A program made the translations under genes and the position numbers. Shown in pieces: positions 1-33,133 of a DNA stretch of 33,133 bases; positions within the stretch are counted from its first letter, which is position 1, and every line of letters starts with the position of its first letter. The notes under the pieces were generated by a model. It was not told where the DNA came from. It ran no database searches and was given only the letters and a program-made list of their open reading frames with translations. The stretch is taken from positions 1 to 33,133 of the forward strand of contig VGXG01000023.1 in NCBI GenBank assembly GCA_016873395.1, read 5' to 3'. Origin of the DNA: Nitrospira sp. (GTDB lineage: Bacteria; Nitrospirota; Nitrospiria; Nitrospirales; Nitrospiraceae).

Positions 1-45
1 TTCTTCTTTTTTTCTTCTGCTGCTTTTCTGGAGTAGGGTAACGGT

Positions 46-402
46 ATGAGTAGAGTGGCTGTCAATGAACCAGTGCTTCGTTGGGTGCTGGAACGTTCCG
101 GTCAAACGCTAGCCGCCCTAGAGCGGAAGTTTCCGAAGATCCGCCAGTGGAGAACTGGCGAATCCCAGCCAACACTTCGACAACTGGAGGTTCTAGCGAA
201 AGCCACCCTTACCCCACTAGGGTTCTTCTTCCTTCCAGCCCCGCCCGAAGAAAGGTTACCTATTCCCCATTTTCGGACCAATTGTCCCCGCCCACCTTCT
301 TTTTTAGCTGGCGAAGGTTTTTCGGCCGAGCGGGTGGCGCCGATCAGGGCCCCCGGCCGCCCGCAACGTAAGGGGTTCCCCACGGGGGGATGGGTGGAGT
401 GA
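46..402 (+). pseudogene. Truncated XRE/ImmA-IrrE-type regulator, N-terminal remnant
   Basis: The first 75 or so codons match the N-terminus of the XRE-helix-turn-helix plus ImmA/IrrE metallopeptidase proteins often found in toxin-antitoxin-like loci. Typical landmarks are the start MSRVAVN, a KFPKIRQW segment, QPTLRQLEVLAKAT, and the proline-rich PAPPEERLPIPHFRT. After that last block the homology stops. The remaining 40 residues are low-complexity and there is no HEXXH peptidase domain, although family members normally run to about 350-380 residues. A purine-rich ribosome site (GGAGTAGGG) precedes the ATG. I see a start and a conserved N-terminus; that it is a deletion remnant is inference. 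No partner toxin or RES-domain gene is visible in the adjacent sequence. Confidence 0.6.
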
Positions 403-444
403 GGACGGACGGGGTGGTCGGTGACAGGACCCGCTCTGCTTCCG

Positions 445-1323
445 TTATAGATCGTCATCTTTGAGACAGCGCCCCAGTCCCTGTTGTTCGGCAAAGAAGT
501 AGGCATAGTGCATGGCCGCGAGATTCGCGACGCGTTCTTCCGCCTCTTCCCGACTATCCGAATAAATAATCTGGATCCCGTATCTCGCCGTGATGGCATC
601 CAGAAAATCCATCAAGCCGTTTTTTTGATATTGGCCCAACAGCCCTCCGGACTTGCTGTGCTGGAGCTGGCCTTCGATCACCAGAAACCGATGCGGGAAG
701 GCGAGGAGGGGTTCGAGTTCCTGTAGAAACCGCAGGCGATTGTCGGCGGGGTTCGAGAAGGCCGTCATGACCTCTTCGACTCGCTTGCGCAACAGGCAAA
801 AGATGTCCGGTGCTTCTTCAATGACATAGCTGCCCGCCGGCAGTGGTTGCGTGGTGGTCCCGGCTATCCGGTTGAACCCCTCAAAGGTGTAGGGGAGGTG
901 CTCCCTGCTGTCCACGAGCAGATGGCAGGCCGGCACCATGACGATGGGGTGCCCTTGCCGGGCGAGGGTCACAGGCGCCTGGGGCCCTCGAAGGCCCTGA
1001 CGGGATCGTGGGGCCTGTTGGGAACGCGGCGGCGGTGTGGTGTGTGGGGCTGTGGCCGGGCGTGGGGGTGGCGTGGTTGAGGGAACGGTCTGCGTGGCGG
1101 CATCGTAGCGTGCGCGCGCGGCCGGGTCACTGAGGGTTTGATAGGCCTGGTTGATCAGTTGTGTGCGGGTTTCCGCCTTCCGGTGCAGGGCTGGGGAATG
1201 GTTGAAGCGATCCGGATGCCAGACCTGCAGTTGCTCATGCCAGGCTTTTTTGATGTCCGCGTTCGTGGCGGTTGGTCCGATCTCCAGCACCCTGTAATAG
1301 TTGATCGTCCGCTCTTCCCGCAT
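445..1323 (-). CDS. J-domain protein fused to an ERCC4-like nuclease domain
   Basis: The 292-residue protein starts with a J domain (about residues 7-76) that contains the HPD motif at 36-38, which in this family stimulates the DnaK ATPase. A proline-rich linker (80-118) follows. Residues 130-280 resemble the ERCC4 nuclease fold of XPF/Mus81 and phage-type ERCC4 proteins: a VDSRE strand at 137-141, PYTF, the block RFLQELEPLL, then VIEG, and a helical end with ITARYGIQIIYSDSREEA. The canonical GD...ERKxxxD catalytic motif is altered. GDY reads GSY (164-166) and ERK reads LRK (178-180), so nuclease activity is doubtful. The start has a good ribosome site (GAGGAG). The gene stands alone, convergent with the regulator remnant. 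The J-domain assignment is firm; the ERCC4 assignment is by pattern recognition. Confidence 0.75.
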   Translation of the reverse strand: MREERTINYYRVLEIGPTATNADIKKAWHEQLQVWHPDRFNHSPALHRKAETRTQLINQAYQTLSDPAARARYDAATQTVPSTTPPPRPATAPHTTPPPRSQQAPRSRQGLRGPQAPVTLARQGHPIVMVPACHLLVDSREHLPYTFEGFNRIAGTTTQPLPAGSYVIEEAPDIFCLLRKRVEEVMTAFSNPADNRLRFLQELEPLLAFPHRFLVIEGQLQHSKSGGLLGQYQKNGLMDFLDAITARYGIQIIYSDSREEAEERVANLAAMHYAYFFAEQQGLGRCLKDDDL

Positions 1324-1788
1324 GGAGCTCTCCTCTTCGCGTCCAGGAAGTGTAGCTGAGGAGAGGGGGGAAGCGCTAGATCGGGATCGGCCAGCTCACA
1401 GGATAAGGTGTCAGGAGCCGTTTTGAAACCTGCCGCGCGGGAAGATTGCCGGGAAGCTGACCGCTACAGTCCTGAACCCCGCCAATCACCGATACGTTGC
1501 GAGCAAACTGACAGGACACTGAACGGGGCGAAGCGTGAAGGCGACGGGCTTAGTAAGCGGCCCGTCGCCTTTCCATTTTTTATCTTGTCGGCGGCTGGAA
1601 GGGATGAACTCGGAGACGTTCGGCATGGCGGGACCGAGACGTCGAGAGCAGGGACGCGCCGGGCGCCGGACTCTTCTATTCCTCTGAGGCGACCGGGTAT
1701 CAGTAGGGCAGAGATGGCAAGAAGAGATCGACGCATCATGCCGACGCCGGAGCAGTTCGCCCTTCGTCAGCCGCCGCTCTGAGAGTGA
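1324..1788. other. Non-coding gap of about 465 bp
   Basis: No convincing gene is seen on either strand. Two short open frames here have no recognisable domains and arginine/proline-rich compositions typical of chance reading of GC-rich DNA. The only clear structure is the hairpin at 1538-1586. The stretch upstream of that hairpin could be a small RNA, but I recognise no known family. Confidence 0.5.
1538..1586 (+). terminator. Strong hairpin followed by a T-rich tract
   Basis: A perfect 12-bp inverted repeat (AAGGCGACGGGC at 1538-1549, GCCCGTCGCCTT at 1560-1571) with a 10-nt loop is followed within a few bases by CATTTTTTATCTT. This is the layout of a rho-independent terminator on the plus strand. 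No protein gene ends just upstream on that strand, so it may terminate an unannotated small RNA or read-through from the regulator remnant. Confidence 0.6.
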
Positions 1789-1817
1789 TTGACACGGACT
1801 GGCTATCCCGTTAGCGT
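1789..1817 (+). promoter_or_regulatory. Candidate sigma-70 promoter of the AI-2E permease gene
   Basis: A perfect -35 hexamer TTGACA (1789-1794) is spaced 17 bp from TAGCGT (1812-1817), which keeps the key first, second and last positions of the -10 box. It lies about 50 bp before the likely start codon of the permease. Found by eye; no transcription data. Confidence 0.45.
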
Positions 1818-1864
1818 GGGGTGCCTATGTCTCGTCACGCGTGACAAGCGCCGGGCTTTTTGCT

Positions 1865-2971
1865 ATGAACCACTCCTATGGTGACCCGGTGACCCAGCGG
1901 TATCTCTTCACGATCGGCTTCTTCGCCGTCCTCCTCCTGCTGCTCTCGCAGATCGCGCTGATGTTTCGGCCGTTCCTGCTGCCGACCGTCTGGGCGGTCA
2001 TTCTGGCCCACCTGATGTTTCCGCTGCACGACCGGCTGACGGCCCTCTGCAAGGGGCGTGTGACGGTCTCGGCGGCCCTGCTGACCATCGGCATCATGCT
2101 CCTGGTGGTGGTGCCGCTCATCGCGATGGGGTTCCTGCTGGCCCATGAAGCCAAGGCTGCGCAGACGGCGGTCACTGCCTGGATTCAATCGGGCGGCGTC
2201 CAGCGGTTGCCGGAGCAGTTGGCCGGGCTGCCGCTGATGGGGGCGCAGGCGCAAGAATGGCTCGGCTGGTTCATCGTGACGCAGGGGAATCTGGACGAGT
2301 TTCTCCTGAGCAGCGCCAAGGCCCTGCGGCAGTTTCTCGTGGGTGAGCTCACCGGGGTCGTCACGAACGTGTTCCTGCTCGCCGTCAATTTTCTCGTCAT
2401 GATCCTGGTGCTGTTCTTTTTGTTCAAGGACGGGGCGCGCCTGTTCGCCGGCTTCTACCGGGTGGTGCCGCTCGACGAGTCGCACAAGGCGAAGATTTTT
2501 GTCCGGCTGGATCAGACCCTGCGGGCGGTCGTCAAAGGCATCCTGGTCGCGGCGATCGCCCAGGGCTTGGCCGCGGGGCTGGCCTATGCGGTGCTCGGGG
2601 CCCCGTTCCCGATGTTCCTGACCGCGATGACGATGGTGCTCGCGCCCTTGCCGGTCGGCGGCACGGCGCTGATCTGGGGGCCGGTCGCCCTCTATCTCTG
2701 GTGGGCGGGGCCGCTGTGGAAGGCGCTGGTGATGCTGGCCTGGGGCGTGGGCATCGTGACGATGGTGGACAGCCTGCTGAAACCCTGGCTGATCGGGCAG
2801 GGCGCCCAAATTCCGGTCCTGTTCATGTTCTTCAGCATCGTGGGCGGGCTGGCCGTCTACGGCATCATCGGGTTGTTCCTCGGCCCGATCATCGTGGGAC
2901 TCTTGCACACGGCCATCCTCATCTACCGCGAGGAATACGGCGGCGGGACGTCTCCGGCCGCAGGGGCCTAA
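1865..2971 (+). CDS. AI-2E family transporter (PerM/YdiK-like permease)
   Basis: The protein of about 368 residues is an integral membrane protein with a paired hydrophobic N-terminus (YLFTIGFFAVLLLLL then FLLPTVWAVILAHLMFPL). It has a long soluble loop rich in Gln/Leu (residues about 100-160), then a second membrane block ending with PWLIGQGAQIPVLFMFFSI and GGLAVYGIIGLFLGPII. These last segments are the characteristic C-terminal signature of the AI-2E/PerM exporter family. Family members include E. coli TqsA and sodium/proton antiporters, so the substrate cannot be assigned. I chose the ATG at 1865. An in-frame GTG at 1841 would add eight residues, and neither has a clear ribosome site. It is transcribed alone, from the promoter at 1789-1817. 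Confidence 0.85.
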   Translation: MNHSYGDPVTQRYLFTIGFFAVLLLLLSQIALMFRPFLLPTVWAVILAHLMFPLHDRLTALCKGRVTVSAALLTIGIMLLVVVPLIAMGFLLAHEAKAAQTAVTAWIQSGGVQRLPEQLAGLPLMGAQAQEWLGWFIVTQGNLDEFLLSSAKALRQFLVGELTGVVTNVFLLAVNFLVMILVLFFLFKDGARLFAGFYRVVPLDESHKAKIFVRLDQTLRAVVKGILVAAIAQGLAAGLAYAVLGAPFPMFLTAMTMVLAPLPVGGTALIWGPVALYLWWAGPLWKALVMLAWGVGIVTMVDSLLKPWLIGQGAQIPVLFMFFSIVGGLAVYGIIGLFLGPIIVGLLHTAILIYREEYGGGTSPAAGA

Positions 2972-2995
2972 CTCCATATCCTATGCAGGGGGTAT

Positions 2996-3037
2996 GCGCC
3001 TAAACAGGCGCGATGCCTGTAAGCCTGTGGTCACAGG
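2996..3037. terminator. Two small palindromes between convergent genes
   Basis: GCGCCT-AAAC-AGGCGC (2996-3011) and the palindrome CCTGTG-GT-CACAGG (3024-3037) lie between the permease stop and the nitrilase stop, the second overlapping that stop codon. Neither has a T-tract, so a role as a bidirectional terminator is only suggested by position. Confidence 0.35.
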
Positions 3038-3900
3038 TAGACCGTCTGGTACTCCCGCCTGGCCAGATTCTGGGTCTGCAGATCCCACTCGATTGTGAAA
3101 ATCGCGGAGCGTTCCGAGGACAACGACAGAAGCCGCTGCCCGTCTTTCACCACCACCGTCTCGGCCTTGCTAAAATCGAGGGTCCGGTCAGGCCCGGTCC
3201 GATTGCACACCAGGAGCGGGAGTCCGGTCTCGTTGGTGCATCGTTCCCATTCGCCGTTCGGGCCATGGTGACCCGGCGCCCAGGCGGCAGATGACACCAG
3301 CAGTTCTGCCCCCTGGGTCTTGAAGCTTCTCGCCATTTCCTTCGACGACGCATCCGCACAGATCAGCATCCCGACGTTCTTGAACGGAGGCACGGGGACC
3401 ACTGTCGCTTGTTCCCCAGGGCTCGACCATGCCTCTGAGCCGACTCGCAGCGTATTGATTTTGCGGTGCTTGCCGACGATCCTGCCATCAGGTGCGATCG
3501 CAAACACCGTATTATGCAGTTTCCTGGAATGACGATCCCGTTCGGGATGGGACAGGAACACCGTCACGCGGAGGCGGGCCACGAGCCGGCAAAACTGTGT
3601 CATCCACAGGTCCGGTTGCGGCACGATCCACTCCGTGCCGATCCGGTCGGCGAAGGTGTAGCCGGTGATGCAGAGCTCCGGCGTGATGATCCAGGTTGCG
3701 CCGAGCCCCGCGGCGGCGGTGACGGCCGTTTCGACGAGCCGGCGATTGTGCGTTAGGTCGCCGGGAAGCGGAGCGAGATGGAGCAAGGCGATGCGCAGGG
3801 TGCGCACCGGCGTGGTCTCAGCTTGTCCTGTCGATGGCAGGACGGCGGCTGCGAGACCAACCATGCTGGCCTGGAGGAATTGGCGCCGTTTGAGTGCCAT
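3031..3900 (-). CDS. Tat-exported carbon-nitrogen hydrolase (nitrilase family)
   Basis: This 289-residue protein begins with a twin-arginine signal (KRRQFLQAS, then a hydrophobic stretch, cleavage probable after GQA), so it should be folded before export to the periplasm. The mature part is a nitrilase-superfamily alpha-beta-beta-alpha domain with the full Glu-Lys-Cys triad: E75 in TPELCITGY, K147 in GKHRKINTLR and C181 in MLICADASS. The superfamily includes amidases, ureidopropionases and N-acyltransferases, and the substrate is unknown here. The start at 3900 is favoured over upstream codons because the Tat signal begins there and GAGATGAGAAG precedes it. It lies 136 bp downstream of soxD on the same strand, so co-expression with soxCD is possible. 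Confidence 0.85.
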   Translation of the reverse strand: MALKRRQFLQASMVGLAAAVLPSTGQAETTPVRTLRIALLHLAPLPGDLTHNRRLVETAVTAAAGLGATWIITPELCITGYTFADRIGTEWIVPQPDLWMTQFCRLVARLRVTVFLSHPERDRHSRKLHNTVFAIAPDGRIVGKHRKINTLRVGSEAWSSPGEQATVVPVPPFKNVGMLICADASSKEMARSFKTQGAELLVSSAAWAPGHHGPNGEWERCTNETGLPLLVCNRTGPDRTLDFSKAETVVVKDGQRLLSLSSERSAIFTIEWDLQTQNLARREYQTVYL

Positions 3901-4036
3901 CAGCTTCTCATCTCCCGGTGCATCAGCGACGTTGCGATGGCTTGTGGCGTACCGTTGAGCCGCTTGTCTCACGATCGAAGGAGCCGGTTCGCGGCGAAAC
4001 CGGAACGGGTTCGCGTTGCCGTGCACATGACTCAGC

Positions 4037-4603
4037 CTACTTGGGCACGTCGGGTTGCTGGTCCGGCATAAAGCCGTCGCGGTTGGGCATGCGGACGGCC
4101 GGCAGCGTGCGGGCGTCCATGACGGCATTTTCTGCCACGATGCCGTTCTGGTAGAGGAGCCAGGCGACGAGGGAATAGACTTCATCGGGAGTCAGAGACT
4201 GCGGTGCCGTGAACGGCATCGCGCGACGAATGTAGTCAAAGAGCGTCGTTGCATAGGGCCAGTAGCTTCCCACCGTCTTGATCGGTCGGTCCGTCTTCAA
4301 CGTGCCGTGCCCGCCGACCAGCCGGTCCATCGGTCCCTCGACGCCGGTCCGGCCGTGGCACATGGCGCACTTCTGCGCGAACACCTGCCTTCCGTTCTGA
4401 ACCGTCCCGCTGCCTGGGGGGAGGCCTGCGCCGCTCGGCGAGACATCAATGTTCCAGGCACCGACCTCGGCTTCCGTGGGCGGGCGGCCCAGCTCAAGCA
4501 GCGATGGGTTGGCTTGCGGCGTCGTGCCGGCCCACGTCCAGCCTGTTCCAAGGCCGGTCGCGAGGACCACCGTCTGAACGGCGAACCGGAACGGATTAGA
4601 CAT
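4037..4603 (-). CDS. soxD: SoxD-like monoheme cytochrome c subunit of sulfane/sulfite dehydrogenase
   Basis: The protein of about 188 residues has a signal-like N-terminus, then a cytochrome c domain with one heme-binding CAMCH (residues 79-83) and a likely axial methionine in RRAMPF (M129). The segments AWNIDVSPSGAGLPPGSG, TVGSYWPYATTLFDYI and MPNRDGFMPD are typical of the N-terminal cytochrome domain of SoxD, the electron-accepting partner of SoxC in the periplasm. Classical SoxD is about twice as long with two hemes, so this is a short, single-heme form. The ATG at 4603 overlaps the soxC stop by 8 bp, and GGTGGAG sits just upstream inside soxC, indicating translational coupling. Confidence 0.88.
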   Translation of the reverse strand: MSNPFRFAVQTVVLATGLGTGWTWAGTTPQANPSLLELGRPPTEAEVGAWNIDVSPSGAGLPPGSGTVQNGRQVFAQKCAMCHGRTGVEGPMDRLVGGHGTLKTDRPIKTVGSYWPYATTLFDYIRRAMPFTAPQSLTPDEVYSLVAWLLYQNGIVAENAVMDARTLPAVRMPNRDGFMPDQQPDVPK

Positions 4604-5912
4604 GGACATTCTCCACCGTCCCATCAGGCGACACTTTCCAGCTCTGGATGGCATGATAGTGATAGACCGAGTTCACTCCCCGGGCCGCGACCAAGGCCTC
4701 TCGGCCCGGCTGCACGTAGCCGGTCTCATCGGTGCAGCGGCTTTGGAGCACCGTTTCCCGTCCGTCCCAGCGCCAGGGGAGCCGGAACGATGTCGCGCAT
4801 TTCGGCAAGACCGGGTCTTGGAGGGATGCCTGCTGCCAGGTCCTGCCTGCGTCCGTGCTGACCTCGACGCGAGTCACGCGTCCTCGCCCGCTCCAGGCCA
4901 ACCCGCGGATCTCCACGAATCCGCGCCGAACGCGCTGCCCGCCCGATGGATTCGTGATCACGGACTTGGCATCCATGACCAGGGTAAACTGCCGGGCGGT
5001 GCCGTCCGGCATCAGGTCGGTGTAATGGGAGGTCTCTTCCCTGGTCATGAAGGGCGCTGGTCCCAATTTCAACCGGCGCAGCCATTTGATGTTGGCGTTG
5101 CCCTCCCACCCGGGCAGCAGCAGGCGGAGCGGGTAGCCCTGCTCCGGACGCAGGGCTTCCCCGTTTTGCGCATAGCAGAGAAGGGCCTCGTCCAGGACCG
5201 GCGCGAGGGGAATGCTGCGCGTCATGGCCGCGGCGTCGCTCCCTTCCGCCAGCATCCAGGTTGCTTCAGGCTTGATTCCGGCCTCGCGCAGGACCGTCGC
5301 GAGGGCGACGCCCGTCCACTCGCTGGTGCTGAGCAGTCCATGCGTCTGCTGGACGGTGCGTCCGCCCGGCTCATGCCACTCGCCGGCGGTATTGCCTGAG
5401 CATTCGATGAACGCCAGCCGTGACACGGATGGGAAGCGCTTCAGCTCGTCCAGGGTGAAGATCATGGACCGTCCGACCAGCCCGTGGATCAGCAGGCGAT
5501 GTCGAGCCGGGTCAATGAGCGGAACTCCGTTGTGGTGCCGCTCGAAGTGCAACGAAGAAGGAGTCACGATCCCGTGCAATGACTCCAACGGGGTGAGCGA
5601 ATGGGAGGCCGTTGCGAGACGTATGGCCTGCTCAAACGCGGCTCGTGTTCCGTAGGGGCTGGGGGCGGTTCCCGGCACCCTCGTCGGGTCCTCAGGGACC
5701 GACGGCAGTTGTGCTTGCAGGGGGGCAAGCAGGGCTTCGGCGGCGGTGAGGCCCGCGAACGAGGCGGTTCCGGCCAGTAGGGCACGCCGGCTCAGCGCCC
5801 GGCCACGGAACTGGTCTGCACGATTTCCGGGTGGCTCCGGGGCCTCCGGCGGAGTCCCGCCTGCGGCTTCTCTGCGGGGCCTCTCCCTTGGCCTACGCTC
5901 CTTGTCCGCCAT
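4596..5912 (-). CDS. soxC: SoxC-like molybdopterin sulfane/sulfite dehydrogenase subunit
   Basis: This 438-residue sulfite-oxidase-family protein has a basic leader, then a twin-arginine signal (SRRALLAGTASFAG, residues 41-54). It has the family hallmarks TPLESLHGIVTPSSLHFERH and FIECSGN, in which C171 is the expected molybdenum ligand. Further matches are AEGSDAAAMTRSIPL, LRLLLPGWEGNANIKWLRRL, TREETSHYTDLMP, and a C-terminal dimerisation domain with AWSGRGRVTRVEVSTDAG and SVYHYHAIQSWKV. These match SoxC closely. It would oxidise sulfane sulfur on SoxY, or sulfite, in the periplasm and pass electrons to the adjacent cytochrome. No soxXYZAB genes are in the window. AGGGGAAG precedes the ATG. 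First gene of the minus-strand unit soxC-soxD-(nitrilase). Confidence 0.9.
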   Translation of the reverse strand: MADKERRPRERPRREAAGGTPPEAPEPPGNRADQFRGRALSRRALLAGTASFAGLTAAEALLAPLQAQLPSVPEDPTRVPGTAPSPYGTRAAFEQAIRLATASHSLTPLESLHGIVTPSSLHFERHHNGVPLIDPARHRLLIHGLVGRSMIFTLDELKRFPSVSRLAFIECSGNTAGEWHEPGGRTVQQTHGLLSTSEWTGVALATVLREAGIKPEATWMLAEGSDAAAMTRSIPLAPVLDEALLCYAQNGEALRPEQGYPLRLLLPGWEGNANIKWLRRLKLGPAPFMTREETSHYTDLMPDGTARQFTLVMDAKSVITNPSGGQRVRRGFVEIRGLAWSGRGRVTRVEVSTDAGRTWQQASLQDPVLPKCATSFRLPWRWDGRETVLQSRCTDETGYVQPGREALVAARGVNSVYHYHAIQSWKVSPDGTVENVHV

Positions 5913-5971
5913 GCCTCTTCCCCTGACCGATCCGACGCGCCGGCCTCAAGTCTACACCCGCGCAGACCGAT

Positions 5972-5991
5972 AAGTATAGCTAGGTAAGCTA
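5972..5991. promoter_or_regulatory. Possible -10 box and small palindrome between soxC and the response regulator
   Basis: On the minus strand TATACT (5978-5973) is a good -10 candidate for soxC, though no convincing -35 box is seen. It partly overlaps an inverted repeat TAGCT-AGGTA-AGCTA (5977-5991) that could be an operator for the divergent soxC and response-regulator genes. Judged by eye only. Confidence 0.25.
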
Positions 5992-6010
5992 GACGCGAAG
6001 TTGCGCCCTG

Positions 6011-6430
6011 ATGCCTATGCACGAGCCGGAGCCTTCCGTGGCCACCATCCTGGTCATCGACGATGAAGCGCCCATCCGGAGAATGCTCCGGGACCTGCTG
6101 GAGGGGGCGGGTCATACGGTCACGGAAGCCGCCGATGGCAGGGCTGCCATGAAATGCTTGCGCGAGCAGCCGTCGGACTTGATCATTACCGATATGTTGA
6201 TGCCGGAAGAAGACGGCGTCGAGGTGATTCGGGAAGCCCGGCGGATCGCGCCGGAAACGAAGATCATCGCCATGTCCGGCGGGGGCCTCAAAGGGAAGGC
6301 CGACTTCCTGAACATCGCGCGCTGCCTGGGGGCCCAAAGAACCATTGCAAAACCGTTTGCCCTGGACAAGTTCCTCGAAGCCGTCAAGGAAGTCTTGCAG
6401 GATAACGGACCGCCGTCTCCCGCCCAGTAA
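6011..6430 (+). CDS. Single-domain response regulator (CheY-like receiver)
   Basis: The 139-residue protein is a receiver domain with no output domain. The acidic pair is at D17-D18, the phospho-accepting D61 lies in LIITDMLMPEEDG, the switch Ser/Thr is in IIAMSGG, and the conserved lysine is K114 in IAKPF. It would accept a phosphate from a histidine kinase and act through protein contact. No cognate kinase is adjacent; the only kinase-like gene in the window is the broken one at 23160-24417. It is divergent from soxC with about 100 bp between. Family assignment is secure, the process controlled is unknown. Confidence 0.9.
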   Translation: MPMHEPEPSVATILVIDDEAPIRRMLRDLLEGAGHTVTEAADGRAAMKCLREQPSDLIITDMLMPEEDGVEVIREARRIAPETKIIAMSGGGLKGKADFLNIARCLGAQRTIAKPFALDKFLEAVKEVLQDNGPPSPAQ

Positions 6431-6547
6431 CCCCGCAGGCTCCGGTTCAGACGACCTCAATGATGTCCCGCCTTCAGTCTGAGCCAGAGGCTCGACCCCG
6501 CCGGAAAGGCGGCCGGGTCGCGGCTGCATCAGGTCAAGGCCTTGCGG

Positions 6548-8191
6548 TCAAGACGCCAGGGACTTTGCAATGAGCGCCTGCGCTTCCTCCTGGATACGGC
6601 GAAGGTGGTCGCGGCCTCGATAGCTTTCCGCATAGACCTTGTAGACATCCTCTGTGCCGGAGGGGCGCGCGGCGAACCATCCGTGCTCGGTGACGACCTT
6701 CAGGCCTCCGATGGCGGCGCCGTTGCCCGGCGCCGTCGTCAGCACAGTCTGAATCTTGTCGCCGGCCAGGTCGGTGGCCCGCACCTGCTGCGGGGACAGC
6801 TTCGCCAACACCGATTTCTGCTCCGGTGTGGCCGGCGCGTCGATCCGTTCATAGATCGGGGCTCCAAACTCCCGGGCCAGGTCTTGATAGAGCTCCCCCG
6901 GGTCGCGGCCGGTTTGGGCCGTGATCTCCGCCGCCAGGAGCCCGAGGATGATGCCGTCCTTGTCCGTGGTCCACACGGTCCCGTCGCGGCGAAGGCACGA
7001 CGCGCCGGCGCTTTCCTCTCCGCCGAACCCGAGCGACCCGTTCAAGAGTCCGTCGACGAACCATTTGAACCCGACCGGCACCTCGAACAAGCGGCGGCCC
7101 AGCTTCGCCGCCACCCGATCGATCATGCTGCTGCTCACCACGGTCTTGCCGACTGCGGCGTCCGCGCGCCAGCCGCTGCGCCGGCTGAACAGATAGGATA
7201 CGACGACCGTCAAGTAGTGATTGGGATTGAGGAGCCCGGCGCTCCGCGTGACAATGCCGTGCCGATCATTGTCGGGGTCGTTGGCAAAGGCGACATGAAA
7301 GCGTTCACGGAGGGCGATCAGCCCCGCCATCGCGTGAGGCGATGAACAATCCATCCGGATCTTGCCGTCCCAGTCCAGGGGCATGAACCGGAAGGTGGGA
7401 TCGACCGATGAGTTCACCACGTCGAGGTCGAGGCCGTAGTGCTCCGCAATGGGCCGCCAAAGGGCGACGCCGGACCCGCCGAGCGGATCCACTCCCAATT
7501 TGAGCCCGGCGCGGCGGATTGCCTCCATGTCGATCACAGCCGCGAGGTCGCGGATGAAGGCGTCGAGGTACTCATGCGGATGCGTCGTCGCGGACCGCAG
7601 CGCCCGCTCGTAGGGCAGGCGCGAGACCCCGTGGAGGCCGTCGGTGAGCAGCGCGTTCGCCCGGTCCTCGATCCATTTAGTCACGTGCGTGTCCGCCGGA
7701 CCGCCGTGCGGCGGGTTGTATTTGAAGCCGCCGTCCTCGGGCGGATTATGGGAGGGCGTCATCACGATCCCGTCCGCCATCCCCGTCTGCCGGCCGCGGT
7801 TGTGCGTGAGAATGGCGTGAGAGATGACGGGCGTCGGCGTATAGCCGCGGTCACGGTCGATCATGACGTCGATGCCGTTGGCAGCCAGCACTTCCAGCGT
7901 GGTCGCGAAGGCCGGCTCCGAGAGGGCGTGCGTGTCCATGCCCAGAAAGAGCGGTCCGTCGATGCGGTGCTCCTTGCGGTAGGCGCAGATGGCCTGGGTG
8001 ATGGCCAGGACGTGAGTTTCGTTGAACGAGTGCCTGAACGCGGAGCCCCGGTGTCCGGAGGTGCCGAAGGCGACGCGCTGCTCGCGGACGGCGGGATCGG
8101 GACGATCCGCATAGTAGGCGGTGATCAGCCGCGGGATATTGAGAAGCGTGGAAGGCCCCGGCGGTTTTCCCGCAAGCGGGCTGATTGGCAT
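6548..8191 (-). CDS. pgm: Phosphoglucomutase (alpha-D-glucose phosphate-specific)
   Basis: The 547-residue length equals that of E. coli Pgm. The catalytic phosphoserine loop is [16 protein letters not shown], preceded by [11 protein letters not shown]. The metal-binding loop [11 protein letters not shown] and the C-terminal phosphate-binding [15 protein letters not shown] are intact. The enzyme interconverts glucose-1-phosphate and glucose-6-phosphate in the cytoplasm, linking glycogen and sugar-nucleotide synthesis to glycolysis. The ATG at 8191 is chosen because the conserved N-terminus ([18 protein letters not shown]) follows directly and a strong promoter lies 50-80 bp upstream. The longer frame to 8275 would run over that promoter. 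Confidence 0.95.
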
Positions 8192-8242
8192 GATCGGCTC
8201 CGGGTACTGCCCCCGGCGTGGTGAGTTCGTCTTCCGGCGCGT

Positions 8243-8271
8243 ACTATAGGCAGCTTGCCGGCCAAATACAA
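8243..8271 (-). promoter_or_regulatory. Sigma-70 promoter of pgm
   Basis: On the minus strand, TTGTAT (8271-8266) and TATAGT (8248-8243) are separated by exactly 17 bp, giving a leader of about 45 nt to the pgm ATG. A close match to consensus in a GC-rich background. Confidence 0.6.
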
Positions 8272-8317
8272 CCAAAGAGCCGCCATGGCCTCAGAGCCCT
8301 CGATGTCTTTTCTCCCT

Positions 8318-9637
8318 TCATGCCTGTTGCGGGCGCCTGCTGTGGAGCCAATACAACGGAACACCGGCCAGCACCGTGGCGACGCCCCATGCCGACTCAA
8401 CAGGACGTTCGACGACGGCGTAGAGGATGACCGTGGCGGCGATCGCCAGGTAGACGACCGGCACAAAGGGGTAGAGCGGCACGCGAAAGGGGCGCGTCAG
8501 GTCGGGACGTTTCCGCCGCAGGACGATGACCGCTCCGACCGCCAGCGCGCTGAACAGGGTCAGGACAAGGCCGGTGTACACCACCAACTGCTCGAACGAT
8601 CCGGAGAGGATCAGGACCGTGGCCCAGCCGCTCTGGAGCAGGATCGCTCTCGAGGGCGCGCCGCCTGCTCCGCGCGCTTCCGCCAGACCGGCGGGCAGGA
8701 TGCCGTCGCGCGCCATCGCGACGTAGACGCGAGGCCCGGCCCAGACCATCGCGCTGACCGCCGCGGCGATCGAGATGCAGAGCAGAATCGAGACCAGGGC
8801 CGCGCCGACGGTTCCGAACAGCGCAACGGCGGCCTTCTCTGCGACGGGGAGGAGAGGAGGCTGGGCCAGCGCCGCGACCGGGAGCGCGTAGAGGTAGACG
8901 ACGTTCAGCAGCAAGTACACGACGCCGACGAAGAGCGTGCCCCTGATCATGGAACGGGGAATCGCGCGGCCCGGATCGGCGACTTCGCCGGCGATGTAGC
9001 CGGCCGCGTTCCAACCCGAATAGGCGTAGATCACGAAGATCAACGAGACGACGACGGTTCCGAGGCCCGGTGCCGTGCTTGGAGCGCGGACCGTCAGGTG
9101 CCCCCAATCGCCGCGACCAACCAGAAAGGCGCCGGCCACCAGGGCCAGGATCGCAGCCACCTTGGTCAGGGTCAGAAGGCGCTGAAGCACGCCGCCTGTT
9201 TCCACACCGGCCATGTGAGTGCCTGTGAGCACCCAGACCAGCGCGAGGGCCAGGACTGTTGCTGCGGGGCCCGGCTCGTGGCTGAACGGAAGCACCTGCA
9301 GCAGGTACGCGGCGAAGCTGACGGAACCGGCGGCGATCGCCGCGCTGAAGCCGACCACAAAAGAAGCCCACCCGCTGAGAAAGCCCCACAAAGGCCCATA
9401 GGCGTGACGGAGGTAGAGGTACTCGCCTCCCACCTGTGGAATGGCGGCGCCGAGTTCGCTGTAAGACAGGGCTCCGGTGAGGGCCAACAGGGCGCCCACC
9501 GTCCAGAGCAGCAGGATCAGCCAGGGGTCGCCGAGGTCTCGCGCCATGAACCCGGTGGTGGTGAAAATGCCGCTGCCGATGACGTTGCTGACCAGCACGC
9601 AGGCGGCGGTGAAGCCGGTGACTTTGCCGTTTACCAC
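8318..9637 (-). CDS. APC-superfamily amino acid permease
   Basis: The 439-residue protein has about twelve hydrophobic segments and the APC-family substrate loop in TM1, VIGSGIFTTTG. Other family landmarks are ALSYSELGAAIPQVGGEYLYLRHAYG in TM2-TM3, FVIYAYSGWNAAGYIAGEV in TM6, and RKRPDLTRPFRVPLYPF in the loop before the last segments. It probably takes up or exchanges amino acids across the inner membrane; the substrate cannot be read from sequence. Translation starts at a GTG preceded by GGGAGAGGG. It lies downstream of the small membrane-protein gene on the same strand. Confidence 0.9.
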   Translation of the reverse strand: MVNGKVTGFTAACVLVSNVIGSGIFTTTGFMARDLGDPWLILLLWTVGALLALTGALSYSELGAAIPQVGGEYLYLRHAYGPLWGFLSGWASFVVGFSAAIAAGSVSFAAYLLQVLPFSHEPGPAATVLALALVWVLTGTHMAGVETGGVLQRLLTLTKVAAILALVAGAFLVGRGDWGHLTVRAPSTAPGLGTVVVSLIFVIYAYSGWNAAGYIAGEVADPGRAIPRSMIRGTLFVGVVYLLLNVVYLYALPVAALAQPPLLPVAEKAAVALFGTVGAALVSILLCISIAAAVSAMVWAGPRVYVAMARDGILPAGLAEARGAGGAPSRAILLQSGWATVLILSGSFEQLVVYTGLVLTLFSALAVGAVIVLRRKRPDLTRPFRVPLYPFVPVVYLAIAATVILYAVVERPVESAWGVATVLAGVPLYWLHSRRPQQA

Positions 9638-9724
9638 GCAGTCCCTCTCCCGTCAGCACGACGGAACGCGATCCTGTGCAGGGTCGAACCGGCCACGAGC
9701 CGGAGGAACCATTATTGACGGCTG

Positions 9725-10024
9725 TCAGGCGCGGGTCAAATGGGAGCCCGAGGGGGGACGTTTCTCCTCAGGTAAATCTAGATCCGCGGCGGGGACACCG
9801 GCCTGAAGCTCGGCCAGCTTTCTGAGTCGCGAGGAATTTCGGGCGAGGCCCGCCAACAGGAAGGCGGATGAGAGGAAAAAGAGCAACCGCCACGGCGTGA
9901 GGTTCTCCCACAAGCCCGTGACCGTCGTGATGAGGGTCCGGTCCATGGCGGCGGACACGAAGGCGACGGGGAGCGCGACCCCCATGCTTCCTCGCCAGAG
10001 CTTTTCCCAATCGTGTTCTTTCAC
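9725..10024 (-). CDS. Small two-segment membrane protein of unknown function
   Basis: The protein of about 99 residues starts at a GTG preceded by GGGAGGA at good spacing. Residues 14-30 (MGVALPVAFVSAAMDRT) and 45-60 (WRLLFFLSSAFLLAGLA) are hydrophobic. The C-terminal third is charged and probably cytoplasmic. I recognise no family. A longer reading to 10171 is possible, but the extra residues are low-complexity and lack a start signal. It precedes the permease gene by about 90 bp on the same strand. Confidence 0.55.
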   Translation of the reverse strand: MKEHDWEKLWRGSMGVALPVAFVSAAMDRTLITTVTGLWENLTPWRLLFFLSSAFLLAGLARNSSRLRKLAELQAGVPAADLDLPEEKRPPSGSHLTRA

Positions 10025-10219
10025 CAGGTCCTCCCAGGCCGATGACAAACGGCGGGGACCATAGCAGAGTGAGGTGGGCCGAGTCACGAGATTTTTGGGG
10101 AGACCCGGTCGGCGCAGGGGAGCTGGTTCAGAGAGATGTGGACATGCGGCTTGGAGCCGGCTCGGAATCACTGGTCCTGGCTGGCTTCTCTGCCGAGTGT
10201 TTGGTATGCTGCTGGGGGC

Positions 10220-10246
10220 ACCCGTTGCATTCCCGGAGCAACGGGT
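10220..10246. repeat. CCCGTTGC palindromic repeat (family P), copy 1
   Basis: ACCCGTTGC (10220-10228) and GCAACGGGT (10238-10246) form a perfect 9-bp stem with a 9-nt loop. The same arms recur near 18058, 19224 and 31187 in this window. Here the element ends just before the ribosome site (GGGAGGT) of the ankyrin lipoprotein gene, so it will form a hairpin in that mRNA leader. Confidence 0.75.
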
Positions 10247-10266
10247 CCCCGGGAGGTCCTGTCCGT

Positions 10267-10707
10267 ATGTCTGAGTGCTCGCTTGTGCGCCTGCTCGCGC
10301 TCTGTCTGGCCGTGACGATCGTCCTGCCCGGCTGCTCCTCGCCGTTGCTGCATGCGTCCTCGCAGGGGGATACGGAGCAGGTCACCAAGCTGCTGGATGA
10401 CGGCATGGATGTCAACGGTGAGATGCCCATTCTCGGGACGCAGGCGCTCATGCTGGCGGCCTGGAACAACCACATGGAGACGGTCCGCCTGCTGTTGGAC
10501 CGGGGCGCCGATGTGAACGCCCAAGATATCACGGGCTGGACCGCCTTACACGCGGCCGCATTCGGCGGCCACACGGAGATCTTGCAATTCCTGCTGGAAC
10601 GCGGGGCTGTCAAAAAGGACTCTATCTGGAACGGCTACCGGCCTTCGCGCTGGGCGGATAAAGAGGACCACCAGATCATTCTGGAGCTGATGAAGCGGGG
10701 CGACTAG
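10267..10707 (+). CDS. Ankyrin-repeat lipoprotein
   Basis: The 146-residue protein has a lipoprotein signal with lipobox LPGC (acylated C23), followed by three to four ankyrin repeats. The clearest are NHMETVRLLLDRGADVNAQD and TGWTALHAAAFGGHTEILQF. It should be membrane-anchored in the cell envelope and act by binding another protein. The ATG at 10267 is chosen because the signal peptide begins there and GGGAGGT precedes it; upstream in-frame codons give implausible sequence. A possible -10 box TATGCT is at 10205-10210. It runs towards the sensor remnant on the other strand. Confidence 0.85.
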   Translation: MSECSLVRLLALCLAVTIVLPGCSSPLLHASSQGDTEQVTKLLDDGMDVNGEMPILGTQALMLAAWNNHMETVRLLLDRGADVNAQDITGWTALHAAAFGGHTEILQFLLERGAVKKDSIWNGYRPSRWADKEDHQIILELMKRGD

Positions 10708-10717
10708 CCCGCATTAT

Positions 10718-10990
10718 TCATGGCGGTTCGTCGCGAAATTGCGGGGCCGCCAAGCGAGGGGGGAGCTCGACTGCGCGAGGCAAGACGACGGACGTGTAGT
10801 ATTTGCGGTCCGCCATAATCTGAGTCGAGATATTCTGGGCTCTCTGCGCCAGCTTGCGTTCCAAGCTCGCGGTCTCTCGTACATAGACCGCCCCTGCCTC
10901 GAGCATGGTGACGAGGGCGATGAAGGGGAGGGTGATGACGATCAGCTTGGTTCTAACCCGCCAGTTTTCAAAAGGGGTCATCGAAGGCAT
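10718..10990 (-). pseudogene. N-terminal fragment of a membrane sensor (Tll0287-like domain)
   Basis: The 90-residue frame has one transmembrane helix (KLIVITLPFIALVTMLEAGA) followed by RAQNISTQIMADRKYYTSVV, which is the opening of the DUF3365/Tll0287-like ligand-binding domain found in bacterial histidine kinases and chemoreceptors. The domain normally continues for over 100 residues and is followed by HAMP and kinase or cyclase modules. Here it ends after a short proline/arginine-rich tail. I read it as the surviving 5' end of a deleted sensor gene. A functional micro-protein cannot be excluded. Confidence 0.5.
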
Positions 10991-11147
10991 CGACTAATTG
11001 TACCCAATCAACGACCTTTGTACAGTGTTCTTTGTTTTCCATCGAGGGGCGGTCTCGCTATCTCTTGCCGTTCAGGACGTTCCATGTTATTGCCGCGAGC
11101 CGTGGCGCGGCGCGAGAGGGGCCTCCGCTATCGGGAAAAGCGGAACC

Positions 11148-12824
11148 TTAGTGGCCAGGCATGGGCACGGGATGGGGAGTCGGGGCAAGCGGCTGTTGTT
11201 CGTGAGACTCGGCGCGGGGCTCAGCACGAGAGTCAGACGGTCCGGCGCGCTCGATGAACTGAATCCGGCCGTCCACCGAGGCTTTGAGGGGCTTGGTTTG
11301 GAGCGCCGCCAGCAGCAGATCGCGGAGCGGGACCTGCCGCTCGACCCGGTCGTGGGCGGCTGTGAACATCGTATAGCCGTCCCCTCCGTCGGCCAGGAAG
11401 GCATCGGTCGCCACCGAGTAGCGTCGCTGGGCCTCCAAGGGTCGTCCGCTGACCGAGACCTCGCGCACCCGTGAGCCGGCTGGCGCGGAGAGGTCATAGC
11501 GCACGGAGAGGCCGGAGACTTGCAAGAACCGGCCGGCCATCGCGCCAGGCAAGCGGCTGGCGCTGTTTTCCAGAGCCAGGACCATCTGTTCCCCCGTGAG
11601 GGAGAAGGTCACGGTCGACGAGTCAAAGGGCAGCACGCGCAGCAAGCGTCTGACATCCACCGGCCCGGCGGGAATGCTGTCGCGGATCTGGCCGCTGTTG
11701 ACCAACGCGACCTCCGTGCCGAACTCGGCGCGCAGCAAGTCCGCCAGCAGGTTGCCTAAATTCGTCTCGCTCGTCCTGATCCGGTTGTTCTCCCCCTCCA
11801 GCGCCACCAGCGAGCGCCCGATCACTTCCCCCGTCCGGCTCTCCAACTGCTTGGCATAATCTTCCAGCAGGGCATGGACGGCCGGATCAGGCGGGATGGA
11901 CTCCGTCACCGGGAGATTCCTGGCCCTGGCCCGAACAACCTGGGCGCGGCCAGTCCCGGCCTGCTTGCTGATAACGAGGTCGAGCCGTCCCAGGGTTCGT
12001 CCCAGACGATGCGTCTTCACGAAGAGCGGACCGGGGTTGGCCAACTCCTCGATCGGCGCCGGTGCGGCGGCTGTCCGTAACCCGTCGAATCCTTCCGTAT
12101 GGCCGCCGACAATCACGTCGATCTCCGGCACCTGTGCGAGCAGCAGGAGGTCTTCGTCTGTCTCCTGGTGTGTGATCGCCACGAGCAAGTCCACCCCCTG
12201 TGAGGTTTTCAGTTTCTGCGCCAGGCTTCGGGCGGTCTCGATGGGATCGTGAAACTCGACGATCTTCGCCACCTGCCGATTGAAAGTGTCCGGGAAGTTC
12301 TTGTGGCCCAACAAGCTGATCAGGCCGATCGAGAGGCCTCCCGTGGAGATGATCGTCGACGGTTGACACGGCAGGTCCGCCAACTGGCTCGTGAGGTTCG
12401 AACAGAGCATCGGAAACTGGGCCAACTGCTTGAGCCGTCGAGCGTGATCCAGCCCGAAGTCGAATTCATGGTTGCCGGCCGCCATCGCCTGATAGCCCAT
12501 CAAGTTCATCGCTTTGATGTCCGGCTCGCCGCGGAAGAAAGAGGACAGAGGCGTACCGATCAGGAGGTCACCGGAGTCCACAAGCAGCACGGCCTCGGAT
12601 TCCTTCTTGATCGAATTGATCAGCGTGGCCCGTCCCGCCATCCCGGCGACCCTGGGCTCCCCCCGCCGCTCGATCGGCAAGGCTTGGCCGTGGTGCTCGC
12701 TGGTATGGAGGATGGTCAGGGTCTGTTGGGCTGGGGTCGCCTCGGAATGGGAAAGTCCTGCAAGCCAGGCAATGGCGGCCAGCGCGATCACCAAGACCAG
12801 CCGCTGTCGCCCTGTCAGGATCAT
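11148..12824 (-). CDS. 5'-nucleotidase/UshA-family metallophosphatase, exported
   Basis: The 558-residue protein has an N-terminal signal peptide, a calcineurin-like metallophosphatase domain (about 35-310) and a 5'-nucleotidase C-terminal domain (about 345-510). Metal-site motifs are VDSGDLL (82-88), AAGNHEFDFG and THQETDED; NSGQIRDSIPAG and FLADGGDGYTMF mark the substrate domain. Two canonical positions differ. The usual HTNDHHG reads HTSEHHG (40-46), and the GGHSH/GGHTH loop reads GGHTEGF. It probably hydrolyses nucleotides or other phosphoesters in the periplasm, but the altered ligands leave activity and specificity uncertain. AGGAG precedes the ATG at 12824, and bolA is divergent 87 bp away. 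Confidence 0.85.
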   Translation of the reverse strand: MILTGRQRLVLVIALAAIAWLAGLSHSEATPAQQTLTILHTSEHHGQALPIERRGEPRVAGMAGRATLINSIKKESEAVLLVDSGDLLIGTPLSSFFRGEPDIKAMNLMGYQAMAAGNHEFDFGLDHARRLKQLAQFPMLCSNLTSQLADLPCQPSTIISTGGLSIGLISLLGHKNFPDTFNRQVAKIVEFHDPIETARSLAQKLKTSQGVDLLVAITHQETDEDLLLLAQVPEIDVIVGGHTEGFDGLRTAAAPAPIEELANPGPLFVKTHRLGRTLGRLDLVISKQAGTGRAQVVRARARNLPVTESIPPDPAVHALLEDYAKQLESRTGEVIGRSLVALEGENNRIRTSETNLGNLLADLLRAEFGTEVALVNSGQIRDSIPAGPVDVRRLLRVLPFDSSTVTFSLTGEQMVLALENSASRLPGAMAGRFLQVSGLSVRYDLSAPAGSRVREVSVSGRPLEAQRRYSVATDAFLADGGDGYTMFTAAHDRVERQVPLRDLLLAALQTKPLKASVDGRIQFIERAGPSDSRAEPRAESHEQQPLAPTPHPVPMPGH

Positions 12825-12849
12825 GTCTTTTCGCTCCTGCCGGTGGCGA

Positions 12850-12879
12850 TTGCGTTCAGAAACGGGGGTACTGTATGCT
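12850..12879 (+). promoter_or_regulatory. Candidate promoter of bolA-grx
   Basis: TTGCGT (12850-12855) and TATGCT (12874-12879) are spaced 18 bp, about 33 bp before the bolA ATG. Modest match, supported by position between divergent genes. Confidence 0.35.
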
Positions 12880-12911
12880 AATCTCCCGTTGGGGCAAGTG
12901 CAAGGCAGCTC

Positions 12912-13151
12912 ATGATCAGTGGTGAGACGCTCACAGACTATATCCGAAGGGCCATGCCGGACGCCTCGGTGGCGGTCACAGACCGGACCGGCACGATGGA
13001 TCACCTTATGGTCCGGGTGGTCTCTGATGCCTTCAAGGGGAAGAATCTCTTGGATCGGCACCGGATGGTCTACCAGGCCTTGGATGAGCCGATGAAAGAC
13101 GGCCGCATCCACGCGCTGGAGATCAAGGCGGAGACGTCGGATGGAAGATAA
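12912..13151 (+). CDS. bolA: BolA/IbaG family protein
   Basis: This 79-residue protein has the full BolA fold pattern, including VRVVSDAFKGKNLLDRHRMV, which carries the conserved FxGxxxxxRHRxVY signature, and IHALEIKAET at the end. BolA proteins bind monothiol CGFS glutaredoxins and take part in iron-sulfur cluster handling and iron sensing. The next gene is exactly such a glutaredoxin, 118 bp downstream, so the two probably form one transcription unit despite the repeat between them. Confidence 0.9.
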   Translation: MISGETLTDYIRRAMPDASVAVTDRTGTMDHLMVRVVSDAFKGKNLLDRHRMVYQALDEPMKDGRIHALEIKAETSDGR

Positions 13152-13153
13152 CG

Positions 13154-13246
13154 TTGGCGAGGGGCCAGGGGCGAGCGGCTAGAGGTTAGGAAAAACTCAT
13201 GAGCAATCCCGTTACCACTCGCCCCTTGCCGCTTGCCACTCGCCAA
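13154..13246. repeat. GGCGAG/CTTGCC composite inverted repeat (family A), between bolA and grx
   Basis: The left arm is a run of GGCGAGG, GGGCGAG and GGCTAGAGG units; the right arm is CACTCGCC, CCTTGCC, GCTTGCC, CACTCGCC. The arms are imperfectly complementary around a spacer of about 25 bp. It fills most of the bolA-grx gap and would fold in their mRNA. Confidence 0.8.
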
Positions 13247-13269
13247 TTTTCATAGAGGAGGTCAAATCG

Positions 13270-13596
13270 ATGGCTGATCCGATAGAAGAGGAAATCCAGC
13301 AAGAGATCAAGGCCCATAAAATTCTGATCTACGGCAAGGGCACCAAGCAAATGCCCATGTGCGGGTTCACCAGGGAAACAATGCAGTTCTTCGACAAGTA
13401 CGGCTATCCCTATGAGCTCGTCGACGTGCTCCCGAACCCGGCCAAGCGGGAAGCCCTGAGCAAGATGACGAACTGGCCGACGCTTCCCAAGGTCTTCATC
13501 AACGGGCAGTTCTACGGGGATACCGACATCCTGGACCCGATGGAAAAAAAAGGCGAGATCGAGCCGCTGCTCAAAAAAGCCTTTGGCCAGTCATAA
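13270..13596 (+). CDS. grxD: Monothiol CGFS-type glutaredoxin (Grx4 family)
   Basis: The 108-residue protein matches the Grx4/Grx5 family: KILIYGKGTKQMPMCGFT, then ELVDVLPNP, TNWPTLPKVFINGQFYGD, and DILDPMEKKGEI. The active site reads CGFT instead of CGFS, a conservative change. Such proteins bind a [2Fe-2S] cluster with glutathione or a thiol and pass it to BolA or apo-proteins in the cytoplasm. A strong ribosome site (GAGGAGGT) precedes the ATG. A perfect terminator starts inside the end of the gene. The partner bolA is directly upstream. Confidence 0.93.
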   Translation: MADPIEEEIQQEIKAHKILIYGKGTKQMPMCGFTRETMQFFDKYGYPYELVDVLPNPAKREALSKMTNWPTLPKVFINGQFYGDTDILDPMEKKGEIEPLLKKAFGQS

Positions 13597-13614
13597 GCTG
13601 GCCAAAGGCTTTTT
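13574..13614 (+). terminator. Rho-independent terminator of grxD
   Basis: A perfect 17-bp stem (13574-13590 with 13598-13614), the left arm AAAAAGCCTTTGGCCAG, has a 7-nt loop containing the TAA stop and ends in TTTTT. Because the arms are A- and T-bounded it could work in both directions, also for the convergent SDR gene. Confidence 0.9.
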
Positions 13615-13681
13615 AGTTTTCAGTTTTGAGTTCTCGGTTATGAGTTGAACTGAAAACTGAGAACTTAAAGCTCAAAACTTC
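13615..13681. repeat. A/T-rich composite inverted repeat (family C)
   Basis: Runs of AGTTTTCAGTTTTGAGTTCTC are opposed by GAACTGAAAACTGAGAACTT and GCTCAAAACTT. It is far more A/T-rich than its neighbours and sits between the grxD terminator and the SDR stop codon. Confidence 0.7.
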
Positions 13682-13685
13682 CCAT

Positions 13686-14420
13686 TCAAATTCCCCATCC
13701 GCCTGAGACGTGGATGTTCGTGCCGTTCACGTACCGGGCCTCATCGGAGAGCAGAAACCGCACGGCGGCGACTGTATCGGACACCTCGCCGATGTAGCCG
13801 GCCGGCACCTTCTTAGCCATCCCAGCCAGTTCCCCCGGCGGCGCGCTGCCGGAATCAATGAATCCGGGTGAGACGGCGTTGACGGTGATCCCATGCGGCG
13901 CCAGGAGCTTGGCTAGGGTCCTGGTCAGGATCAGCAGGCCAGACTTGGCGATGTAATGGGCCGTGACCTCCGGCTGCGCCACCATCTGGTCTGCGTTGGC
14001 CATGCTGAAGGTGATGATGCGGCCATACTTGCGGGCTTTCATGCCGGGGACCGCTGCCAGGGCCAGGAAGAAGGCCGGGTGCAAATTGTTGGCGAACATC
14101 TCGGCCCAACCCTCGGGGGTTTCCTCCAGTAAATTCACTCGATGGTAGGGGCCGGCGCAGTTGATCAAAGCGTCCAGCCTCCCCCAGGTCCGTTCCACCT
14201 CCTGGACGAGCTGACGAGCCGCGGCCGGATCGGAAACATCGCCTCGCAGCGCCAGAGATTTACCGCCTCGCTCGACGATGGCCTGGGCCGTCTCCGCCGC
14301 CTCCTTCTCGCTGGTCCGATAGGCGATGGCGACGGACCAATGTCCGGCTGCCAGGTCCAACGCGATCGCCCGCCCAATCCCGCGCGCCCCTCCGGTAATC
14401 AGCGCGACTCGGTCACTCAT
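13686..14420 (-). CDS. Short-chain dehydrogenase/reductase (FabG-like)
   Basis: This 244-residue classical SDR has the cofactor-binding TGGARGIG (9-16), NCAG (87-90), catalytic S139 and the pair Y156/K160 in HYIAKSG, and the late motif NAVSPGFIDS. The C-terminal NGTNIHVSGGWGI is typical. It would use NAD(P)H to reduce or oxidise a carbonyl or alcohol in the cytoplasm. FabG (3-oxoacyl-ACP reductase) and pteridine-reductase-like roles are both possible. It is the last gene of the minus-strand cluster that contains the glycosyltransferases. Confidence 0.88.
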   Translation of the reverse strand: MSDRVALITGGARGIGRAIALDLAAGHWSVAIAYRTSEKEAAETAQAIVERGGKSLALRGDVSDPAAARQLVQEVERTWGRLDALINCAGPYHRVNLLEETPEGWAEMFANNLHPAFFLALAAVPGMKARKYGRIITFSMANADQMVAQPEVTAHYIAKSGLLILTRTLAKLLAPHGITVNAVSPGFIDSGSAPPGELAGMAKKVPAGYIGEVSDTVAAVRFLLSDEARYVNGTNIHVSGGWGI

Positions 14421-14430
14421 GAGAATTGGT

Positions 14431-14536
14431 CCATTTGGTGATTTGGTGATGTACGATTTGCAGGGTACTCATTTTGCTGAATTCCTCCTTGTGGAATCAA
14501 TCACCGAATTTTCAAATCGCCAAATTGCCGAATTCT
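14431..14536. repeat. TTTGGTGATT/AATCGCCAAATT composite inverted repeat (family H)
   Basis: The left part carries CATTTGGTGATTTGGTGATG; the right part, past a spacer with GAATTC, carries TCACCGAATTTTCAAATCGC and AAATTGCCGAATTC. It fills the gap before the SDR gene and supplies the last codons and stop of the upstream glycosyltransferase gene. Confidence 0.65.
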
Positions 14537-15360
14537 TTGCGGTGCCGGCCGACCAGCATCTGGATCACTCCGGCGGTCCTTGCCGACAGGCTAGAGGTGA
14601 GGGGTGAGGGGCGAGAACGCGACGCGGCGACGCGGAGAAGGGGCGATCGCTGTGTCCCCGCGTCTCCGTGTCTCCCCGTCGCCTCGATCCCAGCTTCTTC
14701 AGCCAGCGCCAGAAGGTCATCCACCGTATCAAGATCGCGGCAGACCGGCAGCAGCGCCGTCTTCAATCCCAATGCCTCAGCTTTCTTCCTGGTCAGAGAG
14801 CAGACTTGATCGGTGGACCAGGGAATGTCCGTGAAGAGAGCCGGCGCAGGTTTTTTCAGCCCGATCAGGTAATAGCCTCCGTCCAGCGAGGGGCCGAGCA
14901 CCAGGTCGTGGGCTGACAGGAGACCGAGGGCCTGACCATAGGACGAGGCCGAGAGGGTCGGCACATCGGTGCCGACCAGCACAACCCGCTGATAGCCCAG
15001 CGCAAAGACCTCCTGGAACGCCTGGTCCATGCGCCGGCCGAGGTCTTCGCCCACCTGGTCGATGAGCCGCACCCCCTGCCGTTCTTCGAGGATCTTGAAA
15101 AAGACATGTGCGCGCGAAGGAGCGCAGGCCAGAAACCGATCTACCTGTCGCGTCACGGCGCGGCTCCGCTCGACCGCATCCAGCACCAGGCTGCCTTGCA
15201 ACGTGGCAGCCTCGTCCGGGGTCAGGGGAGGGCAGAGGCGTGTCTTGACCTGGCCGGGTATCGGCGCCTTGCCGAAAATGATCAACGCGCTGTCAGCGCG
15301 TTGCTGGCTAGGGGCGAGAGGCGAGGGGCGAGGCGGAACGTTCTCTGATTTATTGCCCAT
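14512..15360 (-). CDS. TIGR04282-family glycosyltransferase (DUF2064)
   Basis: The core of the 282-residue protein (residues 25-225) is a GT-A-type nucleotidyl/glycosyl transferase: ALIIFGKAPIPGQVKTRL (25-42), VVLVGTDVPTLSASSY, SLDGGYYLIGLKKP and DIPWSTDQV. TIGR04282 proteins sit next to TIGR04283 proteins, as here, and are described as arsenosugar-biosynthesis-type transferases. The neighbours are the only basis for that role and no arsM is seen. Residues 1-24 and 226-258 are encoded by repeats of families A and B, and the last seven by family H. The start codon itself lies in a repeat, so the native start is uncertain. Confidence 0.82.
   Translation of the reverse strand: MGNKSENVPPRPSPLAPSQQRADSALIIFGKAPIPGQVKTRLCPPLTPDEAATLQGSLVLDAVERSRAVTRQVDRFLACAPSRAHVFFKILEERQGVRLIDQVGEDLGRRMDQAFQEVFALGYQRVVLVGTDVPTLSASSYGQALGLLSAHDLVLGPSLDGGYYLIGLKKPAPALFTDIPWSTDQVCSLTRKKAEALGLKTALLPVCRDLDTVDDLLALAEEAGIEATGRHGDAGTQRSPLLRVAASRSRPSPLTSSLSARTAGVIQMLVGRHRKEFGNLAI
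14589..14682. repeat. Adjacent family A and family B repeats inside the TIGR04282 gene
   Basis: A family A half (GGCTAGAGGTGAGGGGTGAG, then GGGGCGAG) is followed by a family B element (GCGACGCGGCGACGCGGAGA opposed by TGTCCCCGCGTCTCCGTGTC). It is read in frame as residues 226-258 of the glycosyltransferase. Confidence 0.75.
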
Positions 15361-15388
15361 AGCCTCTTGCCTCTCGCCACTCGCCTGT
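15285..15388. repeat. Palindrome plus family A repeat over the TIGR04282 start
   Basis: A perfect palindrome AACGCGCTG-T-CAGCGCGTT (15285-15303) adjoins a family A repeat (GGCTAGGGGCGAGAGGCGAG opposed by CCTCTTGCCTCTCGCCACTC, to 15385). The ATG of the TIGR04282 gene is in the spacer of the repeat. Confidence 0.75.
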
Positions 15389-16161
15389 CAGCGCACCGTG
15401 CTGTAAAGCTGGCTCAGTTTATGCGGGCTGACGCCGATCCAGTACAAGAACCGCAGGCTCCACATGAGGACAATCGTGCGGATCGATCCACGGGTCTTCC
15501 AGCGCCGATAGGAGGTGATGACCTTCGACCGGAGGCTGACCACCCGCCCTGTCTGTTTTAACCGGCTGGTGAAGTCTATATCCTCCATGATCGGGATGGG
15601 CGAAAACCCGCCCAACTCGTCGAATGTGCGCCGCCGCACGAAGATCGCCTGATCTCCCGTGGCGATGCCGGTCCAGCGGGAGCGGAGGTTGATCAGACGG
15701 CTGATCAACCAGCCCAGTCCCATATCCCGTTCGAAGCACAGGTCGAATCGCCCCCCAACACAGGCTGGCTCCTTCATGGCTTCCTCGATCTCCCGCTTTG
15801 CATCGCGGGGCAGCAGCGTGTCGGCATGCAGGAACAAGAGAATGTCCCCCCGACTGGCAGTGGCCCCGATGTTCATCTGGGTCGCCCGCCCGGCGGGAGC
15901 TGTCAGTAACGTGACGGGTGCAGGCGACACGGGGACACAGGGACGCGGGGACGCGGGGATCGCCGCGTCCTCCTCTCGCCGCGTCTCCGCGTCGGTCTCT
16001 TCACGCGTCACGCGCGACGCGGTCACGATTTCGGCGGTGCGGTCGTTGCTGCCGCCGTCTACGACGAGGAGCTCGTCGAAGCCCAGCGCGAGCGTGTGGG
16101 CAAGCGTGCGCGGCAGGACCCGTTCCTCATTCAACGTGGGGATGATGACGCTGATAAACAT
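15388..16161 (-). CDS. TIGR04283-family glycosyltransferase (GT2)
   Basis: The 257-residue GT2-fold protein starts with ISVIIPTLNEERVLPRTL and continues with LLVVDGGSNDRTAEI, GRATQMNIGA, LLFLHADTLLP (metal and sugar-nucleotide site), GGRFDLCFE, and IATGDQAIFVRR with IMEDIDFTSRL. It would transfer a sugar from a nucleotide donor at the inner face of the membrane; a hydrophobic C-terminal segment may attach it. The adjacent gene is its usual TIGR04282 partner. About 34 residues (49-82) encoded by a family B repeat interrupt the domain just before the conserved TAPAGRATQMN. The frame is preserved. Confidence 0.85.
   Translation of the reverse strand: MFISVIIPTLNEERVLPRTLAHTLALGFDELLVVDGGSNDRTAEIVTASRVTREETDAETRREEDAAIPASPRPCVPVSPAPVTLLTAPAGRATQMNIGATASRGDILLFLHADTLLPRDAKREIEEAMKEPACVGGRFDLCFERDMGLGWLISRLINLRSRWTGIATGDQAIFVRRRTFDELGGFSPIPIMEDIDFTSRLKQTGRVVSLRSKVITSYRRWKTRGSIRTIVLMWSLRFLYWIGVSPHKLSQLYSTVR
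15924..16016. repeat. Family B repeat (GACGCGG runs) inside the TIGR04283 gene
   Basis: Runs of GACACGGGGACACAGGGACG and CGGGGACGCGG are opposed by CCGCGTCTCCGCGTCGGTCT. It is read in frame and adds an Arg/Glu/Pro-rich peptide of about 34 residues. Confidence 0.78.
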
Positions 16162-16162
16162 T

Positions 16163-16272
16163 GAGCGATCAGCGTTCAGCGATCAGCGGCCAGCACCCCC
16201 TCCCCGAGACCCTCCCCCTTGAAAGGGGGAGGGGAGGGTGGGGGTGAAGCTGAAAGCTGACGGCTGAAAGCT
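16163..16272. repeat. Nested families E and D repeat
   Basis: The outer arms are GCGATCAGCGTTCAGCGATC on the left and GCTGAAAGCTGACGGCTGAA on the right. Inside lies CCCTCCCCCT-TGAA-AGGGGGAGGG (16210-16233), a perfect 10-bp stem. It occupies the whole gap between the membrane-protein gene and the TIGR04283 gene. Confidence 0.75.
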
Positions 16273-16701
16273 TCATTGCCTGGTTGGGGCCGCGGTTTTG
16301 AACATGAAGAACACGACCATCGCGACGGTTCCCCAAAACACCACCTGTTTGTGCCAGAACAGCACCTCGCCGTAGTGGAAAAAGGCCAGGCCGAAGGCGA
16401 TCGCGACGGTGATCACGATGTAGCGAACGGTGGGATGGACGATCGCGGCATGGGCCCAGACAGCCAGGCCGGCAAAGTACAGGAGCAGCGGGACGACGTT
16501 GATCTCGAACCCACCGCTGATCGAGAGCAATACGTTCAGGAAGCCGACGAACATCATTCCCACGCCGACCATCAGCTCGGCGGTGTGGAGCTGGCGGTCT
16601 TCCCCCGAACCCCTGTCCCCCTGGTCGCGTTCACCGGCAGGGCTTGGTGAAGCCGGGGGCGGGGGAACGAATTGATTCGGGTCCTTGGGTGGCATACTCA
16701 T
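16273..16701 (-). CDS. Membrane protein of unknown function
   Basis: The 142-residue protein has a proline-rich cytoplasmic leader (residues 1-38), then four hydrophobic segments: LMVGVGMMFVGFLNVLLSI, NVVPLLLYFAGLAVWAHAA, VRYIVITVAIAFGLAFFHYG and VVFWGTVAMVVFFMF. I recognise no family. Its ATG overlaps the dcd stop codon in an ATGA arrangement, so it is probably translated together with dcd. The leader's sequence SPSPAGERD resembles peptides encoded by the family D repeats elsewhere, but no clear inverted repeat is present there. Confidence 0.75.
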   Translation of the reverse strand: MSMPPKDPNQFVPPPPASPSPAGERDQGDRGSGEDRQLHTAELMVGVGMMFVGFLNVLLSISGGFEINVVPLLLYFAGLAVWAHAAIVHPTVRYIVITVAIAFGLAFFHYGEVLFWHKQVVFWGTVAMVVFFMFKTAAPTRQ

Positions 16702-17930
16702 GCTTTAAAGTGCTTGCTCAGGGTGAGCCCCTGACGTTGATAGGATGAGCCCAGAGTCGATCCATATACGTGGATGGGAGGCTCGATCATTTTCTCGTAG
16801 ACCACCTTGAAAAAGGTTTGGCCGTCGTAGATCAGGAAGGGGACATCATGAGGCCGCACCTCCAGCACCACCTGGGTGCCCTTGATCTCACCGTGCCCAT
16901 GGCCGAATCCCGGATCGAAGAAGCCGGCATAATGGGTGCGGAGCTCCCCGCAGGCCGCTTCATAGGCCACCATCTCGGCTGCGTACTCAGGCGGCACGCT
17001 GATCCGCTCCTTGGAGGCCAGGATGTAGAATTCCTCAGGTTCGAGCAGCAGGCTGTCGTGACGGTGCCGCCGGAGCGGCTCCCAGAAATCCATCGCCGCG
17101 TAGTAGCCCACCTTGGACAGGTCGATGACGTGGCTGTTCTTCTTCGCCCGATACCCGATGATTGAATCGTGCCGCTTGTCGGAACCCCGCAGGTCTATCC
17201 TCAGGAAGAGGCCCTGACCGGTCCGCAACTCGCGCAACGGCACCGGGTGCCCGTCTCCCTCATCAGGCTCACTGTGGTGGAGAAGCGGCGTGGCTTTGTG
17301 CAGGCTTCGGACTCCGGAATCGGACAGGGTCGCCGGCCCGCGCACGAGCCGGAGCTGATTGAGCGAGAGGCCGGTCCTGACCTTGATGGCGAAGGAGCGG
17401 GGCACAATTTCCAGGTACAGGGGGCCGTGGTAGCCGGCCCGGATCTCGTCGAAGCCGGTGTTGAGGTCCGTGATGACGCGGGTGAAGACGTCCAACCGGC
17501 CGGTCGTGCTCTTGGGATTGGTCCTGGCTCGCAGCGTCGGTGTGAGGTGCAGGCTCTCCAGCAACGGCACGAGGTAGACGTGGCCTTTTTCCAGGATGGC
17601 GCCTCCGCTGAGGTCCATCTCGTACATCACGAGGTCGGATTGGTAGAAGTCCAGGACGTCTTGTCCGGCGGACCCATGTAGGGTCAGGCGGCTCTTGATC
17701 TCCGAGCGTTCCGGCAGGAAGCTGCTCAGCAGGCGGTAGGCTTTCCTTCCCAGACGCAGGTCGAGGCTGGCCGGCTGGATCTGACGGTCCTCGATCGGCA
17801 CGTCCGCCAGAATGACCCGGTCAGCAATGAGCTGCTTCAGTCGTTGGTAGGGCAGGATGCCGTTCCTTCGAGGAGCCTCAGGACTGGTCCTTCGAGGGGA
17901 TTCAGGACTGGACTGGCGAGAACGCTTCAC
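16698..17930 (-). CDS. dcd: Two-domain 2'-deoxycytidine 5'-triphosphate deaminase
   Basis: The 410-residue protein is the long form of dCTP deaminase with two dUTPase-like folds, unlike the 190-residue E. coli enzyme. The N-terminal half holds GILPYQRLKQLI, PIEDRQIQPASLDLRLG, and the catalytic region NPKSTTGRLDVFTRVITDL with S141, R145 and the likely general base E174 in LYLEIVPRSF. The second half repeats the fold (YILASKERISVPPEYAAEM, FDPGFGHGHGEIKGTQVVLE). It converts dCTP to dUTP for thymidylate synthesis. The start is a GTG overlapping the upstream KamA stop (GTGA). Residues 7-23 come from a tandem 24-bp duplication containing CTCGAAGGA. Confidence 0.85.
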   Translation of the reverse strand: MKRSRQSSPESPRRTSPEAPRRNGILPYQRLKQLIADRVILADVPIEDRQIQPASLDLRLGRKAYRLLSSFLPERSEIKSRLTLHGSAGQDVLDFYQSDLVMYEMDLSGGAILEKGHVYLVPLLESLHLTPTLRARTNPKSTTGRLDVFTRVITDLNTGFDEIRAGYHGPLYLEIVPRSFAIKVRTGLSLNQLRLVRGPATLSDSGVRSLHKATPLLHHSEPDEGDGHPVPLRELRTGQGLFLRIDLRGSDKRHDSIIGYRAKKNSHVIDLSKVGYYAAMDFWEPLRRHRHDSLLLEPEEFYILASKERISVPPEYAAEMVAYEAACGELRTHYAGFFDPGFGHGHGEIKGTQVVLEVRPHDVPFLIYDGQTFFKVVYEKMIEPPIHVYGSTLGSSYQRQGLTLSKHFKA

Positions 17931-19147
17931 AGGTCGTGCAGGCCTCCCTTGTCGCCGTTCCCACAGCCGGCCATGCCTAAGCGAGCACCGTTCAAATGGT
18001 GAGACCCGACCATCGGTAGCTCCCGTTTCCGCCCCTCACCCCAGCCCTCTCCCGGGGACCCGTTGCTCCGTCCGTTGCAACGGGTGATGGGAGAGGGGAG
18101 GGAGAGGGGGGGCTGGGGATAGTGGAAGACCTTGTTCTCGTAATTTTTGAGCAGGGCTCCGTCCTCGTCCAGATGTACCAGATAATCGGGCGGCAGGATC
18201 GGGATCTTTCCGCCTCCGCCCGGCGCGTCGATCACGAAGTGGGGGACCGCCATGCCGCTGGTATGGCCTTGCAGCGCACGGACGATGTCCATCCCCGTTT
18301 CCACCGTCGTGCGGAAATGATTCGTGCCTTTGGTCAGGTCCGCCTGGTACAGGTAGTAGGGCTTCACGCGGGCCAGCAGGAGCTGATGCACGAGCCGCTT
18401 CATCACTTCCGGATCGTCGTTGACGCCCTTCAGCAGCACGGTCTGGGCGCCCAGCGGGACCCCCGCGTCCGCCAGCATTCCGCAGGCGGCCTTCACCTCT
18501 TGGGTCAGCTCGTCCGGATGGTTGAAGTGCAGGTTCATGTAGATCGGATGGTACTTCTTGACGATCTCGCACAACTTCGGCGTGATGCGCTGGGGCAGAG
18601 TCCCCGGCACGCGGGACCCGATCCGGATCAGCTCCAGATGGGGGATCGTGCGCAGCGCTTTGAAAATGCGCTCCAGCAGGTGGTCGGGCAGGAGCAGCGG
18701 GTCCCCTCCCGACAGGATCACGTCCCGCACCTCCGGATGGTCCCGCAGGTAGTCAATGGCGCGGTCCAGCTCGCCCTTTTTCAAGAAACCCGGCTTGCCC
18801 ACGAGACGCTTGCGCGTGCAGAACCGGCAGTAGATCGGACACTGGTTCGTGACCATGAGCAAGGCCCGGTCGGGATAGCGGTGCACCAGATGAGGCACGG
18901 GGCTCATCGTATCTTCCTCGAGCGGGTCGTCCGGCGCTTCGAAGTCGGCCATTTCAAGCGGGTCGGGGACGACCTGTTTCCAGATGGCGTCGCCCTGTTC
19001 CTTGATCGTGGCCAGAACGGTCGGCGTGATGCGCATGGGATAATCGCCGACGACGGCCTCGATCTCCTTGGGATCGACGCCCAGATGGGCGGCCAGGTCC
19101 TTCGGCTTCACGATGCTGTCAGCGAGGATCCGTTTCCATGCCTCCAC
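17927..19147 (-). CDS. kamA: Lysine 2,3-aminomutase family radical SAM/PLP enzyme (KamA/EpmB)
   Basis: The 406-residue protein has the CxxxCxxC cluster site C103-C107-C110 (CPIYCRFC), the SAM-binding DVILSGGDPLLL, the PLP lysine K314 in DAPGGGGKIP, and two aspartates D270 and D307. Their spacing from K314 equals that of the lysine-binding D293 and D330 in clostridial KamA. It should convert L-lysine to beta-lysine in the cytoplasm; an EF-P-modifying (EpmB) role is the alternative, but no epmA is nearby. After about residue 343 the sequence is a tail of roughly 63 residues, most of it family D and P repeat-derived, that replaces the native C-terminus. The start is a GTG with AAAGGA upstream. 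Confidence 0.87.
   Translation of the reverse strand: MEAWKRILADSIVKPKDLAAHLGVDPKEIEAVVGDYPMRITPTVLATIKEQGDAIWKQVVPDPLEMADFEAPDDPLEEDTMSPVPHLVHRYPDRALLMVTNQCPIYCRFCTRKRLVGKPGFLKKGELDRAIDYLRDHPEVRDVILSGGDPLLLPDHLLERIFKALRTIPHLELIRIGSRVPGTLPQRITPKLCEIVKKYHPIYMNLHFNHPDELTQEVKAACGMLADAGVPLGAQTVLLKGVNDDPEVMKRLVHQLLLARVKPYYLYQADLTKGTNHFRTTVETGMDIVRALQGHTSGMAVPHFVIDAPGGGGKIPILPPDYLVHLDEDGALLKNYENKVFHYPQPPLSLPSPITRCNGRSNGSPGEGWGEGRKRELPMVGSHHLNGARLGMAGCGNGDKGGLHDL
18030..18119. repeat. Family D repeat with nested family P palindrome in the kamA 3' end
   Basis: Outer arms CCCCTCACCCCAGCCCTCTC and GGGAGAGGGG...GGCTGGGG enclose ACCCGTTGC (18058-18066) and GCAACGGGT (18077-18085). It encodes most of the non-conserved C-terminal tail of the KamA-like protein. 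Confidence 0.8.
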
Positions 19148-19164
19148 GTCTCAATCCTTTCGTT

Positions 19165-19266
19165 GACGGCGAGCGGCTAGAGGTTGCAAGAAGGAAACTC
19201 TTCCCCCTTGCCCCTTGCCGGGGACCCGTTGCTCTGGGGAGTGCAATGGGTGCCCCCCTCGCCGTC
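19165..19266. repeat. Family A repeat with nested family P palindrome between grx-like gene and kamA
   Basis: Perfect 9-bp outer arms GACGGCGAG (19165-19173) and CTCGCCGTC (19258-19266) enclose CTTGCC runs and ACCCGTTGC/GCAATGGGT (19224-19232/19243-19251). It encodes the last 30 or so residues of the glutaredoxin-like protein. Confidence 0.82.
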
Positions 19267-19500
19267 TTTCCCGTACTGCTCGTCCAGATACGCCAGAATA
19301 TCCCGCGTTTCGGTCAGGACCTTGTCTCCGTCCTTCAGAACCGGCACGTAATACTGGCCCGACACGTCATAGACCTGGCTCCGCATCGGCCGGAAGTCCG
19401 GCACCACCACGTCTTCATAGGCCAAGCCCAGTTCCGCCAGCTTCTCCCGGACAGCCGCGCATTCCGGACACCAGTTTACATGATAGAACGTTACCGCCAT
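19177..19500 (-). CDS. Glutaredoxin/GST N-terminal-like thioredoxin-fold protein
   Basis: Residues 1-77 form a glutaredoxin-like thioredoxin fold with active site C11-P-E-C14 (VNWCPECAAVREKL), the cis-proline region YYVPVLKDGDKVL, and ILAYLDEQYG. It is probably a small cytoplasmic thiol oxidoreductase. The remaining 30 residues are encoded by the family A/P repeat and have no counterpart in the family, so the native stop codon has been replaced. It lies between the ATP-grasp-like gene and kamA on the same strand. Confidence 0.82.
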   Translation of the reverse strand: MAVTFYHVNWCPECAAVREKLAELGLAYEDVVVPDFRPMRSQVYDVSGQYYVPVLKDGDKVLTETRDILAYLDEQYGKDGEGGTHCTPQSNGSPARGKGEEFPSCNL

Positions 19501-19509
19501 AAAATACCC

Positions 19510-19590
19510 GTAACGAGTGACAAGTGACGAGTGACAAGAAGGTGGTGCGTCTGATTGAACCCGTCACCTGTCACGCGTCACCCGTCACTT
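19510..19590. repeat. GTGACGAGTGACAAG composite inverted repeat (family F), copy 1
   Basis: ACGAGTGACAAGTGACGAGT with GACAAG is opposed by CCCGTCACCTGTCACGCGTC with ACCCGTCACTT across a spacer of about 25 bp. The stop codon of the ATP-grasp-like gene lies in its right arm. Half-elements of the same kind occur at about 21149-21185 and 28741-28766. Confidence 0.75.
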
Positions 19591-21140
19591 CCTTTGAGAA
19601 GCGCGCAGGGTGTCATGATCGCATCGCGCATCCCGTGGATCAGCTTCTTGTCCAACGGACAGACCGTCGCCAGCACCCCGCCCAATTCGGCCCGCTCGCC
19701 GGTGACGAAGTAGTAGGGCGACAGCCTCGCCCGTCCGGCCATCGGGACAATCTCGTTGGCGCCTTCGTCGTAATAGGACAGGGCGTATTGCCGTCCCTTG
19801 TGGAACTCTTGCAGGACGTACGGGATGGTCGGGAAGGAGGCCAATGCCTTGTCCAGCGCTTCGGCCCATTCCGTCTGGGACAGGTCGTGGCCGACCGACA
19901 CGCCCCGGCTGCCCCAGGCGAGCTCCGAGAAGCCGGAGGGCTTGACGGCATACTGCCGATCCTTCTGGGAAGCTCCGGCCAGCTCGTGCCAGTCAGCAAC
20001 CGCGCGTCCGGCTAGGCGCAGGCCGGGGATCACGGCACTCGGCGGCAAAGGGCGCGGGTCCAGGATCCAGGTGCGCGGCAGCAGGCCGGCCAGGAGGCCA
20101 TAAGATTCTTCCCCCAGTTCCTTCATCCAAAACGGAGTCAGGACCGGGTGGTGGAACAGGGCGAAGGCCAACTTCTCCTCCAGCGCCGGTTTGAACGGAG
20201 GCGTGACGAACGTCCGGTCCTTCTTGGCACTGTACATGATCAGTTCGGATTTCGGGATATTCTTGAGGTCGAAGAGTTCGAAGAAGCGATAGGCCAGCGA
20301 GACGGGACGGTCGCCTACTCCGCCGCCGACCAGCAAGGCCTCCTCGGTAAAGCGGATATCGTGGGGCTCGACGCAATAGGCCTCAAGCCCCGCACTCCGC
20401 AGCCGCGCTGCCATCCACTGCATTTCAGGACGATAGTCCTTGGCCTCGTCGGACACGACGATGGCGACGCACCCATCTCGATCGCCAAGCTGGGCTCGCA
20501 GCATGGCCGCGAAGCCGCGCGCCATCCCATCCAAGCCGCCGACAATTTCAAAGAGGCGAGGGGCGAGAGGCGAGGGGCGAGAGGTGGAAGCCAGAGAATC
20601 AGCCTGATTTTCCACTTGCCACTTGCCACTTGCCACTTGCCCATAGGCCTTTGCCAGCGCGCCGGTCAGCCCGATGCCGCCCGGCACGGAATCCAACTCG
20701 GTGATGACCATCCGGTACCCATGCAGGCTCTCGTCGGTGGGGATGATGTCCGGGCGGATGACCCCCGGCAGGAGATCCCGGAAGCGCTTCATGCGGCTAT
20801 AGGCAATCAGGGATTCCGGCTTTCCCTGGTCGAGATAGGCGGCTATCCACGCAGGCTGCGTGCCACGGACACTGTCCAGATACAGGCGGTTCAGGGCCCG
20901 GTAGAAGGCCAGGAGATGATTGCCCAGGGAACGGAAGAAGGCCACGTCCTCGGGGGAAAGCAGGAAGGGAGCAGGGGCGATGCGCCAGCGAGTGGCGACA
21001 GGCGGTTCTTCACCTGCCGAGCGGCCCTTCTGAGAACCGTGATAGAGCCCATCCTGGACCAGGGCTTCACGAACGTGGAAGCACCGAGCTAGGTCGGTTG
21101 CGGTTCTGGTTGGGTATGCGAGATCGCGCGTGAGAGCCAT
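19578..21140 (-). CDS. ATP-grasp-like protein, possibly circularly permuted
   Basis: The protein of about 520 residues is not one I can name. The block TELDSVPGGIGLTG and the later segments YAVKPSGFSELAWGSRGVSV and EWAEALDKALASFPTIPYVL followed by QEF resemble the lysine-bearing and metal-binding parts of ATP-grasp ligases of the circularly permuted type. An amide- or peptide-bond-forming role is therefore a guess. Residues about 167-196 are encoded by a family A repeat, and the last few by family F. The ATG at 21140 is preferred to a GTG at 21161 that lies in a repeat. It is the first gene of the eight-gene minus-strand cluster. Confidence 0.6.
   Translation of the reverse strand: MALTRDLAYPTRTATDLARCFHVREALVQDGLYHGSQKGRSAGEEPPVATRWRIAPAPFLLSPEDVAFFRSLGNHLLAFYRALNRLYLDSVRGTQPAWIAAYLDQGKPESLIAYSRMKRFRDLLPGVIRPDIIPTDESLHGYRMVITELDSVPGGIGLTGALAKAYGQVASGKWQVENQADSLASTSRPSPLAPRLFEIVGGLDGMARGFAAMLRAQLGDRDGCVAIVVSDEAKDYRPEMQWMAARLRSAGLEAYCVEPHDIRFTEEALLVGGGVGDRPVSLAYRFFELFDLKNIPKSELIMYSAKKDRTFVTPPFKPALEEKLAFALFHHPVLTPFWMKELGEESYGLLAGLLPRTWILDPRPLPPSAVIPGLRLAGRAVADWHELAGASQKDRQYAVKPSGFSELAWGSRGVSVGHDLSQTEWAEALDKALASFPTIPYVLQEFHKGRQYALSYYDEGANEIVPMAGRARLSPYYFVTGERAELGGVLATVCPLDKKLIHGMRDAIMTPCALLKGSDG
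20551..20642. repeat. Family A repeat inside the ATP-grasp-like gene
   Basis: GAGGCGAGGGGCGAGAGGCG with GAGGGGCGAGAGG is opposed by four CACTTGC(C) units (20611-20642). It is read in frame as about 30 residues between two conserved segments. Confidence 0.82.
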
Positions 21141-21212
21141 TCGTCGATCGTCATGGGTCACCCGTCACCCGCCGGCGAATGACGAATGATGATCCGCCCC
21201 CAGACGGCGCTG

Positions 21213-21241
21213 ATCGTAACATGGCCCCGTCGCCCATACAA
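21213..21241 (-). promoter_or_regulatory. Candidate promoter of the minus-strand cluster
   Basis: On the minus strand TTGTAT (21241-21236) and TACGAT (21218-21213) are 17 bp apart, about 70 bp before the likely ATG of the ATP-grasp-like gene. It could drive the whole co-directional cluster down to the SDR gene. Confidence 0.4.
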
Positions 21242-21326
21242 GGGCCGCGGTCCTGGCTGAGGCGGTCCGGCCCAGCGATGAGCCGTGCAAAACACCAGGC
21301 TGGGGGGCATCTTGACTGGGGATTCC

Positions 21327-21355
21327 TTGCTACTCCACCCTTGGCGTCGTATCAT
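21327..21355 (+). promoter_or_regulatory. Candidate promoter of the YkgJ/DUF2156 fusion gene
   Basis: TTGCTA (21327-21332) and TATCAT (21350-21355) are 17 bp apart and 18 bp before the first in-frame ATG. If used, translation would more likely begin at the ATG at 21392 or 21416. Confidence 0.3.
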
Positions 21356-21373
21356 GACTGATCTATCGATCCT

Positions 21374-23137
21374 ATGGGCACCGAGCTTCACATGCCTCGC
21401 CCGAAGCTGCTTCCCATGGCCCCGCTGCCGCAACTGGTGCCGAGCCAGGCCTGTTTCAGTTGCGATGTCTGCTGCCGTTTTCCGGAAGCAGACAGTTTTC
21501 TGAGACCCTACTTTACCGCCGAGGAGATTCAGGGCGCAGTCTCCCACGGTCTTGATCCGGCTCATTTCTCCGAGCCGACCGGCTGCCAGGTCACTGTCGT
21601 TCCGAACCCTTCCGGCGAGGGCTACCTCTGTCCCGCCCTCGATCCCTCGACCAGCCGCTGTCGGATCTACGATAGCCGCCCGCTGGATTGCCAGCTCTAT
21701 CCGCTGGCGCTGATGTGGAGCGCCGACGGCAGCGAAGTTCTTCTGGGCTGGGACAGCAAGTGTCCGTTCCTGCGCGAGAGCGCCGACGAGGGGCGAGGGG
21801 CGAGGGGCGAGGGGCTGGAATCAGGCGAGGAGCGTGAGGCGAAAGCTTCTCTTGGCCATCAGCCATCAGCGACTCGACTGAGCTCGCCGAAGTCCATCAG
21901 CCATCAGCTCCCTCCGCCTGGCATTCGCGCGTATGCGGATCAGATCGCGAGCCTGATCGAGCGGGACGAGACCATCGGGACGCTCGTTCGACACCCCCGG
22001 TTGATCGGTCCGTTCCAGGAGGATGTGGCGGTCCTCCGAACGGTACCGCGACTCACCGCGAGACTGACAGTAAGCCGTGAGGCAAGTGGTGAGAGCCCCC
22101 GCGTCTCCGCGTCTCCGTGTCCCAGCCCCTCCGAAGGGGCGACGCGGCGAAGGGGCGACGCGACGTCTCTCGCCCTTCGTCCGCTTACGCTGGACGATCG
22201 GCCGCGCTTTGAGCGTGCCCTGGCTGGTTTTCAGACGCCGCTGGCCCACTATGCTTTTGCCCCGCACGTCGTCTGGCGCGAGTGCTTCTCCTATCGCTGG
22301 GCCGAGGTAGCGGGGTGTTTCTGCCTGTTCGCCGAGTATGCGGATGGGGTCTTCATGCCGCTCCCGCCCCTCCGGTTGGAGACGGGCGAGAGGCGAGAGG
22401 CGAGGGGCGAGAGGGAAGAATCCGGCCGCTTGCCACTTGCCGCTTGCCCCTCGCCGTCAGTGCTGGCAGCGTGTTTCGCATTGATGCGGGAACGGAACAA
22501 AGGCACCGCTGTCAGCCGGATCGAAAACATCCCGGAAGAGTTCAAGCCCGCCTTTGAATCGCTCGGCTATCGCCTCGTGCCCAAGGACCCGGACTACCTC
22601 TACCGGGCCTCGGATCTGGCCGGGCTTGTCGGCGACCGTTACAAGTCCCAGCGCGCCGCCTGCAACCGGTTCGTTCGTGTTTATGCGACGGCGAAGCTGG
22701 AAGCCTATCAAGAAGCCGACTCTGACGAGTGTCTAGCCCTGTTCCGTAATTGGGCCGCGCAGAAACAGCAGGAGCCGTGCGATGAGCTGGCGTCCTACAT
22801 GCTGAGCGACGCCGAATCGGCCCATCGCGAAGCCTTGGTCCATCACCATGAACTGGGGCTGGTGGGAAGGGTGGTCAGGGTCGGCGCGGCGATCCGGGGC
22901 TACACTTTTGGGTGCCGCCGTTCTGTCTCTGTGTTCTGCGTCCTGTTCGAAGTGGCGGACCGGACAATCCCCGGCCTCGCCCAGTTCATGTTCAAGGAAT
23001 TCTGCCGGGAGGCGGCAGGGGAAGGGTACGAATTCGTCAACACGATGGATGATTCGGGGCTTCCCAGCCTGGCTCGATCCAAGCGGGCCTATCATCCGGT
23101 ACAATTGGTGACAAGTTTTATCGCCACCGAGTTCTGA
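21374..23137 (+). CDS. Fusion of a YkgJ-type cysteine-cluster domain and a DUF2156 acyltransferase-like domain
   Basis: The N-terminal 135 residues follow the YkgJ zinc/iron-chelating family: CFSCDVCCRF (C27, C30, C33, C34), then CPAL, RCRIYDSRPLDCQLYPL and DSKC. Residues about 268-587 are a DUF2156 domain, the GNAT-like fold of phosphatidylglycerol lysyltransferase C-termini, with ENIPEEFKPAFESLGYRL, SQRAACNRF and the final VNTMDDSGLPSLARSKRAYH. The usual substrate is an aminoacyl-tRNA or acyl donor, but nothing here fixes it. Three in-frame repeats add residues 138-182, 233-266 and 337-362, over 100 residues in all. The start is uncertain (Met 1, 7 or 15). Confidence 0.8.
   Translation: MGTELHMPRPKLLPMAPLPQLVPSQACFSCDVCCRFPEADSFLRPYFTAEEIQGAVSHGLDPAHFSEPTGCQVTVVPNPSGEGYLCPALDPSTSRCRIYDSRPLDCQLYPLALMWSADGSEVLLGWDSKCPFLRESADEGRGARGEGLESGEEREAKASLGHQPSATRLSSPKSISHQLPPPGIRAYADQIASLIERDETIGTLVRHPRLIGPFQEDVAVLRTVPRLTARLTVSREASGESPRVSASPCPSPSEGATRRRGDATSLALRPLTLDDRPRFERALAGFQTPLAHYAFAPHVVWRECFSYRWAEVAGCFCLFAEYADGVFMPLPPLRLETGERREARGEREESGRLPLAACPSPSVLAACFALMRERNKGTAVSRIENIPEEFKPAFESLGYRLVPKDPDYLYRASDLAGLVGDRYKSQRAACNRFVRVYATAKLEAYQEADSDECLALFRNWAAQKQQEPCDELASYMLSDAESAHREALVHHHELGLVGRVVRVGAAIRGYTFGCRRSVSVFCVLFEVADRTIPGLAQFMFKEFCREAAGEGYEFVNTMDDSGLPSLARSKRAYHPVQLVTSFIATEF
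21786..21910. repeat. Family A repeat with CCATCAGC units, insertion 1 in the YkgJ/DUF2156 gene
   Basis: GAGGGGCGAGGGGCGAGGGG and related units are followed by GGCCATCAGCCATCAGCGAC and CCATCAGCCATCAGC. Read in frame as about 45 residues between the cysteine domain and the linker. Confidence 0.72.
22092..22173. repeat. Family B repeat, insertion 2 in the YkgJ/DUF2156 gene
   Basis: CCCCCGCGTCTCCGCGTCTC with CGTGTC is opposed by GACGCGGCGAAGGGGCGACG across GCCCCT-CCGA-AGGGGC. Read in frame. Confidence 0.75.
22381..22458. repeat. Family A repeat, insertion 3 in the YkgJ/DUF2156 gene
   Basis: GACGGGCGAGAGGCGAGAGG with CGAGGGGCGAG is opposed by GCTTGCCACTTGCCGCTTGC with CCCTCGCCGTC. Read in frame as about 26 residues inside the acyltransferase-like domain. 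Confidence 0.82.
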
Positions 23138-23159
23138 TCGGCAGAGAGGTCGGTTCCCG

Positions 23160-24417
23160 ATGAAGCCAACCGATCCCACAGGTCCTCAGATAGTCCCCCC
23201 CCGCCGGCTTCCCTACCTCCGGCTCCAGGACCTTATCGTCGTCATGACCCTTGTCGCGGTGGTGATCGGGGGAATCACGCTGCATTACGTCCGGGAACGG
23301 CTGGTGGCGACCACGGGTGAGAGCCTCTCCCTGGCCGCGGCGGACGTGGCCGACAAACTGGACCGGCTGCTGTTCGAGCGGTACGGTGACGTGCAGTTGA
23401 TGGCGCGGGCCCTCGGCGCCAGGTTCGCTGATCGGCGCTATGTAAGCACCTACCTGTCCCGTATGCGTGAGGCCTACTTCCCCATGTACCTCTGGTTGGG
23501 GGTGACCGATCCAGAAGGCCGGGTGATCGCGGCGACGGACCCGAGGACCCTGGGGCAGGATGAGGGTCAGAGCCGATGGTTCGAGGCGCTGCGGAAGGGA
23601 GAGGAGATCCATGTCGGCGACGTGGAGCCCTATGAGACGGCCGGGGGCGTTGATGCGGTCGCCTTCTCGGCCCCGATCCGAGGACCAGGAGGAACGTTGC
23701 GGGGGGCCGTCACGACAAGGGTCGCCATTCCGGTGCTCGAAGACGTGGTGGCGCGCACCATTCGGGCGTTTGAGGCGCGCGAGAAATTTCTGGGCAAGAT
23801 CGAATACCCGCGTGTTCGAGCCGTTTTTTACGACCAAAGCCAAGGGAACAGGGACAGGGTTGGGATTGGCCACGGTCTACGGGATCGTGAAACAAAGCGG
23901 CGGCTTCATCGATGTCGCCAGCCAGCCGGGTCACGGTGCGACGTTTCGGATTTACTTGCCGCAAGTTTTGGAGAGAGTCGAGGCGGCCATGCTTCCGCAA
24001 GTCGCGGCTATCCCGTCCCACGGATCGGAGACGATCTTAATGGCGGAAGATGAGTCCACGATCCGTGAACTGGTCAGCGAGGTCCTCCGGGCCCAGGGAT
24101 ACAGGATCATGGCGGCACGTGATGTCGCAGAGGCCATCCGGATCAGCCAGGAATGCCAGGCTCGGAACACTCCGATCCATCTTCTGCTGACGGACGTGGT
24201 GATGCCGGGGGGCAGCGGCCGGGAGTTGGCCGAACGGTTGGGAGCAGTCATGCCGGACACGAAAGTCCTCTACATGTCCGGGTACACAGATGACGCCATC
24301 CTTCAGCATGGTCTCTCGCAAGCTGAGGTCGCCTTTCTTCGCAAGCCCTTTACCCCGGACGCGTTAGCGCGGAAAATCCGCGAGGTGCTGGACAAGACGG
24401 AAGCGGGCAAGACTTGA
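23160..24417 (+). pseudogene. Hybrid histidine kinase with internal deletion and frameshift
   Basis: The first reading frame encodes a membrane segment (LIVVMTLVAVVIGGITL) and a Cache-type extracellular sensor ([35 protein letters not shown]). At about 23808-23812 the sequence jumps, in another frame, into the end of a kinase ATPase domain ([31 protein letters not shown]). An intact receiver domain follows: [26 protein letters not shown] with the phospho-Asp, and [11 protein letters not shown]. The histidine-phosphorylation domain and the N and G1 boxes are missing. The gene cannot make a working kinase, though the receiver could be expressed separately. A purine-rich ribosome site (AGAGAGG) precedes the ATG. 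Confidence 0.8.
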
Positions 24418-24442
24418 GAGCAGGGCCCGGTGCGCTTATAAT
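24414..24442 (+). promoter_or_regulatory. Sigma-70 promoter of the MoxR ATPase gene
   Basis: TTGAGA (24414-24419) and a perfect TATAAT (24437-24442) are 17 bp apart, overlapping the stop codon of the broken kinase and 38 bp before the ATG. One of the best promoters in the window. Confidence 0.65.
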
Positions 24443-24480
24443 GCGCTGACGACAGACCTGGATCACACCGGAGAGCGCAA

Positions 24481-25320
24481 ATGGGTACGTCGAACGACAG
24501 TGGACCGGCCAAAGGCAAGGAGCTGGAGATCGATCGCTATCGGCTCAGGCAGGAACCCTACTACGCCGAGGTTGACGGTGAGATCGGCCTCTTTACAATC
24601 GCGGCCCGCAACCGCATGCCGGTGATGCTCAAGGGGCCGACCGGTTGCGGGAAGACGCGCTTCGTGCAGCACATGGCCTACAAGCTGGGGCGCCCGCTCA
24701 TCACGGTGGCCTGCCATGAAGACCTCACCGCCTCCGATCTGGTCGGCCGCTACCTCCTGAAAGGGGACGACACGGTCTGGGCCGACGGGCCGCTCACGCT
24801 CGGGGTCAAGCATGGGGCGATCGTCTACCTGGACGAGATCGTCGAGGCGCGGAAGGACACCACGGTCATCATTCACCCCTTGAGCGACGATCGGCGCCTC
24901 TTGCCGATCGAGAAAAAAGGGCAAGTGATCGAGGCCGTGGACGAGTTCCTGCTGGTGATCTCCTACAACCCCGGGTACCAGAGCGTGCTGAAGGACCTCA
25001 AACAGAGCACTAAACAGCGGTTCATGGCGATCGAATTCAGCTACCCCCCGCGTGAGATTGAAGCGCGGGTCATCGAGCATGAAGCGGGCGTAGACAAGGA
25101 AATAGCCCAGAAGCTCGTCAAGCTGGGGGAGAAGGTCCGCAACCTCCGGAACCACGGCCTGGAGGAGGGAGTCAGTACCAGGCTCCTGATCTACGCGGGC
25201 CAGTTGCTGCGGCAAGGGGTACCCACGGCTCGGGCCTGCGAGGCAGCCGTGGTGCGGCCGATCACGGATGACCCGGACATGCAGCGGAGCATCCAGGAAT
25301 TGGTCAAGGCGATCTTTTGA
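24481..25320 (+). CDS. MoxR-family AAA+ ATPase (CbbQ/NirQ/NorQ-type)
   Basis: The 279-residue protein has Walker [12 protein letters not shown] (51-61), Walker B AIVYLDEI (113-120), a sensor-1-like VISYNPGYQ and the C-terminal lid [16 protein letters not shown]. The [19 protein letters not shown] segment is typical of the CbbQ/NirQ/NorQ group, whose members form rings that remodel or activate metalloenzymes together with a vWA-domain partner (CbbO/NorD). A suitable vWA protein starts at 30258 on the same strand, about 4.9 kb away. The usual arrangement is adjacent, so the pair has been separated here. The target enzyme is not evident. Confidence 0.92.
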
Positions 25321-25323
25321 GAC

Positions 25324-25391
25324 TGGCTAGAGGCGAGAGGCGATGGGTGAGACAATCCAATCTATTGCCACTTGCCGCTAGCCTCTCGCCA
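25324..25391. repeat. Family A repeat downstream of the MoxR gene
   Basis: TGGCTAGAGGCGAGAGGCGA is opposed by CACTTGCCGCTAGCCTCTCG (to 25389) across about 25 bp. It begins just after the MoxR stop codon and ends about 20 bp before the lipoprotein start. Confidence 0.82.
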
Positions 25392-25413
25392 AAAGTTTCC
25401 AGGGAGGTAGAGG

Positions 25414-25854
25414 ATGAAAATCAGACAAGGTATTCGGTTGGTTGCCATTGGGTTCGTGCTGGTGGGGTTAACCGGCTGCGGGAGCCTGATGCATCCCAGA
25501 GCCGGCGAGTTCCTGGAGCAGGCCAAGGGGCCCAGCGGGATCGAGACCCAGGTCAACCTGACCAACATGATCGAAACCAGCATCAAGGCTGTGCGAGGGC
25601 AGTACAGCGAAGAGGGCTTTGACGTGCTGCACAACCAACTCTACGCCTTGAAAAAATCCGCTTGTGACGTGACCGAAGAGCAAGCCAAGACCGTGGCCTA
25701 CGCGAAGGCGAGGACGCTCCGGTGGGAGACCGGGATCATCTTCCGGCGCCTCTGGAAGACCCGCGACGATCAAGCTCAACGGGATATGCATCTGGACCTG
25801 CTGGCCAGGCGCATCGGGGAGCTGCGGGAGGCGCTCCAGGCGGTCAAGGGGTAG
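25414..25854 (+). CDS. Small lipoprotein of unknown function
   Basis: The 146-residue protein has a signal peptide with lipobox LTGC (acylated C22). The rest is mostly helical and charged (for example YAKARTLRWETGIIFRRLW and LARRIGELREALQAVKG). I recognise no domain. GGGAGGTAGAGG precedes the ATG. It lies 93 bp after the MoxR gene and may be co-transcribed with it. Confidence 0.75.
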   Translation: MKIRQGIRLVAIGFVLVGLTGCGSLMHPRAGEFLEQAKGPSGIETQVNLTNMIETSIKAVRGQYSEEGFDVLHNQLYALKKSACDVTEEQAKTVAYAKARTLRWETGIIFRRLWKTRDDQAQRDMHLDLLARRIGELREALQAVKG

Positions 25855-25861
25855 GAGGGGC

Positions 25862-25949
25862 GGGTGGCCCGACTACCCTCGTGCTCGCGCACCGCGCACT
25901 TCGGAAAGTGCTCGGCGGATGCGCGCAGTAAAGGGCAGCCGGGCCACCC
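25862..25949. terminator. Long-range inverted repeat after the lipoprotein gene
   Basis: GGGTGGCCCG (25862-25871) and CGGGCCACCC (25940-25949) are perfectly complementary and enclose about 68 nt that contain smaller GC-rich hairpins (around CGCACTTCGGAAAGTGC). It directly follows the stop codon. It has no T-tract, so a factor-dependent terminator or a structured RNA is as likely as a simple terminator. Confidence 0.45.
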
Positions 25950-26022
25950 TTGTTGAAGAGGGCAAGAGAATTTCTCGTTTCCTTCGCGTTGTCGGCTCAC
26001 AGGTTCCCCTGCCGATGCTTCC

Positions 26023-26322
26023 ATGAGTCGGGCAATTGTCCAGAACAGTCAGGAAGGAGCGATCCTGACCATCTATGTCCAGCCGAAGGCGGCGCGCAAC
26101 GAATATCTGGGCCTCCACGGAGAGGCGCTGAAGTTCCGCGTGGCCGCGCCGCCGGTCGAGGGCGCCGCGAACGACGCCCTCTGTTCCTTCCTCGCTGAAC
26201 GATTCGATCTGCCGAAGACGGCGGTGACGGTCCGGTCCGGACTCCATTCCCGCCACAAACGCGTGCTGCTCAAAGGCATCCCACGCCGGCGCGTGTGCGA
26301 AGTGCTCGGGATCGGTTCGTGA
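26023..26322 (+). CDS. yggU: YggU family protein (DUF167/UPF0235)
   Basis: The 99-residue protein matches the UPF0235 family along its full length: ILTIYVQPKAARNEYLGLHG, then LKFRVAAPPVEGAANDAL, FLAERFDLPKTAVTVRSG, and SRHKRVLLKGI. The family is small, cytoplasmic, widely conserved and functionally uncharacterised. No good ribosome site precedes the ATG. The following AIR-synthase-fold gene begins 19 bp after its stop, so the two are probably co-transcribed. Confidence 0.9.
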   Translation: MSRAIVQNSQEGAILTIYVQPKAARNEYLGLHGEALKFRVAAPPVEGAANDALCSFLAERFDLPKTAVTVRSGLHSRHKRVLLKGIPRRRVCEVLGIGS

Positions 26323-26341
26323 TGGCTGCGTCGTTGGGCCG

Positions 26342-27451
26342 ATGACAGCCACGCGTGCCCTCCCCGCCGGCAAGCTGCCCGCCTCCCTGCTTCGCCGTTT
26401 CCTGGCCGATCTTCAGAAACAGGTTCGCCGCCGGGACCGCCGTGTCGTCGTCGGCCCAGGCATTGGGCTCGACGCAGCCGTGATCGACGCGATTGAATTA
26501 GGCGGCCGGTACCTGGTCGCCAAGGCCGACCCCATCACTTTCGTTGACGGGGAGAGCGGAGCCTATGTCCTGACGATCAACGCCAACGACCTGGCCGCGA
26601 TGGGAGCCACACCCCGCTGGTTCCTGGCGACGTGGCTCCTTCCTGTCGGGGCAACGACGTCGGCGCTGGTATCCCGCCTCTTCTCGCAACTGGCCGCCTC
26701 CTGCCGGCGTTTGAACGTATCCGTGATCGGGGGTCATACGGAGATCACCGATGCGGTCACGAGGCCGGTGATTGTGGGCTGTCTCCTCGGCGATTGTCCC
26801 AAGCGGCGGCTGGTGACGGCGGCAGGTGCCCGCGTCGGCGATGCCGTTCTGCTTACGAAGGGCATTCCAATCGAGGCGGTCTCGATCCTGGCGCGGGAAC
26901 GAGGAGCGGCGCTGCGCCGGCGGTATCCGGCCCGCTTCGTCGCCCGCTGCCGAAACTACTTCATCAGGCCGGGCATCAGCGTCCTGCGTGACGCGCAGGT
27001 GGCTCTGGCGGCGGGAGGCGTCCACGCGATGCATGACCCGACCGAAGGGGGGCTGAGCGCCGCGCTCTACGAGTTGGCCGAAGCTTCCAGGGTCGGGCTG
27101 CGGATCGAGGAGGCTGCGATCCGGATCCTGCCGGAAGGGACCAGGCTCTGCGCTGATTTCGGGATCGATCCGTTAGGCGCCATCGCCTCCGGCGCCCTGC
27201 TCATCTGCGCCGATCCGAAGCGCGAACCTGTCATTCTGCGGTGCTTCAAGCATGCCGGAATCGCGGCGGCCCGCATCGGGACTGTGGTGCCGGCTCAACA
27301 GGGCGTTCGGATGGTCACGGGCGGGCTACGTCCGCGTCCGGTCCCGCCATTCGCCGTGGATGAAATCGCGCGGTTCTTTACAACAGGAAACAAGCGGGGA
27401 AGTCGGCGAGCAGGCACTGTAGCCGAATCGAGAGCCGTTCCAACCTCGTAA
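26342..27451 (+). CDS. AIR synthase-fold protein related to HypE
   Basis: The 369-residue protein belongs to the PurM/ThiL/SelD/HypE superfamily: VGPGIGLDAAVID near residue 38, LTINANDLAAMGATPRWFL, VIGGHTEI and AGGVHAMHDPTEGGLSAAL. The last motif is most like HypE and archaeal HypE-like proteins. The C-terminal cysteine that accepts a carbamoyl group in true HypE is absent, and no hydrogenase genes are present, so a different ATP-dependent dephosphorylation or dehydration reaction is likely. The last 74 bp overlap the 3' end of the convergent peptidase gene. Confidence 0.8.
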   Translation: MTATRALPAGKLPASLLRRFLADLQKQVRRRDRRVVVGPGIGLDAAVIDAIELGGRYLVAKADPITFVDGESGAYVLTINANDLAAMGATPRWFLATWLLPVGATTSALVSRLFSQLAASCRRLNVSVIGGHTEITDAVTRPVIVGCLLGDCPKRRLVTAAGARVGDAVLLTKGIPIEAVSILARERGAALRRRYPARFVARCRNYFIRPGISVLRDAQVALAAGGVHAMHDPTEGGLSAALYELAEASRVGLRIEEAAIRILPEGTRLCADFGIDPLGAIASGALLICADPKREPVILRCFKHAGIAAARIGTVVPAQQGVRMVTGGLRPRPVPPFAVDEIARFFTTGNKRGSRRAGTVAESRAVPTS

Positions 27452-28664
27452 TATCCTCTTGCGTCGGCTGGGCGGGATTCAGCTTCTGCAACCAGTCACG
27501 GTCTCGTTTCAGCCTCCAGAGTGAGATTAGCGAAGTCCCTGGAATCCTCGTCTCCCACTCGGCGGCTTTCTCCACCAATGGCCGAAAGATCGTCGCCTCG
27601 TCGGTGAACTCGATCCGGGCCGGCTCGAACCGGTACGGTTCTTTGTCCTGGTCGATCAACGCAATCAAGAATTGCAGCCAGGTGACCGTGGTCGCCATCC
27701 GCTCGTAGTGCAGGGTGTCGGGCAGATCGGATGGCTGATGGTAGCGGGGCGTCCTTCCGGAAGAAAGGAGGAGAAAGGGGATCGACCGGTTCCGGAAGGC
27801 GTCATAGTCGCTGAACGATACCTGACCGATGAGCGGAATTTCTTCGACCAGGTGCATGCCGACCGGCAGCACAGTCAAGGGCGAGAGGCTAGAGGCGAGT
27901 GGCGAGGGGAAGGATGTCGTCGCCCCTTGCCCCTTGCCGCTTGCCGCTTGCCCGGCCTCCTTGAGTCGCCGGTACAGGGCCGGGCTCTTTTCAGCCCCAG
28001 CCGCAAAGATGGCGCCCCGGAGCGGCTCCCAATGAACGCCGCCCATGATGTCCATGATGATCACCGCTTGGAGGGCCGTGGCTGCGCCGATTTCAGGCGG
28101 CAGATGGTCGGTAAAGTGCTGAGAGCCCATCCTAGGCGTGCGGATGTAGGGCGGTTCCTCCGCATTGAAGGCCACGAACAGGACGTGGTGGTGCGGGAGG
28201 GGGGGCAGCAATCGGGCCACTTCGATCAGGATGGCGACCGCCGAGGCATTGTCGTCGGCGCCGAGATAGTTGCCCCCCAGATGATCGTAGTGGGCTCCGA
28301 TCAGGAGATAAGGAGCAACCGCGGCCGGAGCAGACGCTGGGCGAAGGCCGATGAGGTTGTCGCCCAGTCCGTCCGGTAGTTGTTGGCCGTAGCCGCCCAA
28401 GGACGGCAATGCAACCAGCCCTGCTTCGCGGAAGCGAGCCTGGATGTAATCGGCTGCCGCCCGGTTGCCGGGGGTGCCGGGCTTGCGGCCCATCAATTCG
28501 GGGCTGGCCAGGTACTGCACGTGGGCTTGGAGGCTCTTGGCCAGATCGCTGGTCACCGGGAGGATCTTGGGGTCCACTGCTGCCATGGAGCTCACCGCCG
28601 CGTCGACGGCCAGGACAGCGCCGGCTGTGACAAGCAATGCGTGCAGGGGGATGAGGTAAGTCAT
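27378..28664 (-). CDS. M28-family zinc aminopeptidase, exported
   Basis: The protein of about 428 residues has a signal peptide and a peptidase M28 domain with all expected metal ligands: H125 in GAHYDHLG, D137 in GADDNASA, E169/E170 in FNAEEP, D205 in IIMDIMGG and H309 in PRYHQPSDLPD. It should cleave peptides at the N-terminus in the periplasm or outside. Residues about 238-265 are encoded by a family A repeat inserted between conserved segments. The ATG at 28664 lies at the edge of a family G repeat and has no clear ribosome site. Confidence 0.88.
   Translation of the reverse strand: MTYLIPLHALLVTAGAVLAVDAAVSSMAAVDPKILPVTSDLAKSLQAHVQYLASPELMGRKPGTPGNRAAADYIQARFREAGLVALPSLGGYGQQLPDGLGDNLIGLRPASAPAAVAPYLLIGAHYDHLGGNYLGADDNASAVAILIEVARLLPPLPHHHVLFVAFNAEEPPYIRTPRMGSQHFTDHLPPEIGAATALQAVIIMDIMGGVHWEPLRGAIFAAGAEKSPALYRRLKEAGQAASGKGQGATTSFPSPLASSLSPLTVLPVGMHLVEEIPLIGQVSFSDYDAFRNRSIPFLLLSSGRTPRYHQPSDLPDTLHYERMATTVTWLQFLIALIDQDKEPYRFEPARIEFTDEATIFRPLVEKAAEWETRIPGTSLISLWRLKRDRDWLQKLNPAQPTQEDITRLERLSIRLQCLLADFPACFLL
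27879..27953. repeat. Family A repeat inside the M28 peptidase gene
   Basis: GGGCGAGAGGCTAGAGGCGA with GTGGCGAGGGG is opposed by CCCCTTGCCCCTTGCCGCTT with GCCGCTTGCCC. Read in frame as about 27 residues. Confidence 0.82.
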
Positions 28665-28766
28665 CAAGTCGGAAAGTCCGTAAAGTCATCAAGTCAGAAA
28701 GTCCGAAGACTTGAAGACTTTCGGACTTGATGGACTTTCTGACTGGTCACGGGTCACGCATCACGG
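28661..28766. repeat. Family G repeat (AGTCAGAAAGTCC) adjoining a family F half-repeat
   Basis: AGTCAGAAAGTCC (28692-28704) and GGACTTTCTGACT (28732-28744) are perfect 13-bp arms, with further CATCAAGTC/GACTTGATG units around them. The family F part (GGTCACGGGTCACGCATCAC) supplies the last codons of the FTR gene. Confidence 0.8.
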
Positions 28767-29187
28767 TTTGATCGGTCTGTGGCTGAGTCAGCGTCTGAGG
28801 AGTCGCTTTGTGTCTGAGGGCGCGACCCTTGTCCGGAGATGGGTCCGTCACAAGCCCGTAGACCTGCCGTCCTTCGTGGTCCTCGGGGAGGTATTCGGTG
28901 ATGGGCATACCGTCTTCCCGCACAAAGAGCAAGCAGTGGCAGTACTTGTAGATCTGCATCTCATCGCAGGCACAAATCCAGCGGCGCAGCTTCGCCTCGG
29001 CTTGCTTGTCCTGGTAGAAGTTGCAGGGACAGAGCGGTTTGCCCAGCTCGTCCACGTGTGCGGCCAGGCCGTTCACCACCGCCTCTGTCACGGCCCTATT
29101 CGGATGAAAGGTCGTGCCGCTCTTCTCGGCAAACCCTTTCACAAACTTCCACATCCTGTCGAGGCTGTCTTGGCTTGGCTCGGCCAT
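28747..29187 (-). CDS. Ferredoxin:thioredoxin reductase catalytic subunit-like protein
   Basis: The 146-residue protein has the six-cysteine pattern of the FTR catalytic (beta) chain, CPC-16-CAC-8-CHC: C53/C55 in LCPCNFY, C72/C74 in WICACDEM and C83/C85 in YCHCLLF. These bind a [4Fe-4S] cluster and form the redox-active disulfide that passes electrons from ferredoxin to thioredoxin. No variable-chain gene is in the window; non-photosynthetic bacteria commonly lack it. The tail from about residue 125 is Gln/Thr-rich, and its last residues come from a family F repeat. The ribosome site is weak. Confidence 0.9.
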   Translation of the reverse strand: MAEPSQDSLDRMWKFVKGFAEKSGTTFHPNRAVTEAVVNGLAAHVDELGKPLCPCNFYQDKQAEAKLRRWICACDEMQIYKYCHCLLFVREDGMPITEYLPEDHEGRQVYGLVTDPSPDKGRALRHKATPQTLTQPQTDQTVMRDP

Positions 29188-29273
29188 CAGTGTGTACGAT
29201 TCGGAACAAGCGAGGGTCCAGTGTAGCCGGTTGCAGATTCATCATGCAACCGGCTGCGCGCTCCGTTGCGTTC

Positions 29274-30143
29274 TCACGGCCGATGAGAGCGGATGAGCGA
29301 AGGAAACTCCTCCATGGCTCGTGCATAACGATTGTGCCCATCCCACTTGATCCCGAAGTGGTCCGCTCCGTCTACAAGAACCAGCCGCTTGGGCTCTGGT
29401 GCGGCGCGAAACAGTTTTTCCGCATGCTGCGCCGGGACCACCGAATCGGCCGTTCCGTGCAGAATGAGGACGGGGCACTTGACGGCGGCGATTTTATCGA
29501 GATTGGGGAACTTGTCGAAAGGGAGGAGCGGAATCGGCACGACCACCTGAAACGCCGAGACGAACGCGCTTTCGACAATGAGGCCTGCCAACGGTTTCCG
29601 TGAAGCCAGATCAATGGCAGGCCCGCCGCCGACCGAGAAGCCATAGGCGATAATGCGATCGGGCGGAACGGCCAGCACCGTGGTCAGATAGGCATAGGCG
29701 GCGTCAATGTCGCGATAGGCATGATGCTCCGACGGCACCCCCTGGCTGGTGCCGAATCCCTCGTAGTCATAAGCCAAGACGGCAAACCCAAGGTTGTGCA
29801 GAGTCGCCAATGCTGGCTCGATGTCTCCTAAATCTTCTGAATTCCCATGACTGTATAGGATCGTGAACGAGGCTTTCGGGTTGGGCAGGTATCTGGCTGA
29901 AATGCGAAACCCGTCATGAGTCGGAAGCTTGATGATGCCGTCGGTGTCGCGATAGCTCGACGGCTGTGGCCGAAAGATCAGCACATCGGAGAAGAGCCAT
30001 GCATACAGGAAGAGGATTGCATAGAGGAGAGTCGGGACAAGCACACCGAGGGAAATCAGGGTTTCTTTGACCGATAATTTCCTCGACAAGAATGATAGAC
30101 GAGAGCTAGCGTGCATGGGGTTCGCTGAGAGCGGGCCAGCCAT
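29274..30143 (-). CDS. Membrane-anchored alpha/beta hydrolase (ABHD12/13/17-like)
   Basis: The 289-residue protein has one N-terminal transmembrane helix (LISLGVLVPTLLYAILFLYA) followed by an alpha/beta-hydrolase domain. The oxyanion region is YSHGNSEDLG, the nucleophile S170 is in GFSVGGG, the acid D233 is in HGTADSVVP, and H262 is in DGADHFG. The same order of motifs is found in BEM46/ABHD13-type serine hydrolases; the natural ester or amide substrate is unknown. GGAGG precedes the ATG at 30143. It is divergent from the vWA gene. Confidence 0.88.
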   Translation of the reverse strand: MAGPLSANPMHASSRLSFLSRKLSVKETLISLGVLVPTLLYAILFLYAWLFSDVLIFRPQPSSYRDTDGIIKLPTHDGFRISARYLPNPKASFTILYSHGNSEDLGDIEPALATLHNLGFAVLAYDYEGFGTSQGVPSEHHAYRDIDAAYAYLTTVLAVPPDRIIAYGFSVGGGPAIDLASRKPLAGLIVESAFVSAFQVVVPIPLLPFDKFPNLDKIAAVKCPVLILHGTADSVVPAQHAEKLFRAAPEPKRLVLVDGADHFGIKWDGHNRYARAMEEFPSLIRSHRP

Positions 30144-30181
30144 GAGCCGCCTCCGCCGTCACTTCCGAGGTGTGCCGCTAG

Positions 30182-30210
30182 TTTACAAGCAAGGCCGCCT
30201 CCTTTACAAT
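30182..30210 (+). promoter_or_regulatory. Sigma-70 promoter of the vWA gene
   Basis: TTTACA (30182-30187) and TACAAT (30205-30210) are 17 bp apart, 47 bp before the vWA ATG. On the opposite strand TTGTAA and TAAACT overlap the same bases and might serve the divergent hydrolase gene. Confidence 0.5.
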
Positions 30211-30257
30211 CCGCGCATTCCCAGGAATGGCGGATAGAGAGCCGGGCATGGGAGTGT

Positions 30258-33133
30258 ATGTCCCACGATCTCGAACAGAAGCTGGTTGAACGGCTGGCAG
30301 CGGGGCTGGATCGTCCCACGGCCACTGACCTCGTGGCCCGGTTGGTCGAGGCCGAGACCGTTCCGGCGGTGCTGGCTCTGCTCGATGAGCTCGAAGCGGC
30401 GTCCCCGAAGGCGCTGCGGGCAGCGATCGAGGCCTTGCCGGAGCTGAACCGGCGGGATGGATTGCAGGCGGTTATTTCCTGGCTGGACCTGGGCGTGGCA
30501 CTGGCCGGGTCTTCCGGCGCGACGGCCTTGCGGTATTTCAAGGAAAGCCCGTTGATCCTGGGGCTCTTCGAAACCGCCTCGGCCCGGGAGCAAGCCTTGA
30601 AGCTTGCCTTGGAACTGGCCGACAGCGACGTGAATGTCGCGCTGGAGTTTATCAAGGCCGCCCCGGAATTGCTGGCCGTTCTTCCCTCCGAACAACTGGC
30701 TTCCTGGGTTGAGGCGGGACTCGATCTGGCTTCCATTGATCATGTTCTCGGCCTCGAATTTTTCCGTCAAGGGCCGGTGATTGCCGCAGCGGTCCCTCTG
30801 AATCAGGTGCGGGCCTGGACGGGGTTCGGCATGAAGCTGATCACCGTCAACAGCCTGGGTAAGACGGACTATCTGGGCACGGTGGAATTTTTCCGGACCA
30901 GCCCCGCGATCTTTGGCGATATCGAAGGAGCGTCGGTCAGGACAACTGTGATCGAGCTTGGCTCCACGCTGGCCGACCGTGATCCAAAGACCGCCATCGT
31001 ATTTTTGGCCGAGTCGCCGACGCTCTTAAGAGCCCTGCCATCCGAGGGCTGGCGGCTCAAAGTGCTCCGGTACGGCCTGCTGGTCGCCGAGCGGGACACG
31101 GAGACGGCGCTGGCCTATCTGCGTCGGTGTCCGGAGGTCCTGGCCTTGGTGGGCCAAAGCACCCCCACCCCTCCCTCCCTCTCGGGACCCGTTGCTCCTC
31201 GGGGGACCCGTTGCTCCACGGAATGCAACGGGTCAACAACGGGTCAGGGGGAGGGTGAGGGAGAGGGAGACAAGTTCGAAGACTGGTTCAAAGGCGGGAT
31301 GGAGGTGCTGGCCTACAGCCCGGAGGGAGCGCGGGCCTATTTCGCGCTGGAAACGCACAAGGCGCTGGTCTCGCTGGAGCAGGCGATGAGCGGGGTGCCG
31401 CTTCGACAGATCGCCCGGTCGCTGAAGCTCTTCGCGCAAGGGCTCTGTGGAACGGACGTGGCCATCCGGGCCATCGTGGACCTGTCGGCACCCGATCAGC
31501 CGAAGCCGGGTCAGGCAGAGCCTCTCAAGAAGCCGGCTCGGGCGACAGTCAGCGCCGATGGGCGGACGATCGCGCTCCCGGCTCTCTTGCGGCACTATGC
31601 CACCAGAGAAGAGAACATCCGGCTCTATCGGGTGATGACGGCGCATGAGGCGGGGCATCTGGAATTCGGCACCTACAGTCTGTCGCTGGAACGGCTGGCT
31701 GATTTGACGGAGACGGTCCGGCTTCGCTATGGCCCCTCACCCCACCCCTCTCCCCTCAGGGGAGAGGGTAAGGGAGAGGGGCGACTGCCAGAGCGGACAA
31801 TCGAAGTCCGGACGCTGGAAGATTTGTTTCGTCTTTATCCCCAGTCAGGACTGATCCGCGACCTCTGGACGGTGCTGGAAGACGCCAGGGTGGAGTATCG
31901 ACTGCAGGAAGAATATCCGGGCCTCAAGCAGGACCTGGCGCGGCTGGCGCGGGAAGCGGTGACGACGAGGTCCCTGTTGCAGGGGTTGTCGGTCCGCGAG
32001 CTGGTGGTGGATGCCCTGTTGCTCCTCTCCACGGCGGAGCCGGGCACCGTCCGGATTCCGGACTCGATCCGCGATCTCGTGGATCGTGCCTGGGCTCTGT
32101 CCCAGACCGTTCTGACGCCGAGCGCCACGGCCGAAGAGGTCGTCAGGGTCGCGGACCGCATCTACCTATTGCTGGAAGTGGCGCTCGCCTCAGCCACGCG
32201 TGAGGAAGGGGACGAGGGGGAACCGGCTTCCGACGTGGAGCAGGGGGCCGGACCCAAGGCCTCTGAGGAGACTTCGGGAAAGTACCGGCCAGTCACCAAC
32301 TGGGCCTATCGTGGGGCGATGGAGGCGGACCAAGTGCGAGACCGTCGCGGGGGAAGCTCCGATCGCGAACAGAGCGGCACAGGGCAGGATAACGCCCAGT
32401 CTGCGGCGCCCGAGGAGCAGTCGGCCGGCTTTGGGGGGAGCGGCGATCCGTCGAACTGCGACAAGCTGCGAGGCCAGCAGTCCGGGGAAGCCCTGGCACC
32501 GGGCGGGCGTCCCGGCTCCGTCGTGGAACAATGGCTGGCGGTCAGCGATCCGCCCCTCACCCCTCATCCCTCACCTCTTATCTCCCAAGAACGGGCCTTT
32601 CTCTACGATGAGTGGGATGGAGTGATCCGGGACTACCGCTCCGGCTGGTGTCGAGTCATCGAGCGGGTGGCGCCGGAAGGCTCCATCGATTTCGCTGAAG
32701 CCACTTTGGCGGCTCATGGGCCGGCGGTCAGGCTGCTCCGCCGGTATTTTGAAAGCCTGCGCCCGCCCGGCCTCCGGCTGGTCCGCGGACAGATGGATGG
32801 GGAGGAGATCGACCTGGACGCAGCGATCGGGCGCAAGGTGGACCTGGCCGCCAGGGCGGAAGCCTCCGACCGGATCTTTGTGCGGCGGGAGAAGCGTGAG
32901 CGGGAGGTCGCGGCTGTCATTCTCGTGGATTTGAGTGGCTCAACCAGCCGCCAGATCGATGCGCAGGGGCAGGACCCAAGGGAGAGCCTGCGTCGGGTGA
33001 TTGAGGTCGAGAAAGAAGGGCTCATCCTCTTAGGCGAAGCGCTGGCGGCCATCGGCGACCAGTTTGCCGTGTATGGCTACTCAGGCCAGGGCCGACAGCA
33101 GGTGGACTTTCTCGTGCTGAAGGATTTCGACGA
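30258..33133 (+). CDS. Large vWA-domain protein with HEXXH motif, NorD/CbbO-like (3' end outside window)
   Basis: At least 958 residues are visible, more than the roughly 600-750 usual for NorD/CbbO-type partners of MoxR ATPases. The first 300 residues contain six or seven helical repeats of about 35-45 residues with a core like ALRYFKESPLILGLF, ALEFIKAAPELLAVLP and AIVFLAESPTLLRALP. A zinc-type HEAGH (463-467) follows in MTAHEAGHLEFGTYSL, then an acidic linker. A vWA domain starts with the MIDAS motif DLSGSTS (D891). It probably works with the MoxR ATPase at 24481 in metalloenzyme activation. Family D/P repeats encode residues about 302-338 and 492-508 in frame. GGGAG precedes the ATG. Confidence 0.85.
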   Translation, partial: MSHDLEQKLVERLAAGLDRPTATDLVARLVEAETVPAVLALLDELEAASPKALRAAIEALPELNRRDGLQAVISWLDLGVALAGSSGATALRYFKESPLILGLFETASAREQALKLALELADSDVNVALEFIKAAPELLAVLPSEQLASWVEAGLDLASIDHVLGLEFFRQGPVIAAAVPLNQVRAWTGFGMKLITVNSLGKTDYLGTVEFFRTSPAIFGDIEGASVRTTVIELGSTLADRDPKTAIVFLAESPTLLRALPSEGWRLKVLRYGLLVAERDTETALAYLRRCPEVLALVGQSTPTPPSLSGPVAPRGTRCSTECNGSTTGQGEGEGEGDKFEDWFKGGMEVLAYSPEGARAYFALETHKALVSLEQAMSGVPLRQIARSLKLFAQGLCGTDVAIRAIVDLSAPDQPKPGQAEPLKKPARATVSADGRTIALPALLRHYATREENIRLYRVMTAHEAGHLEFGTYSLSLERLADLTETVRLRYGPSPHPSPLRGEGKGEGRLPERTIEVRTLEDLFRLYPQSGLIRDLWTVLEDARVEYRLQEEYPGLKQDLARLAREAVTTRSLLQGLSVRELVVDALLLLSTAEPGTVRIPDSIRDLVDRAWALSQTVLTPSATAEEVVRVADRIYLLLEVALASATREEGDEGEPASDVEQGAGPKASEETSGKYRPVTNWAYRGAMEADQVRDRRGGSSDREQSGTGQDNAQSAAPEEQSAGFGGSGDPSNCDKLRGQQSGEALAPGGRPGSVVEQWLAVSDPPLTPHPSPLISQERAFLYDEWDGVIRDYRSGWCRVIERVAPEGSIDFAEATLAAHGPAVRLLRRYFESLRPPGLRLVRGQMDGEEIDLDAAIGRKVDLAARAEASDRIFVRREKREREVAAVILVDLSGSTSRQIDAQGQDPRESLRRVIEVEKEGLILLGEALAAIGDQFAVYGYSGQGRQQVDFLVLKDFD
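31160..31270. repeat. Family D repeat with doubled family P arms inside the vWA gene
   Basis: CACCCCCACCCCTCCCTCCC and GAGGGTGAGGGAGAGGGAG enclose two copies of ACCCGTTGC (31187, 31206) followed by GCAACGGGT (31225) and ACAACGGGT (31236). Read in frame as about 37 residues. Confidence 0.82.
31735..31782. repeat. Family D repeat inside the vWA gene
   Basis: CCCTCTCCCC-TCA-GGGGAGAGGG (31746-31768) is a perfect 10-bp stem, extended by CCCCTCACCC on the left and AAGGGAGAGGGG on the right. Read in frame as about 17 residues. A possible related half-element (CCCCTCACCCCTCATCCCTC) lies at about 32552-32587 in the same gene. Confidence 0.8.

Follow-up and report, generated by a model that had tools for sequence, protein, structure and literature searches.

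A J-domain protein of Nitrospira carries an ERCC4 nuclease-like domain whose metal site appears to have been lost repeatedly

A gene on the minus strand of the window (the whole 33,133-nucleotide stretch of Nitrospira sp. DNA analysed here), at 445..1323, encodes a 292-residue protein in which a J domain is fused to a single ERCC4 nuclease-like domain with neither of its two acidic metal ligands. Because the nuclease site seems to have been lost at least three times among its relatives, with the rest of the protein conserved, the fold has probably been kept as a binding module. We refer to these fusions as J-ERCC4 proteins.

Results

Domain architecture and predicted fold

The fusion proposed in a preliminary description of this DNA is borne out, since both domains exceed their curated Pfam cut-offs within one open reading frame that is intact from ATG to stop. 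The J domain (residues 8-74; 1102..1302, minus strand, as are all features of the gene below) matches Pfam DnaJ with E=1.3e-16 and 60.9 bits, against a family cut-off of 27.8, and contains the HPD motif at residues 36-38 (1210..1218). A Pro/Arg-rich basic linker with a conserved RGP(Q/H) follows (residues 77-127; 943..1095); it is defined by alignment, charge and low pLDDT, and is probably disordered. The remainder is the ERCC4 nuclease-like domain (residues 128-283; 475..942), recognised by Pfam, by PF02732 and by an AF2 model that Foldseek relates to Hef/XPF. Its Pfam match spans residues 137-267 (523..915; E=5.3e-9, 36.5 bits against a curated cut-off of 24). The ERCC4 domain forms the end of the protein, and an (HhH)2 domain is absent, with no Pfam HhH match.

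A single scan of genome contigs returned 45 orthologues of 61-89% identity, almost all of them from Nitrospira, Nitrospiraceae, Nitrospirae or Nitrospirota. Nearly all are full-length, so the fusion is not a product of a frameshift or of assembly; they keep the C-terminal domain in frame, and the frameshift that the preliminary description had considered was not found.

With no more than close orthologues as input, a full-length AF2 model gave low confidence for the ERCC4 part (pLDDT 61). Adding 43 ERCC4 relatives from viral contigs to the input of a domain-only model remedied this (mean pLDDT 84.7, pTM 0.79). Every Foldseek match of this model in the PDB at E<=0.001 is a structure of Hef, XPF or Mus81 or of a complex with one of them; the best is the Hef nuclease domain 1j22, with E=1.1e-7 and a TM-score, normalised by target length, of 0.74. 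The nearest named viral models come from large DNA viruses and a haloarchaeal virus and are likewise ERCC4 proteins. The C-terminal domain is thus predicted to have the XPF/Mus81-type ERCC4 fold that had been proposed for it, with the archaeal Hef/XPF and Mus81 nuclease domains as its structural counterparts.

The active-site motif across the family

The residues named in the preliminary description lie where it had placed them. By translation and alignment, VDSRE, the retained VDxRE motif, occupies residues 137-141 (901..915), PYTF residues 144-147 and VIEG residues 215-218 (670..681). G164-S165 stands where GD is expected, with S165 (AGC; 829..831) aligned to the first metal-ligand Asp, and L178-R179-K180 (784..792) aligns with the ERK motif, so that Leu replaces E178, the second metal ligand. 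E183-E184 (772..777) follows, with E184 at the Asp of ERKX3D. The signature therefore reads GSXnLRKX3E in place of GDXnERKX3D, and the altered catalytic motif reported earlier amounts to a change of both metal ligands, D165 to Ser and E178 to Leu.

We tallied these positions in 82 non-identical J-ERCC4 members, with 43 viral-contig relatives and four free-standing proteins for comparison. HPD is intact in 81/82 members. D138 of VDxRE is likewise found in 81/82, and its Arg in only 53, with His in 13. D165 is present in 53/82 and E178 in 43/82, against 43/43 viral-contig relatives for each. Lys occupies position 180 in 20 members, Glu mostly takes the place of the final Asp of ERKX3D, and E183 is near-invariant (80/82). 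No member of the 82 has VDxRE, GD and ERKX3D all complete; GD and ERK are intact in every relative used for comparison (43/43 viral-contig and 4/4 free-standing). Both D165 and E178 are kept by 43 of the 82, all of which also keep R179, D138 and E141. Four classes can be told apart: GD...ER(K/R) (n=43), GD or GS...LRK (n=8, including the present protein), GD...VRK (n=2) and a degenerate class (n=29), in which position 178 is Lys or Thr and position 165 is mostly Ser, Gly or Asn.

The two substitutions are not of the same age. E178L is common to the whole nearest clade of the protein and is secure because eight sequences carry it, but D165S occurs, within that clade, in this genome only, and the two closest relatives (89% identical) retain D165. 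Codon 165 is AGC here and GAC in those two relatives, so two wrong bases would be needed for D165S to be a sequencing error.

Repeated loss and purifying selection

E178 changes were placed on a tree from which the motif columns had been removed and the distant free-standing proteins left out. Three separate changes were found, to Leu (8 rows, support 99), to Val (2 rows, support 100) and to Lys/Thr (29 rows, support 100); each class without E178 forms one side of a branch, and three changes are required. Provided that the ancestral protein carried E178, which the free-standing relatives have, the residue has been lost at least three times. D165 is missing from the degenerate class and, independently, from the present protein. 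Rooting the tree on the free-standing proteins split the Lys/Thr clade at its base, a root that we did not accept; the likelihood improves when the clade is kept whole (p-AU 0.78), and for this reason we read the odd root as probably a case of long-branch attraction.

Selection was gauged from pairwise Nei-Gojobori estimates within classes, with no branch test. dN/dS for the ERCC4 domain is 0.095 in the E178 class, 0.089 in the degenerate Lys/Thr class and 0.185 in the LRK class to which the protein belongs, and for the J domain it lies between 0.10 and 0.21 within classes. By these values the dead ERCC4 domains are under purifying selection, and full loss of the motif has not relaxed the constraint on the fold. 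Pairs that include the present protein within its clade give ERCC4 values of 0.16-0.26, and selection is somewhat weaker there.

Charge, linker and Hsp70 partners

The ERCC4 domain has a net charge of -7 and a pI of 5.2, against medians of +1 and 7.9 in the viral-contig relatives, and class medians among J-ERCC4 proteins run from -1 to -5, figures that describe net and not surface charge. Such a lowered positive charge speaks against DNA as the partner, and it names no protein partner. The linker, with group medians of +5 to +7, could hold nucleic acid and is the sole feature that favours it. The preliminary description had pictured a DNA- or protein-binding module, with Hsp70 recruited to DNA structures: the dN/dS values indirectly favour a non-catalytic module under selection, whereas the acidic domain, the lack of (HhH)2 and the lack, in this genome, of another ERCC4 protein as a pairing partner have so far told against the binding of DNA structures. 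Two full-length Hsp70s and four J-domain proteins besides J-ERCC4 are encoded in the source genome, where one Hsp70 gene (C51:1338-3125) adjoins a J-domain ORF (C51:861-1061).

Distribution and gene neighbourhood

J-ERCC4 is a patchy accessory gene. ERCC4 proteins occur in 52 of 396 sampled Nitrospirota genomes; with a full-length profile, J-ERCC4 was found in 59 of the 114 good genomes of its own family, which includes Nitrospira, and in three genomes of a sister family of the same order. The members of these two families whose reading frames were read are J-ERCC4 fusions. Among cultured Nitrospira, N. moscoviensis encodes an orthologue, and the N. defluvii orthologue is of the GD/ERR form. 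In one genome (G135) the gene is broken into two overlapping frames. The source genome (2.34 Mb, 97.8% complete) has one ERCC4 protein only, by PF02732 profile search. Deeper in Nitrospirota there are free-standing ERCC4 proteins of about 200 residues (three loci), and four further loci there encode another ERCC4 protein, about 360 residues long, which has additional segments at both termini and in which ERK is intact. The fusion survey covered Nitrospirota genomes and viral contigs. A scan of the viral contigs with the full-length alignment found no full-length fusion, which leaves a phage origin of the whole fusion unsupported; in relatives from a Rhodoferax plasmid and a Halorubrum virus ERCC4 is free-standing. 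In one genus of the family a further protein, seen at four loci, has a very similar J domain ahead of a hydrophobic stretch and Sel1-like repeats, so the J domain has been reused.

About 26 bases before the ATG lies a conserved promoter-like element, CTCAGCTACACT (1349..1360, minus strand). Its TACACT is found upstream in 74/82 orthologues, usually 24-36 bases before the start, compared with 2.5% of random windows from the same loci; the element takes the form CTC-N-GCTACACT, and the remaining upstream DNA is dissimilar among orthologues. CTCNGCTACACT has one copy in the source genome. We rejected the element as a regulon marker, given this single copy and counts about equal to a reversed control in most other genomes tried.

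The gene stands by itself: the ORF at 1841, which we take to be an AI-2E-family transporter, is divergent from it, and a short, apparently truncated ORF at 46-402 (plus strand) is convergent with it. This short ORF has no Pfam or NCBIfam match and looks like an XRE/ImmA-type regulator of which only the N-terminal part is left. We rejected an operon link, as neighbours vary among loci and none of the neighbour clusters lies within the window. The commonest neighbour in relatives is a downstream TPR protein, at 26 of the compared loci, and none of these loci shows a conserved operon partner that points to a client. No PADLOC defence-system model matches the protein at E<=0.1. Elsewhere in the window, at 23160-24417 (plus strand), a hybrid histidine kinase appears disrupted. 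Its dCache ORF (23160-24053) overlaps a second frame, which encodes a receiver domain and, of HATPase_c, the C-terminal half alone; there is no HisKA match.

Discussion

The closest known relatives of the ERCC4 part are free-standing bacterial and viral nucleases (Rhodoferax ferrireducens plasmid protein WP_011458674.1, Halorubrum virus HRTV-27 and PHROG 3490), which, like the present domain, are collinear single ERCC4 domains; the Rhodoferax protein is 35% identical over 181 residues, reaching the last residue. Unlike the present protein, these nucleases have no J domain, and the GD and ERK motifs are preserved in the proteins from Rhodoferax and HRTV-27, as in all 43 viral-contig sequences. 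XPF, Mus81 and Hef have the fold and VDxRE in common with it, but here both metal ligands are gone, there is neither (HhH)2 nor a helicase part, and a J domain has been added. Retention of the ERCC4 fold after motif loss is likewise seen in FANCM-FAAP24, ERCC1 and EME1, although these are eukaryotic heterodimers with HhH and no J domain. The altered motifs of two of these scaffolds are known, CDXnERRX3E in FANCM and PDXnLYVX3D in FAAP24 (PMC3905867); the ERRX3E of FANCM is the form found in most J-ERCC4 proteins of the E178 class, and the Leu of FAAP24 at the Glu position is that of the clade studied here. Class C J-domain proteins, such as DjlA and HscB, have only the J domain in common with DnaJ and otherwise carry domains of their own (PMC8215388). 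A J domain with a private domain is what we see here too; for a targeting domain of the ERCC4 type, as proposed here, the open-access papers searched gave no description.

We would put at about an even chance the reading that the protein belongs to the class C J-domain co-chaperones and that its ERCC4 fold is a partner-binding module presenting something to DnaK. The two full Hsp70s of the genome, one of them next to a J-domain ORF, fit this reading; the patchy distribution of the gene, the lack of a conserved neighbour that hints at a client and the somewhat weaker selection in its own clade weigh against it. The metal site of ERCC4 nucleases requires two acidic ligands (Asp52 and Glu62 in ApXPF; PMC3905867), and since both are absent, normal nuclease catalysis by the protein is not to be expected. 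From the dead ERCC4 scaffolds, the acidic charge, the class C J proteins and the ability of DnaK to take apart the DNA-bound initiator complexes of phage and plasmid replication (PMC8215388), we infer a targeting module. An N-terminal J domain with its HPD motif is followed by the basic linker and by a single ERCC4 fold related to the free-standing bacterial and viral-contig nucleases. The fold would serve to bind, and perhaps to dimerise; its partners would be one protein or a few, which might themselves sit on nucleic acid. Judging from its HPD motif, the J domain would deliver DnaK to those partners, so that the complex is remodelled or dismantled. A broader account, to which we give somewhat less than an even chance, is that in the ancestor of the Nitrospirales a J domain took up a nuclease domain, which afterwards became, in several parallel events, a catalytically dead module for recognising the clients of DnaK; the result would be a family of pseudonuclease co-chaperones.

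A different role, in line with the preliminary description, is one in which the ERCC4 domain and linker still bind branched or flapped DNA without cutting it and the J domain brings DnaK to DNA structures for the remodelling of repair or replication complexes. Kinship to structure-selective nucleases, the basic linker and the action of DnaK on replication initiator complexes (PMC8215388) are consistent with this role, but we think it rather unlikely, given the charge of the domain relative to its viral-contig relatives, the missing HhH domain and the precedent of FANCM-FAAP24, in which the active-site region is without a positive surface and the nuclease domains show no DNA binding (PMC3905867). 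The weaker selection on the present protein (ERCC4 dN/dS of 0.16-0.26 for its pairs, above 0.09 elsewhere), together with the absence of the gene from about half of the family and the split frame in G135, might instead mean that the gene is decaying in this lineage, a metal ligand having been lost recently and the gene being on its way out. Yet the frame, HPD, most conserved positions and the promoter element are kept and dN/dS is well below 1, and we regard decay as improbable.

Somewhat less probable still is that much of the family is still a nuclease (GDXnERRX3E), with the J domain aiding turnover or assembly, and that the present protein is weakly active or acts through other residues. 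The 43 of 82 members that retain D165, E178, R179, D138 and E141 suggest a working metal site in their class; against this, E178 is missing from half of the family and both ligands from this protein, ERKX3D occurs together with VDxRE and GD in no member, and the similar ERRX3E form of FANCM is inactive (PMC3905867). Since dimers are common among ERCC4 proteins and some include a dead partner (PMC3905867), we also considered that this protein might pair with an active ERCC4 nuclease as its non-catalytic subunit, in the way of EME1 or ERCC1. This we consider very improbable and largely refuted, because PF02732 finds a single ERCC4 protein in a genome that is 97.8% complete.

No description of a J and ERCC4 architecture, or of ERCC4 in Nitrospira, was found in the open-access papers searched. 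The parts are known, but their combination and its repeated inactivation appear to be undescribed. Through this protein the Hsp70 system of Nitrospira and related bacteria is connected with a fold of the DNA-repair type. Because orthologues whose metal site looks intact, half lost or wholly lost coexist, it would be directly testable within one family whether, and by what path, a nuclease turns into the targeting domain of a co-chaperone.
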